From Rhizobium binae (GTDB taxonomy: Bacteria; Pseudomonadota; Alphaproteobacteria; Rhizobiales; Rhizobiaceae): a DNA stretch of 64,000 bases. The stretch spans positions 2,607,001-2,671,000 of the forward strand of contig NZ_CP071604.1 in the NCBI RefSeq assembly GCF_017357225.1, written 5' to 3'. How positions within the stretch are numbered: the first letter of the stretch is position 1; the number at the start of each line of letters is the position of its first letter. The position numbers and the translations under genes are program-made. Below are positions 1 to 64,000 of the stretch, one piece after another. Under the pieces are notes generated by a model. That model saw only the letters and a list, made by a program, of their open reading frames with translations. It ran no database searches and was not told the origin of the DNA.

Positions 1-416
1 ATGCCGCCGGAGAGCTGGCGCAGCATATTGTCCTTCTTGTCCCAGAGCGAGAGCGCCCGCAGCACCTTCTCGATATGGGCAGGGTTGGCCTTCTTGCCGT
101 GCAGCCCACGGGAAAAGCTTACCGTATTGAACACTGTCTCGAACTGATCGGTGGTCAGTTCCTGCGGCACAAGCCCGATCATCGAACGCGTGGCTCGGAA
201 ATCCTTGACGACGTCGTGACCGGCGACCAGCACCTGGCCGCCGCTCGGGTTGGCAATGCCGCAGATGATCGAAATCAGCGTCGTCTTGCCGGCGCCGTTC
301 GGTCCGAGCAGCGCCAGAATCTCGCCTTTCTCCACGTCGAGGTTGATGCCCTTCAGGGCCTCGAACCCATTGGCATAGGTCTTGGTCAGGTTCTGAACGG
401 AAATAATGGGGGCCAT
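1..416 (-). CDS. ABC transporter ATP-binding protein (N-terminal part, runs off left edge)
   Basis: The first 138 or so codons of an ABC ATPase read leftward from an ATG at 414-416 ([17 protein letters not shown]...). Walker A is GPNGAGKTT at about residues 38-46, the Q-loop lies in LVPQELT, and the signature LSGG falls at the window edge. Walker B and the C-terminus are outside. The short core and the Q-loop style resemble ATPases of ABC-2 type exporters (YadG/DrrA-like), which pair with a separate membrane protein, presumably further left. The subfamily and cargo cannot be settled from this fragment. Confidence 0.85.
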
Positions 417-837
417 GCGGTACTCTTGAGGATTCCTGAAGTATTTCGGCCCGCTATATAGTCCCTCTGTGACGGTTTGACATCCTTCGGGAACGTGAAC
501 ACTGCATTCACGCAGCACCAACACCCTCGCTGCCGACGACGGCGTCACCCACTGGCGACATGACCGAGATGCCGGCTTTTAGGCTATCATGGCAACGCCA
601 AGCTGGTGAAAAGAACTGGAACGGTGGGATTGGAATGTCATCATCCGGTGATCTTCCTACCCGATAAGCGAGCCGAGGCAAGCACCGGCATCCGCCCCGC
701 CGCCCATCCCTTTGCGGAGCCGTCCTTCGGCGTTCTCGTTGCGCCATTTTCGCTGCCTCGGCATGTAGTGAAAGTTATTATTCAATCACAAAGTGCTTGG
801 AACCGGCCAGTATCCCCTGTCCAGCCGCGTTCGTCTC
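417..837. other. Intergenic stretch without convincing gene
   Basis: No reading frame here has recognisable protein features. The stretch holds the promoter region of the minus-strand ABC ATPase gene. The AT-richer part around 765-800 lies ahead of a plus-strand terminator, so a short untranslated transcript is possible. Confidence 0.4.
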
Positions 838-865
838 AGCCGGCCTCGCGCCGGCTTTCTTTTTT
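838..865 (+). terminator. Rho-independent terminator, plus strand, with no gene upstream
   Basis: A 7-bp GC-rich stem, AGCCGGC (838-844) and GCCGGCT (850-856), closes a CTCGC loop and is followed by a T-rich run to 865. The run lies on the plus strand, where no convincing gene precedes it; the left neighbour is on the minus strand. It may end a small RNA. Confidence 0.65.
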
Positions 866-890
866 CGGGGACTAACGCAGTGACCGCCTT

Positions 891-1031
891 CGTCCTTCGA
901 GGCTCCTGCGGGCGCCTATGGATGAGGTCGGAGAGAGGCGGCGTACCGATCAATTCGCCAAACGCAAGGCACGCCGATCAGCCCTCATCCTGAGGCGCGC
1001 AGGCCAAAGGCCGGAGCCTCGAAGGACGAGA
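891..1031. repeat. Palindromic intergenic repeat
   Basis: Perfect 16-base outer arms, CGTCCTTCGAGGCTCC at 891-906 and its reverse complement at 1013-1028, flank a less perfect inner region with paired CCTCATCCTGAGG-type motifs. The layout is that of the abundant alphaproteobacterial extragenic palindromes. It abuts the 3' end of the GH43 gene. Confidence 0.75.
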
Positions 1032-1044
1032 GCGGGAAGCTCGC

Positions 1045-2658
1045 TCACAACTCGTCGTAATTGAACCAATCAAAATCGGCGATCTTCCCACGTCCCGACG
1101 TATCGAAGGCGAACACGCCCGTGAAGGCGCCGGTGAAGGAGCCGTGTTCGCCCCGCCCGCCTTCGTCCGAAATCACCCCCGCGTCGAGAACTGGGCCGAT
1201 CGGCTGCCAGGCGCCGTTGCCTTCCGTTTGCCAGAAGAATTGCAGATCATTCTCGCGGATTTCCATGGCGAGCTGGACGCGGCCTTCGGAGGGAATGGCG
1301 ACACCGCTTTCGGCAGGAAAGCTGAGGCGTCCGTTCGGATAATCCCCGTTGCAGGACAGGATGGTGACGCAACGGCCGAGCGTCTCGTGAAGCGTCACCG
1401 CGAGCGCGTGGAACTTGTGGCGGTTGTAATAATGCGTCAGTCCGGCCACCTGCTGATAGGTATCAGGTGAGAATTCAAGCACCGTCTCGGCGCGGAAGCT
1501 GTGGTGCTCCTGCCGGCGGGCTACCAGCGATTGCTCGAACCAGGAACCGATGCTTTCACGTCCGATCAAGCGGAGATGGCCGGGACGGTCCGTCAGGTTG
1601 AAGATACGCGTTGGCTCGGGCGTGCGAAGCCACTGGAAATCTGCAGGAAGCTTACCTCCGTCGAAACTGTATTCGGTGCGCATCGGCATTTCTACCGGCA
1701 CCGCGCCGAACAGGCCCGGCACATCGACGTCGGGTACCGTGGTGCCGTTTTCCAGATAGAGCCAATCGTCGTCGCGCCAGACGCATTTCTGCAGGCTCGT
1801 CTCGCGCCCCAGCGTGCAGCGCCGTTTCGGCGGCAGCGGCCGGCCGCAGAGATGCGTGTGATAGGCCTCACCGTCAGGCGTCTCGACATATTGTCCATGC
1901 CCCGCCCGCTGCAGCACCGCGCCTGGATGATCCTTGGAGGTGATGAGATGCATGTTCGGGTGCATCTCATAGGCTCCGTCGATGCGGCGCGAGCGCGCCA
2001 TGGTGACGGCGTGGTCGTAACCGGTGCCGCCTTCGGCAGTCGTCAGATAGTACCAGCCGTTCTTCTTGAAGAGATGCGGACCCTCGACCAGCCCCAGCGG
2101 GCTGCCGGCGAAGATATTGCGGATCGGGCCTTTCAGCGCCTTCGTCACCGGGTCCCACTCCTGCAGCAGGATGCCGTCGAAGGCCGGCGATTTCGGCGAG
2201 CCGCCGAAACTCTCAGTACGGTGGTTCCACTGCATGTTGACGAACCACTTGCGGCCGTCATCGTCGTGAAAGAGCGATGGATCGAAGCCGGAGGAGTTGA
2301 CATAGACGGGGTCGGACCATTCGGCCTCGATGGATGGCGAGGTGACGATGTAATTATGCGCATCCTTGAAATTGCCGTCGAAGCGTTTGACGTCGGTATA
2401 AACGAGCCAGAATTGCCCGTCGGCATAGGAAAGGCACGGCGCCCAGATGCCGCAACTGTCAGGGTTCCCCCGCATGTCGAGCTGCGAGGCGCGCTCCAGC
2501 GGCCGGCGCACCAGCGTCCAGTTCACCAAGTCCCGCGAATGGTGGATCTGCACGCCGGGATACCATTCGAAGGTGGAGGTCGCGATGTAAAAATCGTCGC
2601 CGACGCGGCAGATCGACGGATCGGGATTGAACCCCGGCAGGATGGGATTGCGGATCAT
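1045..2658 (-). CDS. Glycoside hydrolase family 43 (beta-xylosidase / arabinofuranosidase type)
   Basis: A 537-residue cytoplasmic-looking enzyme without a signal peptide. The N-terminus PGFNPDPSI carries the catalytic Asp of GH43 five-bladed propellers, DPSLFHDDDG the pKa-modulating Asp, and GLVEGPHLF the general-acid Glu. After the propeller (about residues 1-310) comes a C-terminal beta-sandwich domain ending in FDWFNYDEL, as in two-domain beta-xylosidases (XynB type). It probably releases xylose or arabinose from imported oligosaccharides. It is the last gene of the minus-strand sugar locus and is separated from the aldo/keto reductase by a hairpin-rich gap. The exact substrate cannot be read from sequence. 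Confidence 0.88.
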   Translation of the reverse strand: MIRNPILPGFNPDPSICRVGDDFYIATSTFEWYPGVQIHHSRDLVNWTLVRRPLERASQLDMRGNPDSCGIWAPCLSYADGQFWLVYTDVKRFDGNFKDAHNYIVTSPSIEAEWSDPVYVNSSGFDPSLFHDDDGRKWFVNMQWNHRTESFGGSPKSPAFDGILLQEWDPVTKALKGPIRNIFAGSPLGLVEGPHLFKKNGWYYLTTAEGGTGYDHAVTMARSRRIDGAYEMHPNMHLITSKDHPGAVLQRAGHGQYVETPDGEAYHTHLCGRPLPPKRRCTLGRETSLQKCVWRDDDWLYLENGTTVPDVDVPGLFGAVPVEMPMRTEYSFDGGKLPADFQWLRTPEPTRIFNLTDRPGHLRLIGRESIGSWFEQSLVARRQEHHSFRAETVLEFSPDTYQQVAGLTHYYNRHKFHALAVTLHETLGRCVTILSCNGDYPNGRLSFPAESGVAIPSEGRVQLAMEIRENDLQFFWQTEGNGAWQPIGPVLDAGVISDEGGRGEHGSFTGAFTGVFAFDTSGRGKIADFDWFNYDEL

Positions 2659-2735
2659 GATGAGGCCTCCTCCTAGACTATTGTTGGGGTACGTACGTCA
2701 GATACGAGCGGATACGTCACCAGTTCCTCCACTCT

Positions 2736-2870
2736 CATGTGCTCGTCACAGAGATCCAGCCAGCCCAAGTCCTTGGGCTGAAGGAGCCTTTTTCGCCGCG
2801 CAGACGCGCGGCGGCTGGTTTCCTGTGACATCCCTTGGGCGAAGCCCTGAGGGCACAGGAATGAGGGAGC
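2736..2870. repeat. Hairpin-rich intergenic repeat
   Basis: The GH43 / aldo-keto reductase gap contains a perfect 9-bp hairpin (CAGCCCAAG at 2761-2769 with CTTGGGCTG at 2772-2780), a second GC-rich palindrome around 2794-2813, and outer segments (CTCATGTGCTCGTCACAG and CTGTGACA...GGAATGAG) that partly mirror each other. It resembles a mosaic rhizobial intergenic element rather than a gene. Confidence 0.55.
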
Positions 2871-2891
2871 AACAAAATGTGCTCCCTGCCT

Positions 2892-3923
<1,032 letters not shown>

Positions 3924-4035
3924 GAGACTCTCCTTGCTAAAATATCTCTACAGTTGCCCAGCAGGGCCTGACCCAGGAGTCTGCCCCTAATCCGGCTGCC
4001 GCCACCGACCGGGGTCGAGCCACGGATCTCGACCC

Positions 4036-4155
4036 GTCCTTCGCCCCCCGTAAATGGGGCGAAGGACAGGCCGCACTCACGCGCTTAAATCTCAACCCTG
4101 CGTTTGGCACGTCCCCTCTCCCCGTTCTTTGCGGGGAGAGGGTTAGGGTGAGGGG
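4036..4155. repeat. Two tandem perfect hairpins, intergenic repeat
   Basis: A 12-bp perfect stem (GTCCTTCGCCCC at 4036-4047, GGGGCGAAGGAC at 4056-4067) is followed by an 11-bp stem (CCCTCTCCCCG at 4114-4124, CGGGGAGAGGG at 4132-4142) and the tail TTAGGGTGAGGGG. The second unit is a very common rhizobial intergenic motif; a related copy is at about 8681-8732. It sits between two genes of the sugar locus. Confidence 0.7.
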
Positions 4156-4189
4156 CAATCTTCAGCACAACGATTCTAACGCTACCCTA

Positions 4190-5323
4190 TCACTTCAACA
4201 GCGCCTGCGCCTCTTCGATGCCGAGCGCCGCCGGCTGTGTGCAGGTCGTGGTGAGGTCGATGAAACGGCCCTCCTCGCCCGACTTCAGGATCGAGGTCAT
4301 GACGTCAACACCGTGCAGCGTGCGATCGAGCGAGCAGCGTGCGTCGCGGCCTTCGATCAGCGACATCGCCATGTCGGCAAGGCCAGCCGTGCGGTAGTTG
4401 GCCCGCGAGCCGCTGGGGCTTTCCTGGTTGATCTTGCCGAACGGATGCTCCCAGGCTTCGAGCGGCTTGATGTCCTTGTCGCGGCCGCTTGCCTCGACGG
4501 TGCCGCCGAAAAAATTCGGATCCGGGACGTAGAGCGAGCCGTCGGTACCGTAGAGTTCCATATTGGCATGGCGGTGCGACCACACATCCCAGCTCGCCGT
4601 CAGCGTCACAGTGGCGCCGTTGACGAATTCGAGCAGCGCCTGGATCGTCGTCGGCGTCTTGACCGGGATGATCTCGCCGTGGCGCGGCTGGCTGGTGATG
4701 GTGCGGGTTTCAGATGCCATCGACGTCATGGCGCCGACGCGCTTCACCGGGCCGATCAGATTGATCAGATTGGCGATGTAGTAGGGGCCGAGATCGAGGA
4801 TCGGGCCGCCGCCCGGCAGGAAGAAGAAATCCGGGTTCGGATGCCACATCTCCATGCCGGGGCTCATCACGTAGCAGGCGCCCGAGGTCACCCGGCCGAT
4901 GCCGCCGTCGTCGATGAACTTGCGGGCGAGCTGGTGCGCGCCGCCGAGGAAGGTGTCCGGTGCGCAGCCGACGGCAAGGTTTTTCGCTTTGGCGATACGG
5001 CGAAGCTCCTCGCCCTGCTCCAGCGTAAGCACCAGCGGCTTTTCCGAATAGACGTGCTTTCCGGCTTCGAGAATCGCCTTCGACACAGGAAAATGCGCAT
5101 CCGGTATGGTCAGATTGACGACGACGTCGATCTCGTCATTGGCGAGCAACGCGTCGATCGTCTGTGCTTTCACGCCATATTCCTTGGCGCGGGCCTCTGC
5201 GGCCTGCACGTTGATATCGGCGCAGGCCAGCACCTTCAGCCCCTTGAAGAGCGGTGCGAGCGAGAAATAAGTGGTGGAGATGTTGCCGCATCCGATGATG
5301 CCGACGCCAAGTTCCTTGGTCAT
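4190..5323 (-). CDS. Gfo/Idh/MocA family NAD(P)-dependent oxidoreductase
   Basis: A 377-residue sugar dehydrogenase-type protein. The N-terminal Rossmann motif is GIIGCGNIS, the cofactor/substrate motif SEKPLVLT is the hallmark EKP, and the C-terminal alpha/beta domain follows. Such enzymes oxidise or reduce sugars, inositols or deoxysugar intermediates. The gene lies 8 bases downstream of the isomerase gene, so the two are probably co-translated. The substrate is unknown, but pairing with a xylose-isomerase-like TIM barrel is common in rhizobial catabolic operons for unusual sugars. Confidence 0.9.
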   Translation of the reverse strand: MTKELGVGIIGCGNISTTYFSLAPLFKGLKVLACADINVQAAEARAKEYGVKAQTIDALLANDEIDVVVNLTIPDAHFPVSKAILEAGKHVYSEKPLVLTLEQGEELRRIAKAKNLAVGCAPDTFLGGAHQLARKFIDDGGIGRVTSGACYVMSPGMEMWHPNPDFFFLPGGGPILDLGPYYIANLINLIGPVKRVGAMTSMASETRTITSQPRHGEIIPVKTPTTIQALLEFVNGATVTLTASWDVWSHRHANMELYGTDGSLYVPDPNFFGGTVEASGRDKDIKPLEAWEHPFGKINQESPSGSRANYRTAGLADMAMSLIEGRDARCSLDRTLHGVDVMTSILKSGEEGRFIDLTTTCTQPAALGIEEAQALLK

Positions 5324-5331
5324 GGTCTGCC

Positions 5332-6096
5332 TCAGTAGGTCTTGATGGAAGCGATCGAGCGCGTGATGTTGCGGTCGATATCGTTCGGATTGTCGTGCTC
5401 GACGACAAAATGCTTGGCTTTGGTCTTCGCCTTGACGACCGGAAGCAGCTTGGCCCAGCCGATCGTGCCATGGCCGACGTCGGCCCAGCCGCCTTCATCC
5501 GTGGCTTCGCCTGCCGGCGCAATGTCCTTAACGTGCACCGCGGTGATGCGGTCCCCGAGATTCTCGACCCAGGCATAGGGGTCGGCGCCGCCGCGAACGA
5601 CCCAGGCAATATCGGCTTCCCAGGTGATGGCGGGCGCGCCTTCGAAGATGCGCTCGATCGGCAGCGAACCGTCGGCGAGCTTCACGAATTCGAAATCGTG
5701 ATTGTGCCAGCCAAATTCGAGGCCTGCATCCTTGTAAGGCTTGCTCATTTCCTGCAGGCGCTTGCCGAAGGCGAGCCAGCCCGCGGCATCCGTCGGGCGC
5801 TGGTCGGGCATCAGGTGCGGCGCATAGATGGAATCCATGCCGAGGATTTTGGCGATCTGCAGCGACTTCTCGACATTGCCGTCGAGGAAGTCGGGGCTGA
5901 AATGGCCGGTCGCCATGACAAGGCCGTTCTTGTCGAGATCGGCGCGCAGGCTCTTCAGGCCGGCTTCATCAAGTTCGGCATAGATGCCGCCAAAACCTTC
6001 GACTTCGCCGTAGCCAGCCTTGCCGAGCTTCTCAAAGATCGCCGACAAGGGCGGGAAATTGCGCGCGCTATAGAGCTGGTAGCTGAGTTTCGTCAT
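5332..6096 (-). CDS. Sugar phosphate isomerase/epimerase (xylose isomerase-like TIM barrel)
   Basis: About 254 residues of the AP-endonuclease-2 fold family. Metal-site stretches include GWHNHDFEF, WEADIAWVVRGG, HVKDIAP and FVVEHDNPND, giving the Glu/Asp/His set of this family. Of two consecutive ATGs, I chose the one at 6094-6096 because AAGGAG lies 6 bases upstream of it; the longer frame up to 6123 starts before this site. Family members isomerise or epimerise keto-sugars or act as sugar dehydratases. The gene is tightly linked to the Gfo/Idh gene and to the upstream GH2 gene. Confidence 0.88.
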   Translation of the reverse strand: MTKLSYQLYSARNFPPLSAIFEKLGKAGYGEVEGFGGIYAELDEAGLKSLRADLDKNGLVMATGHFSPDFLDGNVEKSLQIAKILGMDSIYAPHLMPDQRPTDAAGWLAFGKRLQEMSKPYKDAGLEFGWHNHDFEFVKLADGSLPIERIFEGAPAITWEADIAWVVRGGADPYAWVENLGDRITAVHVKDIAPAGEATDEGGWADVGHGTIGWAKLLPVVKAKTKAKHFVVEHDNPNDIDRNITRSIASIKTY

Positions 6097-6135
6097 CATG
6101 TTCTCCTTGGGCCTCGTGCCCATTTCTTGGAAGGA

Positions 6136-8595
6136 TCAATCCGCCGATTGGCAGGAATGCAGGTCGTAGAAACGGAATTCCGGCAGCTTGCCGCGTTCTA
6201 GCTGTTGTGCCGGAGTGAAGGTGATGCGGCGGCTCTCGCCTGCCGCAAGATCGAAGGCGTTGTCGGAATATTTGCCATCCGTCTCGCTTTCGATCATCAC
6301 GAAGAGCGCAAGTCCCCTGGCGGTGACGTTGATGTCGACCGCGCCGCTCGCCTCGACATACTCGTGAGTGACGGTCAGGCCGGACGGCTCCAACTCCAGC
6401 GCCTTATAGGTGCCGTTGACATAGTGCCCCTCGCCGCCCATGCCGTTCGACGCGGTGAAATGCCAGGCAAGCAGCGTTCCCTCGGCAATGTCCGACACAT
6501 CGATCGTTGCGGCCGTCACCGCAGCATCCGGCGAGCAGACCGCCTGCACGTCTTTCAGGTGCTTCCGCTCGCCCTTCATCGTCAGGAGCGAGATCGAAAG
6601 ATCGACGCGGACATCTGAAAGCGTGTCATTGACAAGCGAGAAGCGGATGGTCTTGCCGTCTTCGGCGGGAATGGCGGCGATCGCCACCGGCTGGAAGAAG
6701 CGCTTGACGAGATAATGCATCGCCTTCCAGCGGCCGCCATAGTCGAGGCTCGACCAGGAAGCGACCGGCCAGGTGTCGTTGAGCTGCCAGTAGATCGTGC
6801 CCATGCAATGGGGTTTCAGCGACCGCCAGTATTCCACAGCGGTCTTGATCGCCAGCCCCTGTTGGATCTGGCTGAGATAGACGAAGTTCGGGAAATCCTT
6901 GGGGAAGCGGAAATAGCGGAACATCGTACCGGCAATGCGCTCGTTGCCGCCGGCATTCTTCTGGTGCAGCTCCATGACAGGGGAAGCAACGTTCATGTCC
7001 TTCGCCTCGGCATAGGTCTTGATCACGGGCAGCGACGTATAGGACTGGAAGCCGAATTCCGAACAGAAGCGCGGACGCACCGAACGGTAATTGTCGAACG
7101 ACTTGTTCTCATGCCAGACCGACCAGTAATGCATGTCGCCGGAGCCGTCGGCATGCCAGGCATCGCCGAAATCGAGATAGCCGGAAGCCGGGCTCGAAGG
7201 CCACCAGAGCGCGCCGGGCAGCGCCTTCTTCACCGCCTGCTCAATCGTCCGGTTGAGACGGTCGTAGGAAACGAGGTAGCGGTCGCGGTTCTTCCTCGAT
7301 TCCTCGAACCAGGTCAGGGCGCCCACAAGTTCGTTGTCGCCGCACCAGAGCGCGATCGAGGGATGCGAGGAGAGCCGGCGCACCTGGTAATCCACCTCAA
7401 TCGCCACATTGTCGAGGAAGTCCTCGGTCGAGGGATAGAGGTTGCAGGCGAACATGAAATCCTGCCAGACCAGGAGGCCCAGCCGGTCGCAGAGATCGTA
7501 GAAATGATCCTGCTCGTAGAAACCACCGCCCCAGACACGGATCATGTTCATGTTTGCGGCTTTCGCCGATTGCAGCAGGTCTTCAGTCTTCTCAGGCGAG
7601 GAGAGCGAGAACAACGCATCGGCAGGAATCCAGTTGGCGCCGCGGCAGAAGACCTCACGGCCGTTGACCTTGAAGGCGAAGCGGCTGCCGGATGCATCCG
7701 GCGTGGTGATCAGCTCGATGGTGCGAAGGCCGATCTGCTTGATCACTTCATCCGTCGGGGTTTCGACTGAAAGCCTGTAGAGCGCCTGCTCGCCGCTGCC
7801 GGAAGGCCACCAGAGACGCGGATTGTCGATATGGAAGAGGTGGTGGACATCCGTCTCGCCCTTGACGCCGACATCGAGACGCACGCGCTCGCCGTCGAGA
7901 TCGAAATAGACCTGGACGATGCCGGCATGTTTGGCAAACAGGCTTGCCGTCACCAGGAGATCGACCGAGCCGTCGCTATTATGGGTCTGGCGGACGACGA
8001 CATGTTCGATGCGCGCCGTCTCAAGCTGCTTCAGCGCGATCGTGCCGTAAAGGCCGAACGGCGCGATGGCGATGTTCCAGTCCCAGCCAAAATGGCACTG
8101 CGGCTTGCGCAGCATGTTGCCGTCCGGGATCGGCGAGTTGCCGGTGCTGTAGGGGATATAGAATGGCTGCTGCTTCTGCCGCTCGGCGCCGACGGCCGGG
8201 TTGGAGGCGAAGACGATGCAGATCGAGTTGTCGCCTGCTTTCAGCATGCTCGACACGTCGGGCCGGTAGCGGCGGAAGCTGTTGTCGGCCTCAAGCGCCA
8301 GGAAACCGTTGACATGAACGGTGGCGACCGTGTCGAGATAATCGATATCGAGATACCACTCGCCTTCGACTTCCTGCAGCGTGAAGCTGCGCTCGACCGC
8401 CCATTCGCGCTCAGCGACCCACTGCACCTTCTCCTCGTTGCGGCCGAAATAGGGATCGGGGATCAACCCTGCCCGGTGCAATGCGGTGTGCACGTCGCCG
8501 GGCAGATTGATCGCGGTGCGGATTTCGCCGCCGACGGAGGTGAGCTGCCACGAACCGGAAAGGTCGATATTGGAGGGTGTCGATTGTTGCGTCAC
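6136..8595 (-). CDS. Glycoside hydrolase family 2, beta-mannosidase-like
   Basis: An 819-residue enzyme of the usual GH2 size without a signal peptide. An N-terminal jelly-roll (LSGSWQLTSVGG) and Ig-like domain precede the TIM barrel. The barrel has MIRVWGGGFYEQD, the acid/base Glu in LWCGDNEL and the nucleophile Glu in FCSEFGFQSY, the pattern of beta-mannosidases rather than beta-galactosidases. It probably hydrolyses imported oligosaccharides with terminal beta-mannose. The start is a GTG at 8593-8595; an ATG seven bases upstream is out of frame and stops at once. It lies downstream of the sugar ABC importer genes. Confidence 0.88.
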   Translation of the reverse strand: MTQQSTPSNIDLSGSWQLTSVGGEIRTAINLPGDVHTALHRAGLIPDPYFGRNEEKVQWVAEREWAVERSFTLQEVEGEWYLDIDYLDTVATVHVNGFLALEADNSFRRYRPDVSSMLKAGDNSICIVFASNPAVGAERQKQQPFYIPYSTGNSPIPDGNMLRKPQCHFGWDWNIAIAPFGLYGTIALKQLETARIEHVVVRQTHNSDGSVDLLVTASLFAKHAGIVQVYFDLDGERVRLDVGVKGETDVHHLFHIDNPRLWWPSGSGEQALYRLSVETPTDEVIKQIGLRTIELITTPDASGSRFAFKVNGREVFCRGANWIPADALFSLSSPEKTEDLLQSAKAANMNMIRVWGGGFYEQDHFYDLCDRLGLLVWQDFMFACNLYPSTEDFLDNVAIEVDYQVRRLSSHPSIALWCGDNELVGALTWFEESRKNRDRYLVSYDRLNRTIEQAVKKALPGALWWPSSPASGYLDFGDAWHADGSGDMHYWSVWHENKSFDNYRSVRPRFCSEFGFQSYTSLPVIKTYAEAKDMNVASPVMELHQKNAGGNERIAGTMFRYFRFPKDFPNFVYLSQIQQGLAIKTAVEYWRSLKPHCMGTIYWQLNDTWPVASWSSLDYGGRWKAMHYLVKRFFQPVAIAAIPAEDGKTIRFSLVNDTLSDVRVDLSISLLTMKGERKHLKDVQAVCSPDAAVTAATIDVSDIAEGTLLAWHFTASNGMGGEGHYVNGTYKALELEPSGLTVTHEYVEASGAVDINVTARGLALFVMIESETDGKYSDNAFDLAAGESRRITFTPAQQLERGKLPEFRFYDLHSCQSAD

Positions 8596-8680
8596 GATGT
8601 CATTTCCGAATTTGCAGTTTTTGAAGAGGACGGCTCATGATCGCCGTCCGGTAGCTGTCGTTCGTCAGGGGCCGGCTTGG

Positions 8681-8888
8681 CTCCCTCTTCTCCCCAGCGG
8701 GGAGAAGGCGGCCCGAAGGGTCGGATGAGGGGCCGCACGGGATGCCCTTATTACCCTTCGCTTCCGCTCAGTTCCTTGGCTCCTTCCGTCCGCCCGCCCT
8801 CCGTCATGCTCGGGCTTGACCCGAGCATCCACACAGCATCCACCAGCAGCAGCGGGCATGGATCCTCGGGTCAAGCCCGAGGATGACG
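8681..8888. repeat. Intergenic repeats, including RIME-like copy 1 (8802-8888)
   Basis: The 385-base gap between the GH2 and transporter ATPase genes holds a CTTCTCCCCAGCGGGGAGAAG hairpin (about 8687-8707) and then a two-hairpin element at 8802-8888. In that element GCTCGGG/CCCGAGC and CCTCGGG/CCCGAGG stems lie between CGTCAT and GATGACG ends. Similar elements recur at 24163-24249, 34004-34081 and 62510-62597. Confidence 0.8.
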
Positions 8889-8980
8889 GAGAGTGGGGTT
8901 GGGCTTCTCGCCAAACCCGCGCTGGCCTTCGGCCTCACGTCAGCGGGCACCATCTCCGGCCCCGCCTGCGAAAAAATTCC

Positions 8981-10087
<1,107 letters not shown>

Positions 10088-10091
10088 GAGA

Positions 10092-11036
10092 TCAACCCTT
10101 CACTGCGCCGGCGGCGATGCCACGGACGAAAAGCCGTCCCGACACGAAATAGACGATCAGCGGCACGAGACCCGTCAGGATCGTTGCCGCCATGTTGACG
10201 TTGTATTCCTTCACGCCCTGGACGGAATTGACGATGTTGTTGAGCTGCACGGTCATCGGATAGGTATCTGGCCGGGTAAAGACCACGCCGAACAGGAAGT
10301 CGTTCCAGATGCCGGTCACCTGCAGGATCATCGCGACGACGAAGATCGGCAGCGACATCGGCAGCATGATCTTCAGGAAAATCTGCCAGAAACCCGCACC
10401 ATCGACGCGCGCCGCCTTGAATAGTTCTTCCGGCAGCGAGACGAAGTAGTTGCGGAAAAGCAGTGTCAGGATCGGCATGCCGAAGATCGAATGCACGACG
10501 ACGAGACCGGTCAGTGTGCCGTAGATGCCGATTTCGCGCAGGATGATGACGATCGGATAGATCATCACCTGATAGGGAATGAACGCCCCGATGATGAGGA
10601 TCGAGAAGAAAAGCTCGGATCCCTTGAAGCGCCAGTTTGCCAGCGCGTAGCCGTTCACCGAAGCGATGGCGATCGAGATGATGACCGACGGCACCGTGAT
10701 GCGCACCGAATTCCAGAAACCGCGCGACAGGCCATCGCAGTTCAGGCCCGTGCAGGCCTCTGCCCACGCCTTCACCCAGGGCTCGAAGGTGATTTCCATC
10801 GGCGGCGAGAAGATATTGCCGAGGCGGATTTCCGGCATGCCCTTCAGCGACGTCACGACCATCACATAGAGCGGCAGCAGATAATAGAGCGCCGCGACGG
10901 TCAGGGTGCCATAGAGCATGATGTTGCGTGCCGATAATGCCGGGCGCGGCTTCGGGCCGCTCGGGCCATCGCCGAGCTTCTGCGAGACGGCATCGATACC
11001 AGCCGCGGTGGTGTTGAGAGTTCCGATATTAGCCAC
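10092..11036 (-). CDS. Carbohydrate ABC importer permease, MalG type
   Basis: A 314-residue inner-membrane protein with six predicted hydrophobic spans. The EAA-type loop that contacts the ATPase reads EELFKAARVDGAGFWQIFLKIMLP. The start overlaps the end of the other permease gene by 8 bases, a sign of translational coupling. The N-terminal extension of about 35 residues before the first span is somewhat long but usual for GtsC-like permeases. It forms the channel with the next permease and delivers sugar to the GH2/GH43 enzymes. Confidence 0.92.
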   Translation of the reverse strand: MANIGTLNTTAAGIDAVSQKLGDGPSGPKPRPALSARNIMLYGTLTVAALYYLLPLYVMVVTSLKGMPEIRLGNIFSPPMEITFEPWVKAWAEACTGLNCDGLSRGFWNSVRITVPSVIISIAIASVNGYALANWRFKGSELFFSILIIGAFIPYQVMIYPIVIILREIGIYGTLTGLVVVHSIFGMPILTLLFRNYFVSLPEELFKAARVDGAGFWQIFLKIMLPMSLPIFVVAMILQVTGIWNDFLFGVVFTRPDTYPMTVQLNNIVNSVQGVKEYNVNMAATILTGLVPLIVYFVSGRLFVRGIAAGAVKG

Positions 11037-11934
11037 GCTTGCGCCCTCCTCCGAATTCCAGATAGGCCCACGGAACGATGATGATCGCGACCGTGACCAG
11101 CATCATCGTCGAGGCGGCAAAGCCCTGACCCAGGTTCTGCGCCTGGAACATGTAGTCGTAGACGTATTTCGCCGGTACTTCCGACGAGATGCCAGGCCCC
11201 CCCGACGTTTGCGCCACGACCAGGTCGTAGACCTTGACGATGCCGGAGGCGATGATGACGATCGTGGTGATGAATACGGGCCGCATCATCGGAATGACGA
11301 CGAGCAGGTAGGTCTTCCACATCGGGATGCCGTCGACGCGGGCCGCTTTCCAGATATCCTCGTCTATGCCGCGCAGACCGGCAAGCATCAGGCACATGAC
11401 GAGGCCCGTTCCCTGCCAAAGCGCCGCGATCAGAATCCCGTAGATGACGATTTCGGGCGTATAGAGCGGATTGAAGGTGAAGCTTGTCCAGCCGAGCGAA
11501 CGCACTACCGACTGGACGCCGAAATCCGGGTTTAGAACCCACTGCCAGACGAGACCGGTCACGATGAAGGACAGCGCGAAGGGGTAGAGAAAGATGGTGC
11601 GAAAAGTGTTTTCGAAGCGGATCTTCTGATCCATGAGTGCGGCGAGCACAAATCCGATGACCAGGCTGAAGATTAGCGAGAGGACGCCGTAGAGCGCCAG
11701 ATTTTCGATTGCAGTAACCCAGCGGGGTGCCGCCCAGAGACGGTGATACTGGTCAAAGCCGACGAAGCTCAACCGCGGGAGGAGCTTGGAATTGGTGAAG
11801 GAATAAAAGACCGTCCAGAACGTGCCGCCGACAAAGATCACCAGCGCTGTCAGGATCATCGGGATGGAAGCAATCTTGGCATTCAGATTGCGCAGTAGCT
11901 TGATTGGCCGGCCTGCTTGCGCTTGACCCGTCAT
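11029..11934 (-). CDS. Carbohydrate ABC importer permease, MalF type
   Basis: About 301 residues with six hydrophobic segments and the EAA loop DEDIWKAARVDGIPMWKTYLLVVIP. I start at the ATG 11932-11934 (MTGQAQAG), because AGGAG lies at a good distance upstream of it; the in-frame ATG at 11949 would place that site inside the gene. It is the partner of the following MalG-type permease. It lies between the binding protein gene and that permease in the usual GtsA-B-C-D order. Confidence 0.92.
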   Translation of the reverse strand: MTGQAQAGRPIKLLRNLNAKIASIPMILTALVIFVGGTFWTVFYSFTNSKLLPRLSFVGFDQYHRLWAAPRWVTAIENLALYGVLSLIFSLVIGFVLAALMDQKIRFENTFRTIFLYPFALSFIVTGLVWQWVLNPDFGVQSVVRSLGWTSFTFNPLYTPEIVIYGILIAALWQGTGLVMCLMLAGLRGIDEDIWKAARVDGIPMWKTYLLVVIPMMRPVFITTIVIIASGIVKVYDLVVAQTSGGPGISSEVPAKYVYDYMFQAQNLGQGFAASTMMLVTVAIIIVPWAYLEFGGGRKRG

Positions 11935-12080
11935 GAAACTTCTCCTCATCGCAGCTGCGGCCGGTAACGGCCGCTCTATCCCCGCCCGCGGGATCCGCCG
12001 GAAGGGCCGGCAAGACCATCCAAACTTGCGGGAGGATCCGGCTCCGGGGAGCCGGATCGCAAGGGCAGTGAACCTGTCGA

Positions 12081-13313
12081 TCAGTCAGCCGAAGCGATGA
12101 TCTCGGCGAAACGCTTCTGAGCGTCTTCCGGCGTCATCGACGGGTTGGCGAAGAATTCGGAGAAGAGATCTTCCTTCTGCTTCTGGCTGTCGGCCGAAAG
12201 CAGCTGGTCGGTGCCCTGAATCACATTGCCCTTCGCCAGGATGTCGAGACCCTTCTTCATGCAGTCGTTGGCGGCGGCAAGATCGACGTCGCCGCGAACC
12301 GGCAGCGAGCCCTTCTTCAGGTTGAAGGCAACCTGGGTCTTGGGATCGAGCAGGGTTTTTGCGAGCACGGCCTGTGCCTTGGACTTTTCCTCATCCTTCA
12401 GCAGCGGGAAATAGAAGGCGTCACCGCCCGTCGAGATGATCTCGTTGACGCCGAGACCTGGCAGGCAGGTATAGTCGGTGCCGGCCTTCTGACCGGCGAG
12501 CGCGAATTCGCCCTGCGCCCAGTCTCCCATGATCTGACCGCCGGCCTTGCCCGTGATGACGAGGTTGGTCGCCTGGTTCCAATCCTGGACGTTGCTGCCC
12601 TTGGACATGCGGCGGGCGTCATCGGCAGCCTTGAAGACCTTGGCGATCTCGGGTCCAGCGGCGACCTCCGCATCCTTGTCCTTGAAGACCTTGTTGAACA
12701 CGTCTTTGCCAGCGACCGCGACCATCAGCACGTCGAAGGCGCCTGTCGCCTGCCATGGCTGACCGCCGACGGCGAGCGGAATGATGCCGGCCTTTTCGAG
12801 AGCCGGAGCGGCAGCGACGAATTCGTCCCAATTCTTCGGAACTTCGACGCCGGCCTTCTTGAAGGCGGCGTTCGAAAGCCACAACCACTGCCAGGAGTGG
12901 ATGTTGACCGGAGCGCAGTAGATCTTGCCATCGATCGTGCAGGAATCGAGCAGGCTTGACGGACGAATAATGTCCTTCCAATGCTCCGCGGTCGCGACAT
13001 CGGTCAGGTCGCGCATCAGGCCAGCCTGAACCAGTTCCTCGGCCTGGCGGCCATGGTTGAACTGGGTGGCGCCCATCGGGTCGCCGCCGGTGATACGGCT
13101 GATCATGATCGGGCGCGCCGTGCCGCCAGAACCAGCAATGGCACCGTCGACCCAGTGGTTGCCGGTGGCGTCAAACGCTTTTGCCAGCTCGGCGACAGCA
13201 GCGGACTCACCGCCGGACGTCCACCAATGGGTGACTTCGAGATCTGTGGCGCCGGCGCTGATCGGAAGCGCAGCGGAAGCGGCAAGCATGGCCGCCATCA
13301 TACGAATTTTCAT
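12081..13313 (-). CDS. Sugar-binding protein of ABC importer (GtsA-like, family 1)
   Basis: A 410-residue periplasmic protein. A Sec signal peptide covers about residues 1-22 (MKIRMMAAMLAASAALPISAGA, cleavage after AGA). The mature start DLEVTHWWTSGGES is characteristic of the glucose/mannose GtsA-like group, and HSWQWLWLSNAAF is an aromatic-rich binding segment. It is the first gene of the minus-strand locus, as expected for the most highly expressed importer component. A palindrome with LacI-family spacing lies about 45-52 bases ahead of the start codon. Confidence 0.92.
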   Translation of the reverse strand: MKIRMMAAMLAASAALPISAGATDLEVTHWWTSGGESAAVAELAKAFDATGNHWVDGAIAGSGGTARPIMISRITGGDPMGATQFNHGRQAEELVQAGLMRDLTDVATAEHWKDIIRPSSLLDSCTIDGKIYCAPVNIHSWQWLWLSNAAFKKAGVEVPKNWDEFVAAAPALEKAGIIPLAVGGQPWQATGAFDVLMVAVAGKDVFNKVFKDKDAEVAAGPEIAKVFKAADDARRMSKGSNVQDWNQATNLVITGKAGGQIMGDWAQGEFALAGQKAGTDYTCLPGLGVNEIISTGGDAFYFPLLKDEEKSKAQAVLAKTLLDPKTQVAFNLKKGSLPVRGDVDLAAANDCMKKGLDILAKGNVIQGTDQLLSADSQKQKEDLFSEFFANPSMTPEDAQKRFAEIIASAD

Positions 13314-13357
13314 GAGTTCTCCTCCCTCACTGAAACGTTGCCGGAAAAACTTAGATC

Positions 13358-13365
13358 AATCGATT
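13358..13365. promoter_or_regulatory. Candidate LacI-family operator upstream of the sugar importer
   Basis: AATCGATT matches the AANCGNTT core of LacI-family operators and lies in an extended context (GATCAATCGATTTG) 45-52 bases before the binding protein start. A second CG-centred dyad, CTGTATCGTTACAG, is at 13651-13664. Both lie between the importer and the divergent LacI-type gene, so either could be the operator. Confidence 0.4.
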
Positions 13366-13650
13366 TGCCCACGCAACTGCCCGCCCGTAAATTTTTCTTT
13401 AAAGATCCAGATTGCTACTTCTGACTGTTTCAGAAGACCTCCACACACTCGCTGAATCGGCAGCCAGGCCGACTTCTTCGCGTGCGCGGCTTCCGATTAC
13501 CATATTAAAACATCACGATAATTTTCAAATTCGAGTTTCGAGCCGCGCACTAGCTTTTTCGCAGCTGCAGAAAAATTCTGGAAGAATGACCGATTCAACC
13601 TATGCGAATAATGTTGCGACGCACACAAGAAAAATCACTCGACATTTCTA

Positions 13651-13664
13651 CTGTATCGTTACAG
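13651..13664. promoter_or_regulatory. CG-centred dyad upstream of lacI-type gene
   Basis: CTGTATCGTTACAG is a near-perfect dyad centred on CG, about 103 bases before the regulator start. The rest of the 453-base divergent region is AT-rich and shows no coding sequence. Confidence 0.35.
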
Positions 13665-13766
13665 ATTGAACTCCTCAAGGAGGCGCGATTTTGGCAGGCG
13701 GCGGGCTTACGGCGCCTGAAAAAGCCTCTATAAGCGAGACCAATTCGCGCAAGGCGGCCTATAGGG

Positions 13767-14810
13767 ATGGAAAACAAGGGAAATTTCGGACAGGCGACAT
13801 CGACGGCGGTGACGCGGGAGCGCCCGACATTGAAGACGATCGCTTTCATGACCGGTCTCGGCGTGACGACGGTATCGCGTGCGCTGAAGGATGCGCCCGA
13901 TATCGGTGCCGAAACCAAGGAGCGGGTGCGCATGGTCGCCCGCCAGCTCGGTTACCAGCCGAACCGGGCGGGCGTGCGCCTGCGCACCGGCAAGACCAAC
14001 GTCATCGCTCTCGTTCTCAGCATTGATGAAGAGATCATGGGCTTCTCGAGCCAGATGGTCTTCGGCATATCGGAAGTGCTGTCCGGCACGCCCTATCATA
14101 TCGTCGTGACACCGCATTCCCATAGCAAGGACCCGATGCTGCCGGTGCGCTATATCCTCGAGACCGGCTCGGCCGACGGCGTCATCATCTCCCGCATCGA
14201 ACCGGACGATCCGCGCGTGCGGCTCTTGTCCGAGCGCGGCATGCCCTTTGCGACACACGGGCGCACCGATGCAGGTCTCATCCACCCCTTCCACGATTTC
14301 GACAACGAGGCCTTTGCCCATCAGGCGGTGGAACGGCTTGTCAAACGAGGCCGGCGCCGCATCGCCCTGCTGCAGCCGCCGAGCAAGCTCACCTATTACG
14401 CCCATATCCGCATCGGCTTTCAGACCGGCCTGCACGACTACGGCGCCGAGGAGGTGCCGTTGCGCGTCAATACCGACGCACCGCTTGCCGATATCCGCGA
14501 CATCGTCGAGGTGATGATGCGCTCGGCCAATGCACCTGACGGCATCGTCTGCTCGGCCGGCAGCGCCGCGATCGCCGTCAATGCCGGCATCGAGGCCGCC
14601 GGCAAGGCACTCGGCCGCGATCTCGACATGGTTTCCAAGCAGTCGGTGCCGATCCTCAACTGGATCCGCCCCGAAATCATCACCGCCCAGGAGGACGTGC
14701 GCCAGGCCGGCCGCGAAATGGCCAAGGCCGTCATCGCCCGCATCGACGGCGTCGAACCGGAACTGCTGCAGAGCATCAGCCAGCCGATCTGGCCGGAAAG
14801 CGGCAGATAG
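13767..14810 (+). CDS. LacI family transcriptional regulator
   Basis: A 347-residue regulator. The N-terminal HTH and hinge read [34 protein letters not shown] (given in parts: [20 protein letters not shown], then [14 protein letters not shown]), followed by a periplasmic-binding-protein-like sensor domain. It diverges from the sugar importer operon, the usual place for its local repressor or activator, so the ligand is probably the transported sugar or a product of it. The ATG start gives a 17-residue tail before the HTH; a GTG at 13809 would remove most of it but has a poorer ribosome binding site. Confidence 0.92.
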
Positions 14811-15023
14811 ACGGGTCAGTCGGGGAAGATACGCAGCGCTCCCCCTTACATGGATCGAGCACTGGCGGCCCGCCGTCTCCTCCTTTGGTTTCGTCGGGAG
14901 CACTAGCCTCTCTCCATCATTGGCAAAACTCACGCCATCGCCTCGGGCCGAGAGTGCGAAATCGGAAGGAATTCAGGGTCCGTATCAGGAAGATCGATCA
15001 GCCACCGATCTCCTGATGGAAAA

Positions 15024-15731
15024 ATGAACCCTAATCCGGGGATTGGCTGCGGGCATCGGCTCGAAAAAGCCAATATCTCCCGTCATTTCACGGCAAGTGA
15101 CGGGGATTTCGACAGGATGCAGCAGAGCGGCGTGCCCTATTTCAGCCAATGGGAAACACCCGGCATGACGCTGCCGGTGCTTGCCGAGGGCTCGCAAGCC
15201 CTGCTCAGCGATCCGCTCTGGCACCATTCGGGAGCCTCGACCATTGAGGAATATGCGCGCTGGGCGGTGAATGTCTGCGGCATGGCCTGCCTGAAGATGA
15301 TCCTCGCTGCGCGCGGTGAGATCCACCCCACCCTCGAACTCGCCCGCGCCTGCACGGTTTACGGCGGCTATGTCGTCAACGAGATCGACGCTCCGATCAA
15401 GGGGCTGATCTACGCGCCCTTCGTCCGCTTTGTGAGCGAATGTTTCGGGCTCGGCGCCGAAACGATGACCAACGTCGAGACGTCAGCCATTCCGGAACTT
15501 CTGTCGAAACGCCGCTTCTTCATCGCCTCGGTGCATTCCGCCATCCGCTGGCCGGAGCGCGAGCCGCCGGCAAAGGGCGGCCATCTCGTGCTGGTGACAT
15601 CAGCCTCGCATGAGACGATCCGCTTCCACAATCCGTCCGGCCATGACGCGGCAAGCCAGGCCGATGTCAGGCTGCCGCTTGCCGTCTTCGACCGCTTTTT
15701 CGCCAATCGCGGCATATCGGTCGAGGCTTGA
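15024..15731 (+). CDS. C39-like cysteine peptidase-fold protein
   Basis: A 235-residue protein with no signal peptide. VCGMACLKMIL (Cys85) matches the catalytic-Cys motif of C39-like peptidases, GGHLVLV (His187) the catalytic His, and FHNPSGH stands where the third residue usually occurs as an Asp. The overall fold call is therefore papain-like C39_2. The function is unknown. It ends 34 bases before the D-Ala-D-Ala ligase gene on the same strand, suggesting an operon and possibly a peptidoglycan or small-peptide role. The ATG at 15024 has a weak ribosome site; the ATG at 15117 (MQQSGVPYFSQ) is a plausible alternative. Confidence 0.7.
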   Translation: MNPNPGIGCGHRLEKANISRHFTASDGDFDRMQQSGVPYFSQWETPGMTLPVLAEGSQALLSDPLWHHSGASTIEEYARWAVNVCGMACLKMILAARGEIHPTLELARACTVYGGYVVNEIDAPIKGLIYAPFVRFVSECFGLGAETMTNVETSAIPELLSKRRFFIASVHSAIRWPEREPPAKGGHLVLVTSASHETIRFHNPSGHDAASQADVRLPLAVFDRFFANRGISVEA

Positions 15732-15765
15732 CCCTTTTCAACACCAGATCACTCCGGAGGCTTTC

Positions 15766-16842
15766 ATGACCCCTTTCTCAAACAGGCTGCGCATCGCCGT
15801 GCTCTTCGGCGGCCGCTCGGCCGAACATGAGGTTTCCATCCTTTCGGCGACCAATGTCATGGGCGCGCTGGCGCCCGACAAATACGACGCCATTCCCATT
15901 TTCATCACCCGCGAGGGACAGTGGCTGCTCAGCAGCTTCGTGGACGGCGCCTTGGCGACACCATCATCCGGCACGGAAATCTGCCTCATGCCGGGCGGAC
16001 GGGGACGGCTGATGGCGATCCCTGCCCATGGGACGCCGTATGATTTTCCAGGAATCGACATCCTGTTCCCCGTGCTGCACGGCCCGCACGGCGAGGACGG
16101 ATCGGTGCAGGGTCTGGCGGAGGTCGCCCGCGTGCCGCTCGCCGGCTGCGGCATCCTCGGCTCGGCCGCCGCACTCGACAAGGATATCGCCAAGCGCCTG
16201 CTGCGGGCAGCAGGCCTGCCGGTGGCGCGCGCCGTGACCATCCATGAGTGGGCTTCCCCTTCGCTTTCCGAGCTCGAAGGCGAACTCGGCCTGCCGCTCT
16301 TCATCAAGCCGGCGCGACAGGGATCGTCGGTCGGCGTCGCCAAGGTCCATGCCAGCCAGGAATTCGCCGCAGCGCTCGAGCAGGCCTTCCGCCATGACCG
16401 CACCCTGCTTGCCGAGGAATTCGTTGCCGGCCGCGAGATCGAATTCAGCGTGCTGGAGGATGCGGCAGGAGAACTCTTCGTCTCCAGGCCGGGCGAGATC
16501 GTGCCGGCGGAAAGCCATGGCTTCTACAATTACAACGCCAAATATATCGACGAGAACGGCGCCGCGCTGAAAGTCCCGGCCGACCTGCCGGCGGAGATCG
16601 AGGCCGCCATGCGCGAAATGGCCGCAAGGGCCTTCCGGGCCGTCGGCTGCGACGGCATGGCACGTGTCGATTTCTTCCTGACATCGGACATGCGCTTCGT
16701 CATCAACGAGCTCAACACCATTCCCGGCTTCACTGATATCAGCATGTACTCCAAGGCAATGGCGGCAAGCGGCGTCAGCTATGCCGAGATCATCGACCGC
16801 CTGGTGGCACACGGCATGGCGCGCGCCCGCCGCACGGCCTGA
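15766..16842 (+). CDS. ddlA: D-alanine--D-alanine ligase (ATP-grasp)
   Basis: About 358 residues. IAVLFGGRSAEHEVSILSA is the N-terminal Ddl signature, FPVLHGPHGEDGSVQGLAEVA the substrate loop, PLFIKPARQGSSVGVAK the ATP-grasp lysine loop, and FVINELNTIPGFT the C-terminal metal and ATP site. It makes D-Ala-D-Ala for peptidoglycan. The start ATG has an ideal GGAGG five bases upstream; the frame continues upstream but overlaps the C39-like gene. It is not in a cell-division (dcw) context, so it is probably a second Ddl; the A/B symbol is a guess from this context. Confidence 0.9.
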   Translation: MTPFSNRLRIAVLFGGRSAEHEVSILSATNVMGALAPDKYDAIPIFITREGQWLLSSFVDGALATPSSGTEICLMPGGRGRLMAIPAHGTPYDFPGIDILFPVLHGPHGEDGSVQGLAEVARVPLAGCGILGSAAALDKDIAKRLLRAAGLPVARAVTIHEWASPSLSELEGELGLPLFIKPARQGSSVGVAKVHASQEFAAALEQAFRHDRTLLAEEFVAGREIEFSVLEDAAGELFVSRPGEIVPAESHGFYNYNAKYIDENGAALKVPADLPAEIEAAMREMAARAFRAVGCDGMARVDFFLTSDMRFVINELNTIPGFTDISMYSKAMAASGVSYAEIIDRLVAHGMARARRTA

Positions 16843-16853
16843 GGGCGGAGCGT

Positions 16854-17471
16854 TCAGCGCTTCCTGAAGATACACCACTGGAAAGACTGCCGGCTGCCGC
16901 CAGGCGTCCTATGCTCCTCACGCCAGTCGCGCTCCAACGTGAAGGCGGGCGAGAAATCCGCGGCAAGCGCGGCCGCGTCGTAACGCTGGACCGGCAGGCC
17001 GCTGCACCGTTCCGGCCCGTCCGGCGCGAAAGTCGCGATGATCACGACGCTGCCCGCCGCCGTGCCGGCTTCGAGCGCGTGGCAATAGGCGAGCCGCTGC
17101 TCCGGCTCGGTGAGGAAGTGAAAGACGGCGCGGTCATGCCACACATCGTACCGGCGCTCAGGTCGCCACACGGTGACATCGTCGATCACCCAGGCGATGT
17201 GGGCGGCCTCATCCCCGAGCCGTGCCTTGGCGATATCAAGCGCTGGCGCGGCGATGTCGAGAACGGTGAGATCGGACCACCCGCGTTCGACAAGACGGTC
17301 GACAAGGCTCGATGCGCCACCGCCGACATCGATCAGCGAGGTCGTGACTGCCAACTGCAGCGCGTGGAGCGCTCGCAGGGAAGGCTCAGGCGTCGGCTGA
17401 TACCAGCTGACGCTGTCGGCAGCTTTGGTGCGATAGACTGCTTCCCAATGTTCGCGCTTCGCGTCCGTCAT
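16854..17471 (-). CDS. Class I SAM-dependent methyltransferase
   Basis: About 205 residues. Motif I is LIDVGGGASSLVDRL, followed by LTVLDIAAPALDIAKARL, with WVIDDVTVW and YDVWHDRAVFHFL as post-motifs. The N-terminus REHWEAVYRTKAADSVSWYQ is typical of a widespread family of small methyltransferases of unknown substrate. I start at the ATG 17469-17471 (MTDAKREHW), which has GGGGAT just upstream; a 12-residue longer frame exists. It is convergent with the ddl gene and ends 11 bases from it. Confidence 0.85.
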   Translation of the reverse strand: MTDAKREHWEAVYRTKAADSVSWYQPTPEPSLRALHALQLAVTTSLIDVGGGASSLVDRLVERGWSDLTVLDIAAPALDIAKARLGDEAAHIAWVIDDVTVWRPERRYDVWHDRAVFHFLTEPEQRLAYCHALEAGTAAGSVVIIATFAPDGPERCSGLPVQRYDAAALAADFSPAFTLERDWREEHRTPGGSRQSFQWCIFRKR

Positions 17472-17837
17472 CCGATATCCCCGCCTCTTGCAGCGCCCGA
17501 TCCTCATCGATCAATATAAGGATAGCGACGTCTGCCACCAACCGGCACTTTCTCATTACCTGGCAGCAAGAGATTCGGTGCATCCGCCTCTCATTGTCTT
17601 GGAAGTTGCGAGACAGTTAACCTCATCGACCTGTCTAATGAAGACGACAATCGGCGCGTTGCGACGGTGGAAGCAGGTCTGACGCTCGAGGAATTCGACA
17701 GCGCCTCGCAAACCCAATGAACGTGTTTTGCTTGAACCAGAACATCAGACCGACAGCGGTCGACGAATTCGAATGAGTTCACACACCGCCCGGACTGGCA
17801 AAAGCTGAAGTCGTTCGAAAGCGGACATTGTCCTCAC

Positions 17838-17866
17838 GAAAAAGCCCGGCGCGACGGCCGGGCTTC
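17838..17866 (-). terminator. Rho-independent terminator of gnd
   Basis: A 9-bp stem (AAGCCCGGC at 17842-17850 with GCCGGGCTT at 17857-17865) is followed on the minus strand by a run of five T. It lies 23 bases after the gnd stop. The rest of 17472-17837 shows no supportable gene. Confidence 0.85.
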
Positions 17867-17888
17867 CTCCATGTCTTGTTCGCAAACC

Positions 17889-19319
17889 TCAGAAGGTCGC
17901 CGCACCGCTACCCCAGGGGCCGTGGTGGAAATCCTTGCCGTCCAGGCGGTCGAAGCCGTGGGCGCCGAAGAAGTCGCGCTGGGCCTGAATGAGGTTGGCG
18001 GTGCCCCGGCCCTGGCGGTAGGCGTCGAAATAGGTAAGCGCCGAGGTCAGCGCCGGCACCGGCAAGCCGGCGGAAATGGCTGCAGCGACGACACGGCGCA
18101 GCGCCGGAATCGATTCCTTGACCATATCCGAGAAGGCGGGCGTGACGATCAGGTTCGCAGCATCGGGAGCCTTGGTGAAAGCCGAGGTGATCTCATCGAG
18201 GAACTGCGAGCGGATGATGCAGCCGGCACGCCAGATCCTGGCAATGGTCGGCATCGGCAGCGACCAGTTGAACTCGCGCGAGGCTTCTGCCATCACGGCG
18301 AAGCCCTGCGCATAGGCGCCGATCTTGGCGGCAAATAGCGCCAGCTCCAGATCCTTGTTGAGCTCGGGACCGTAAGCGATCGGCAAGGAAACCGCCTGCG
18401 TGCCGAAAATCTTTTCCGCGGCTTCGCGCTGCGACTTCATCGAGGAAAGGCTGCGCGCGGCAACCGCGGCTTCGATTGCCGTTGCCGGAATGCCCATGTT
18501 CTGCGCCTCGATGGCCGACCATTTGCCGGTACCCTTCTGGCCGGCCTTGTCGAGGATCATATCGACCATCGGGCCGCCGGAAACCGGATCGGTCGCGGCA
18601 AGCACCTTCTCGGAAATCTCGATCAGATAGGAGTTCAGCCGGCCCTTGTTCCACTCGCCGAAGATGCTGGAGATGTCGGAGGCACTCTTGCCGAGACCGT
18701 CGCGCAGGATTCCGTAGATTTCGGCGATCATCTGCATGTCGGCATATTCGATGCCGTTGTGGATGGTCTTGACGAAATGGCCGGCGCCGTCATTGCCGAG
18801 CCAGGCGACGCAGGGCTCGTCATTGTAGCGGGCGGCAATCGAGGTCAGCACCTTCTCGACGCGCTTCCAGGACTCTTCGGTGCCGCCGACCATGATCGAC
18901 GGGCCGTGACGCGCCCCTTCCTCGCCGCCGGAAACACCCATGCCGATGAAGGTGAGATCGGTATCCTTGAGGCGGTCGAAGCGGGCGACGGTGTCGCGGA
19001 AATTGGCGTTGCCGGCATCGATCATGATATCGCCCTTCGACAGATGCGGGCGTAGCGCCTCCATCTGCTGATCGACGGCATCGCCCGCCTTGATCATGAT
19101 GATGATCGGCCGCGGCGGCCGGATCGCATCGACGAACTCTTCGATGGTCTTGCAGGGAATGATCTGCTTTTTCAGGTCGCCGGCGCTTTCGTAGAATTCG
19201 TCGGTTTTCTCAGGCGTGCGGTTGAACACCGCAATTTTATTGCCTTTCTCCGCGATGTTGAGCGCCAGGTTGGAGCCCATGACCGCAAGGCCGATCAGTC
19301 CGATTTCTGCCTTTTCCAC
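17889..19319 (-). CDS. gnd: 6-phosphogluconate dehydrogenase, decarboxylating
   Basis: About 476 residues, the usual length. The NADP-binding start is IGLIGLAVMGSNLALNIAEKG, the substrate and catalytic site GHFVKTIHNGIEYADMQ (Lys and His/Asn), and GTGKWSAIEA and RDFFGAHGFDR are the C-terminal signatures. It converts 6-phosphogluconate to ribulose 5-phosphate in the oxidative pentose phosphate pathway. I start at a GTG (19317-19319, VEKAEIG) because CGGAGG lies 6 bases upstream; an in-frame ATG seven codons earlier would swallow this site. A terminator follows directly. Confidence 0.95.
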   Translation of the reverse strand: MEKAEIGLIGLAVMGSNLALNIAEKGNKIAVFNRTPEKTDEFYESAGDLKKQIIPCKTIEEFVDAIRPPRPIIIMIKAGDAVDQQMEALRPHLSKGDIMIDAGNANFRDTVARFDRLKDTDLTFIGMGVSGGEEGARHGPSIMVGGTEESWKRVEKVLTSIAARYNDEPCVAWLGNDGAGHFVKTIHNGIEYADMQMIAEIYGILRDGLGKSASDISSIFGEWNKGRLNSYLIEISEKVLAATDPVSGGPMVDMILDKAGQKGTGKWSAIEAQNMGIPATAIEAAVAARSLSSMKSQREAAEKIFGTQAVSLPIAYGPELNKDLELALFAAKIGAYAQGFAVMAEASREFNWSLPMPTIARIWRAGCIIRSQFLDEITSAFTKAPDAANLIVTPAFSDMVKESIPALRRVVAAAISAGLPVPALTSALTYFDAYRQGRGTANLIQAQRDFFGAHGFDRLDGKDFHHGPWGSGAATF

Positions 19320-19495
19320 GACAAACCTCCGATGTGTCATTTGGACCGGTGTTGTGGCACTGTCTTAGTCAAACGGCAAGTCTGCCAAGGGTCTAATCGG
19401 TTCGCAAAAGCCAATGAAATGAAGCTCCCGATGCCGGCTTGTCCGACAAGCTGCCATCTGATCGGCAAGCAGCGATGTGGTGTGACCGGCCCTTG

Positions 19496-19607
19496 GAACA
19501 GGATGATTTTAGGCCGGCTCGGCCTAAAATCTGAATCCTGTTCTAAATTAAAGAGTTAGAGCATGATGTCGCCCGAAAACCGCTCACACTTTTCGGCATC
19601 ATGCTCT
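19496..19607. repeat. Two adjoining palindromic repeats upstream of gnd
   Basis: The first (19496-19542) pairs AACAGGAT...GATTTTAGGCC with GGCCTAAAATC...ATCCTGTT around CGGCTC. The second (19558-19607) pairs GAGCATGATG with CATCATGCTC around a centre with CGAAAA/TTTTCG arms. Both are typical rhizobial dispersed palindromes. Together with the gnd promoter they fill the 343-base gap before the AraC-type gene; no gene is seen there. Confidence 0.75.
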
Positions 19608-19662
19608 CGCTCATCTGTAATACCCCATCTCATGTTATCATGCGTCGTTCGGGAGATATCGC

Positions 19663-20520
19663 GTGGCATCGGAAAAACGAAAAGGTGGAATTCTCCTGGC
19701 GGCTCGCGCCGGCCGCTATCGCGAATATGCACCGCAGCCGGCGTTGCGGCGCCATTTCGGCCTGCTCTGGTCGCACTCGGTTGACGACGGACCGCCGGCA
19801 ACTGTGGCGATCGTTCCGGACGGCTATTGCGATTTGCTCTGGATCGGCGGCCGGCTGGTCGTTGCCGGGCCCGACAGGACGGCGGCCTTTCCCCTTATCC
19901 AACCTGGTACGACCGTCATTGGTGCGCGGTTTGCACCGGGCGCGGCCGCACCCTGGTTGAGAACGTCGCTCTCGTCGCTGATTGGCCGCTCGGTTCGGAT
20001 CAGCGACATCGGGCGGAAGGATACGGCCGATTTTGAGGCGCGGCTGCAGGATTGTCCCGACGTTGCGGATGCGATGGCATTGTTCGCCCGACTGCTCGAA
20101 GAGGCCGCGCGCGAGGAGGAGGAGCCCTCCGCCGACGCCGCGGTGATCTTTGCCGCCGCCGACGGCGGCTGCCCCGCATCCTGCCTGCGCCACCGTTTCG
20201 ATATCAGCGAAAGACAGCTGCGCCGCCGCTGCCACCAGCATTTCGGCTACGGCGCCAAGACGCTGGAACGCATCCGCCGGTTCCAGCGTTTCCTCGATCT
20301 CTGCCGCAGATCGCACGTGATGCCGCTAGTCCACATTGCGCTTGAAGCGGGCTTTGCCGATCAGGCCCACATGACGCGCGAGGTCGGCGAACTCTCATGC
20401 CTGACGCCCGCCGCCATTCTTGGTCAGCTCAACGCGCGGGAAATGCCGGACGACCGTTTTGTTCAAGACGCCTCGGGTCGGTCTGTTACCCTTGCTCGAC
20501 CAATATTAAGGACCTGCTAG
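19663..20520 (+). CDS. AraC family transcriptional regulator
   Basis: A 285-residue protein. The N-terminal domain (PQPALRRHFGLLW, PDGYCDLLWIGGRLVVAGPD) is the DUF6597-like cupin-type sensor common in this branch. The C-terminal double HTH includes FDISERQLRRRCHQHFGYG and HIALEAGFADQAHMTREV. It starts two genes, SRPBCC and VOC, packed 2 and 0 bases behind it, which is the standard set for small-molecule detoxification or carotenoid-type reactions. It probably controls its own operon. Confidence 0.85.
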   Translation: MASEKRKGGILLAARAGRYREYAPQPALRRHFGLLWSHSVDDGPPATVAIVPDGYCDLLWIGGRLVVAGPDRTAAFPLIQPGTTVIGARFAPGAAAPWLRTSLSSLIGRSVRISDIGRKDTADFEARLQDCPDVADAMALFARLLEEAAREEEEPSADAAVIFAAADGGCPASCLRHRFDISERQLRRRCHQHFGYGAKTLERIRRFQRFLDLCRRSHVMPLVHIALEAGFADQAHMTREVGELSCLTPAAILGQLNAREMPDDRFVQDASGRSVTLARPILRTC

Positions 20521-20522
20521 CC

Positions 20523-20921
20523 ATGTCGACCATGCCCGCCAAAATCATCCATCGATCGATCGAGCGTGACTGGCGCGATGTCTACGACTTCGCCCGCAAG
20601 CCGGAGAACATGCCGCTCTGGGCCACCGGCCTTGCGACCGGTCTCGAGCCCAATGGCGCCGACTGGATCGCCCATGGCCCTCTCGGCACCATCAAGGTCA
20701 GCTTCGTGCCCACCAATGAATTCGGCGTGATCGACCATACGGTGACGATCGAATCCGGTCTTAGGGTCTATAATGCGTTGCGCATCGTGCCGAACGGCGA
20801 TGGTTGCGAGGTCATGTTTACGCTGCTGCGCCTGCCCGGCATGACGGACGCGCAGTTTTCCGCCGATGCCGCCCATGTCGAGAAGGACCTCGCCATGCTG
20901 AAAGCCCTGATGGAGAGATAG
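20523..20921 (+). CDS. SRPBCC family protein
   Basis: A 132-residue START/Bet v1-like helix-grip protein: the N-terminal IIHRSIERDWRDVYDFARKPENMPLW, given here as IIHRSIERDWRDVYDF then ARKPENMPLW, is the usual strand-helix start, and the long C-terminal helix is DAAHVEKDLAMLKALMER. Such proteins bind hydrophobic small molecules. It lies 2 bases after the AraC-type gene and its stop overlaps the start region of the VOC gene, so it is part of that operon. No ligand can be inferred. Confidence 0.8.
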   Translation: MSTMPAKIIHRSIERDWRDVYDFARKPENMPLWATGLATGLEPNGADWIAHGPLGTIKVSFVPTNEFGVIDHTVTIESGLRVYNALRIVPNGDGCEVMFTLLRLPGMTDAQFSADAAHVEKDLAMLKALMER

Positions 20922-21281
20922 ATGGCCGATAAGTCAGAAAACCACGATCGCCGCATCGATTATGTCGAGTTCAATGTCGCCGACATCGCTGCCGCAAAGG
21001 CCTTTTATGGCTCGGCCTTCGGCTGGCGTTTCACCGATTACGGGCCGAACTACTGCGAATTCGACGATGGCCGTTTGAAGGGCGGCTTTACCGATTTCGG
21101 ACCCGTGCGGCCGGGAGGGCCGCTTGTTGTCGTCTACGCCAATGATCTGGAGGAGGTGTTGACGTCCGTCGAAAGGGCCGGTGGCACGATCTGCCGGCCG
21201 ATCACCGATTTTCCCGGCGGCCGCCGCTTCCATTTCCTCGATCGCGACGGTTATGAGCTCGCCGTCTGGGCGAGTGCATAA
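20922..21281 (+). CDS. VOC family (glyoxalase/bleomycin-resistance-like) protein
   Basis: A 119-residue single-unit vicinal-oxygen-chelate protein. IDYVEFNVADIAAAKAFYGSAFGW begins the first beta-alpha-beta module (IDYVEFNVADIAAAKAFYGS), and FPGGRRFHFLDRDGYELAVW closes the second. The family includes lyases, dioxygenases and drug-binding proteins. It begins directly after the SRPBCC stop. The substrate is unknown. Confidence 0.82.
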   Translation: MADKSENHDRRIDYVEFNVADIAAAKAFYGSAFGWRFTDYGPNYCEFDDGRLKGGFTDFGPVRPGGPLVVVYANDLEEVLTSVERAGGTICRPITDFPGGRRFHFLDRDGYELAVWASA

Positions 21282-21291
21282 GTTGGACAAG

Positions 21292-22038
21292 CTAACGATC
21301 CATCACGATCAGAGCACCGATCACCGTGCCGCCGGCATCGCGCAACGGCGACATGCGACAGCGCACCTGCCGCGATGCGCCGCCGCCGGTCGCCCGCTCA
21401 TAGGTGTAGTCGATCTGCTCGCCGGCAAAGCAGGCATCCAGTTTATGCCTGGCGCATCCGGCAAAGCGTTCTTCGCCAATGAATTCAGCAATATGGCGGC
21501 CGATGAGATCCATCGGCTTTCTGTCGAGATGAGCGCTGTTGGCCGCATTGGAATAGAGATAGCGATAGTCCCTGGTCAGCACCGCTACCCGATCCGGCAA
21601 GCTTTCGAGGATCGCCGCATTGAGAAAGTGGCCGTTGTCGGTGTCGGGCACGTAGGCTGCCGGCGGCTCGATGCGCACATCCTGCGGCGACGGCATCCGC
21701 CAATCCGGCCCATGAGTGCCGAAATAGCGGTCGAGCAGGTAGGAAAGCACCGTCGTATGTTCTCGGACGCTGGCGCTGTCGTCGGCATCCCGGGCGACGA
21801 GATGGCTCACGAACTGCAGCTGCATATACACTTCCAGCAGATTGGCCGCCCGGCATGCCAGGATCGCCTCGACCAGCGGCTCGACATGCCGGTCGAGCGA
21901 CATGACGCGCTGATCGTCGCCGAGGCGTATGGCTTCCTCGATCTGCGCGCAACGCAAGGAAAAGGCTCGAAAAAGCTGCAGCAAGACGCCTCCCACTCCC
22001 ATTGTAAGCGCCTGTCCCGATAACCGGTATGGCTGCAT
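21292..22038 (-). CDS. PAS domain protein
   Basis: A 248-residue soluble protein. The N-terminal half is helical (LFRAFSLRCAQIEEAIRLGD). The C-terminal half is a PAS fold: LESLPDRVAVLTRDYRYLYSN, IGRHIAEFIGEERF, then the closing strands RCRMSPLRDAGGTVIGALIVMDR. There is no kinase, GGDEF or HTH output domain, so it may act as a sensor partner for another protein. It is convergent with the VOC gene and separated from lpxXL by 128 bases of noncoding DNA. Confidence 0.78.
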   Translation of the reverse strand: MQPYRLSGQALTMGVGGVLLQLFRAFSLRCAQIEEAIRLGDDQRVMSLDRHVEPLVEAILACRAANLLEVYMQLQFVSHLVARDADDSASVREHTTVLSYLLDRYFGTHGPDWRMPSPQDVRIEPPAAYVPDTDNGHFLNAAILESLPDRVAVLTRDYRYLYSNAANSAHLDRKPMDLIGRHIAEFIGEERFAGCARHKLDACFAGEQIDYTYERATGGGASRQVRCRMSPLRDAGGTVIGALIVMDR

Positions 22039-22166
22039 TTGCGATAATGCGCCTTACGGTAGATTTTACTCGCGCTTTGGTGGTGACGGGTAACATGAAG
22101 TGTACTCGGTTTCAATCCGAGAGCACCTGCCTCTTTTTACCGCTGATAAATGGGGGGTGGACCGTC

Positions 22167-23099
22167 CTACGCGAGCGTCTTCTTGATCTGCCAGCGGTCG
22201 TGATACCAGAGCCACTGTTCCGGATATTCCCGCACCCAGCTCTCCACCTTGTCGTTGAGGAGCTGTGCCGCCGCCGGCAGGTCGAGATTGCCTCTTTCGT
22301 CGCGCGGCATATCGAGTCGCGGTTCGATTTCCAGGCGGTAGCGGTTTCCGGGTAACCGAATGCAGCGCGCCGGATAGACCTCGCAGTCGAACTGGCGCAC
22401 CAGCTTCGGCAGCAGCGGATTGGTCTTCACCTCGCGCCCGAAGAAGGTGCCCTTCAGCCCCTTGCCGAATTTCTGGTCGACGAGCACGCCCACCCCCTGG
22501 CCGGCTTCCAGCTGACGGGCGAGCGCGAAGGAAGAACCGGCATGCGAGGGCACCAGCTTGCCCATGCGGGCGCTGCGGAAGTCGAATACCTTCTTGGCCA
22601 CGTAAGGGTTGTTCGGCGGCCGGAAGAGTACGGTCACCGTCAGCCCGAAGGCAGCACCCGCCACCGGCAACAGTTCGAAATTGGCGGTATGGCCGGTGAA
22701 CACGATGAAGGGGCGCGGATTATCGCGCAGGTCGAGGAAGATCGGAATGCCCGAGACCTCCACCCTGCCCGGCTCCGATTTTTCAGGATCATAGTCGAAC
22801 AGCTGATCGAGAAAGACATATTCGGCCGCGAGCCTTCCCATATTGCCCCAGCTGGCGAGCGCGATCTTCTCGATCTCGGCCTCGCTCTTCTCGGGAAAGG
22901 CGTTGCGCAGATTGGTCAGCATCAGCCTGTGGCGGCGGGTGCGCCGGCCCAGGCGGCGCATCACCCTGTCGGCAAAGCGGATCGCGCCATCGGCCGGAAA
23001 CAGCTTCAGCAGGTTCAGGAAGCCGAACATCGCCTGCGCCACCAGCCACTGCTGGAAATTCCTGAGCGCCAGGACAATCCGGGTGACGATCAGCTTCAC
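22167..23099 (-). CDS. lpxXL: Lipid A very-long-chain (C28) acyltransferase
   Basis: A 310-residue LpxL/HtrB-family inner-membrane acyltransferase. The N-terminal hydrophobic helix is followed by the catalytic HX4E motif in FTGHTANFELLPV, then TVLFRPPNNPYV and VGVLVDQKFGKG. Rhizobial LpxXL moves the 27-hydroxyoctacosanoate chain from AcpXL to lipid A. Its place as last gene of the acpXL cluster gives this specific call. It lies 6 bases after the dehydrogenase stop. Confidence 0.93.
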   Translation of the reverse strand: MKLIVTRIVLALRNFQQWLVAQAMFGFLNLLKLFPADGAIRFADRVMRRLGRRTRRHRLMLTNLRNAFPEKSEAEIEKIALASWGNMGRLAAEYVFLDQLFDYDPEKSEPGRVEVSGIPIFLDLRDNPRPFIVFTGHTANFELLPVAGAAFGLTVTVLFRPPNNPYVAKKVFDFRSARMGKLVPSHAGSSFALARQLEAGQGVGVLVDQKFGKGLKGTFFGREVKTNPLLPKLVRQFDCEVYPARCIRLPGNRYRLEIEPRLDMPRDERGNLDLPAAAQLLNDKVESWVREYPEQWLWYHDRWQIKKTLA

Positions 23100-23105
23100 G
23101 TGCGC

Positions 23106-24134
23106 TCAATCCATCTTCAGGATGATCTTACCGAAGATCTGGCGCGATTCCATCCGCTCCAGAGCCCGGTCGATATCGTCGAAGCCGACTTCAGTGTCGA
23201 TGACGGGATGAACGAGGCCGCGGCCCATCTTCTGCATGGCATCGGCCATGTTCACCATGCGGCAGCCGAAGGAGCCGAGAAGCTTCAATTGCTGCTGGAA
23301 CAGCATCATCAGGTTCATCTCGGTCGAAACGCCGGAGGTCGAGCCGCAGGTGACGAGGCGCCCGCCGCGCTTCATGCAGAGCATCGAACCCGCCCAGGTA
23401 TCCTTGCCGACATGTTCGAAAACGACGTCGACGCCCTTCTTCTTGGTGAGCTTGCGCACCACGCCTTCGAAGCGATCGGTGCGGTAGTTGATGACGTGAT
23501 CGGCGCCCAGTGCCTTGGCCTTCTCGATCTTGTCGTCGGAGCCGACCGTGGTGATGACGGTGCAGCCGATTTTTTTGGCAAGCTGGATCGCCGCCGTACC
23601 GATGCCGGAGCCGCCGGCATGGACCAGGATCGTTTCGCCGGGCTCGAGCTTGGCATTGTCGAACAGCATGTGCTCGACCGTGCCGAAGGTGACGGGCGCC
23701 AGTGCCGCACCGATCGCATCGACGCCGGGAGGGGCCGGAACCAGCAGGCGCGCCGGCAGATTAACCTTCTCCTGTGCGAAACCATCGAGATGGAAGCCGT
23801 GCACGCCGGAAACATGTTCGCAGAGATTATCGCGGCCTTCGCGGCAGGGGCGGCAGAGACCGCAGGTGCGCGCGCCATAGATCGACACCAACTGACCCGG
23901 CAGCACGTTGGCGACGCCCGGCCCGATCGCCTCGACGACGCCGGAGGCTTCAGCGCCGATGACCAGCGGCATCTTGCGCTTGGCAAATGCCATGCCGCGC
24001 CAGCCCCAGACGTCGATATGGTTGAGCGCCACCGCCTTGACACGCAGCGTCACCTCGCCGGCCGCGGGCGCCTCCGGTTCCGGCAGAACGGTGATCCCAA
24101 GCTTGCGGTCGTCGATCAGTTGCAGCGCGCGCAT
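23106..24134 (-). CDS. Zinc-type alcohol dehydrogenase of the acpXL cluster
   Basis: A 342-residue medium-chain dehydrogenase. The structural zinc lobe YGARTCGLCRPCREGRDNLC has four cysteines, and the NAD(P) site is GGSGIGTAAIQLAKK. In rhizobial acpXL clusters this gene (adh2XL) probably acts in the elongation or hydroxylation steps of the very-long-chain acyl group, but its reaction is not settled. It is separated from fabF1XL by 151 bases that contain an intergenic repeat. Confidence 0.88.
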   Translation of the reverse strand: MRALQLIDDRKLGITVLPEPEAPAAGEVTLRVKAVALNHIDVWGWRGMAFAKRKMPLVIGAEASGVVEAIGPGVANVLPGQLVSIYGARTCGLCRPCREGRDNLCEHVSGVHGFHLDGFAQEKVNLPARLLVPAPPGVDAIGAALAPVTFGTVEHMLFDNAKLEPGETILVHAGGSGIGTAAIQLAKKIGCTVITTVGSDDKIEKAKALGADHVINYRTDRFEGVVRKLTKKKGVDVVFEHVGKDTWAGSMLCMKRGGRLVTCGSTSGVSTEMNLMMLFQQQLKLLGSFGCRMVNMADAMQKMGRGLVHPVIDTEVGFDDIDRALERMESRQIFGKIILKMD

Positions 24135-24162
24135 GATGTATAGCTCTTTCTTCTACGTGAAT

Positions 24163-24249
24163 CGTCGCCATGCTCGGGCTTGTCCCGAGCATCTGCCAGC
24201 GGTCATTGAGTGACGCAAGTAGATCCTCGGGAGAAGCCCGAGGATGACG
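24163..24249. repeat. RIME-like element, copy 2, inside the acpXL operon
   Basis: Two hairpins, GCTCGGG...CCCGAGC and CCTCGGG...CCCGAGG, end in GATGACG as at 8802-8888. The copy lies between fabF1XL and the dehydrogenase gene on the minus strand and would be transcribed with them if the operon is continuous. Confidence 0.8.
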
Positions 24250-24285
24250 TCAAAAACCACTTCGTCCCAAAATCAAGGAGGGTCT

Positions 24286-25572
24286 CTAAGCCGGTTCGAG
24301 CGCCATGACAAGGCTGGCATTCTGCCCGCCGAAGCCGAAGGAGTTGGAAAGCACGGCCGAAACCTGCGCTTCCCGCTTCTTGTTCGGCACGACATCGAGC
24401 ACGATCGACGGATCGGGATTGTTGTAGTTGATCGTCGGCGGCAGCGTGCCCGTCAGCATCGTCTGCAGCGAGAACACCGCCTCGACGGCGCCCGCCGCCG
24501 TTAGCGTATGGCCGATCATCGACTTGTTTGATGACACCGGAATGCCAACCAGCTTCTCACCGAAGACGGCGGACATCGAGCCATATTCCATCTTGTCGTT
24601 TTCAGGCGTCGAGGTGCCGTGCGCGTTGATGTAGCCGATGCCGCTCTCGTCGATACCGGCATCGGCAAGGGCCGCGCGGATCGTCGCGATCGCCGGGCCG
24701 CCGTCGGGCGAAGACCGGGTCCGGTGGAAGCTGTCGGCCTTGTCGCCGGCGCCCTTCATGATGCCAAGCACCTTGGCGCCGCGAGCGACCGCCGATTCCA
24801 GCGATTCCAGCACCAGCGTCGCAGCACCCTCAGCGATGACGAAGCCGTCGCGATCCTTGCTGAATGGCTTGGAGGCCTTGGTCGGCGGATCGTTCTGGGT
24901 CGAAAGGGCCGACAGCAGCGAGAAGCGGATCAGCGCTTCGGCGCTCAGCGATCCATCTGTGGCGACGGTCAGGGCACGGTCGGCGCGGCCCTGGCGGATC
25001 GCCTCGATACCGAGCTGGATCGCGGTGACGCCAGAGGCGCAGGCCGTCGACAAGGTCACGGGCAGCCCGCGCGTGCCGAACCGGTCGGCAAGACGCTCGG
25101 AAATCGCACCGAACAGGGCCGCCTCGTGAAAGGCCGGGTCCGGCCGCTGACGCAGCGCCGTCAAAAAGCGCTCATAGGCGTCACCAGGATGGTCGGCAGC
25201 CGGCGAACGGTCGGCGAGTTCGAAACGGGCGCTCCATTCGGGCTCGATCGGCGGCGCGGCGAGGAACAGCGGGCCATTGAAATCGCCTGAAATGCCGGCA
25301 TCGGCCAGTGCCTCGATGGTCGTCTCGCGCGCGAAAGCATAGGAACGCTCGACGGCGTTCGGCACGGGAATCTCGATGAAATCGACGGTGCCTGCGATGC
25401 GGGTCGACAGGCCTTCGGTCGGAAAGCGATTGATCGCGTGGATACCCGAGGTGCCGGAAGAAAGGGCCTCCCAGTTGTCCTGCAAGCCTTGGCCGAGCGA
25501 GGTGATGATGCCCATGCCGGTCACTGCGACGATCGGCCGGCCGAGGTGATCCTTGTAAGCGGAATCTGTCAT
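24286..25572 (-). CDS. fabF1XL: Beta-ketoacyl-ACP synthase FabF1XL (catalytic subunit)
   Basis: A 428-residue KAS II-type enzyme. The nucleophile Cys is in LSTACASGVTAIQLG, and the two catalytic His are in INAHGTSTPENDK and KSMIGHTLTAAGA. The N-terminal insert and length match rhizobial FabF1XL. It extends the acyl chain on AcpXL by Claisen condensation. The neighbouring FabF2XL lacks the Cys, so this is probably the active half of a heterodimer. The FabF2XL stop lies 10 bases upstream. Confidence 0.93.
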   Translation of the reverse strand: MTDSAYKDHLGRPIVAVTGMGIITSLGQGLQDNWEALSSGTSGIHAINRFPTEGLSTRIAGTVDFIEIPVPNAVERSYAFARETTIEALADAGISGDFNGPLFLAAPPIEPEWSARFELADRSPAADHPGDAYERFLTALRQRPDPAFHEAALFGAISERLADRFGTRGLPVTLSTACASGVTAIQLGIEAIRQGRADRALTVATDGSLSAEALIRFSLLSALSTQNDPPTKASKPFSKDRDGFVIAEGAATLVLESLESAVARGAKVLGIMKGAGDKADSFHRTRSSPDGGPAIATIRAALADAGIDESGIGYINAHGTSTPENDKMEYGSMSAVFGEKLVGIPVSSNKSMIGHTLTAAGAVEAVFSLQTMLTGTLPPTINYNNPDPSIVLDVVPNKKREAQVSAVLSNSFGFGGQNASLVMALEPA

Positions 25573-25582
25573 ATCTCTCTCC

Positions 25583-26788
25583 TCAGGCCTCAGCCGAAAG
25601 AATGGCGACGCCCTCGCCGCGCTGGTGACCGACTGTCGTTACGACAGCGGCCTTGGTGCCCGCCTTCATCGGCGCTTCGTGGGCGGCGTCGAACGGCGGG
25701 ACCTTGGCATTGGCATCGACGGCAAGGGCTGCGAGCGCCAGCCCCAGCGGGAACTGCGCCTCGATCGTGTGACCGGACACGCCGCCGAAGCCGCGGATTG
25801 CAGCGCCGGGAAGCTGATGCTCCAGCACCGCCCTTTCGCGGGCGGCGATTTCATGCATGCCGGTCGAGCCGGAAAAGATCGCCGTGCTCTCCGGCGCCAG
25901 GTCGGCGGCAGGCTTCAGCAGCCGCTCCATGCGCACCTCGAAGTTGCCGGCGCCGCGGTTGCCGCGATCGCCTTCGACGGCACTGATCGTCGCATAGATA
26001 TGCGCGCCGCGCTCTTCCGCATGCTTGCGCGATTCCAGCACCAGGAAGGCACCGGCCGAACCGGTGATCATCCCGCCGCCCTCGAGGCCGGAGCGCGACC
26101 AGAGCGGCGCCCATTCGCCACGCGTATGCGCGCCGATCGCCTCAGTGAGCAGGATCATGTCGGGGCGCTCGGCAGCAAAGGCACCGCCGACAAGCGCATG
26201 GGTGGATTCGCCGGAGCGGATGCGCCAGAAGGCGGTCTCGACCGCGGAAACGCCGGAGGCTTCCTCGCCCATGAAGGTGCGCGACGAGCCGGTGACCTTG
26301 TGAACGATGGAGATGTTGCCGGCGAGCAGGTTGGAAAGCTGCGCCAGGAACAGCGTCGGCCTCAGCTCCGTCGTCAGCTTCTCGTTCAGCAGCAGCTCAC
26401 GGTCGTTGCGTTTCAGGCCCTCGTCGACGATCAGCGTATCGACGTTGATGTCGCGCTCGCCACCGCCGGCCGCCACGATCATGTCCATCGTGCCGCAAGC
26501 CTCGATATTGTCCTTCAAGCCGGCATCGTCGAGCGCGAGCCCTGCGGCGAAGACGCCGATGCGCTGCCAGTTCTCCATCTGGCGCTGGTCGCCACGCTTG
26601 GCGATCTGCTGCGACCAGTCGATCTCGGGCAGCGGATGCACCGGATAGGGTTTGAATTTCTCGGTCTCGACGATCGCCTTCGGCGTGCTTTCGGCCGAAA
26701 GCAGCGCGATATGCGCCTCCTTGCCGACGCCTTGACAGGTGACGATGCCGACGCCCGAAATGACGACGTCGTTTGCGGCCTTACTCAT
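25583..26788 (-). CDS. fabF2XL: Beta-ketoacyl synthase-like FabF2XL, chain-length-factor-like
   Basis: A 401-residue KAS fold protein. Where FabF1XL has the active Cys (TACASG), this protein reads MGEEASGVSAVETAF, so the nucleophile is missing. The second half keeps GGVSGHTIEAQFPLG with one of the His motifs. This is the pattern of KS-beta (chain length factor) subunits of type II polyketide synthases. It overlaps the fabZ-type gene by 4 bases. I infer it partners FabF1XL and helps set the C26-C28 length. Confidence 0.9.
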   Translation of the reverse strand: MSKAANDVVISGVGIVTCQGVGKEAHIALLSAESTPKAIVETEKFKPYPVHPLPEIDWSQQIAKRGDQRQMENWQRIGVFAAGLALDDAGLKDNIEACGTMDMIVAAGGGERDINVDTLIVDEGLKRNDRELLLNEKLTTELRPTLFLAQLSNLLAGNISIVHKVTGSSRTFMGEEASGVSAVETAFWRIRSGESTHALVGGAFAAERPDMILLTEAIGAHTRGEWAPLWSRSGLEGGGMITGSAGAFLVLESRKHAEERGAHIYATISAVEGDRGNRGAGNFEVRMERLLKPAADLAPESTAIFSGSTGMHEIAARERAVLEHQLPGAAIRGFGGVSGHTIEAQFPLGLALAALAVDANAKVPPFDAAHEAPMKAGTKAAVVTTVGHQRGEGVAILSAEA

Positions 26789-27267
26789 CCAATCACTCCC
26801 TGCGCTGCGATCGCTTCGAGAAGCCCGACCTCGCCGGCGCGTTTTTTCACGATATCGCCGAGCGGAACCTCGCTGAAGGGCATGGTGCGCAGTTTCAGCT
26901 GCGCGTCGCAGACCTTCTTGCCGCCGCTGGTGATCTTGGCCTTGGTGACTGCGAAACCCGAACCGTCGTGCTCCAGCACCGCCTCGATATCGAGCACGGC
27001 TTCCGGCTCGACGAAGGTGCGCATCTTGGCGCCGTCGACCGACATCAGGAAGGGCATGGCGGCAAAATCGGTAGCGGCAAGCACCAGCATACCGGAGGCC
27101 TGCGCCATGGTCTCGATCAGGAGCACACCGGGAACGAGCGGCATGCCGGGAAAATGGCCCTCGAAAACGGGGCTCTGGGCCGGCACGACGGATCGCGCCG
27201 CAAGCGTGCCCTTCTTCAGGTCCACCGCTTCGACGCGGTCAATCATCTGGAAATATTCCAGGAGCAT
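26785..27267 (-). CDS. fabZXL: 3-hydroxyacyl-ACP dehydratase FabZ-like
   Basis: A 160-residue hot-dog fold protein. VFEGHFPGMPLVPGVLLIETMAQASG carries the catalytic His (GHFPGMPLVPGV) and Glu (LIETMAQ) of FabZ dehydratases. It removes water from 3-hydroxyacyl-AcpXL during very-long-chain synthesis. Its ATG at 27265-27267 lies 116 bases after the acpXL stop, and its end overlaps the fabF2XL start by 4 bases. Confidence 0.92.
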   Translation of the reverse strand: MLLEYFQMIDRVEAVDLKKGTLAARSVVPAQSPVFEGHFPGMPLVPGVLLIETMAQASGMLVLAATDFAAMPFLMSVDGAKMRTFVEPEAVLDIEAVLEHDGSGFAVTKAKITSGGKKVCDAQLKLRTMPFSEVPLGDIVKKRAGEVGLLEAIAAQGVIG

Positions 27268-27383
27268 TCGGATCCTCCGGCCCGACGGGCAAGATCCGCC
27301 CGCCGGTGACGCCTAGTTAGGAACGAAACCGCCCGGCCGCCATAGTCAGGCGGCAGGGCGTTCAAAAAAGACGGTTAGATCTC

Positions 27384-27662
27384 TCAGGCCTTGGCTGCTT
27401 TGAGCTCGTCGATCTTGGCACACAGGTTCTTCAGCACGAAATACTCTTCGGTGGAAACCTTGCCCTCATTGACTTCCTGTGTCCACTTTTCGAGCGGAAT
27501 CTTGATGCCGAATTCCTTGTCGATCGCAAAGACAATGTCGAGGAAATCAAGGCTGTCGATACCGAGGTCGTCGATCGTATGGCTCTCCGGCGTGATCGTG
27601 GCACGATCGATCTCGCTGGTTTCTGCAATAATGTCGGCAACTTTATCGAATGTAGCGGTCAC
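27384..27662 (-). CDS. acpXL: Acyl carrier protein AcpXL
   Basis: A 92-residue carrier protein for the C28 fatty acid of lipid A. The phosphopantetheine Ser is in [16 protein letters not shown] (Ser37). I start at a GTG (27660-27662; [14 protein letters not shown] follows), because known AcpXL proteins begin at this point and GAGGT lies just upstream; an ATG 21 codons further up would add residues absent from the family. It is the first gene of its cluster. The region to fnrN, with two anaeroboxes, lies upstream. Confidence 0.95.
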
Positions 27663-27917
27663 GCGCTGTACCTCATGAAATGACGATTTAAATCCCCTCA
27701 TAGGCAAATCCATCTCAAAAGCCAATGCTTTCGTCCGGGCGTTAAGGCAATTTGGCGATCAGGTGTTGCCTAAACAGCAATGGAGTGCCGGGCGTTGCGG
27801 AGTGTTGCGCGCGCGCCCTAAACGCGACGCAAGGCCCGTCTCGGCGCGAGATGGACGGCTGCCCGAATCAAATAGGGACCAGCTGGATGCGAGCGTGCCC
27901 AACATCCGCATCTGAGT

Positions 27918-27931
27918 TTGATCTGAATCAA
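27918..27931. promoter_or_regulatory. Anaerobox (FNR/FixK site), distal to fnrN
   Basis: TTGATCTGAATCAA is an exact TTGAT-N4-ATCAA match. It lies 107-120 bases upstream of the fnrN start and about 256 bases upstream of the acpXL GTG on the other strand. Confidence 0.9.
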
Positions 27932-27948
27932 ATTGCGACACCGGTCAT

Positions 27949-27962
27949 TTGATAATCATCAA
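27949..27962. promoter_or_regulatory. Anaerobox (FNR/FixK site), proximal to fnrN
   Basis: TTGATAATCATCAA is a second exact TTGAT-N4-ATCAA site, 31 bases from the first. Two boxes are reported for fnrN of R. leguminosarum, where the distal box mediates activation and the proximal one repression by FnrN itself. Confidence 0.9.
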
Positions 27963-28037
27963 ACCGCGCTGGAAGAAATCGGGGATCGTGGTCCGGGCAT
28001 GTCTTGGGATAGGCCGGACTTTCGAAGGGATCAGGAC

Positions 28038-28757
28038 ATGGACATCGCACGCAGTGAGGTTTTCGAGGCCGGCACGCCCACCGCATGCCGCTCCTGCCAG
28101 GCGCGGCATGGCGTCGTTTGCGGCGCCTTGTCGAACGCCCAGTTGAAGGAGCTCAACCGCCACTCCCTGCGCCGCAAGGTCGAAGCCGGCTCGGAGATCA
28201 TTGCTCAAGGGTCGGAGAGCTCATTCTATTCGAACATCATGCGCGGCGTGGTCAAGCTCTGCAAGATGATGCCGGACGGTCGCCAGCAGATCGTCGGCCT
28301 GCAGTTCGCTCCCGATTTCGTCGGCAGACCCTTCGTGCGCGAAAGCACGCTGTCGGCCGAGGCCGCCACGGATGCCGAAATTTGTGTTTTCCCCCGCAAC
28401 CTCCTCGACCGCATGATAGCTGAGACGCCGGAGCTGCAGCGCAGCCTGCACGATCAGGCGCTCAACGAGCTGGATGCGGCGCGCGAGTGGATGCTGACGC
28501 TCGGCCGCCGCACGGCGGAGGAAAAGGTCGCAAGCCTGCTCCACCTCATCGCCACCCATGCCGAGCCGCAGACCGCCATCAGCACCGCTTTCGACCTGCC
28601 GCTGTCGCGCGCCGAAATCGCCGATTTTCTCGGACTGACGATCGAAACCGTGAGCCGGCAGATGACCAGACTGCGCAAGCGGGGAGTCATCCTGATCGAG
28701 AACTCCAGACATATCGTCGTCCCCGATATGGACGAGTTGGAGAAGGTCAGCGCGTAA
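28038..28757 (+). CDS. fnrN: FNR-type oxygen-responsive regulator FnrN
   Basis: A 239-residue Crp/Fnr family activator. The N-terminal cysteines C17, C20 and C28 (ACRSCQARHGVVCG) with C75 (VVKLCKMM) supply the four ligands of an oxygen-labile 4Fe-4S cluster. A cyclic-nucleotide-type fold follows, and the C-terminal HTH is SRAEIADFLGLTIETVSRQM. FnrN switches on fixNOQP-type and other microaerobic genes in bacteroids. Two perfect anaeroboxes upstream suggest autoregulation. I start at ATG 28038, which has AGGA upstream; the frame extends to 27933 but crosses the anaeroboxes. Confidence 0.95.
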   Translation: MDIARSEVFEAGTPTACRSCQARHGVVCGALSNAQLKELNRHSLRRKVEAGSEIIAQGSESSFYSNIMRGVVKLCKMMPDGRQQIVGLQFAPDFVGRPFVRESTLSAEAATDAEICVFPRNLLDRMIAETPELQRSLHDQALNELDAAREWMLTLGRRTAEEKVASLLHLIATHAEPQTAISTAFDLPLSRAEIADFLGLTIETVSRQMTRLRKRGVILIENSRHIVVPDMDELEKVSA

Positions 28758-28808
28758 CCAAAAATCAGACGCCAAATTCAAGTTTACGCGCTGATCCTGG
28801 ATCAGCGC
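28755..28808. terminator. Hairpin between fnrN and L,D-transpeptidase genes
   Basis: TCAGCGCGTAA near 28750 pairs with TTACGCGCTGA, and CGCTGATC-CT-GGATCAGCG (28790-28808) forms a short perfect hairpin. The two genes converge here, so it may act on both strands. No long T-run is present. Confidence 0.45.
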
Positions 28809-29230
28809 GTGATGACCACCCGGGTATTGGCGAGACCTGCCTGCCGCGCCAGCGAAAAGAACTCCGCCGCGTTGTCGGGATGCAGGCGAACGCAGCCATG
28901 CGACGCCGGCCTGCCGAGACGTTTCAGATCAAAGGTGGCGTGAACGGCGTAACCGCCGTTGAAAAATACCGCGTAAGGCATCGGCGCGTTGTCGTACTTG
29001 CGGGAGCGGTGATCGCGCGACAGCCACTTGGCGCTCCAGGAACCGGTCGGAGTGACATAACCATTGCGCGCGGTGGAAACCTTCCAGCGATACTTGACGA
29101 AGCCGTTCTCGGTGACGGTCATCGTCTGCCTGCCGATGCTGATATTGGCAACCAGCGTTGCCGCCTCAGCCGCAACGGGAGAAAACTGCAGCAATAAACT
29201 TGCGGCCGCGGCCGCAAAAATCGTCTTCAT
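28802..29230 (-). CDS. L,D-transpeptidase (YkuD family)
   Basis: About 142 residues. The signal peptide is MKTIFAAAAASLLLQFSPVAAEA. The catalytic motif HATFDLKRLGRPASHGCVRL, with the nucleophile Cys in SHGCVRL, is that of YkuD enzymes that form 3-3 peptidoglycan crosslinks or attach lipoproteins. I start at ATG 29228-29230, preceded by AGAGGGG; a 14-residue longer frame has no better site. It is a periplasmic enzyme of near-minimal size. Confidence 0.9.
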   Translation of the reverse strand: MKTIFAAAAASLLLQFSPVAAEAATLVANISIGRQTMTVTENGFVKYRWKVSTARNGYVTPTGSWSAKWLSRDHRSRKYDNAPMPYAVFFNGGYAVHATFDLKRLGRPASHGCVRLHPDNAAEFFSLARQAGLANTRVVITR

Positions 29231-29379
29231 GATAACCCCTCTTCGCACCCGCGCAGTTTGATTGCGCCTCACGACAGAGAGACTACGACGATACCTATTA
29301 TATAGCTTTAACCCGAATGGTAATCACAATTCTAACGAGCGAAAGCGTAATCGTGACGCCACAAGACGGCAGCGCTTGT

Positions 29380-29580
29380 TCACTGAAGCTTACGCGCCAC
29401 CGATTGCCGCTTGAGCTGCTGGTAGGCCTTGTTCATCTTTTCACGAATCGAGGCCATCGTCCCGAGATTATGGCCGCAAGCCGCGCAGGTGATGATGTCG
29501 GTCTCGCGGATCTCGGCCCGCTCGAACTTCATCTTGGTGCTCTTGCACTTGGGGCACGGGAGTTCAACCTGAACTGTCAT
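29380..29580 (-). CDS. Small zinc-ribbon protein
   Basis: A 66-residue protein from ATG 29578-29580, with GGAAGATA upstream. LPCPKCKSTKM and ITCAACGHNLG give a CxxC...CxxC zinc ribbon, followed by a basic helix (MNKAYQQLKRQSVARK). The fold suggests a nucleic acid or protein partner, but no function is known. A longer frame to 29670 adds an unlikely N-terminus. Confidence 0.75.
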   Translation of the reverse strand: MTVQVELPCPKCKSTKMKFERAEIRETDIITCAACGHNLGTMASIREKMNKAYQQLKRQSVARKLQ

Positions 29581-29671
29581 CGCTATCTTCCGGTCTGATC
29601 GATATGAGGCGCTTCGCATAAACCTTTGCGGCAAAACTGTCCACCGGCGTGTGCAAGCGGTGCGAGGCATC

Positions 29672-30652
29672 CTAAAGAAAACACAGAAACAGCCCGAAGA
29701 TCAGACCAGTGAGCACCATGCAGCTGGCATAAAACACCGACACACCGTCCTCGATATCGCCGGCGGTGGCAACGTCCCGGCCGGCGTTGTTGATCATCGG
29801 CTCAGTCACGATGACACCGCCGTAGATGCGTGGGCCGGCGAGCTGGACGTTGAGTGCACCGGCCATTGCCGCCTCCGGTCGGCCGGAATTCGGCGAGCGG
29901 TGCAGGCCGCCGTCGCGCATCGCCACCCGGATCGCCTCGCGACAGGGGCTCATGCCGCGCCGGATCCAGGCGCCGGCTGCAATCAAAAGAATGGAGAGCC
30001 GGGCGGCCGGCCAGTTGGCGATATCGTCCAACCGAGCCGCGGCCCAACCGAAATCGATGTATTTTTCCGATCTGTGGCCAATCATCGAATCCGCCGTGTT
30101 CAGCATCTTGTAGGCCAGCAGGCCCGGCAGGCCGAAGACGGCATACCAGAGGGCCGGCGCCACGACGCCGTCGGAGAAATTTTCCGCAAGGCTTTCGATC
30201 GCCGCGCGACAGACGGCCGGCTCATCGAGAGTCTCGGGATCGCGCCCGACGATACGGGAGACGGCGTTCCGTCCGCCGGCAAGCCCCTCGCCGCGCAAGG
30301 CCGTAGCGACGGCCGCGACATGATCGGCGAGGCTCTTTTGCGCCAAGAAGATCGCCACCAAACCGGCCTCCAGCACGAGTCCGACAAGGCCGAAGAGCGC
30401 GAAAAACCGGTCGAACACGAAGCCTGCAGCAATCGACAGCACCAGCAGCGCCAGGATTGCCGCGACGCCGTTCATTCGGCGCTGCGAGCCCGTAAGGCTC
30501 GAGGGATTGAGCTGCTGGTCGGCGTAGGAAATCGCCGCACCGAACATGACGACGGGATGCGGTACCCGCGACCACAGCCATTGCGGATCGCCAGCGATCC
30601 GGTCGAGCAGCAGCGCCAGGAGCAGCACGAGGAGGTTTTCGTCGATCGTCAT
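29672..30652 (-). CDS. cobD: Adenosylcobinamide-phosphate synthase CobD (CbiB family)
   Basis: A 326-residue polytopic inner-membrane protein. LALLLDRIAGDPQWLWSRVPHPVV is the N-terminal CbiB signature (DRIAGDPQWLWSRVPHPVV), RDPETLDEPAVCRAAIESLAENFSDGVVAPALWY the cytoplasmic loop, seen in RDPETLDEPAVC and ENFSDGVVAPALW. It joins the aminopropanol arm to adenosylcobyric acid. It overlaps cobC by 4 bases and ends the block cobA-cobB-cobC-cobD. Confidence 0.93.
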   Translation of the reverse strand: MTIDENLLVLLLALLLDRIAGDPQWLWSRVPHPVVMFGAAISYADQQLNPSSLTGSQRRMNGVAAILALLVLSIAAGFVFDRFFALFGLVGLVLEAGLVAIFLAQKSLADHVAAVATALRGEGLAGGRNAVSRIVGRDPETLDEPAVCRAAIESLAENFSDGVVAPALWYAVFGLPGLLAYKMLNTADSMIGHRSEKYIDFGWAAARLDDIANWPAARLSILLIAAGAWIRRGMSPCREAIRVAMRDGGLHRSPNSGRPEAAMAGALNVQLAGPRIYGGVIVTEPMINNAGRDVATAGDIEDGVSVFYASCMVLTGLIFGLFLCFL

Positions 30653-31692
30653 CGCTCAAATCCTTGAAGGGCTGCGCTAAGCCGGTTGTCCGCTGCCGGA
30701 TCGGGCGTCAACCCGAAACGCAGCCAATCCGGCGCATAATCGAACTTGCGGACGAGAATATGATGCCGACAAAGATGCGTGTAAATGTCGCTCGCCCTGA
30801 TATCGGCGACAAGAGTGAACAACGCCGTTCCGCCCTTGATTCGCAACCCGGCAGCGCTCAGCGCCGCCTGCAGGGCGGCGCTGCGGTCATCGAGACAGCG
30901 GCGGATCGCAGCCACGTCCGAACGAAGCAGCGAGGCGGCAAGTGACAGCGCCGGGCCGGAGACCGCCCAAGGACCGAGCCAGTCCTCGAAACGCGCGAGG
31001 ATATCCTCGGGCGCGATTGCAAAACCGAGCCGCAGGCCGGCAAGCCCAAAGAACTTGCCGAAGGAACGGAAGATTATCAGATTGGGAAGCTCTTGCGCGC
31101 GGGCTGCGAGGCTGAGCGCCGGATCCGTATCCCCGAAAGCCTCATCGACAACAAGCAGGCCGTTTGCCGATTTCATCCTGTCGTGCAGCGCTGCCAACGC
31201 TTCGGCCGGCCATACCCGCCCGTCGGGATTGTTCGGATTGACGACGACGGCAAGCCTATGCTGGCCGCCGATCGCAGCGATATCGTCCACCGCATCGACG
31301 GCAAAACCGGCCGAGGCGAAGGCGCGCGCATATTCGCCATAAGTCGGCGACACCACGGCGACTTTGTCGTCCGTCACGGCGACTTTGTCGTCCGTCATGG
31401 CAAACTGGCTTCTTTGTCGAAGCAGCCGCGGCAGAAGCTGAATAACTGATTGCGTGCCTGCCACCGGCAGCGGCAGTATCTCGCCGCTGTCATAATAATC
31501 CCGCGCCGCCCGCCTTGCCGCATCGACCAGATAGCTGTCCGGCAGGCGGTGCCAGGCTCTTGTCGGGATCTCCGGCAGGGCGACTGGGCATGGATTGATG
31601 CCGGTGGAAAGGTCGAGCCAGTTCTTCGGCCTGCCGCCAAAAGCGGCGGCTGCGGCGGTGACGCCGCCGCCATGGTCGATCGGAGCGCTCAT
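30649..31692 (-). CDS. cobC: Threonine-phosphate decarboxylase CobC (PLP)
   Basis: A 347-residue fold-type I aminotransferase-like enzyme. NPNNPDGRV binds the cofactor, and the PLP Lys is in IFRSFGKFFGLAGLRLGFA. It makes aminopropanol phosphate from threonine phosphate for the nucleotide-loop arm of cobalamin. It overlaps both cobB and cobD by 4 bases, so the three are translationally coupled. Residues DDKVAVTDDKVAV show a small tandem duplication (DDKVAVT) of 8 residues, coded at about 31357-31404. Confidence 0.92.
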   Translation of the reverse strand: MSAPIDHGGGVTAAAAAFGGRPKNWLDLSTGINPCPVALPEIPTRAWHRLPDSYLVDAARRAARDYYDSGEILPLPVAGTQSVIQLLPRLLRQRSQFAMTDDKVAVTDDKVAVVSPTYGEYARAFASAGFAVDAVDDIAAIGGQHRLAVVVNPNNPDGRVWPAEALAALHDRMKSANGLLVVDEAFGDTDPALSLAARAQELPNLIIFRSFGKFFGLAGLRLGFAIAPEDILARFEDWLGPWAVSGPALSLAASLLRSDVAAIRRCLDDRSAALQAALSAAGLRIKGGTALFTLVADIRASDIYTHLCRHHILVRKFDYAPDWLRFGLTPDPAADNRLSAALQGFER

Positions 31693-32996
31693 CCGGCGGC
31701 TCTCGCAAGGTCGATCAGATGCATGTAGGAACCGGCAACCTGGCCGCGCCGGAGCCCGACGGCACCGAGGTCAGTGCCGAGCGCATCTTGCGCTGTAAAC
31801 AGCCGCTTTCCCTCCCCTTCGGAGACGACTGTTGAATAGTGGAATTCATGCGCCGTCATCGTCCGCGCAAAGAAAGCGCCGTCAAGCGGCGTTAAGCGGC
31901 GATAGCCGAGATGGCGCCTGCGCTCGGCATAACTGGTGACAACAGGCAGCAGGCCGAGCATTTCGTGGCGCCTGCCCTCAGCATCGATCAGCCCATCGCC
32001 CAGTACCATGTAGCCGCCGCACTCACCGTATATCCGGATGCCGCGCGCCGCCGCATCGAGCATGCCGGCGCGGAAATTCTGCGCTTGGGAAAGCCGCCCG
32101 GCATGCAGCTCGGGATAACCGCCCGGCAGATAGACCGCATCGGCATCACCGGCCGGCGCCTCGTCGGCAAGCGGCGAGAAGAAGGAGATATCAGCCCCGC
32201 GCCGCCGCCAGCCGAGCAGCATGTGCTCGTAGCAAAAGGCAAAGGCGACATCGCGCGCCACGGCGATGCGGGCGCCGATCGGCATCAGCCGGTCGATATT
32301 GGCGGCCGACGGCCGGTTGAGGCCCTGCCTTGCGATGCGCAACAGGAATTCGAAATTGCACGTCTCGGAAACGGCGTCCGCCGCCTGGTCGATGAAATTC
32401 TCGAGGGTGGCATGTTCGACGGCCTGAACGAGGCCGAGATGGCGTTCCGGCAAGGCAAGCGCCTTGTCGCTGCCAATCACGGCGATAACCGGCATGCGGA
32501 TCGCTTCGAGCGCCTGACGCAGCATCGCCTCGTGCCGCTCGCTGCCGACCTTGTTGAGGATGACGCCGGCAACGCGGACATTGGCGCGGAAGCCGGCAAA
32601 ACCGGATACCAGCGGCGCAACAGACTGCGACATGCGCGAGGCATCGACCACGAGCACCACGGAGAGGCCGAGCTGGGTGGAAAGATCGGCCGCCGTCCCC
32701 TTCCCGTCAGCCGCTCCGTCGAACAGTCCCATCATCGCCTCGATGACCAGGATGCGGTCGCCGGAGCGGTGAAGAGCGGCATTGGCCGAGATCAGTTCCG
32801 GGCGCATCGCCCATGGATCGAAGTTCAGGCAGGGCGTGCCACTCGCCGCCGCATGGAAGGCGGGATCGATATAATCGGGACCGGCCTTGCCGGGCGCAAT
32901 CGCCACGCCGCGCCGGCGAAGCGCTCTCAGCAGCCCGAGTGTCACCGTCGTCTTGCCGGCGCCGGAGGAAGGGGCTGCGATCAGGAGGCCGCTCAT
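31689..32996 (-). CDS. cobB: Cobyrinate a,c-diamide synthase CobB
   Basis: About 435 residues, usual for CobB. The N-terminal P-loop is SGAGKTTVTLGLLRAL, and the C-terminal glutamine amidotransferase domain has IYGECGGYMVLG with the catalytic Cys. It amidates the a and c side chains of hydrogenobyrinic acid. I start at ATG 32994-32996, where it overlaps the cobA stop by 4 bases; the frame continues to 33326 but lies wholly within cobA there. Confidence 0.93.
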   Translation of the reverse strand: MSGLLIAAPSSGAGKTTVTLGLLRALRRRGVAIAPGKAGPDYIDPAFHAAASGTPCLNFDPWAMRPELISANAALHRSGDRILVIEAMMGLFDGAADGKGTAADLSTQLGLSVVLVVDASRMSQSVAPLVSGFAGFRANVRVAGVILNKVGSERHEAMLRQALEAIRMPVIAVIGSDKALALPERHLGLVQAVEHATLENFIDQAADAVSETCNFEFLLRIARQGLNRPSAANIDRLMPIGARIAVARDVAFAFCYEHMLLGWRRRGADISFFSPLADEAPAGDADAVYLPGGYPELHAGRLSQAQNFRAGMLDAAARGIRIYGECGGYMVLGDGLIDAEGRRHEMLGLLPVVTSYAERRRHLGYRRLTPLDGAFFARTMTAHEFHYSTVVSEGEGKRLFTAQDALGTDLGAVGLRRGQVAGSYMHLIDLARAAG

Positions 32997-33832
32997 ATCA
33001 GCACCTTGCCGGACCGGCGAAAAGGATTGGGTTGCAGCCGCCTGCCTGCCAGCGCGCCGAGCCAGTCGAGCGATGCCCGCAACCGCACCACCTCGCCGAC
33101 CACGACGATCGCCGGCGGCTCGAGCCCGGAGGCGGCAGCCGCATCGGTCGCTTCGCCGAGTGTCGTCTCCAGCACCTGCTGCGCGCCGGTCGCCGCATTG
33201 CAGACGAAAGCAACCGGTTCGGATGCCGGGCGGCCCGACGCCATCAGGTTGGCGCTGATCTGGGCGATATGCTTCATCGCCATATACATCACGATGACGG
33301 GAGAACCCGTGCCGATCGCTTCCCAATTGATCGCATCGGGCACGATCCCGGAGGAATCATGGCCGGTGAGAAAGGTCACGGCGTGGTTGATCTCGCGATG
33401 CGTGATCGGAATGCCGGCATAGGCGAGACCGCCGATGCCGGCCGTAATGCCCGGCACGATGCGGAAGGGAATGTTGTGCTCGACCAGCGTCAGCGCCTCT
33501 TCCCCGCCCCGCCCGAAGACGAAGGGATCGCCGCCTTTCAGCCGCAGCACCCGCTTGCCGGTGCGCGCCAGCTCCACCAGCCGAAGCGAAATATCCCGCT
33601 GCTTGGCGGAGGGCTTGCCACCGCGTTTTCCGGCATATTCCAGTTCCGCGCCGGGCTGTGCGAGCTTCAGACAGTCCTCGTCGACCAGCGCGTCGTGCAC
33701 GACCACATCCGCCTCCGCCAATCCCTTGGCGGCAAGCAGCGTCAACAGCCCGGGATCCCCGGGACCGGCGCCAACGAGCCAGACGCTGCCCGGCTCCAGT
33801 GCCGGCAAATGTGAGAATGGGCTGTTCATCAT
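32993..33832 (-). CDS. cobA: Uroporphyrinogen-III C-methyltransferase CobA
   Basis: A 279-residue SAM-dependent enzyme. WLVGAGPGDPGLLTLLAAKG and LRLKGGDPFVFGRGGEEAL are the two SUMT signatures, and PGITAGIGGLAYAGIPITHRE is a third. It methylates uroporphyrinogen III at C-2 and C-7 to precorrin-2, the entry step of cobalamin and siroheme synthesis. No CysG-type dehydrogenase domain is attached. It precedes cobB with overlapping stop/start. Either of two consecutive ATGs could be used. Confidence 0.94.
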   Translation of the reverse strand: MMNSPFSHLPALEPGSVWLVGAGPGDPGLLTLLAAKGLAEADVVVHDALVDEDCLKLAQPGAELEYAGKRGGKPSAKQRDISLRLVELARTGKRVLRLKGGDPFVFGRGGEEALTLVEHNIPFRIVPGITAGIGGLAYAGIPITHREINHAVTFLTGHDSSGIVPDAINWEAIGTGSPVIVMYMAMKHIAQISANLMASGRPASEPVAFVCNAATGAQQVLETTLGEATDAAAASGLEPPAIVVVGEVVRLRASLDWLGALAGRRLQPNPFRRSGKVLI

Positions 33833-34003
33833 TGTGTTGATCTAGGCCCAGCGAGAAGCAAGGTCAACGCCGCCTGCGCCACCTCACCTGAAGTTGCCGA
33901 GACAACGATGACTCACTTTGCGAGGAGGCAGATTCGAATTCTCGGAAAAGCCGGGCAAGCCTATGAATGTTATAATGAATACCGTTCACCTCCCGCGCGT
34001 CGG

Positions 34004-34081
34004 CGTCCTCGGCCTTTTGCCGAGGATCTGCTGCCCTATCGAACGCAAGTAGATGCTGGGGGCACAAGCCCGAGCATGACG
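34004..34081. repeat. RIME-like element, copy 3
   Basis: CCTCGGC...GCCGAGG and CTGGGGGCACAAGCCCGAG stems lie between CGTC and GATGACG-like (CATGACG) ends, matching the layout of the copies at 8802 and 24163 with more mismatches. It sits between the nucleoside hydrolase and cobA genes. Confidence 0.7.
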
Positions 34082-34119
34082 AAAGAGGCGTTGCAGCCTG
34101 TGGCCAACCTTCAGGCCGG

Positions 34120-35070
34120 TCAGGCCCGAAGCATCGTATCGCGGATGAGGTCGATCACCCTTTGCGACTCGATTCCCGTGGCGACGATCTGGCTCGGCAG
34201 ACCGTCCCAGTCGCCCGGTGGGAAGCGGCGGCCGTCCGGCTTGATGACCGTCTGGCCATCGGCAATGCCGCCGCAGACGACGCGCACCGCGCCGGTGATT
34301 GTGGTGAAAAGCGCAGGCGCCACGACGTAAACGGCGGCGCAGCTGTCATGCACCATCATGCCGTCTTCGACGGCATGGCTGTAAAAATCGATGTAATGCT
34401 GCGACAGCCCGTCGAGCAGCTTCACCGCCGCGTCGCCCCTGGCCGCCATTGCGCCGAGATAGCTGCGGCTCATCGTGGTGATCGAGGTGACGTCGAGGCC
34501 GATGACGACCACTTTCCACGGCGCCGTCATGACGATGTCTGCCGCTTCCGGATCACCGTGGATATTGGCTTCGGCGACCGGAGAGACATTGCCCGGCACA
34601 TAGAAATTGCCGCCCATGACGACGACATCCTTGACGAGGCCGGCAATCTGGGGATCTTCCTTCAGCGCCATCGCCAGATTGGTCATCCGGCCAACGGCCA
34701 CCAGCCTGACTTCGCCGGGGTTGGCCCGTACGGTATCGATGATGAAGCGGTGCGCCGGCCTTGGATCGAGCGGCAGGTCGATTGTGTGTGGTACCTCGAT
34801 ATTGCCGAGGCCATTGTCTCCATGCACCATGGCCGGCCATTCCCGCTCGGCGCGCGCCGCATCGATGGTGACACTCGCGCCCTTGGCGACGGGGGCCGGA
34901 ATTTCCCATTCCCGCTTGAGGAAGAGCGCATTGCGCGTCGTCGTCTCGACCGAGGCATTGCCGAAAACGGTGGTGATGCCGATCAGATCGATCTCGGGAT
35001 GGCGGTGCAGGAAAAGAAGCGCCATGGCGTCATCGACGCCGGGATCCGTGTCATAAATGACCTTGTGCAT
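34120..35070 (-). CDS. Inosine-uridine-type nucleoside hydrolase
   Basis: A 316-residue enzyme. The N-terminal YDTDPGVDDAMALLFL contains the four-Asp calcium site of nucleoside hydrolases, and VVVMGGNFYVPGNVSPVAEANIHGDPEAA the middle signature (MGGNFYVPGNVSPVAE, then NIHGDPEAA). It cleaves ribonucleosides to base and ribose in purine/pyrimidine salvage. It sits between cobE and cobA on the same strand, an unusual neighbour for cob genes. Base preference cannot be read. Confidence 0.92.
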   Translation of the reverse strand: MHKVIYDTDPGVDDAMALLFLHRHPEIDLIGITTVFGNASVETTTRNALFLKREWEIPAPVAKGASVTIDAARAEREWPAMVHGDNGLGNIEVPHTIDLPLDPRPAHRFIIDTVRANPGEVRLVAVGRMTNLAMALKEDPQIAGLVKDVVVMGGNFYVPGNVSPVAEANIHGDPEAADIVMTAPWKVVVIGLDVTSITTMSRSYLGAMAARGDAAVKLLDGLSQHYIDFYSHAVEDGMMVHDSCAAVYVVAPALFTTITGAVRVVCGGIADGQTVIKPDGRRFPPGDWDGLPSQIVATGIESQRVIDLIRDTMLRA

Positions 35071-35139
35071 GATTGTCCTCTAGATATGAATCGCTGAATT
35101 GCCGGTCGGCGCCGCGAATTGCCGCCAACATAACGACCG

Positions 35140-35559
35140 TCAGGCTTTCTGCAACCCGATGCGGGCAATCGCCGCTGTCGCATGCGCGGATTTGATCTTG
35201 CCGAGCACCAGTTCGCCATCCGCCCCGATCGCCGCAAGCGCTGCCGATTCCGCCACACCATGGCAGCCGACGCGGGCAAATACGATGGCGGAGGGATTTT
35301 TGAGCCGCGGCGTTTCCTGCTCCAGCCGCGGCGCATCGAAAAAAACGGCAGGCACGGTAAAATGCGCCGCAATGCCAAGGATCGCCGTTTCTTGTGCGCG
35401 GCTGTCGATGGAAGCGAGGGCAGCGAGCTCCTCTCCGCCGATTCCGGCCGCCTTCAACGCCGCGACGGCAAGCCCCAGCACTTCCGCGGGCGGCGTCCCG
35501 CGCTCGCAGCCGAGCCCGAGCACATAACGCCTCGTCCGATCGAAAGAAATATCACTCAT
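35140..35559 (-). CDS. cobE: Cobalamin biosynthesis protein CobE
   Basis: About 139 residues. YVLGLGCERGTPPAEVLGLAV is the conserved start of the CobE/CbiG C-terminal domain (GLGCERGTPPAEVL), and IDSRAQETAILGIAAHF follows. Its role in the aerobic pathway is not well defined. I start at ATG 35557-35559 (MSDISFDR); a 40-residue longer frame up to 35679 overlaps the divergent TSUP gene. It lies 69 bases before the nucleoside hydrolase gene. The ribosome site is weak. Confidence 0.85.
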   Translation of the reverse strand: MSDISFDRTRRYVLGLGCERGTPPAEVLGLAVAALKAAGIGGEELAALASIDSRAQETAILGIAAHFTVPAVFFDAPRLEQETPRLKNPSAIVFARVGCHGVAESAALAAIGADGELVLGKIKSAHATAAIARIGLQKA

Positions 35560-35658
35560 GGAAGCCGTCGAATGCGCCCTCGCTGTGTCCTCGCAGCCAT
35601 TGCAGCTTGGAGGGGGAAATGCAACAAGACCGGCTGAAAACCCTTCTGGAATAGCATC

Positions 35659-36444
35659 TTGTCTGACATCGCCCTCCATCTGCTCCTGCTGCTATGCGCC
35701 GCTGCCTTCTTTGCTGGTTTCGTCGATGCCATTGCCGGCGGCGGCGGCCTGATTACCGTTCCCGCCATGCTGATCGCCGGCATTCCGCCACTCCAGACGC
35801 TCGGCACCAACAAAGTGCAGTCGATCTTCGGCGCCGCTTCGGCAACGCTCGCTTACGCCCGCAAGGGCCATGTGCAGCTGCACGAACAGCTGCCGATGGC
35901 GCTGATGGCCGTGATGGGCGGGGCGATCGGCGCTGCCCTTGCAACGATCGTACCCGGACAAGTGCTACAGGCCATCATGCCGGTGCTGCTCCTGGCGATT
36001 GCGATCTTCTTTGCGGTCAAGCCGAACCTCAACGACCTCGACAAACACCGGATCATCACGCATTTCGTCTTCGGCCTGACCTTGGTGCCGGCCATCGGCT
36101 TTTATGACGGCGTCTTCGGTCCCGGCACCGGTTCCTTCTTCATGCTCGCCTTCGTCACGCTGGCCGGCTTCGGCGTGCTAAAGGCCACCGCCCATACCAA
36201 ACTTCTCAATTTCGGCTCGAATTTCGGCGCGCTGATCGTCTTCGCAAGCTTCGGCGCGATCCTCTGGAAGATCGGCCTGCTGATGGGCATCTGCCAGTTC
36301 CTCGGCGCCCAGCTCGGCTCACGGCTCGCCATGCGCATCGGCGCAAAGCTGATCAAGCCGCTGCTCGTCATCGTCTGCGTCGCTCTCGCGGTAAAGCTGC
36401 TTGCCGATCCCACCAACCCGCTGCGCGTCTGGCTTGGGATCTAG
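35659..36444 (+). CDS. TSUP/TauE-SafE family membrane transporter
   Basis: A 261-residue permease with about eight hydrophobic segments. The hallmark AGFVDAIAGGGGLITVPAM begins the first repeat, and FYDGVFGPGTGSFF the second. Family members export sulfite, sulfoacetate or organic acids. The best start in frame is a TTG at 35659-35661. The gene is divergent from cobE, 99 bases away from its ATG. A role in metal or cobalamin-precursor traffic is possible from context only. Confidence 0.85.
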   Translation: MSDIALHLLLLLCAAAFFAGFVDAIAGGGGLITVPAMLIAGIPPLQTLGTNKVQSIFGAASATLAYARKGHVQLHEQLPMALMAVMGGAIGAALATIVPGQVLQAIMPVLLLAIAIFFAVKPNLNDLDKHRIITHFVFGLTLVPAIGFYDGVFGPGTGSFFMLAFVTLAGFGVLKATAHTKLLNFGSNFGALIVFASFGAILWKIGLLMGICQFLGAQLGSRLAMRIGAKLIKPLLVIVCVALAVKLLADPTNPLRVWLGI

Positions 36445-36543
36445 AGCACCTTCCATTACCTCCAGCGTAATTGATAGGGTGCACCACCTTCGCCCATGAT
36501 CGCGCTGCCTGGGATGGCCGGGCGATCAAAAGGAGATAACCCG

Positions 36544-36909
36544 ATGAACGACGCAAAGACCAACGCCGAACGCTATCTCGCGATCTGGAACGAGACGGAT
36601 GCAACGCGCCGCCGCGTGCTCATCGCCGACAGCTGGACGGAAGCGGCAACCTACGTCGATCCGCTGATGCGTGGGCAAGGCCATGAACAGATCAATTCGT
36701 TGGTCGAAGCTGTACAGAGCCGCTTTCCAGGCTTCCGCTTCGCCCTGATCGGCACCGCCGACGGCTTCGGCGATCACCTGCGCTTTTCCTGGGGCCTCGG
36801 GCCGGAAAATGGCGAAGCGCTGATCAAGGGCACGGATTTTGCCGAACTCGAGGACGGCAAGCTCAAAGCGGTGCGCGGCTTCATCGATCAATTGCCGGAA
36901 GCCGCCTGA
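36544..36909 (+). CDS. NTF2-like (SnoaL-type) protein
   Basis: A 121-residue protein of the cone-shaped NTF2 fold: RYLAIWNETDATRRRVLIAD is the first helix pair, WTEAATYVDPLM the first strand, and GFRFALIGTADGFGDHLRFSW the curved sheet (FRFALIGTADGFGDHLRFSW). I start at ATG 36544, which has AAAGGAG upstream. Its stop overlaps the start of the XRE regulator (TGATG), so the two genes are probably co-translated. The ligand or reaction is unknown. Confidence 0.8.
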   Translation: MNDAKTNAERYLAIWNETDATRRRVLIADSWTEAATYVDPLMRGQGHEQINSLVEAVQSRFPGFRFALIGTADGFGDHLRFSWGLGPENGEALIKGTDFAELEDGKLKAVRGFIDQLPEAA

Positions 36910-37703
36910 TGGCTCCGACCACCCGTTGTCTCGGAGATCACCTGCGCGAATGGCGCCAGCGCCGCCGCATGAGCCAGCTGGACCTCGCGCTGGAAGCCGA
37001 AATCTCGCAACGGCACCTGAGTTTCATCGAGAGCGGGCGCTCGACGCCGAGCCGCGAAATGCTGCTGCATCTGGCCGAACGTCTTGGCGTGCCGCTACGC
37101 GACCGAAACCCGCTGCTGCTCGCAGCGGGTTTCGCCCCCGTCTTTGCCGAACGCAGGCTCGATGACCCCGCCCTGGAGCCGGCGCGGCGCACCGTCGACA
37201 TGGTGCTGAAGGGCCACGAGCCCTTCCCCGCCATCGCCATAGACCGCCACTGGACACTGGTTGCCGCCAACGCCGCCATAGCACCGCTGCTCGAGGCGGT
37301 GGCCGATCGAACTTTGCTGGAGCCGCCTGTCAACGTGCTTCGCCTCAGCCTGCATCCGCAGGGGCTTGCGGCCGATATCACCAACCTCTCCGAATGGCGC
37401 ACCCATCTCCTGGATCGACTGCGCCAGCAGATTTCGGTCTCGGGCGATCCCATGCTGGAAAAGCTGTTGGGCGAGCTGCTTGCCTATCCCTCCGGCGAAG
37501 CTTCCGGCGAGCGCCATGCCGACCTTGCCGGCATCGCCGTTCCACTGAAGCTTTCGACGAAAGCCGGCCTGCTCTCATTCATTTCGACAACGACCGTCTT
37601 CGGCACGCCCGTCGATATCACTCTGTCGGAACTGGCAATCGAAACACTCTTTCCGGCCGATGAGGAAACCGCCGCCATCCTGCGCGGCCATCCGGCGAAT
37701 TAA
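36909..37703 (+). CDS. XRE family regulator with MmyB-like C-terminal domain
   Basis: A 264-residue regulator. The N-terminal HTH (LGDHLREWRQRRRMSQLDLA, LEAEISQRHLSFIESGRS) is Cro/CI type. The C-terminal domain from about residue 95 resembles the MmyB ligand-binding region (AIDRHWTLVAANAAIAPLLE). It overlaps the NTF2-like gene, so it probably regulates that gene or its own operon. The ligand is unknown; this type is often linked to fatty acid or antibiotic response. Confidence 0.88.
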   Translation: MAPTTRCLGDHLREWRQRRRMSQLDLALEAEISQRHLSFIESGRSTPSREMLLHLAERLGVPLRDRNPLLLAAGFAPVFAERRLDDPALEPARRTVDMVLKGHEPFPAIAIDRHWTLVAANAAIAPLLEAVADRTLLEPPVNVLRLSLHPQGLAADITNLSEWRTHLLDRLRQQISVSGDPMLEKLLGELLAYPSGEASGERHADLAGIAVPLKLSTKAGLLSFISTTTVFGTPVDITLSELAIETLFPADEETAAILRGHPAN

Positions 37704-37734
37704 TCGCTTTTCCGCGCAATTCCGCCGCACGCTT

Positions 37735-38367
37735 TTAAAATTCCACGCCCGGCTGCCCCTTGATGCCCGAGCGGAATGGATGTTTGACGAGCTCCATCTC
37801 GGTCACGAGATCGGCGATCTCGATCAGCTCCTCCTTGGCGTTTCGCCCGGTCAGCACGACATGCGTCATGAGGGGCTTCTCGTTTTTGAGGAATGTCACG
37901 ACGTCGTTGATGTCGAGATAGTCATAGCGCAACGCAATATTGATCTCGTCGAGCAACACCATGGAATTGCGCTCGTCGCGGATGAGCTCCTTCGCCTTTT
38001 CCCAGGCCGCACCGGCCGCTGCCACGTCGCGAGCCCGGTCCTGCGTCTCCCAGGTAAAACCCTCGCCCATCGTGTGGAACTGGCAGATGTCGGAGAAATG
38101 CTTCTCGATCAGATCGCGCTCGCCTGTCCACATTGCGCCCTTGATGAACTGCACGACGGCGGAAGGCTTGCCATGGGCGATATGGCGGAAGATCATGCCG
38201 AAAGCAGCGGATGATTTGCCCTTGCCCTTGCCGGTATGGACGATGATCAGCCCCTTCTCATCCGTCTTTGTCGCCATGATCTTATCGCGCGCGGCCTTCT
38301 TCTTCGCCATCTTTTCTGAATGGCGGGCATCGTCCTTTTCGGCGGGTACGACTGGCTCTTCGTTCAT
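37735..38367 (-). CDS. cobO: Cob(I)alamin/corrinoid adenosyltransferase CobO
   Basis: A 210-residue BtuR/CobA-type enzyme. The P-loop is IVHTGKGKGKSSAAFGM, and the partner motifs HTMGEGFTWETQDR and LLDEINIALRYDYLD follow. It adenosylates the cobalt of cobyrinic acid a,c-diamide or cobinamide. It overlaps cobN by 4 bases and is the last gene of cobP-cobW-cobN-cobO. The N-terminus (about 30 residues, Lys-rich) is longer than in E. coli BtuR. Confidence 0.93.
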   Translation of the reverse strand: MNEEPVVPAEKDDARHSEKMAKKKAARDKIMATKTDEKGLIIVHTGKGKGKSSAAFGMIFRHIAHGKPSAVVQFIKGAMWTGERDLIEKHFSDICQFHTMGEGFTWETQDRARDVAAAGAAWEKAKELIRDERNSMVLLDEINIALRYDYLDINDVVTFLKNEKPLMTHVVLTGRNAKEELIEIADLVTEMELVKHPFRSGIKGQPGVEF

Positions 38368-41300
38368 GGCTGGCTGCCTGCTCTTTTCCTGGTTTCATTG
38401 ATGTCTGCGAGGTTGAATTGCGCCGAGTTGCTTCGCGGCGTCCAGAGCTGCCGCTCGATCGCCTCCAGCAGCCGCTCCTTCATCTCGGCTAGGGCGGCCG
38501 GGTTCTTCTCGGCCATGAAGTCGCGCACTTTGGGGTCGGCCACGAAGGCCTGATAGACCGCCTCGAAATGATGGCTACCGACAGCGCCCGTCGTCGCCGC
38601 AAAGGCAAAGAGATAATCGACCGTCGCTGATATCTCGAATGCGCCCTTGTAGCCGTGGCGCATGACGCCCTCGATCCATTTAGGATTGACGACGCGGCCG
38701 CGCACCACCCGCCCGATCTCTTCTTCCAGTGAGCGGATGACAGGCTTTTCCGGCCGCGAATGATCGTTGTGGTAGATCGCCGGCCGCTCGCCGGAAAGCG
38801 CTTCCGCCGCCGCCGCCATGCCGCCTTCGAATTGGTAGTAGTCATCACTGTCGAGCAGATCGTGCTCGCGATTGTCCTGGTTTTGCACGACCGCCTGGAT
38901 GGAACGCAGCCGCTCCTCGAACAGCCCGCGCTCGGCACGGCCATCCGCGCCCGCGCCATAGGCATAGCCGCCCCAGACAAGATAGGCCTCGGCAAGATCG
39001 GCCCGCCGCTCCCAGCCCTTCTCGTCGATCAGCGCCTGCAGACCCGCGCCATAAGCGCCGGGCTTGGACCCGAAGATGCGATACCCCGCCCGCTTCGCCG
39101 CCGCGTTCTCATCAAGCCCGGCAGCCGTGAGCCGCGCCGTCTCGCCGCGCATGCGCCCGGCGATCGGATTGTCGGCCGCATCCTCATCCAGCGCGCCGAT
39201 GGCGCGGATTGCCTTGTCGAATAGGGCAATCTGTTCCGGAAAAGCATCTCGGAAGAAGCCGGATATGCGTAGTGTCACATCCACGCGCGGCCGCCGCAGC
39301 ATGGCCGGCGGGATGATCTCGTAGCCGGTGACCCGCCGCGAGGCCATGTCCCACATCGGCTTGACACCGATCAGCGCCAAGGCCTGCGCGATATCATCGC
39401 CGCCGGTACGCATGTTGGACGTGCCCCAGGCCGTCAGCCCGAAGGAAATAGGCCATTCGCCATGATCCTGCACATAGCGCCGGATCAGCAGTTCAGCAGA
39501 CCTTTTCCCAAGCTCATAAGCGGCCGGTGTGGGCACCGCGCGGCTGTCGACCGAATAGAAATTCCGCCCCGTCGGCAAAACATCCGGCCGCCCCCGCGTC
39601 GGCGCACCGGAGGGGCCGGGCGGCACAAAACGACCGTCGAGGCCACGCAGCAGACTGGCGATCTCGGCCGGACCGCAGGCGAGGGTCGAGGGCTTGAGGC
39701 AGGATTCTATTTGGTCGAGCACAGCTCTGGTCTGGGACCAGAGGGGTGGGCAAGTGAACTCACCGGCAACGAGCTTGGCCGCGAGCAGCTCGATACGCTC
39801 GACCGTGTCGCCATTGGTGCGCCAAGGGGCGTCGAGGAGGTCGGCCAGGATTGGTGAACGGGGGCCCGTCCAGGGGGCGGCCATGTCGCAGTCGAGGGGA
39901 TCGAATGTGGATGCGACGGACACAACACCTAAAGCCAAATCTCCCGCAATCGCCCGCTGCAAACTCGCATCCCCACCCTCGCCGAGCCCGCGCGGCACCC
40001 GCGCCAGCGCCACGGTGAGATCCGTCAGCAACCGCCCTTCCGGCGAAAGCCCGAACACATGCAATCCATCCCGGATCTGCATTTCCTTGAGGTCGCAGAG
40101 ATAGGCATCAAGTTTCTTCAGCGCCTCGCCTTCGCTCTCCCCCTTCGCAATCCCCGCATCCCGATCCAGCCCGATATCGGCAACAAGGTCCAAGATCTGC
40201 CGGGAAAGCAGCCGGATGCGCCTGGGATCCCCACCCGACGCCTCGTAATATTCATCGACCAGCGCCTCCAGATCCTTGAGAGGCCCATAGCTTTCCGCTC
40301 GCGTCAGCGGCGGCGTCAGGTGGTCGATGATGACGGCACCGGTGCGGCGCTTCGCCTGCGTGCCCTCGCCGGGATCATTGACGATGAAGGGATAGAGATG
40401 CGGCAACGGCCCGAGGATGGCCTCCGGGTAGCAGCTTTCCGATAGCGCCAGCGCCTTGCCCGGCAGCCATTCCAGATTGCCGTGCTTGCCCATGTGAATG
40501 ACGACATCGGCGCCGAACTCCTGGCGCAGGAAGGCATAGAAGGCGAAATAGCCATGCGGCGGCACCAGATCCGGCGAGTGGTAGCTCTCCTTGGGATCGA
40601 TATTGTAACCACGCGCCGGCTGGATGCCGACGAGCAAGCCACCAAACCGGGCGAACGGCAGGGCGAAAGCGCCCTCGCGCAGATAGGGATCGGCTTCGGG
40701 ATTGCCCCAGCGCGCCGTCACCTCATGCTGAATCTGTTTGGGAAGAGAGGTGAAGAAGCTCTTGTATCGACTCACGGAAAGCGTCTCGCGCACCATCTTA
40801 CCGTCGAAGCCTGAATTGGTCGGCCCTTGAATCAGATGCCGCATAAGCGCATCGCCATCGGCTGGGATGCCGGCAACGGGATAACCGGCCTTATCCATCG
40901 CCCGCATAACCTCGATCGTGCCGGCGGGGGTATCGAGACCGACGCCATTGCCGAGCCGCCCGTCACGATTGGGATAATTCGCCATGACCAGCACAACGCG
41001 CCGCTCCGCAGTCCCCTTCCGCCGCAGCCGCGCCCAGTTGCCGGCAAGTGTGGCGACATAGGCCATGCGCCCGGCATCCGGTTCGCTGGAAACGATGTTG
41101 GCCTCGACGGCGGCGTCATAGCGGGCAGCCGCCTTGAAGGCGACGGCGCGCGACAGCACACGTCCATCCACCTCCGGCAAGGTGACGTTCATGCCGAGAT
41201 CGCGGGCCGATAGCCCTTGCGAAGAGGCCACCCAGGCCTCCCACGACGAAGCCGAGAAAATCGCCTGCAGCACGATCGCGTCATTCGCCTCCAGCACCGT

Positions 41301-42182
41301 CGGCTCGCGATCGCCGCCGGGGGCAGAGACTGCGAAGCCCGTGGTGTTGATGACGACATCGGGTTTCACGTCGGCAAAGATGGTTTGAAGGATACCCTTG
41401 GAGACGGGGTCCTTAAGGCTATAGGCAAAGACCGGTAGCGGGGCCAGTCCTTGCGCCCCCAGCGCTTCGATCAGGGCCTCGACGGGCCGGATTTCGCCGC
41501 TTTGGACGAGAGCGCGGTAGAAGGCGATGGCGACGACAGCGCGATCCGCAGGTTTAAAACCCACCTCTTCAACCGATTGTGCTGCACCCCCCTCACCTGA
41601 GACGAGCCCCCGCCACTCCTCAACGCCAACCAGCCCCCGCCCCGGCCACCATATCCCCGCTTTCATCAGCGGCGCGGCCGGCGCCGGCTTCTCCTCTCCC
41701 GAGAGCATCGCCGAGGCATAGGCGAGAAAGCCCCGCGCATTGGCATCACCACCCTCGATCAGATACCCCCACAATGCATTGAGATCCTCCGGCGCCACAT
41801 TGGAAAACGGCGTCAGCCCCGCATCCGGCTTCGCATCGCCCGGCAGCACCGCAATCAGCGCTCCGCTGCGGGCCGCCCCGGCATGCAGCGCCTCCAGCGC
41901 ATAGTGGAAATAGCTCGCCCCTCCCAGGGCTCGCACGATAATCAGCTTCGCATGCCGCGCCGTGCGCTCGACATAGGTATCGACCGACATCGGGTGCTTT
42001 AGGCTCATCAGGCTCGCAAGCCGCAGCGAATGCCCAGTCGCCCCGCCGGCATGGACCGCGGCGATCGCCGCAAGCTCGGTGTCGGCGGCCGACAGGAACA
42101 GGATATCGCCCGGCGACTGGCCGAGGTCGATGGCTTCGTCGCCGTCGCTGATCGTTCCCTGCTGGGCCAGAAGCAGATGCAT
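38364..42182 (-). CDS. cobN: Cobaltochelatase subunit CobN
   Basis: A 1272-residue large subunit of the aerobic ATP-dependent cobaltochelatase, near the usual length. VVIHMGKHGNLEWLPGKALALSESC carries the conserved HMGKHGNLEWLPGK motif of the CobN/ChlH family, and FGLTAWGTSNMRTGGDDIAQALALIG another (TSNMRTGGDDIAQAL). It inserts cobalt into hydrogenobyrinic acid a,c-diamide together with CobS and CobT, which are not in this window. It lies 4 bases after cobW. Overlap with cobO suggests coupling. Confidence 0.96.
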   Translation of the reverse strand: MHLLLAQQGTISDGDEAIDLGQSPGDILFLSAADTELAAIAAVHAGGATGHSLRLASLMSLKHPMSVDTYVERTARHAKLIIVRALGGASYFHYALEALHAGAARSGALIAVLPGDAKPDAGLTPFSNVAPEDLNALWGYLIEGGDANARGFLAYASAMLSGEEKPAPAAPLMKAGIWWPGRGLVGVEEWRGLVSGEGGAAQSVEEVGFKPADRAVVAIAFYRALVQSGEIRPVEALIEALGAQGLAPLPVFAYSLKDPVSKGILQTIFADVKPDVVINTTGFAVSAPGGDREPTVLEANDAIVLQAIFSASSWEAWVASSQGLSARDLGMNVTLPEVDGRVLSRAVAFKAAARYDAAVEANIVSSEPDAGRMAYVATLAGNWARLRRKGTAERRVVLVMANYPNRDGRLGNGVGLDTPAGTIEVMRAMDKAGYPVAGIPADGDALMRHLIQGPTNSGFDGKMVRETLSVSRYKSFFTSLPKQIQHEVTARWGNPEADPYLREGAFALPFARFGGLLVGIQPARGYNIDPKESYHSPDLVPPHGYFAFYAFLRQEFGADVVIHMGKHGNLEWLPGKALALSESCYPEAILGPLPHLYPFIVNDPGEGTQAKRRTGAVIIDHLTPPLTRAESYGPLKDLEALVDEYYEASGGDPRRIRLLSRQILDLVADIGLDRDAGIAKGESEGEALKKLDAYLCDLKEMQIRDGLHVFGLSPEGRLLTDLTVALARVPRGLGEGGDASLQRAIAGDLALGVVSVASTFDPLDCDMAAPWTGPRSPILADLLDAPWRTNGDTVERIELLAAKLVAGEFTCPPLWSQTRAVLDQIESCLKPSTLACGPAEIASLLRGLDGRFVPPGPSGAPTRGRPDVLPTGRNFYSVDSRAVPTPAAYELGKRSAELLIRRYVQDHGEWPISFGLTAWGTSNMRTGGDDIAQALALIGVKPMWDMASRRVTGYEIIPPAMLRRPRVDVTLRISGFFRDAFPEQIALFDKAIRAIGALDEDAADNPIAGRMRGETARLTAAGLDENAAAKRAGYRIFGSKPGAYGAGLQALIDEKGWERRADLAEAYLVWGGYAYGAGADGRAERGLFEERLRSIQAVVQNQDNREHDLLDSDDYYQFEGGMAAAAEALSGERPAIYHNDHSRPEKPVIRSLEEEIGRVVRGRVVNPKWIEGVMRHGYKGAFEISATVDYLFAFAATTGAVGSHHFEAVYQAFVADPKVRDFMAEKNPAALAEMKERLLEAIERQLWTPRSNSAQFNLADINETRKRAGSQP

Positions 42183-42186
42183 GGAT

Positions 42187-43236
42187 TTACGTCAGCGCCT
42201 CGATCGCCGCCCTGACCGCATCTTGATCCATGTCGTAAAGGCCGATGACGACGAGGCGCGTGGCCCGCGCTTCGCCCGGCGTCCAGGCGCGGTCGAAATA
42301 CTGGTCGATGCGGGCGCCGACGGCCTGCAACTGCAGGCGCATTGGCTTGCCCGCAACGTCGATGAAGCCCTTCAGGCGCAGCACGTCATGCTCCGCGATG
42401 ATCTCCTTCAGCTTCTCGATAAAGCCGGTGATGTCCGAGATAGCGCCAAGCTCGGCGACGAAACTGTCGAATTCGTCGTGGTCATGCGGCTCGCCAGCCT
42501 CGTGTTCCAGCTCGTGATGAGACTTGCGGTTGACGATATCGCCCTCCGTGCCGATGCCGAGGCCGAGCAGCACGCTGGCCGGCACCTCGCCGTTCCTGGC
42601 TTCGATCATCACGGGCTTGCGGGCGATGCGTGAGGCGACTTCGCTCTTCACGCGGCCGAGGCCGTCAGTGTCGATCAGGTCGGTCTTGTTGAGCACGATC
42701 AGGTCGGCACAGGTCAGTTGATCCTCGAAAAGCTCCTCGATGGGGCTCTCGTGATCGAGCGATTCATCCTCGACGCGGCGGGCATCGACGGCATCGTGAT
42801 CGTCGGCGAACCGCCCGGCGGCAACGGCTGCGCTATCGACCACGGTGATGACGCCGTCGACAGTGACTTCACTGCGAATATCCGGCCAGTTGAAGGCGGC
42901 GACCAGCGGTTGCGGCAGCGCAAGACCCGAAGTTTCGATGACGATATGGTCTGGACGCTGGTCTCGCTCCAGGAGTTTGGTCATGGTCGGAATGAAATCG
43001 TCGGCCACCGTGCAGCAGATGCAGCCGTTGGTGAGCTCGATGATATCGTCCTCGGTGCAATTCTCCGCGCCGCAGCCCTTCAGCACGTCGCCGTCGACGC
43101 CGAGATCGCCAAACTCATTGATGATCAGCGCGATCTTCCTGCCGCCCGCATTGGTAAGCAGGTTGCGGATCATCGTCGTCTTGCCCGCACCCAGGAAGCC
43201 GGTGATGACGGTTGCGGGAATCTTCTGGTGGTTCAT
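42187..43236 (-). CDS. cobW: CobW-type G3E GTPase (metallochaperone)
   Basis: A 349-residue GTPase. The P-loop is GFLGAGKTTMIRNLL, the Walker B-type metal motif NGCICCTVADDFI holds the CxCC site, and LIVLNKTDLID is the guanine site. A His-rich stretch HHELEHEAGEPHDHDEF lies near residues 210-227. CobW-type proteins are thought to deliver cobalt to the chelatase. It lies between cobP (6 bases) and cobN (4 bases), in the operon led by the cobalamin riboswitch. Confidence 0.94.
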   Translation of the reverse strand: MNHQKIPATVITGFLGAGKTTMIRNLLTNAGGRKIALIINEFGDLGVDGDVLKGCGAENCTEDDIIELTNGCICCTVADDFIPTMTKLLERDQRPDHIVIETSGLALPQPLVAAFNWPDIRSEVTVDGVITVVDSAAVAAGRFADDHDAVDARRVEDESLDHESPIEELFEDQLTCADLIVLNKTDLIDTDGLGRVKSEVASRIARKPVMIEARNGEVPASVLLGLGIGTEGDIVNRKSHHELEHEAGEPHDHDEFDSFVAELGAISDITGFIEKLKEIIAEHDVLRLKGFIDVAGKPMRLQLQAVGARIDQYFDRAWTPGEARATRLVVIGLYDMDQDAVRAAIEALT

Positions 43237-43242
43237 GGAACT

Positions 43243-43767
43243 TCAACCCTTCATTTTCAGCGGCAGCCCTGCCGCGATGAAATAAACTTCGCCGGCTTTC
43301 GCCGCGATCATCTGGTGCAGCCGGCCGGCATGGTCGCGGAACTCCCGCGCCATGCGGTTCTCGGGCACGATGCCGAGGCCGACTTCATTGGAAACGATGA
43401 CAAGGCGCGCCTTTGCCTGCGGCAGCCACGCCGCAAGCGCGGCAGCCTGTAGCGCGGTATCGCGACCTTCCATCATCAGATTGGTCAGCCACAACGTCAG
43501 GCAATCGATGAGGATCGCCCTGCCCGCGCCATCGATGGCCGCAAGCCGCTCGGCAAGCGCCAATGGCTCCTCGTGCGTAGTCCAGGAGGAGCCGCGATCG
43601 GCCTTGTGCTGATCGATCCGCGCCTGCATCTCCTCGTCCCATGCCCGGCCAGTCGCGATATAATGGCGCTCGAGGCCGCTCGCTGTGACGAGGTTTTCGG
43701 CGAAGCGGGATTTACCGGAGCGCGCGCCGCCGAGAACGAGGGTGGAATTGGGAAGGCAATCGGTCAT
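43243..43767 (-). CDS. cobP: Adenosylcobinamide kinase / guanylyltransferase CobP
   Basis: A 174-residue enzyme. The P-loop is [15 protein letters not shown], the phosphate-accepting His lies in [17 protein letters not shown], and LTLWLTNLM and [21 protein letters not shown] are family motifs ([19 protein letters not shown]). It phosphorylates adenosylcobinamide and transfers GMP to it. It is the first gene after the cobalamin riboswitch, 213 bases away. Confidence 0.95.
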
Positions 43768-43979
43768 GCCGAGGCGCTCCTGCTGGGGAGGTCGGTGCCT
43801 CGATTTGCTCCGCAGATACCACAGCTGGCGGTCGAGCGGGGCGCCACGTTCTCGACGCAGGAGACTGAAAGCCTCTCATCTGCCACACAAGGCAGAGCCG
43901 AATTCATTCGTTCAGCCAAAACAACCTCCGTGCTGGCAGCGGGCTCTTTGCCCTGGATTGGGCTTTTCGCCCGGCACGG

Positions 43980-44355
43980 GATGGCAGGTCTCCTGGCTCG
44001 CGGGTATCGGCCACGATCGGGGCGGACCGGAAACCGGTCGCCCCTGATCGTGCCGGCGGACCCGCCTCACCTTCCCGGCTGCTTCGGTGAAGAGGTGGAC
44101 GATTCGTAGAAATAGAGGCGTCCGACCCCGGTTGTTCACCATGCATTTCCAGTGGCTTTTCCGGCATCTCGTCCTTTCCGCCCGCCCGCACCATTGCTGG
44201 CTGCCGGCGAAAAGCGCTGAATGCCGGATGGAAGACCCTAACCGCTCTACAGTCGCGGGGTCGGCTGTGATGAAGGCGCCCGGCTTGGGTCCGCCCCGTC
44301 ACATTCCCTTTTCATCCGGAAGAGCGCAACGCCGATCCGGAACCATCCGTTATGT
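43980..44355 (-). ncRNA. Cobalamin (B12) riboswitch of cobP-cobW-cobN-cobO
   Basis: On the minus strand one reads, in order, GGTTCC, AAAAGGGAAT, the GACCCCGCGACTGTAGAGCGG block, AAGCCACTGG (B12 box), CCGGGAAGGTGAGGC and the ending GAGCCAGGAGACCTGCC. This order is the cobalamin riboswitch consensus. An unusually long arm near the 3' end, GATCAGGGGCGACCGG paired with CCGGTCCGCCCCGATC, and extra bases between the blocks make it longer than usual. It should reduce expression of the operon when adenosylcobalamin is present. The precise ends are uncertain; 44356-44617 contains the CLC promoter region and shows no gene. Confidence 0.93.
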
Positions 44356-44617
44356 CGGGATGGTCAGGCGACCATCCTTATAGCAAAGATGGTTAGGCAA
44401 GCCGGCGATTGAAGTCAACGACCTTCGCGGCCGCCTCGCACCGGATTAGCCACGGAGCTATAGGCCAATACGACTGAGTCTACCGGAAAAATCGTCTTTT
44501 ATCAGAGTCTTACGTCGTGAATATTTGATCGGCGCGCCGGCTTTTCGCCGCAATTGCGTTGCAAGCGGACTGCGCCGTCGCCCTTGAACGGGTCTCTCCC
44601 CGCCTAGTTGTTTAGCC

Positions 44618-46408
44618 ATGCTCATGAAATTGGATCGGCGCCGCTTGCGGGCGCTGCGTGTTTTCTTCGATCCGGGACGGTTGCGTGCACTGACCCGCCG
44701 CAGCGAGGTCGGCCTGTCGCTGGCAGGCGCCGTCGTCGGCATCGCCTCCGGGCTGGCCGTCACCGGCATGAGTCTCGTTTCCAAGGAACTGCATCAACTT
44801 GTCTTCGGCATCGCCGACGAGCAAAGGCTGAGTTCGTCGCTGATCGAAGACAAGCTGCTGCTGCTCACCGCCCCCGTCATGGGTGGCGTCCTGCTCGGCC
44901 TATTGCTTTACATTCTGGCCAAGCGGCGCAAAAAGCCGATGGTCGACCCGATCGAGGCCAATGCGCTGCATGGCGGCCGCCTGTCGCTTACCGACAGCAT
45001 CATCGTCGCCGCGCAGAACCTCATCTCCAACGGTTTCGGCGCCTCCGTCGGCCTGGAGGCCGGTTACACCCAGCTCGCCGCTGGCCTCGCCTCGAAATTC
45101 GGTCTGAAGCTGCAGCTTCGCCGATCCGACCTGCGCACCCTCGTCGGCTGCGGCGCGGCAGGCGCCATCGCCGCCGCCTTCAATGCGCCGCTGACCGGCG
45201 CCTTCTACGCCTTCGAGCTGATCATCGGCACCTATACCATCGTGTCGCTGACGCCCGTCGTCGTCTCCGCCCTCGTGTCAACCCTTGTGGCGCGGCTGCT
45301 CGCCGAGGGCGATTTCACCATCGATATCGGCAGTTTCGGCTCCGTCGTGCCGGCCGACTATGTTCCGGCGCTGCTGCTCGGCGTCTTCTGCGCCGGCGTC
45401 GGCATCCTCCTCATGCAGGGCGTCGCCTTCATCGAGGAACTGGCCCGCAAGAGCTCGATCGCTCCGCCCTTCCGCCCCGCACTCGGCGGCATCATCGTCG
45501 GGCTGCTGGCGATGATCTCGCCGCAGGTGCTATCGGCCGGCCACGGCGCCCTGCATCTCAATCTCGCGCGCGAGGTGGCGATCCCGGCGCTGATCGGCCT
45601 CTTCCTCTTGAAATCCCTTGCCTCGGCGATCTCGATCGGCTCCGGCTTCAGGGGCGGCCTGTTTTTCGCCTCGCTGTTCATGGGTGCCCTGCTCGGCAAG
45701 CTCTTCGCCTATTGCGGCCCTTATTTCGCCGACACGACGCTGACGCCGGTCATCTATGCCGTGGTCGGCATGAGTTCGCTCGCCGTCGCCGTGATTGGCG
45801 GGCCGCTGACGATGACGTTCCTGGCGCTCGAAATTACCGGCGACTTTCCGATCACCGCCCTGGTGCTTGCCGCCGTCATTACCTCCTCGCTCGTCGTTCG
45901 CTCGACCTTCGGTTACTCCTTCGCCACCTGGCGTTTCCACCTGCGCGGCGAAAGCATCCGTAGCGCCCATGATGTCGGCTGGATCCGCAATCTAACAGTC
46001 GACAAGCTGATGCGCGCCGACGTCAAGACGGCAAAAGCCGGCATTGCGCTGGAAGAATTCAAGCGGGCCTTCCCGATCGGCTCGACCCAGCGCGTCATCC
46101 TCGTCGAGGAGAACGACAAATATGCGGGTCTCGTGCTGGTGCCGGAGATCTACGCCAACCCGACCGATGTCCAGGACGAAAGCCAGACGCTTGCCGATTT
46201 CGTCCGCTACCGCAACGATTTCCTGCAGCCGCAGATGAACGCCCGCCAGGCAGCGGCGATCTTCGACAAGACCGAAAGCGAAGCGCTTGCCGTTGTCAAC
46301 AACCTGATCGAGCGCAAGGTGGTCGGCCAGCTCAGCGAGAGCCACACGCTGCGCCGCTACAGCGAAGAGCTCGACCGCCGACGCCGCGAGGTTTCCGGCG
46401 AGATCTGA
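44618..46408 (+). CDS. CLC-family chloride channel/antiporter
   Basis: A 596-residue membrane protein with about ten to twelve hydrophobic segments. VGLEAGYTQLAAGLAS stands for the gating-Glu motif, AAFNAPLTGAFYAFE, GSGFRGGLFFASLFMGALLG and GGPLTMTFLALEITG are further CLC signatures. The C-terminal 120 residues (from about 475) are CBS-like. The gating Glu is kept, but the usual GREGP is GLEAG and GSGxPGG is GSGFRGG, so ion choice may differ. It may be a proton-coupled antiporter. The start has a weak ribosome site. Confidence 0.88.
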   Translation: MLMKLDRRRLRALRVFFDPGRLRALTRRSEVGLSLAGAVVGIASGLAVTGMSLVSKELHQLVFGIADEQRLSSSLIEDKLLLLTAPVMGGVLLGLLLYILAKRRKKPMVDPIEANALHGGRLSLTDSIIVAAQNLISNGFGASVGLEAGYTQLAAGLASKFGLKLQLRRSDLRTLVGCGAAGAIAAAFNAPLTGAFYAFELIIGTYTIVSLTPVVVSALVSTLVARLLAEGDFTIDIGSFGSVVPADYVPALLLGVFCAGVGILLMQGVAFIEELARKSSIAPPFRPALGGIIVGLLAMISPQVLSAGHGALHLNLAREVAIPALIGLFLLKSLASAISIGSGFRGGLFFASLFMGALLGKLFAYCGPYFADTTLTPVIYAVVGMSSLAVAVIGGPLTMTFLALEITGDFPITALVLAAVITSSLVVRSTFGYSFATWRFHLRGESIRSAHDVGWIRNLTVDKLMRADVKTAKAGIALEEFKRAFPIGSTQRVILVEENDKYAGLVLVPEIYANPTDVQDESQTLADFVRYRNDFLQPQMNARQAAAIFDKTESEALAVVNNLIERKVVGQLSESHTLRRYSEELDRRRREVSGEI

Positions 46409-46413
46409 TCCTC

Positions 46414-47670
46414 TTACGACGCGGTGTCGGCGAGCCGGAAAACGTCGGCTCTCTTCGAAACGCCGCGCAAGTCGAAGGACCCCAGATATTCGCTGGCGGC
46501 CGTGCAGGTCTTGGCGAAACTCTCCGACATTAAAAGGTTCTCTCCGAGCGTGCCGCAGAGCTTCTCAAGCCGCGAAGCCTCGTTGACGGCCCTGCCGATC
46601 ACCGTGAAGTCGAGCCTGCCCCGGGCGCCGACATTACCGTAGAATACCTCGCCGACATGAAGCACGACATCGACGCCGATATCCGGACCGCCATCCAGCG
46701 TCCGCTCGCTGTTGAGCACTTCGTTTGCTTTCAGCAGGTTCTTGGCGGAAGCCAGCGCAGCCAGACAAGCCCGTTTCGAATCCTCGGCGTCCGTTGGGAA
46801 GATCGCAAGCACACTGTCGCCCATGAACTTAAGAATCTCGCCGGAATTTTCCTCGACATGCCGGTCGATCAGATCGAAATGCTCGTTGAGAAAGCCGACG
46901 ATCTCGGCGGGCTCATATGCCTCGGTCAACGCTGTGAAATCGCGAAGGTCGGCAAGCAGGATCGCGGCATTGATAGAACCGCCCATCCCCCTCCGCGTCT
47001 CTCCGGAGAGGATGCGCGCGCTCGTCTTGGCGCCGGTATAGACCGCAAGGATCTCGGTGGCGGTCTTCGACACCGCCACCCGGTAGGCGGCGAGCCCCAG
47101 CGCCGGCAAAAGCTGTTCGATGACTTCCAGTTGCCCGTCGGAAAATCCGCCCGGCGCATCACTGGTAAGAGAAAAGCCGAGCCCGCGCAGCGTCACCTCT
47201 TTGGGGAATTCGAAAATGCTGGTCACGTGGTCGGTGCCGCCGGCCTGCGCAAACTCGTTCAGCTCGCTGTACTGGAGCCCCTCGCCTTTGGCCAGGTTCC
47301 ATCGCCCCCGTCTCTCGTCGCGGCTCAAAAGGTAAAAGATCGGCGTCTTCTCGAAGTTGCGCTCGGTCTCGCTGCCGTGCTCCGCATTTTCGAGAATGGT
47401 CGCGCCGCCGCGCACGAAGCTGGCGGAAACGCCGCGATACATCGGATGCAGGGACGGCATCCTGATGCTCGCCCGCCAGATCGGAAATCCATCCTGGATC
47501 AACCGCTCGCACAGACCGGAAACGAGTTCGCCGATATGCTCGCAGGTGATTCCCTGTTCGATAAGCCACTGAATATGATCGTTAATTTCTTGAATCTCCA
47601 CATGAGCCGGCGCGATCTTATGACGGCAAATCGGGCAAATAGGCGGCGATGTCGAACCGGCTGCCGTCAT
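46414..47670 (-). CDS. Class III adenylate cyclase
   Basis: About 418 residues. The C-terminal cyclase domain (about 235-405) has the metal sites LLADLRDFTALTE and LKFMGDSVLAIF, the adenine-selecting Lys (EILKFMGD) and Asp (RLDFTVIG), and the transition-state pair in VNEASRLEKL. It should make cAMP. The N-terminal region contains CPICRHK (a Cys pair) and an uncharacterised 200-residue domain. It is convergent with the CLC gene. I start at ATG 47668-47670; a TTG in frame at 47715 is also possible, and neither has a strong site. Confidence 0.85.
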   Translation of the reverse strand: MTAAGSTSPPICPICRHKIAPAHVEIQEINDHIQWLIEQGITCEHIGELVSGLCERLIQDGFPIWRASIRMPSLHPMYRGVSASFVRGGATILENAEHGSETERNFEKTPIFYLLSRDERRGRWNLAKGEGLQYSELNEFAQAGGTDHVTSIFEFPKEVTLRGLGFSLTSDAPGGFSDGQLEVIEQLLPALGLAAYRVAVSKTATEILAVYTGAKTSARILSGETRRGMGGSINAAILLADLRDFTALTEAYEPAEIVGFLNEHFDLIDRHVEENSGEILKFMGDSVLAIFPTDAEDSKRACLAALASAKNLLKANEVLNSERTLDGGPDIGVDVVLHVGEVFYGNVGARGRLDFTVIGRAVNEASRLEKLCGTLGENLLMSESFAKTCTAASEYLGSFDLRGVSKRADVFRLADTAS

Positions 47671-47761
47671 ATCGATTGATAGTCGCGCCAAGCCGATATT
47701 TCCAGCCGCAAACAACGGGAAGTTTTGATCCGACGGCGGTACGACGTAAGCGGGTATCCAA

Positions 47762-47836
47762 TCACATCCTGACCGTCATACCGCTGTCGACGGTCAACAC
47801 ATGGCCGCTGACGAAGGAGGCTGCACGGCTTGCCAT
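47762..47836 (-). pseudogene. C-terminal remnant of a short-chain dehydrogenase
   Basis: A 24-codon minus-strand reading (MASRAASFVSGHVLTVDSGM, then TVRM and stop) matches the end of short-chain dehydrogenases, where the motif ASxVTGxxLxVDGG is conserved. Nothing of the family is seen upstream; the fragment is followed, going up the map, by a GC-rich hairpin repeat from about 47837 to 47930. It is probably what remains of a lost gene. Confidence 0.65.
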
Positions 47837-47930
47837 TCATTGCCCTTCGCTTGCGCTCAGCACTCGCGGCTTCGCCGCTCACCCCGCATCTGCTTGGAGG
47901 TATCTTCTCCCCGCTGGGGATGAGGGACAA
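47837..47930. repeat. Hairpin repeat next to the dehydrogenase remnant
   Basis: CTTCGCTTGCGCTCAGCACTCGCGGCTTCGCCGC-type segments lead into a TTCTCCCCGCTGGGGATGAGGG hairpin, similar to the repeats at 4107-4155 and 8681-8732. It separates the remnant from cobQ, and the gap holds no other supportable gene. Confidence 0.5.
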
Positions 47931-47949
47931 GTGGCAGCGCTTTACCCAT

Positions 47950-49449
47950 TCACATCCTATGCAGGTCAGAAAGACGACTCACGATCCCTCCATCCGACCC
48001 CAGCAGCCCCGCAAGCCAGCGCGGATCGAGATGTTTCTCCAGTTCTCCGGCGATCTCGTCGAGCGCCAGCTCGACGCTCTCGCGATAATTCCTCCGCTCG
48101 CCTGACAGGCCGAAGCTCTGTAGCAGTTGCGCGCGGTAGGCATCGCTACCGAACAACCCGTGTAAATAGGTGCCCATGATCCGCCCGTCCGCCGAAACCG
48201 CACCGTCGGTCATGCCGTCTACGATCGCCGAGGGGCGTTCACAATCGGGACCGCTCGTGACGCCGAGATGGATCTGGTAGCCGGCAAGCGGCGCATCATA
48301 TTCTGTCGAGCGCGCCTGGCTGTTGCGCACGGTCTTCTCCGGCGCCATCTCCGTTTCGATATCGAGAAGGCCAAGCCCCGGCGTCTCGGTTGCTCCCCCC
48401 TCGATGCCGAGCGGATCGCGCACGCGCCGCCCGAGCATCTGGTAGCCGCCGCAAATGCCGATCACTCGGCCGCCGCGCCGAACATGCGCGGCAAGATCGC
48501 GGTCCCACCCCGCAGCCCTGAAGTCGGCGAGATCCGCAATCGTCGATTTCGAGCCGGGAAGGATGACCAGGCTCGCATCGGCAGGCAGCCGCTCGCCTGA
48601 CCGCACGAAGACCAGCTCGACATCCGGCTCCGCTTTCAACGGGTCGAGATCGTCGAAATTGGCGATGCGCGGCAATACCGGCACGGCGACCTTCAGCGCG
48701 CCCGCCCCGCCCTTCACCAACCGCTCGAGCACGACCGAATCTTCGGCCGGCAGGCGCCCGGCAGCCGACAGCCATGGCACGACGCCGAAGCAGGGCCAGC
48801 CCGTGTGCCCTTCGATGGCGCGAATGCCGTTGTCGAACAGCGAAACGTCGCCGCGAAACTTGTTGATGATGTAACCCGAGATCATCGCCCGGTCGGCGTC
48901 TGCGAGAATTGCATGCGTGCCGACCAGCGAGGCGATGACACCGCCGCGATCGATATCGCCGACGAGCACCACCGGCACGCCTACCTGCGTTGCAAAGCCC
49001 ATATTGGCGATGTCGCCGGCCCTCAGATTGATTTCGGCCGGCGACCCCGCACCCTCGACAATGACGAGATCGGCGCCCACAGCCACCTTTTCGAAGCTTT
49101 CCAGCACAGCACCAAGCAGCTCGGGCTTCAGCCGCTGATAGTCCCGCCCCTTCGCCTGGCCGAACAGCCTGCCCTGCACGATGATCTGGCTGCCATTTTC
49201 CGATTGCGGCTTGAGCAGCACCGGGTTCATGTGCACCGAGGACGGCGTACGGGCCGCGAGCGACTGCAGCCATTGCGCTCGGCCGATCTCGCCGCCGTCG
49301 TCGGCGACGGCCGCATTGTTCGACATGTTCTGCGGCTTGAACGGCCGCACCGTCAGCCCGTGATTGGCCGCCAGCCGGCAAAGCCCCGCGACCAGCACCG
49401 TCTTGCCGACATCCGAGCCGGTTCCCTGCAGCATGATCGCTCTTGCCAT
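47950..49449 (-). CDS. cobQ: Cobyric acid synthase CobQ
   Basis: A 499-residue enzyme. The N-terminal synthetase domain has GTGSDVGKTVLVAGLCRLA, and the C-terminal glutamine amidotransferase domain contains GICGGYQMLG with the catalytic Cys, and HGLFGSDAYR with the His. It amidates four side chains (b, d, e, g) of adenosylcobyrinic acid a,c-diamide. It is a single gene apart from the other cob blocks. An unusual structured region with a terminator lies 72 bases upstream on the same strand. Confidence 0.95.
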   Translation of the reverse strand: MARAIMLQGTGSDVGKTVLVAGLCRLAANHGLTVRPFKPQNMSNNAAVADDGGEIGRAQWLQSLAARTPSSVHMNPVLLKPQSENGSQIIVQGRLFGQAKGRDYQRLKPELLGAVLESFEKVAVGADLVIVEGAGSPAEINLRAGDIANMGFATQVGVPVVLVGDIDRGGVIASLVGTHAILADADRAMISGYIINKFRGDVSLFDNGIRAIEGHTGWPCFGVVPWLSAAGRLPAEDSVVLERLVKGGAGALKVAVPVLPRIANFDDLDPLKAEPDVELVFVRSGERLPADASLVILPGSKSTIADLADFRAAGWDRDLAAHVRRGGRVIGICGGYQMLGRRVRDPLGIEGGATETPGLGLLDIETEMAPEKTVRNSQARSTEYDAPLAGYQIHLGVTSGPDCERPSAIVDGMTDGAVSADGRIMGTYLHGLFGSDAYRAQLLQSFGLSGERRNYRESVELALDEIAGELEKHLDPRWLAGLLGSDGGIVSRLSDLHRM

Positions 49450-49521
49450 GGTGGCCGCCTTTCGTTCAGGCGAGGCCTACAATGGCGGCCGATCCCGGGT
49501 CAAGGCGCGATCTGCCCGGTT

Positions 49522-49690
49522 AAAACGCGAAAACCGCGCATGGCCGTGGCTCTGCGCGGTTTGCCGAAAACTCAGGCGTCTTCGCCCCTACACGGCGAAG
49601 CTCGCTTTCTCCGGTACGCACTACCTGAACCGGAAAAGCAGCGGTCGTTGCCGCTACGACCCCACTGATAGCGGCACATTCTTACCGGAG
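49522..49690 (-). ncRNA. Candidate structured RNA upstream of cobQ (unidentified)
   Basis: On the minus strand four stems follow each other: GCCGCTA/TAGCGGC (49650-49656 and 49669-49675), TCCGGT/ACCGGA (49610-49634), CTTCGCC/GGCGAAG (49580-49600), and a 9-bp AACCGCGCA/TGCGCGGTT (49532-49561) followed by TTTTCGCGTTTT. The last is a good Rho-independent terminator on that strand only. It may be a free small RNA or an attenuator leader of cobQ. I do not recognise the family, and it lacks the cobalamin riboswitch motifs. The reading frames across it look non-coding. Confidence 0.55.
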
Positions 49691-49826
49691 AGTTATTGAA
49701 GGCTTGCGCAAATGTTAATTTTGACTTTTTTTGATATTCTCGCCAAGATTTCTGCAAAGGAGCCGCCGGCGCTCGCGGACAGCGCGTATTCTCGCTGAAA
49801 GCCGCCATTTTCGGGATTGTGACGTA

Positions 49827-49839
49827 AATTCTTAGAATT
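49827..49839. promoter_or_regulatory. Palindrome AATTCT-T-AGAATT in the betaine-binding gene leader region
   Basis: A perfect 6-bp dyad with one central base, AATTCTTAGAATT, lies in an AT-rich stretch (49700-49860). It is about 250 bases before the binding protein start, within the 639-base gap between cobQ and that gene. No known regulator site matches it convincingly. Confidence 0.3.
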
Positions 49840-50088
49840 CAATGATTTAGACATGCAACCATGAGCAGAAGAGGTTGATTTCTACGAGCGAACGCGTAGG
49901 AGTCACCAGAATGCGCCACTGTTGAATATGGCCTGCGACGAGCTGTTGGAGCCGCAAGGACGACGGCGCCCGTGAACCGGAAAGCCTGTTGCGGCATCGC
50001 CCGGCAGGCATTTTCCCTTCAGGCGCCGGAAAGACTTGCCGGCGGATTTTCAAATCCGAGAGCGCGTCCACCTGAGAAGAATTTGGGG

Positions 50089-51093
50089 ATGACGATGAAG
50101 AGGCTTTTGGTTCCGGCCGTCTTTGCCGCGGCTCTTTTGGCCACCGCTGCGTCCGCCGAGGGTGCCGAATGCGGCAGGGTTTCGATCGCCGAGATGAAAT
50201 GGGCCTCGGCAGGCATTGCGGCGAATTTCGACAAGATCATTCTGGAAAAGGGCTATGGCTGTTCCGTCACCATCGTCGACGGCGACACTCTTCCGACCTT
50301 CGCCTCGATGAACGAGAAAGGCATTCCCGACATCGCCTCGGAATACTGGATCAATTCCGTCAGGGCGCTGCTCGATCAGGCCGTCAACAGCGGTCGCCTG
50401 GTGCAGGGCGCCGAAATCCTTGCCGATGGCGCCGTCGAGGGTTGGTGGATCCCGAAGTTCATTGCCGACGCCAATCCCGATATCCGCTCGGTCGAAGACG
50501 CATTGAGACATCCCGAACTCTTCCCTGCCGAGGATGATGCATCGAAGGGCGCGGTTTACAACTGTCCCGCCGACTGGAGCTGCCAGATATCGACCACCAA
50601 CCTCTTCAAGGCCCTTGCCGCCGACAAGAAGGGCTTCGAACTCGTCGAGACCGGCAGCCCCGAACGGCTCGACGCCTCGATCGCCCGAGCTTTCGACAAC
50701 AAGATTGGCTGGCTCGGCTATTACTGGGCTCCGACCGCCATCCTCGGCAAATACGATATGACGCGACTGAGCTTCGGCGTCGGACACAGCAAGATCGAAT
50801 GGGAGCGCTGCACGGCGGTTGCCGGCTGCGTCAGGCCCCAGCTGAACTCCTATCCGGTCTCGCGTGCCTTCACACTGATGACCAGGTCTTTCGCCCGCCG
50901 TGCCGGGCCCGTCACCGTCTATCTCAAGAGCCGCAAATGGGACAATGAGACGATCAACCAGGTGCTCGCCTGGCAGGATGAAAACCGCGAAAGCAACGAG
51001 GATGCCGCGATCTATTTCCTGCGCAATTACGAGAGCCTGTGGATGAAATGGGTGCCGGTCGATGTAGCCGAGAAAGTCAAAGCGAGCCTATAA
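50089..51093 (+). CDS. Glycine betaine/proline-type ABC substrate-binding protein (orphan)
   Basis: A 334-residue periplasmic protein. The signal peptide (KRLLVPAVFAAALLATAASAEG, cleaved near ASA-EGA) is followed by the OpuAC-like domain: SIAEMKWASAGIAANFDKIILE and IPDIASEYWINSVRALL are typical (here quoted in parts of 20 or fewer residues). EWERCTAVAGCVRP suggests disulfide-linked cysteines. No permease or ATPase gene is nearby, so it is an orphan or shares one. I start at ATG 50089; ATG 50095 is equally possible. The upstream leader of about 200 bases is GC-rich and could fold. Confidence 0.85.
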   Translation: MTMKRLLVPAVFAAALLATAASAEGAECGRVSIAEMKWASAGIAANFDKIILEKGYGCSVTIVDGDTLPTFASMNEKGIPDIASEYWINSVRALLDQAVNSGRLVQGAEILADGAVEGWWIPKFIADANPDIRSVEDALRHPELFPAEDDASKGAVYNCPADWSCQISTTNLFKALAADKKGFELVETGSPERLDASIARAFDNKIGWLGYYWAPTAILGKYDMTRLSFGVGHSKIEWERCTAVAGCVRPQLNSYPVSRAFTLMTRSFARRAGPVTVYLKSRKWDNETINQVLAWQDENRESNEDAAIYFLRNYESLWMKWVPVDVAEKVKASL

Positions 51094-51125
51094 CGGCCGG
51101 TAGCACCAACGACTGGACGATTCGA

Positions 51126-51473
51126 ATGACAGCCAACGTTCCCTTCCCCGGCCGCGATACAGTCGCGGAAAAGCTCGCCGCGCTGTCAGAGGCCGATAAG
51201 TCCTATCTGGCCCTGCTCATGGAAAACGCCGCGCAGGACGATAACCTGCTCGACGGCCTGCGACGCCATCTCGACCTTGCCACGGGATCCCGTTTCCTGA
51301 ACTCGCTGAAGCTTGAAAATCTTGGATTGTGGCTCGGGACGCAGGCGCCAAATCGGCTGCAGATACGGCTGATGCAAACGGCCCGCTCGAGCCAGCATCC
51401 CGCCTACCAAGCCTTCCGGACCGGTCTCAGCCGATCCGGCGGCCTCGAAAAGGCATATCCCCCGGTCACCTGA
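51126..51473 (+). CDS. Hypothetical protein, helical, 115 residues
   Basis: A 115-residue protein from ATG 51126. It is mostly helical (DTVAEKLAALSEADKSYLAL, LLDGLRRHLDLATGSRFL), with codon use like its neighbours. I do not recognise the family. It follows the betaine-type binding protein by 32 bases on the same strand, so it may be in one transcript. The ribosome site is weak. Confidence 0.55.
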   Translation: MTANVPFPGRDTVAEKLAALSEADKSYLALLMENAAQDDNLLDGLRRHLDLATGSRFLNSLKLENLGLWLGTQAPNRLQIRLMQTARSSQHPAYQAFRTGLSRSGGLEKAYPPVT

Positions 51474-51487
51474 AAGGTGATCTCCCG

Positions 51488-51573
51488 GCCGTCCATTAGG
51501 ACGGTCTGGACCCCGGCCCGGTCCCGGCCACTCGCAAGAGTGGTTCGTTCTAAGCCTCAGGGTTATCACCCTG
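51488..51573. other. Cluster of four small perfect hairpins between convergent genes
   Basis: CCGTCC-ATTA-GGACGG (51489-51504), GGACC...GGTCC (51508-51524), CCACTC-GCAA-GAGTGG (51528-51543) and CAGGGT-TATC-ACCCTG (51558-51573) follow one another. Three have four-base loops, one of them GCAA. No T-run follows on either strand, so simple termination is not proved. It could be a small RNA or a mutual terminator. Confidence 0.55.
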
Positions 51574-51590
51574 GCAAACCTACCGACTGA

Positions 51591-51746
51591 TCACTTCTTC
51601 GCAGCGCGATCGACCGAGCGGCCGGCATCCTGTGTGGCGTTGACGGCGCTCGCCGTATCTTTTCCAATGCCGCGGATCGTGTTGCCGCAGGAGGAAAGCG
51701 CGAGAAGAACCATGAAAGCTGCGGCAATTTTGGCCGTTGTCGTCAT
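51591..51746 (-). CDS. Entericidin-like (EcnAB) small lipoprotein
   Basis: A 51-residue protein too small to be obvious: MTTTAKIAAAFMVLLALSSC is a lipoprotein signal with the lipobox LSSC (Cys20), followed by GNTIRGIGKDTASAVNATQD and AGRSVDRAAKK. This is the entericidin A/B pattern (GxxGKDTxxAxxATxxAGxxVxxA). The mature lipopeptide would be about 32 residues long. Entericidins are cell-envelope lipopeptides linked to stress-induced lysis. AAGGA lies upstream of the start. Confidence 0.88.
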   Translation of the reverse strand: MTTTAKIAAAFMVLLALSSCGNTIRGIGKDTASAVNATQDAGRSVDRAAKK

Positions 51747-51845
51747 TTCGAATATCCTTGTTTGAAATCAACCCCGAACGGCACCTATGCCGTTCGCGCC
51801 GATAACGCACAAGGGAACAAAAGGTTCAACGGCCGAAAGACTTCG

Positions 51846-52745
51846 TCAGGCGGCGACGGCCTTCGCTCTTTCGGCAAAAGCGCCGCGGATGCTGTCGGCC
51901 ACCGTCTCGATCGGGCCCGACACCTGCGCGGCGGTCAGCAGCCGGATATCGAAGGAGCCGAGCTCCGGCAGTCCTTCCTGCAGGCCGAGGATCGCCATGT
52001 CCTCGCTGACATAGGAAAGCGGCAGCGGCGCGATGGCAAGATCAGAGAGCACGGCGGCGCGCTGCGCCATCGTGTGGCCGCTGAGATAGGCGACGCGATA
52101 AGGCCGTTTGTTGCGTTCGAGTTGGGCGAGCGCCTCCTGGCGCCAGATGCAGCCGTCCTCCCAGATCGAGATCGGCAGGGGATCGCGGCGATGGGCCGAA
52201 CCGCAGCGGGCGCCGGCCCAGACCAGCCGCTCGCGGAACACCACTTCGCCGCCGGTCGGAAACGGCCGCGTGGCGCAGTTGATCAGCGCCAGATCGAGCC
52301 GCTGCTCCTCCATGCGCTTCTTGAGCCCGACGCTCATGTCGATCGTCACGTCGACCATGATGCCGGGATAGCTTTCGGCAAAGCTCTTTAGAATTCTCGG
52401 CAGCAGCCGCTCGCCGATATCTTCGGGCGCGCCAAGCCTGACGACGCCGGTCAGCTCCGGCATGATGAAGCGGGATACCGCCTCGTTCGACAGCGCCAGG
52501 ATGTTGCGGGCGTAGGAGAGCAGCATCTCGCCATGACGCGTCAGCGTCACCGACCGGGCGTCTCGCAAAAACAGCGTCGCGCCGAGCTGTTCCTCGAGCT
52601 TCTTGATCTGCATGGAGACTGCCGACGGCGTGCGGAAAACCGCTTCGGCGGCGGTGGAAAAATTGCCCGTTTCGGCGATGGCGACGAACGTCCGCAGCAC
52701 ATCGTTGTCAAGCAAAGGAATGGGACGGCGAAAGGGTAGGCTCAT
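51846..52745 (-). CDS. LysR family transcriptional regulator
   Basis: A 299-residue regulator from ATG 52743-52745 (MSLPFRRPIPLLDNDVLRTF). The HTH is FVAIAETGNFSTAAEAVFRTPSAVSMQIKKLEEQLGATLF, quoted as ETGNFSTAAEAVFRTPSAVS and MQIKKLEEQLGATLF, and a periplasmic-binding-like domain follows. N-terminal style is similar to the LrhA/HexA branch. It diverges from a small DUF1127-like gene at 52859, with a 113-base gap. The target is unknown; a 42-codon longer frame exists but lacks a site. Confidence 0.9.
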   Translation of the reverse strand: MSLPFRRPIPLLDNDVLRTFVAIAETGNFSTAAEAVFRTPSAVSMQIKKLEEQLGATLFLRDARSVTLTRHGEMLLSYARNILALSNEAVSRFIMPELTGVVRLGAPEDIGERLLPRILKSFAESYPGIMVDVTIDMSVGLKKRMEEQRLDLALINCATRPFPTGGEVVFRERLVWAGARCGSAHRRDPLPISIWEDGCIWRQEALAQLERNKRPYRVAYLSGHTMAQRAAVLSDLAIAPLPLSYVSEDMAILGLQEGLPELGSFDIRLLTAAQVSGPIETVADSIRGAFAERAKAVAA

Positions 52746-52858
52746 CGTCGCATCTTTCAATTTTTCTGATCTATAACCCCATATCATTTTGTTTGATTGA
52801 ATGTCAATCGCACCGCATATTCCGACCGTTGGAAACTTAGCAGCAAAGGAGTCCCGAC

Positions 52859-53077
52859 ATGGCGCAAACAAGCACCTGGAATATCGTACAGGCCCTTTCC
52901 GTATTCAAGTCACGCAGGCGCCGCGATGCCAATCATGAGCAGGCGCTGAGGGAGCTGAAGCGTTTTCCCTCGCACCTGCTGGCCGATTGTCAGCGTGAAA
53001 TCGAGCTGCCCCGCCTGAGTACGGCCGTTCGACCGAAGCGGGTCCTCAGGGTGGTGGAATCACCGAGCCGCGCGTGA
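52859..53077 (+). CDS. Small DUF1127-like protein
   Basis: A 72-residue protein from ATG 52859, preceded by AAAGGAG. The C-terminal ALRELKRFPSHLLADCQREIELP resembles the DUF1127 core (xLxxLpxhLLxDiG), though the glycine is not kept. DUF1127 proteins are linked in rhizobia and Agrobacterium to RNA turnover and phosphate or stress response. It is divergent from a LysR gene, which may regulate it. A terminator overlaps its stop. Confidence 0.7.
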   Translation: MAQTSTWNIVQALSVFKSRRRRDANHEQALRELKRFPSHLLADCQREIELPRLSTAVRPKRVLRVVESPSRA

Positions 53078-53091
53078 TGCGCGGCTCGAGG
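53065..53091 (+). terminator. Hairpin terminator overlapping the stop of the DUF1127-like gene
   Basis: A perfect 9-bp stem, GAGCCGCGC (53065-53073) and GCGCGGCTC (53079-53087), encloses GTGAT. It contains the TGA stop at 53075-53077 and is followed by a modest T content (GAGGCATTTCTTC). It probably acts as terminator. Confidence 0.65.
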
Positions 53092-53132
53092 CATTTCTTC
53101 GCACCGTCTGCTTAGCTCAAAAAACCGGCAGA

Positions 53133-54132
53133 TTGGGAAACACCAATCCATCAAAAAGCTTCCGTGCCGTTCTGATCGTCCGGCACCCTTCACTCAGCCC
53201 GCGTCTGCGCATGGTCGCGACGACCTCGCAGCTGCAGGCCGTCATCGCTGTGCGCGAAGCCAAAAACTTCACGCTTGCGGCACGCAGGCTCGGTCTTGCG
53301 CAACCGACCGTTCACCGGGCGGTGACGCAAATCGAGGAGGAAGCGGCCCGCCCCTGTTTGAGCGGACTTCCTATGGTATCGTCGCCACCCGCGCCGCCGG
53401 CACGCTGGCTCAGGCAGCGCCTCGCCTTCGCCGAATTGGCGCAGGCCGAAGGCGACCTCGCAGAGACGCTTTCGGAGGAAGCAGGCAGCATCGTCGTCGG
53501 CGCCACGCCGCTCTCGCGCTCCTTCGTCTTTCCGCGAGCCATCGCCGAATTCCGCAAATTGCGCCCGAACACGCCGATCCATATCGTCGAAGGGACCTAT
53601 ACCGACCTGCTGGCGGGCCTGAGGCGCGGCGAGATCGATTTCCTGATCGGCGCGCTGCGCGATCCTGCACCGATCGGAGATCGTCGACCAGCGTTTCCTG
53701 TTCACCGATAGGCTTGTCATCGTTGCCGGCAGCAATTATCCGCTGACCGGGCAAATCGCGCTGTCGATCGAGGAGCTTGCAGCCTATCCCTGGATCGTCG
53801 GGCAGCGCGGCACGCCGACCCGATGGCATTTCGACGCCCTCTTCGCCGGCCTGGACAACCCGCCGAAGAGCATCGTCGAATCGAGTTCGCTGATATTCAT
53901 GCGCGAGCTTTTGAACGGGACGGACCACCTCGGCTGCATTTCCTGTCTCCAGGCGCAGGCCGAACTCTCCCGCGGCCTCCTCAAGGCCTTGCCGCTCGAC
54001 CTCAGCCACACCGCCCGGCCGATCGGCCTCACGCTGCGTCTCAACTGGATGCCGACCCGCGCGCAGGAACAAGTCCTGCGATTTGTGTCATCGGACGAAG
54101 ACCCTGCCGCCGAGATGTCGCGATCCGGCTGA
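53133..54132 (+). pseudogene. Frameshifted LysR family regulator
   Basis: The HTH half (about from ATG 53211, VATTSQLQAVIAVREAKNFT) is in one frame up to 53352, where a base loss in a C-run moves the family sequence LFERTSYGIVATRAAGTLAQ into another frame. It returns to the first frame near 53420 (LAFAELAQAEGDLAETL), and another shift near 53670 sends the remainder (EIVDQRFLFTDRLVIVAG through the end) into a third frame, ending at the TGA 54130-54132. At least three indels are therefore needed. The gene would not give a working LysR protein. Its target is unknown. Confidence 0.85.
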
Positions 54133-54151
54133 TCGTTCCCTCAAATAGCGA

Positions 54152-54760
54152 TCACATTCCGCCGATGAGCTTGAAGGCTATGATCCACATCGTCGCAGCG
54201 ACCAGCGTTTCCAACATTCGCCAGGACGAGGGCTTCGAGAAGATCGGCCGCAGCCGTGTCGCGCCATATCCGAGGGAGAAGAAGAACAGGAAGGAACCGG
54301 TCACGGCGCCTGCGGCAAAGGAAGCCTGGTGCCCCGGATAACGCGTCGAGATCGTGCCGAGCAGCACGACCGTGTCGAGATACACATGCGGGTTGAGCCA
54401 GGTGAGCGCAAGGCAGGTCGCTAGCGTCTGCCTGAAGCCTGCCGTTCTGGCTTCGGCCTCCGCGAGAGCGGCGTTCGACCGCAAGGCGGAAAAGAGGCTT
54501 TTTGCTCCATACCAGGCGAGAAACGCGGCTCCTCCGTAGCGCATGACCGGGTCGAGCCAGGGCAGGAGCCTGGCGATCTGCTGCAGGCTGGTGACCCCGA
54601 GCACGATCAGCACGGCGTCGGACAGTGCGCATGCGAAGCAGACGACAAAGATATGCTCGTTGCGCAAGCCCTGGCGCAGGATGAAGGCATTCTGGGCGCC
54701 GATCGCGACAATCAGGCTGAGGCCCATCATCAGGCCGGTAAAATAGATTGAAAAATTCAT
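54152..54760 (-). CDS. LysE/ArgO family amino acid exporter
   Basis: A 202-residue membrane protein with six hydrophobic segments. GLSLIVAIGAQNAFILRQGLR is the signature first helix of LysE (SLIVAIGAQNAFILRQGL), and TWLNPHVYLDTVVLLG is the second family motif. It exports lysine and/or arginine from the cytoplasm. It is divergent from a LysG/ArgP-type regulator starting at 54861, 100 bases away, which is the standard arrangement for induction by basic amino acids. Confidence 0.93.
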   Translation of the reverse strand: MNFSIYFTGLMMGLSLIVAIGAQNAFILRQGLRNEHIFVVCFACALSDAVLIVLGVTSLQQIARLLPWLDPVMRYGGAAFLAWYGAKSLFSALRSNAALAEAEARTAGFRQTLATCLALTWLNPHVYLDTVVLLGTISTRYPGHQASFAAGAVTGSFLFFFSLGYGATRLRPIFSKPSSWRMLETLVAATMWIIAFKLIGGM

Positions 54761-54860
54761 CGTTTCTGCAAGCGCCTTTCGCTTTGATCAGACGTCGCTA
54801 TCGCGGCGATGATAATTAGGCTAGTTAATCTACCTAACCTCAATTAACCAGCGCTAATCC

Positions 54861-55790
54861 ATGCTCGACTACCCCGCCCTCCGTGCCGTCGCGACCGTCG
54901 TCCAGACAGGCAGCTTCGAACGCGCCGCCACCGCGCTGAACGTCACCCCCTCGGCCGTTTCGCAGCGCGTCAAGCAGCTCGAGGAGCGTCTCGGCGTTGT
55001 GCTCGTCGTTCGAGGCACTCCGTGCACGGCAACCGAAAAGGGAGAATGGTTGTGCCGCCATATGGAAAATGTCGGTATGCTCGAAGCCGAGCTCTTCGGC
55101 CATCTGCCCGCGCTCGTTGACCCCGACGAGCCACGCCAAAGGGTGACGCTCCAGATCGCCACCAATGCCGACAGTCTCGGCACCTGGTTCGTGGAAGCCA
55201 TCTCGAACTTCGCCAGAAGCTCTTCCTATTTGTTGAATATCGCGGTCGACGATCAGGATCACACCGCCGAATGGCTGCAGCGCGGGCGCGTCATCGCGGC
55301 CGTCACCAGCCTGGAAAAGCCGATAAGGGGATGCCGGCGTTTCGCGCTTGGCGTTTTGCGCTATCATGCAACGGCAACACCCGATTTCGTCGCCGGTCAC
55401 TTTCCGCAGGGTGTGACCGCCGAGGCGATCCGCAACGCCCCGGCTCTGACTTTCAGCCAGAAGGACAGGCTGCAGAGTACGTGGGTCCACAAAATCTTCG
55501 GACGCGATCTCGACTATCCCACCCATTGGCTCCCCTCGCCGCAAAGCTTCGTCGAGGCGAGCTTGTCAGGCATGGGATGGGGAATGAATCCGACTCAGCT
55601 GACCCGCGAGCATCTTGCATCGGGGCGACTGGTGGAGCTGGTGCCGGACACGCCGCTGGATGTGCCCCTATACTGGCAGATAAACCGCTTTGCCGCCGAC
55701 CGGCTGGCGGAGTTGACACGCGAAGTTATCAACGTCGCAGGGCGCAATCTCGGAAAAGACGGGTCGAAAACCGATTCCCCAGGCATTTGA
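54861..55790 (+). CDS. LysR family regulator of LysE, LysG/ArgP type
   Basis: A 309-residue regulator. The HTH begins LDYPALRAVATVVQTGSFERAATALNVTPSAVSQRVKQLEERLG, quoted as TGSFERAATALNVTPSAVSQ, typical of the ArgP/LysG branch. PIRGCRRFALGVLRYHATAT matches the effector domain of that branch. It lies divergent to the lysE-type gene and probably activates it in the presence of lysine or arginine. The ATG at 54861 has no strong purine site, but the N-terminal MLDYPALR is the usual one. Confidence 0.92.
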   Translation: MLDYPALRAVATVVQTGSFERAATALNVTPSAVSQRVKQLEERLGVVLVVRGTPCTATEKGEWLCRHMENVGMLEAELFGHLPALVDPDEPRQRVTLQIATNADSLGTWFVEAISNFARSSSYLLNIAVDDQDHTAEWLQRGRVIAAVTSLEKPIRGCRRFALGVLRYHATATPDFVAGHFPQGVTAEAIRNAPALTFSQKDRLQSTWVHKIFGRDLDYPTHWLPSPQSFVEASLSGMGWGMNPTQLTREHLASGRLVELVPDTPLDVPLYWQINRFAADRLAELTREVINVAGRNLGKDGSKTDSPGI

Positions 55791-55798
55791 TCGCACGA

Positions 55799-56146
55799 TC
55801 AGACGTAAGCCGTACGGCTGCCGAATGCGCTGGTTTCACCGAAATTCTTCGTGCCGATGCGCTCGCTCTCGCCGGAGAATTCCCCAGGGGCTGCGGCAGC
55901 GGGGTTCGACGAGGCTGATGCCTGACCCTTGCTGCTCTCGGTCGCTTCTATCTTCGCGATCTTCGCTTTCAGGGTCTCGATCGTCGCCTTCTCCTGCTCG
56001 TCCTGCGTCTGCGACAGCGCCGCCTGCTTTTCGGCAAGCTGCGCCTTGAGAGAGGCAAGGTCATCCGACAACCTGGAAGACGAGGCTGAAGCGGCTGAGC
56101 TCAAAAGTGTGGTCCACGAACATGACTTTCGATGATGGAAGGTCAT
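55799..56146 (-). CDS. Hypothetical coiled-coil protein
   Basis: A 115-residue frame. Residues about 25-70 (RLSDDLASLKAQLAEKQAAL, SQTQDEQEKATIETLKAKIA) form a coiled coil, and the C-terminal part is Ala/Ser/Gly-rich with the end GSRTAYV. The N-terminal MTFHHRKSCSWTTLLSSAAS is doubtful; a TTG at about residue 15 may be the true start. The codon use of the middle part is normal. No family is recognised. It converges with the LysG gene, 8 bases apart. Confidence 0.5.
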   Translation of the reverse strand: MTFHHRKSCSWTTLLSSAASASSSRLSDDLASLKAQLAEKQAALSQTQDEQEKATIETLKAKIAKIEATESSKGQASASSNPAAAAPGEFSGESERIGTKNFGETSAFGSRTAYV

Positions 56147-56241
56147 CTTCTAAGCCACGGGCGGTAAAGGCTCCATGAACCTATAGTACCAGTTTCATGA
56201 TGGTCGGTTCAGCTTTCCCATGCCAGTTTCCAGCATCGTCT

Positions 56242-56724
56242 CTATGCGATAGCGACGATCTCCAACTCGTGGCCGTCCGCCTCCACCGCGTCCCCGGCAG
56301 CCTTGCCCATCAAAAGCCGCGCCACCGGCGAGACGTAGGAAATCGATCCGGCCTTGGGATCGGCCTCGTCCTCTCCGACTAGCCGATACGTTTGCACGCG
56401 CCCGTCGTCACGGCGGAAGGTCACGGTGCTGCCGAAGGCAACTACGTCGGCTGACGTGGGGTAAGGCATCAACTGGGCAGTGCGAAGTCTTGCCGCCAAG
56501 TAGCGGAGATCACGCAACGGATTGGCAGCATGCCGCCGCCGTTCATTCACGTCTTCAATGGTGTTCGCCGCATCATAGGCCTCGCGCGCCTGCTGGAATT
56601 GCAGTTCGAGAGCCTTCAATCCCGCTTCCGTAACGAGATTTGGGTACGGGGAAACGGGGCGGTCCGGCAATAGGGTTTCCGACGCGGTTTCGAAACTCTC
56701 TTCCTTGGTGAAGGCAACGGCCAT
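56242..56724 (-). CDS. GreA/GreB family transcription elongation factor
   Basis: A 160-residue protein from ATG 56722-56724. The N-terminal antiparallel coiled-coil includes ALELQFQQAREAYDAANTIE and DLRYLAARLRTAQL, and the C-terminal FKBP-like domain YRLVGEDEADPKAGSISYVS with SPVARLLMGKAAGD. The end GKAAGDAVEADGHELEIVAI is typical. Family members help arrested RNA polymerase by transcript cleavage; the acidic tip residues are not clearly readable. It is a divergent neighbour of mgtC. Confidence 0.85.
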   Translation of the reverse strand: MAVAFTKEESFETASETLLPDRPVSPYPNLVTEAGLKALELQFQQAREAYDAANTIEDVNERRRHAANPLRDLRYLAARLRTAQLMPYPTSADVVAFGSTVTFRRDDGRVQTYRLVGEDEADPKAGSISYVSPVARLLMGKAAGDAVEADGHELEIVAIA

Positions 56725-56923
56725 CAAAACTCCATGTCAGGCCGCAGTGCGTGCCAATTCAATTACTGACAGGCAATTGCGCCCTATATTCGTCGAGACC
56801 ATACATATACCGACTGCGCACGAACGCCAATCTCGCCCATTGGCAGCGGCCTTCCCGGTCACGACCTCGGGAACGTCCTGCCGCGCACAGCGTTTATCGC
56901 CGCGTAGCGTTGAGGAGGATCGA

Positions 56924-56992
56924 ATGCCAGGCGAACGGCGAATGTTTGCGACAACGACTGGAGCGAAACATGCCTTCGTTCCTGACCGATAG
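56924..56992 (+). CDS. Possible leader peptide overlapping the mgtC start
   Basis: A 22-codon frame, MPGERRMFATTTGAKHAFVP plus DR, has a very good ribosome site (GAGGAGG six bases upstream of ATG). It ends with TAG at 56990-56992, 20 bases inside the mgtC gene, in another frame. Such short overlapping frames can couple or attenuate the gene behind. Expression is not proved, and the same G-rich site might serve mgtC with an alternative start. Confidence 0.45.
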   Translation: MPGERRMFATTTGAKHAFVPDR

Positions 56993-57686
56993 CATGCCGC
57001 TGACGCCGAGCTGGTGGGAAATCGCCGCGCGGATCGCACTGACGGTGATCGCAGGCGGCCTTATCGGGCTCGATCGCGAGCGCGGTGGCCATGCAGCCGG
57101 CTTCAGGACGACAATCCTCGTAGCGCTCGCCGCCTGCTTGGCAATGGTCCAGGCAAATCTTCTTCTGTCGACTTACGGAAAAACCTTCAGCTACTTCACG
57201 CAGATGGACGTACTGCGCTTCCCTCTCGGTGTCCTGACGGGCGTTGGCTTCCTCGGCGGCGGGGCGATCCTCAGGCGCGGCGACATGATGACCGGCGTCA
57301 CCACCGCGGCGACCCTGTGGTTCATGACGGTGGTCGGCCTCTGCTTCGGAGGCGGCCAGATTGTCACCGGAACGGTGGCGACGGCTGTCGCCTTCATCGT
57401 CCTGTCGCCGATGAAGCGGCTGGACACGTGGCTGACCTGCGAACGCAAGGCAACGCTCGTCATCCACAGCTCCGAAGCCGATGTACCCGACCTGTCGGAG
57501 GTGCTGAACCCCTTGGGATGCCGTGCCCTGTTTGTTTCATACGGGCCAACGAGCGACGGCCGGACAGGCCTGACATTCGAGCTAAGATGGATGGCAAAGG
57601 ACCGCGAGGCGTCGTCCCGGGCACTTCTGGACGCGCTTTCCGTCTATGACGTTGCGGGTTTCTCGATGCAATCGACGACGACCTGA
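56970..57686 (+). CDS. MgtC/SapB family membrane protein
   Basis: A 238-residue protein. The N-terminal MgtC domain (LTVIAGGLIGLDRERGGHAAG, FRTTILVALAACLAM, GVGFLGGGAILRRGD, TTAATLWFMTVVGLCFGGG) has four to five hydrophobic segments, and an ACT-like C-terminal domain follows (about residues 155-235). MgtC proteins inhibit ATP synthase in Salmonella and help growth in low magnesium or hosts. I start at ATG 56970 with GGAG 7 bases upstream. A 22-codon frame overlaps this start. Confidence 0.9.
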   Translation: MPSFLTDSMPLTPSWWEIAARIALTVIAGGLIGLDRERGGHAAGFRTTILVALAACLAMVQANLLLSTYGKTFSYFTQMDVLRFPLGVLTGVGFLGGGAILRRGDMMTGVTTAATLWFMTVVGLCFGGGQIVTGTVATAVAFIVLSPMKRLDTWLTCERKATLVIHSSEADVPDLSEVLNPLGCRALFVSYGPTSDGRTGLTFELRWMAKDREASSRALLDALSVYDVAGFSMQSTTT

Positions 57687-57703
57687 GATCCCGGACGGCC
57701 TTG

Positions 57704-57889
57704 CTATTTGGCGGCGTGTTCGGGCTTGCCCTTTCTCTTGGTCGAGGCGAATTCCTCCAACTGCCTTTCGCTCATGGACTCGACCATCTGCCTCGAAGCG
57801 CCCTTCAGTTCTTTTTTGGGCGTCTCGCCACGCTTGGCCGAGAGTGCTGCGCCTGCTGCCTTCTGCTGGGCCTTGGACTTGGCTGGCAT
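57704..57889 (-). CDS. DUF3008-like small protein
   Basis: A 61-residue protein, MPAKSKAQQKAAGAALSAKR then GETPKKELKGASRQMVESMS and the end KRKGKPEHAAK. This is the Lys/Ala-rich DUF3008 pattern (small, charged, intrinsically flexible), seen in many proteobacteria near stress genes. GGAGG lies upstream of the ATG (57887-57889). It is followed by DUF2945- and DUF2171-like genes on the same strand. Confidence 0.85.
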   Translation of the reverse strand: MPAKSKAQQKAAGAALSAKRGETPKKELKGASRQMVESMSERQLEEFASTKRKGKPEHAAK

Positions 57890-57917
57890 ATCGAAACCTC
57901 CTTATCTGGTGAGGCCC

Positions 57918-58127
57918 TCAAAGCTTGCTGAGTTCGTCGGGCCTGTGCGCCGCTCGTTTTCCCGATTTATCGCTTTCGACGATATATTGCGGCTCCGCCG
58001 CCGACGCCTTCACCTTGTGACCCTTGATTTTGGTCGGGCTAGTCTGCTTCCTGACCACCTTGCCGTCGGTCTTTCCCTGGCTGGTATCCCAGCTCACTTC
58101 ATCGCCTTTTTTCAATTGCTTGGACAT
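57918..58127 (-). CDS. DUF2945 (hypervirulence-associated TUDOR-like) protein
   Basis: A 69-residue protein. LKKGDEVSWDTSQGKTDGKV and HKVKASAAEPQYIVESDKSG are the two halves of the DUF2945 TUDOR-like barrel, ending in KRAAHRPDELSKL. The function is unknown. It lies 28 bases from the DUF3008 gene and 51 bases from the DUF2171 gene, all on the minus strand. Confidence 0.88.
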   Translation of the reverse strand: MSKQLKKGDEVSWDTSQGKTDGKVVRKQTSPTKIKGHKVKASAAEPQYIVESDKSGKRAAHRPDELSKL

Positions 58128-58178
58128 GGTCGCCCCTGCGGCGAGCAGGCTGCGGCCGAAGCCGCAGCCGATTGCCCG

Positions 58179-58412
58179 TCAGTTGATGGTGGCCCACTGG
58201 CTGCGGACATCCCTGGCGTTCTTCGATAGATGAACGTGAGCGTCGACATGGTCGACCCAGTCGAGCGGAATCAGATGATGCTTGCCATCTTCCGAGTCGC
58301 TCTTGGTCAGCTTGATGCGGGTGGGACCGTCGAGATGATCCACCGTCCCGACATGCGTGCCATCGGCCGTCAGCACTTCCATATGTTCGCGAATCTGATC
58401 TGCAGAAATCAT
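58179..58412 (-). CDS. DUF2171-like protein
   Basis: A 77-residue protein from ATG 58410-58412, preceded by AAAGGAGG. MISADQIREHMEVLTADGTH and VGTVDHLDGPTRIKLTKSDS with HHLIPLDWVDHVDAHVHLSK form the DUF2171 (PRC-like barrel) domain. Proteins of this type occur beside stress and general response genes in rhizobia. It is the first gene of the three-gene minus-strand set. Confidence 0.87.
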   Translation of the reverse strand: MISADQIREHMEVLTADGTHVGTVDHLDGPTRIKLTKSDSEDGKHHLIPLDWVDHVDAHVHLSKNARDVRSQWATIN

Positions 58413-58920
58413 CGCTTCCTCCTTTGCGCCATTGTCAGATACCTGACGGCAACGGCGTGGAGAGCACATGGTTCCAATGCGTCTTGCCGCATCCCAAAAC
58501 TGAGCTTGATCGGCGCACCTGCGGGTGTCGCCAGTGTCAGCGCAGACACTTGAAATTGTTTATAAACTTCGATCCCGCCTCCCATAATCCCCAAGAGACG
58601 CCACGCTGCACCTAAATACGAAAAGCAGCAGGGCTTTGCATAGCGTTATCGAGATGCCAACTTGCTTATCCGCTTCGACAGACTACCGAGGTGCGGCTGA
58701 TGAAGCCGTTATGGATCATCGGGGTCGAACTGTCGATGAGTTCGAGAATTGGCATCAAGAACATGCGGGCTAAGCAAGTGGATCGATGTCCAGCGCCCGG
58801 CAAACGCGATCAGCCCGCGCAGACGATACAGCCCCGCCCCTGCATGCCGTGACAACTACTCGCCGCACTATTGCGGCATTAATCCCCAGATTGACGCATC
58901 GATATATTCGTCGCTGCAGG
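58413..58920. other. 508-base gap without recognisable gene
   Basis: The gap lies upstream of the DUF2171-like gene and downstream of the peroxiredoxin gene. A few frames (for example 58409-58594 on the minus strand) show no domain features. Its right part, around 58765-58840, has gene-like composition and might be decayed coding DNA, but no family can be named. Confidence 0.4.
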
Positions 58921-59601
58921 TTAGCGTCCGAGGCTGCTGGCGGCGGCGATGATCTCCGCCGCGGTCGGGAAGATGCACAGGCTGTTCGGCCCGTCGAGCG
59001 CTTCGATTTGTGCCCAACTGATGGTGCCGTTCGCGTCGACCAGGAAGTGCCCGACGAGTTGGGTAGCGTGTTTTTCGAATATTGCGTTATCGGATTCATC
59101 AAGCTCGAAGCGGTCCTTGGCGTTGAGGATCGCGTTGGCTTCCATCGGGTGTAGCGGTTCCGGCAGCTCGCCCGTCGGATTGATGCGTGCCGCTTGGAAT
59201 TGCGCCATCGTCGCGCCGTATGGCCATTCGGACGGTTCGCTGCTGCCATCGGGCAAGAACTCGCCATACGGCACGCCGTAGGCGCGATGTGTTCGGCAGT
59301 CTGGGTCGCACAGAAGCGTTACCGGCGTCGGCCGGTGACGGAAATACAGGCGGGCGCGTTCCACCGGCGTGTTGATAACGGCCACCGTCTCCACCCCGGC
59401 GGCGCGCAGGGTCGGCTGCACGCTGGCGAGCTGTTCTACCTGACGCCGGCAGAACGGGCAGTGCAGCCCGCGAAAGAAGCCGATCAAGAACGGGCGACCG
59501 CTCAAGTCGGCGAGCGAGACCGTTCCGTCGAGGTTGGCCGTCGCCAGCGCGAACGCGGGCGCCGAATCTCCAGGCTGCAGCGGGCGCTTCTGGTCTCCCA
59601 T
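58921..59601 (-). CDS. Peroxiredoxin-like (AhpC/TSA fold) protein
   Basis: A 226-residue protein. ALATANLDGTVSLADLSGRP begins the thioredoxin-like fold, and the redox site is GLHCPFCRRQVEQL, a CxxC motif, more like PRXL-type thioredoxin reductases than classical 2-Cys peroxiredoxins (PxxxTxxC is not kept). DCRTHRAYGVPYGEF and VGHFLVDANGTISW follow. It may reduce peroxides or disulfides. The start ATG (59599-59601) has GGAATAATTCC-like context and no strong site. Confidence 0.82.
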   Translation of the reverse strand: MGDQKRPLQPGDSAPAFALATANLDGTVSLADLSGRPFLIGFFRGLHCPFCRRQVEQLASVQPTLRAAGVETVAVINTPVERARLYFRHRPTPVTLLCDPDCRTHRAYGVPYGEFLPDGSSEPSEWPYGATMAQFQAARINPTGELPEPLHPMEANAILNAKDRFELDESDNAIFEKHATQLVGHFLVDANGTISWAQIEALDGPNSLCIFPTAAEIIAAASSLGR

Positions 59602-59830
59602 GGAATAATTCCTTTTTCGTATTGTCCAGGTGAACGACCGAAATTCAACTCTATCACTTGTCGCAAGAAGGCCAAGCGCTCGATGCTTGAGATGACTGGG
59701 TGCTGTTCGGCATTCGCGCTCTGACCGGTGTCAAGGCTCACCCGTTGCAGCCGCTACATAATCCCGTAAAAGTTTCATGGAACTTCAATTCGGTGAACAA
59801 TGTGAGTCTGGAACTGGGGAAGAGGACTCC

Positions 59831-60671
59831 ATGCTGAAGGTGGCTGCGGCACAGACGTTCGTTTCGGCTGATATTGCCGAGAACGGGAGGAGGATACGGA
59901 GGCTGATTTCGAGCGCGGCGGCTCAAGGCGTGCGACTTATCAATTTCTGCGAAGGCGCGCTTTCCGGATATGGAAAATTTCAGATCCTTGAGCAGGACGA
60001 TTGGCAGACCTTTGATTTGGGCGGCTCAAGAGGCCGAGCTTCGCGCCATCGCCGAGCTTTGCGGGAAACTTCGCATTTTTGCGGTTGTCGGCGGAGCACA
60101 TCGGCTCTCCAATGGTCATCCTCCCCACAACAGTCTCTATGTCCTCTCTGAGAGTGGCGCCCTAATCACCAGATACGACAAAAGGTTTCTGTCGAATTCG
60201 CAACTGGGCGGCTGGTATACACCTGGAACACAACCGATCATCTTCGAAGTGGACAGCTAACGATTTGGCTGTGCGATCTGCATCAAATCTCAGTTCGAGG
60301 AGGTTTTCCGCGAATACGAGCGATTGAGCGTCGATGGGGTTCTGTTCTCGTCATACGGGATTGCGCCCTACTTCCAAATCGCCTTGCGAGCCCACGCAGG
60401 CGTGAACTGCATCTGGATCATCGCAGCTACTCCCGTACAGAAAGCCCATAAGGGACCTGCCGGGGTGATTGGACCGGACGGAGTCTGGGGCGCGCGATGT
60501 GCAGCGCTGCCCGAACCAGAGTTCGCCATGGCGACGTTGGACCGAAACGATTCCGCCGACGACATCCCACTACAAAAGGCGCGGCCGTGGCGAGCCAGAG
60601 CACGGCAAGGAGACATCTATCGGGAGAAGATGGTGGACGACCCGAGGAGTCGTGACAGAAACGGGTACTGA
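59831..60671 (+). pseudogene. Broken carbon-nitrogen hydrolase (nitrilase family)
   Basis: ATG 59831 starts MLKVAAAQTFVSADIAENGR, the usual first strand, with the catalytic Glu in NFCEGALSGYG. One extra base near 60015-60020 moves the rest, WAAQEAELRAIAELCGKLRI and the catalytic Lys in YDKRFLSNSQLGGWYTPG, into another frame. A TAA at 60258-60260 then interrupts it, and beyond it the catalytic Cys motif GCAICIK and VLFSSYGIAPYFQIA continue in the same frame to 60671. A frameshift and a stop therefore break a single full-length gene. Confidence 0.88.
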
Positions 60672-60959
60672 TGCGGCGATCGCTTGCCACAGAGCCCCGC
60701 CCATCGCCCCGTGGCCACCATGTCCTTCTGAGCGGCCCTGCCGCTATCCGCTGCAGTCGCGCCCATGAATACTCCGTCCATGGACCATGCATTTGGCCAC
60801 GAAGCCACGCCGGGAGTGCGATACGATCATTCAATATCGTTGATGTTATCCATAAACTCTATTCGTTTGAATGATGGGTTCGCAAAGGCCATATTAGCAG
60901 CATGGACATGGACGAACCTCCCATCGCGACCATGTCTCGGCTCAAGAAAGGAACTGAAA

Positions 60960-61160
60960 ATGACCACGCTCACCTATCGGGGTGGTGGCAAGCCCCTCAC
61001 CTCCAGCGAAGGCCGCTTCGATCTGGGATATTATGCCCACAAGCTTGTTCTCGCCTGGACCCGCTGGCAGACCGCCCGCGAAATCGAAGCCATGCCGTTT
61101 GACGTTCGCAAGGATATCGGCTGGCCGAGCACCGACGACAGCAAACACCGGACCATATAA
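60960..61160 (+). CDS. Small DUF1127-like protein
   Basis: A 66-residue protein from ATG 60960, preceded by AAAGGAA. The C-terminal half LVLAWTRWQTAREIEAMPFD then VRKDIGWPSTD has the DUF1127 shape (WxxRRxxxxLxxLpxxxxxDIGxp). Such proteins occur in many copies in rhizobia and are thought to act in RNA and phosphate-related regulation. A clear terminator follows. The preceding 288 bases (60672-60959) show no gene. Confidence 0.72.
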   Translation: MTTLTYRGGGKPLTSSEGRFDLGYYAHKLVLAWTRWQTAREIEAMPFDVRKDIGWPSTDDSKHRTI

Positions 61161-61187
61161 TGAATGCGACATTCCTCCTGAGATGAG

Positions 61188-61220
61188 GGCGGCGTCTGCA
61201 TCACGCAACGCCGCCTTTTT
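61188..61220 (+). terminator. Rho-independent terminator
   Basis: An 8-bp stem, GGCGGCGT (61188-61195) and ACGCCGCC (61208-61215), is followed by five T. It ends the DUF1127-like gene. Confidence 0.9.
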
Positions 61221-61456
61221 CGTATCCGCCATCCCGTTCCCGATCGTTCATCAGCCCCTCAATATCCACTGCCTGTGAGCCTCTCTTCCGGCCCGCCCGC
61301 GCCCACGACTGCGACTTGCCCGGTCAAATCACGGTCAATGTCGCATATTTGCTCTTCACGGCCGCATTTTTCCATGCCAGTGTCGCTTTCAGGACATCGG
61401 CGCGACGCATTCCGCGCAACGAATATGTCATCGCCCCTCGAGCATGGATTTTTGCA

Positions 61457-62476
61457 ATGAACAGGATGCAGATCAAGAAGCGTTCGCTGGTCTTCTTTAT
61501 GGTACCGCAATTCACCATGCTGCCTTTCTCGGCCGCCGTGGACACGTTGCGCATCGCCAACCGCATGCTCGGCTACCAGGCCTATACCTGGCGGCTTGCC
61601 TCCCTCGACGGGGAAAAAGTCTATTCTTCTTGCGGTATCGGCGTCGAGGCAAATTCCTCACTCGCAGAGGAGCGCCGCCATCTCGGTGGCGAAAATCGGC
61701 CGGGCATGGTGCTCGTCTGTTCCGGCATCGATGTCGAGCAGTTCAACAACAAATCGGTCAATGCCTGGCTGCGCGAATGCTACAATCGCGGCGTTGCCGT
61801 CGGCAGCCTCTGTACGGGCGCGCATGTGCTGGCCCAGGCCGGCCTGCTCAACGGCAAACGCTGCGCCATCCATTGGGAAAACCTGCCGGGCTTCTCCGAA
61901 GCCTTCCCGCAGGCGGAGGTCTATGCCGATCTCTACGAAATCGACGGCAACCTCTATACCTGCGCTGGCGGCACCGCCTCGCTCGACATGATGCTGAACC
62001 TCGTCGGCGAGGATTTCGGCGAAAGCCTGGTCAACCGCATCTGCGAACAGCACCTCACCGACCGCGTGCGCAACCCGCACGACCGTCAGCGCCTGCCGCT
62101 GCGGGCCCGCCTCGGCGTGCAGAATGCCAAGGTCCTGTCGATCATCGAACTGATGGAAGGCAATCTGGCCGAGCCGTTGTCGCTGATCGAGATCGCCGAT
62201 GGCGCCGGCCTTTCACGGCGCCAGATCGAGCGGCTGTTCCGCCAGGAGATGGGTCGCTCGCCGGCCCGCTACTATCTGGAGATCCGCCTCGACCGCGCCC
62301 GCCACCTGCTGGTGCAGTCTTCGATGCCTGTCGTCGAGGTCGCCGTCGCCTGCGGCTTCGTTTCGGCCTCGCATTTCTCCAAGTGTTATCGCGAACTCTA
62401 CCATCGCTCGCCGCAGCAGGAGCGCGCCGAGCGCAAGATGACCATGGCTACCGCGCGTCAGGCCGTTGCGGCTTGA
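61457..62476 (+). CDS. GlxA-type AraC family regulator
   Basis: A 339-residue regulator. The N-terminal DJ-1/PfpI-like domain (RSLVFFMVPQFTMLPFSAAV, VGSLCTGAHVLAQAGLLNGK with the Cys position) and the C-terminal AraC HTH (EIADGAGLSRRQIERLFRQE, VAVACGFVSASHFSKCYREL) form the GlxA pattern. Such regulators respond to betaine, carnitine or amine compounds. No clear target is beside it. I start at ATG 61457; ATG 61466 is also possible. Confidence 0.9.
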   Translation: MNRMQIKKRSLVFFMVPQFTMLPFSAAVDTLRIANRMLGYQAYTWRLASLDGEKVYSSCGIGVEANSSLAEERRHLGGENRPGMVLVCSGIDVEQFNNKSVNAWLRECYNRGVAVGSLCTGAHVLAQAGLLNGKRCAIHWENLPGFSEAFPQAEVYADLYEIDGNLYTCAGGTASLDMMLNLVGEDFGESLVNRICEQHLTDRVRNPHDRQRLPLRARLGVQNAKVLSIIELMEGNLAEPLSLIEIADGAGLSRRQIERLFRQEMGRSPARYYLEIRLDRARHLLVQSSMPVVEVAVACGFVSASHFSKCYRELYHRSPQQERAERKMTMATARQAVAA

Positions 62477-62509
62477 GGTGACCGCAACACAAGAGTCTGA
62501 GCATCCCTT

Positions 62510-62597
62510 CGTCATGCTCGGCCTTGTACTGCCTTGTGCCGAGCATCCAACCAGGGGTTGATAGCACAGCAGCCTCGGCACAAGGCCGAGGCTGACG
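62510..62597. repeat. RIME-like element, copy 4
   Basis: CGTCATGCTCGGC...GCCGAGC and GCCTCGGCACAAGGCCGAGGC stems end in TGACG, the same layout as at 8802, 24163 and 34004. Here the left arm contains a partial duplication (CTTGTACTGCCTTGTGCC). It sits between the GlxA-type and PleD-like genes, which converge. Confidence 0.8.
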
Positions 62598-62617
62598 ACC
62601 AGTGGCGACAGCCTACC

Positions 62618-63949
62618 CTACTGCGCCGCCTCCTCCGTCATCCTGGCGTCGGAATAGACCTGGTTGCGGCCCCGGTGTTTGGCCATGTAGAGGAACTGGT
62701 CGGCGGCGTTGAGATAGTTCTCGAAGGTTTCGTAGCCCTCGATTTCGGCGATGCCGATCGAGATGGTGACGCCGAGCTCCTCGTCGTCGGCGGTGACCTT
62801 CAACCGCGAAATATCGGAGCGGATCTCGTCGCAAAGCTTGGTCGCGGCAGCCGAATCCATCTGCGGGAAAAGGATGGCGAATTCTTCGCCGCCAAGCCGC
62901 GAGAGAAGATTGTCGCTCCCCTCGAAGATCGTAAACAGCCGGTTGGCGACCGCCTTCAGCACCTTGTCGCCGATCTCGTGACCGTAGGTATCGTTCAGAC
63001 GCTTGAAATGGTCGATATCGAGGATGGCGACGGAACTCGGCACTTTCAGCCGCAGGCACTCGTTCACCAGCTTTGGGCCGTTGTCGTAAAAATAGCGGCG
63101 GTTATAGAGGCCGGTCAGATAATCGCACGCCGCCGCCGCCCTCAGCTGCCGCATCTGCGCGAGCGTCTCGGCATTGTTGGCAATGCGGCATTGCAGCTCC
63201 TCGGCGACGAAGGGCCGGTAGAGGAAATCGCTGGCGCCGGCTTTGAGAAAACTGGCGGAAAGCATGCGGTCGTTGGACGAAGACACGCCGATGACACGCA
63301 GCCTGTCGGAACCGAAGCGATGGCGGATGCGCCGCGTCAGCTCGTAGCCGCTCATATCGGGCATATGGTGATCGGTGACGACCAGTTCGATATCGCCATA
63401 GGCTTCGAGCGCGGCCAGCGCCTCAAGTCCCGAGCTTGCCTCGACGACGAGATATTGCTGTGCCTTCAGGAGGTCGACCAGAACCTGGCGCGCCGAGACG
63501 ACATCGTCGACGACGAGCACCCGCGTCTTGCGGTTGGAGATCGCCCGGCGGACGGCAGCGACCAGATTGTCGAGCGCGAACTCATTGTCCTTCAGCACGT
63601 AATCGATGACATTGCGCTCCATGATCCTGTTGCGCGTGTTGAGATCGAACGTGGCGGTAAAGACGATCGCCGGAATATCGTGCTCGATCGTGCAGTCGAG
63701 CGCCTCGCCATAAGGCGAATCCGGCAGGTTGAGATCGACGACGGCCATGGTGTAGCCGTGACCGTCTTCGGCAAGTTCCCTGCGCAGCGCCTTCAGCGAC
63801 GAGCAGCATTTGACGGCAAGCCCAAGCTCCGTCTGGAACCGATGACAGAGCACGGCGGAAAACATTCGGGAATCTTCAACCAGAAGTATTTTGAGCCCGC
63901 CGGAGCGCAGCCCGGTGCCATCCCGGTGAAAATCCGCTTGAAAAGCCAC
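62618..63949 (-). CDS. pleD: PleD-like response regulator diguanylate cyclase
   Basis: A 443-residue protein with two receiver domains and GGDEF output. The first receiver (about 18-137) has LLVEDSRMFS, AVVDLNLPDSPYG and YVLKDNE; the second (about 142-260) VLVVDDVVSAR and VVTDHHMPDMSGY, so both Asp are present. The GGDEF domain has LTGLYNRRYFYD and SRLGGEEFAILFP. It should make c-di-GMP. The position of the usual inhibitory RxxD reads EGSD, so product inhibition may be weaker. PleD controls motile-to-sessile change in Caulobacter; the symbol rests on domain order. Confidence 0.9.
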   Translation of the reverse strand: MAFQADFHRDGTGLRSGGLKILLVEDSRMFSAVLCHRFQTELGLAVKCCSSLKALRRELAEDGHGYTMAVVDLNLPDSPYGEALDCTIEHDIPAIVFTATFDLNTRNRIMERNVIDYVLKDNEFALDNLVAAVRRAISNRKTRVLVVDDVVSARQVLVDLLKAQQYLVVEASSGLEALAALEAYGDIELVVTDHHMPDMSGYELTRRIRHRFGSDRLRVIGVSSSNDRMLSASFLKAGASDFLYRPFVAEELQCRIANNAETLAQMRQLRAAAACDYLTGLYNRRYFYDNGPKLVNECLRLKVPSSVAILDIDHFKRLNDTYGHEIGDKVLKAVANRLFTIFEGSDNLLSRLGGEEFAILFPQMDSAAATKLCDEIRSDISRLKVTADDEELGVTISIGIAEIEGYETFENYLNAADQFLYMAKHRGRNQVYSDARMTEEAAQ

Positions 63950-64000
63950 AGCCGCTATTCTCCCCTGCGCCCTGCGGGCTCGACTCGACCCTCCCCCCGG

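Follow-up and report, generated by a model that had tools for sequence, protein, structure and literature searches.

The closest described counterparts of the RNA analysed here are found among the small RNAs (sRNAs) of alphaproteobacteria. SmelC023 (sra03), SmelC289 (sra32), and EcpR1 (SmelC291) are, in the portions of their descriptions available to us, intergenic and mostly single-copy sRNAs built of several hairpins, a conserved loop, and a terminator (PMC3927594, PMC2245857), an organization that our element shares. In the same sources, sra03 holds a strictly conserved loop of 15 nt, and the second loop of our element is also 15 nt long. In contrast, the genes reported next to these sRNAs (polA, proS, and rpmG) are unlike the neighbours of the element, and the loop motif of EcpR1, UCCGCCGCAUCU, differs from that of its loop.

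Two other RNAs have been connected with the cell-cycle regulator CtrA. GspR (SmelC775) from Sinorhizobium is a CtrA-linked sRNA that represses ctrA; in the sections of the report consulted, it is described only in Sinorhizobium, and its 5' end shows no known promoter signature (PMC5928217). For the element studied here, unlike GspR, CtrA is the proposed activator and not a demonstrated target. CcnA from Caulobacter crescentus is a non-coding RNA presumably activated by CtrA, as proposed for our element. However, CcnA acts via a CCCC loop, a sequence absent from the second loop of the element, and no homolog was clearly detected in S. meliloti, according to the part of the report available (PMC8959179).

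The element is located upstream of cobQ in Rhizobium binae, in a stretch of 64,000 nt that was analysed as a whole (hereafter, the window). We propose, with a probability of roughly 0.6, that it represents an independent, mostly single-copy, trans-acting sRNA of the Rhizobiaceae, which would be switched on by CtrA-type activation and would act through its second loop. This proposal relies on comparisons of DNA sequences.

Architecture of the proposed RNA gene

The region 49515-49700 folds on the minus strand with an energy of -83.2 kcal/mol (z -3.69), and none of 200 dinucleotide shuffles was as good. The plus strand of the same region also beats all 200 shuffles (z -3.11); the minus strand is favoured because G-U pairs are frequent in the relatives. 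The minus-strand sequence 49522-49663 forms three hairpins with stems of 7, 8, and 7 bp, followed by a 3-bp mini-hairpin and a long terminator hairpin (Table 1). The closely spaced stems of the original prediction and its terminator-like stem, which runs into TTTTCGCGTTTT, are real, and so is the distance of 72 bases to cobQ on the same strand, as the first base of the cobQ start codon is 49449 and the gap spans 49450-49521. The interval first assigned to the RNA, 49522-49690, needs to be divided: its lower part corresponds to the RNA, while its upper part, together with some 17 bases beyond it, would be a promoter block. The element reads as a small RNA of about 140 nt, extending from approximately 49660 down to 49522 on the minus strand, and we infer a transcription start near 49660.

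Table 1. Positions of the parts of the RNA gene and of its neighbours in the window.
Feature	Position	Strand or orientation	Basis
Hairpin 1 (hp1), 7 bp	49657-49638	minus	sequence and fold
Hairpin 2 (hp2), 8 bp, 15-nt loop	49637-49607	minus	fold, stem covariation
Hairpin 3 (hp3), 7 bp, loop with GUGU	49600-49580	minus	two-sided changes within the genus
Mini-hairpin hp4, 3 bp, GCC...GGC	49577-49563	minus	fold, genus alignment
Terminator hairpin	49562-49531	minus	fold; two-sided changes in 9/9 pairs, 42 diverse members
Interrupted T tail TTTTCGCGTTTT	49533-49522	minus	sequence
Promoter block, whole	49707-49666	minus	conserved upstream of the RNA
Promoter block, upper part, three half-sites at 11-bp steps	49707-49682	minus	conserved in relatives
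Half-site 1 GCAA, degenerate in the window	49707-49704	minus	sequence
Half-site 2 ATAA	49696-49693	minus	sequence
Half-site 3 GTAA	49685-49682	minus	sequence
-10-like box CTATCA	49671-49666	minus	GCTATC/CTA position conserved in alignments
Spacer with promoter-like TTGAC-N16-TTGTAG, putative cobQ promoter	49521-49470	minus	20/20 short-gap Rhizobium loci
cobQ (cobyric acid synthase), neighbour outside the RNA gene	49449-47950	minus	ORF and CobQ-type Pfam domains
Divergent gene with OpuAC substrate-binding domain	50089-51093	opposite side of the RNA from cobQ	Pfam

A scan with a simple terminator consensus did not list the terminator of the RNA; it returned one other site, which is hp1, against 0.9 expected. 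Compared with that consensus, the terminator hairpin is longer and imperfect, and its T run is interrupted. When the 3' segment was folded in isolation, the minimum-energy fold preferred another pairing in several cases.

A coding function was rejected for the shortness of the closed open reading frames (ORFs) and the lack of a common start column. No ORF is shared by the 42 diverse members introduced below, in which the longest closed ORF has a median of 5.5 amino acids and a maximum of 37; closed ORFs of at least 20 amino acids appear in 10 of the 42. The element is an intergenic, conserved, and structured RNA with a terminator and without a shared ORF, which is what generally characterizes trans-acting sRNAs.

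Distribution in the Rhizobiaceae

A nucleotide search of 61 genomes revealed the element in 34, all of them among the 37 genomes of its own genus. In the alignments, conservation starts in the AT-rich upstream block, spans the hairpins, and ends at the T tail. Covariance models extended this distribution to the family, defined here as the Rhizobiaceae in the GTDB sense. Of the 199 family genomes sampled, which represent 109 genera, model R1, built from 30 genus members, matched 147 (84 genera), and model R2, built from 42 diverse members, matched 169 (93 genera). With R2, a single match was found in 166 of the 169 genomes. The genome of R. binae has one true match, and the next one has an E value of 0.8. 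Two matches were obtained in G090, G175, and G213, and the second one in G213 (L252) lacks the loop-2 core. Both matches in G175 are strong (E 3.9e-23 and 8.0e-22), and a true duplication is possible in this genome.

Outside the family, matches are few and weak. The order sample gave matches in 17 of 297 genomes, 13 of which belong to the family, and the class sample in 3 of 289, one of which is the genome of origin. The four remaining matches in the order sample have E values of 1.4e-4 to 7.6e-4, and the two in the class sample of 2.4e-4 and 9.9e-4. These six matches were not counted because the loop-2 core or the promoter block is missing: five lack the core, and L248 has it but lacks the block.

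A pattern scan of named genomes found at least 120 loci. The genera among the loci listed include Rhizobium, Sinorhizobium, Ensifer, Neorhizobium, Mesorhizobium, Phyllobacterium, Brucella, Bartonella, Aminobacter, Nitratireductor, and Hoeflea. Eleven of the 120 loci listed are devoid of the promoter block. Those from Modestobacter, Polaromonas, Cupriavidus, Achromobacter, Paenibacillus, and a Nitrospinota MAG were attributed to chance, and the rest come from Devosia, Aureimonas (two loci), and two MAGs. The hp2 core without the block in Aureimonas (L116 and L205) and Devosia (L138) may correspond to decayed or moved copies or, in Devosia, to chance.

The presence of the RNA in 93 of the 109 genera sampled suggests that it likely does something general, and no Rfam 15 family exists for it. 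The Rhizobiaceae include the main legume symbionts, several plant and animal pathogens, and bacteria with small genomes such as Bartonella.

Conservation of the stems and of loop 2

The original prediction had called for a covariance search and for a check of paired changes in relatives, and both gave results in its favour. In the genus alignment (30 members, aligned with MAFFT without structure), 34 pairs are formed in 99.0% of cases, with 45 two-sided cells, and none of 500 shuffles scored as high, although for one measure out of five, further pair types, a single shuffle among the 500 did. In the alignment of the 42 diverse members, the 16 pairs of hp2 and the terminator are formed in 97.8% of cases, with 63 two-sided cells and two-sided changes in 13 of the 16 pairs, again with none of 500 shuffles as high. 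Slid controls formed 42-52% in the genus alignment and 31-50% in the diverse one, a comparison in which the two structures are favoured, as they were derived from the same alignments that were tested. According to these sequence comparisons, the stems are under selection and are kept by paired changes.

The hairpins differ in the kind of conservation that they exhibit. Within the genus, hp3 carries two-sided changes in all six of its pairs. For hp1, 98.0% of the cells are paired in the 30 members, with no two-sided change, and the three pairs of hp4 are formed in all 30, with little variation and, likewise, no two-sided change. These three hairpins are not alignable across genera, and they were scored sequence by sequence in the 42 diverse members. 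An hp1 stem of at least 4 bp was found in all 42, and in 27 of them it beats 95% of shuffles. An hp3 of at least 5 bp around a G[C/T/A]GT loop appears in 39 of the 42, and an hp4 of the GCC...GGC type in 40, both scored without a control. Moreover, hp3 and hp4 are absent or have been rebuilt in part of the members (for instance, L071, L072, L153, and L199), so that the minimal RNA looks like hp1, hp2, and the terminator. The match in L083 is shorter still.

The most conserved part of the RNA is the loop of hp2 (loop 2), in which the sequence GGU-N3-GCGU is invariant in the 42 diverse members, themselves found with a model built from the genus. This set offers better evidence of invariance than the loci selected by pattern, in which loop frequencies are no proof of invariance because the pattern itself demands GGT...GCGT. 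The best-kept contiguous run of the loop is AUCAGGU, whose complement is ACCUGAU.

Relationship with cobQ

The original prediction left open whether the element is a leader that attenuates cobQ or an independent small RNA. In R. binae the RNA lies just ahead of cobQ and on its strand, and in the 30 genus loci cobQ is also downstream on the same strand, which would suit a leader. However, the distance between the end of the match and cobQ is 48-123 nt in 20 of these loci and 422-601 nt in the other 10 (L014 and L022-L030), and the arrangement breaks down beyond the genus. A leader would always be located on the same strand and directly upstream of cobQ, and of 177 distinct copies, only 74 are followed by cobQ on their own strand. 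In 37, cobQ is encoded on the opposite strand (two divergent within 300 nt and 35 at 0.3-4 kb), and in 66 it was not found within the ranges tested, which correspond to loci of 3-8 kb, so that some cobQ genes may lie out of reach. The 177 copies are those with both the core and the promoter block. Thirteen loci were left out of this set: the core pattern is missing in L010 and L034, and the block in the other 11.

The spacer between the terminator and the cobQ start also argues against a leader. The sequence TTGAC-N16-TTGTA(G/C) is found there in all 20 Rhizobium loci with gaps of 48-123 nt, which suggests that cobQ probably has its own promoter; in the 10 long-gap loci (422-601 nt), it was not found within the 110 nt preceding cobQ. 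A cobQ leader was rejected on the basis of these data, that is, the many copies in which cobQ is on the opposite strand or was not found and the putative promoter of cobQ itself. A leader attenuating cobQ in the Rhizobium arrangement, either beside or instead of a role in trans, is accordingly given very little weight. Of the two options originally offered, the independent sRNA is the one that stands, as the element shows its own promoter block, a terminator, and covarying stems, is distributed throughout the family, and belongs to no Rfam family. Judging from this arrangement of genes, the RNA gene appears INDEPENDENCE from cobQ, and the RNA is probably unconnected with vitamin B12.

Other neighbours identified by motif in the 177 copies are mmsB in 66 (at a distance of about 1 kb upstream), proX in 42, and tgt in 10. 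In one locus (L112), a Pfam match confirmed the identity of mmsB.

The promoter block and CtrA

No promoter was found with a sigma-70 consensus scan. The upstream block of the diverse members reads TTAAG-n6-nTAAC-n6-GTAAC-GATGT-n5-CTA or a variant of it. Three TAA triplets at 11-bp steps are present in 36 of 45 distinct diverse upstream regions, and at least two in all 45 (a loose test). Half-sites 11 bp apart are typical of regulators of the OmpR family. In S. meliloti, the consensus for CtrA is given as TAA-N7-TTAAC in the part of the source available (PMC3616915).

Overlapping pairs of CtrA-like sites 11 bp apart, with up to two mismatches each, occur in 130 of the 146 distinct upstream regions, while mononucleotide shuffles contain them in 233 of 7300 cases, and pairs with up to one mismatch each occur in 92 of the 146; these counts are largely one repeated observation because the upstream regions are homologous. 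The best site has no mismatches in 11 upstream regions, one in 119, two in 12, and three or four in 4. Eight of the 11 perfect sites belong to named Bartonella, two to small genomes of one genus that have the same tgt neighbour, and one to another genome. Most copies are therefore one or two positions away from the consensus, and the first half-site in the window is degenerate. A scan of the R. binae genome with the promoter repeats found 3 places, including the RNA locus, versus 21 for the reversed control.

With candidate sites as its basis, CtrA is the leading candidate regulator of the promoter of the RNA, which would possibly place this RNA under cell-cycle control. The published motifs for CenR, TGA-N8-TGA and AgTCAC--C--cGTgAct, as given in the portions of the sources available, do not fit the block when compared by eye, and control by CenR was rejected. 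If CtrA drives the RNA, the alphaproteobacterial cell-cycle circuit would have an RNA output common to most of a family, and this RNA would join EcpR1, which is broadly conserved, and GspR, found only in Sinorhizobium.

Proposed mechanism of action

The independence of the gene is argued from its conserved promoter block, its covarying hairpins and terminator, and its maintenance in genomes whose cobQ lies at another place or on the opposite strand. In the mechanism proposed, a CtrA-type (OmpR-family) response regulator would bind the 11-bp repeats over the -35 region and switch the RNA on. hp1 and the terminator would protect the ends of the RNA, while hp2 would present its 15-nt loop as the working part. 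The run AUCAGGU in this loop may then pair with target mRNAs through the complement ACCUGAU, which would alter their translation or decay, and hp3 and hp4 would be accessory. When the R. binae genome alone was scanned for the loop-2 complement, there were no perfect places and 45 with one mismatch, including the gene itself; the reversed pattern gave 9.

The loop may also be read in a different manner. CsrB and 6S RNA are RNAs that capture proteins, and loop 2, together with the GYGU segments of hp3 and hp4, could represent repeated sites that capture an RNA-binding protein. The invariant positions of loop 2 are split by three variable ones in the middle, a pattern that suits protein binding as well as pairing. 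In addition, the hp3-hp4 segment holds 2.12 copies of GYGT per RNA, versus 0.65 in mononucleotide shuffles, with at least one copy in 41 of 42 members and at least two in 35. Nevertheless, hp3 and hp4 are lost or rebuilt in some members, and no protein partner is known. Protein capture, proposed by analogy with those RNAs, seems a real, if rather unlikely, alternative. A more specific version of it, a family-wide RNA switched by CtrA whose loop motifs GGU-N3-GCGU and GYGU would capture an RNA-binding protein, constituting a cell-cycle-timed sponge of a kind previously undescribed, is considerably less probable. Antisense pairing through loop 2 is slightly favoured over protein capture because similarly built rhizobial sRNAs pair with their targets, according to the available parts of two reports (PMC5928217, PMC7143759). 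Direct tests are possible by way of the conserved loop, the outer hairpins missing from some lineages, and the unusual promoter.

Known RNA families and previous records

The original prediction had also stated that the element lacks the B12 riboswitch blocks, and the searches agree with this. In the window, Rfam yields a single match, the cobalamin riboswitch RF00174 at 43966-44362 (minus strand, 46.8 bits), 5 kb away, and no family of Rfam 15 covers the element either in the window or in 20 relatives. With an open threshold, the scan of 49440-50130 returned three matches with E values of 1.6 to 8. RF00174 was discarded for the element itself, as it does not match it in the window or in the 20 relatives, and its sole hit in a relative (L068) lies away from the element; it has a different architecture, and the link between the element and cobQ does not hold across relatives. 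The 6S RNA (RF00013) was rejected as well, since it has no match at the element and the genome's own 6S RNA is encoded elsewhere (C1:3780472-3780630). Rfam contains rhizobial sRNA families, and no alphaproteobacterial sRNA family in it matched the element above the gathering score in the window or the 20 relatives.

A different question is whether one of the many sRNA candidates from R. etli, S. meliloti, or A. tumefaciens already records the element under another name, which would be compatible with the independent trans-acting sRNA proposed here. The odds of such a record are about even. Hundreds of candidates have been reported in these bacteria, with coordinates mostly supplementary to the texts available. 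On the other hand, no Rfam family fits, and the descriptions available of conserved S. meliloti families give them different neighbours or loop motifs. R. etli ReC111 is placed at 2546193-2546004 in the part of its record available, whereas the element matches at 2610635-2610855 of a contig of 4,381,608 bp, which we take to be the chromosome of R. etli CFN42; with that identification, ReC111 was rejected for its different place.

A literature search for an sRNA at cobQ retrieved no relevant paper. The word cobQ does not appear in the main text of PMC3927594, PMC2245857, PMC2573895, PMC5596092, PMC2881028, PMC3738593, PMC4167512, or PMC7143759, whose candidate tables are largely supplementary. 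In the parts available, unnamed sRNA candidates of similar size, not placeable on this locus, are listed in PMC5596092 (Table 1) and PMC3738593 (Table 4). The element may have been seen earlier as an unnamed transcript, and no account that treats it as a family was found.

One Rfam match was obtained beside a copy of the element. In L070, the Brucella sRNA CI27 matches at 1663-1826 on the minus strand, exactly at the gathering score, next to the element at 2001-2150. This match overlaps a weak one to CI408, and both look like shared repeat-like palindromic sequence.
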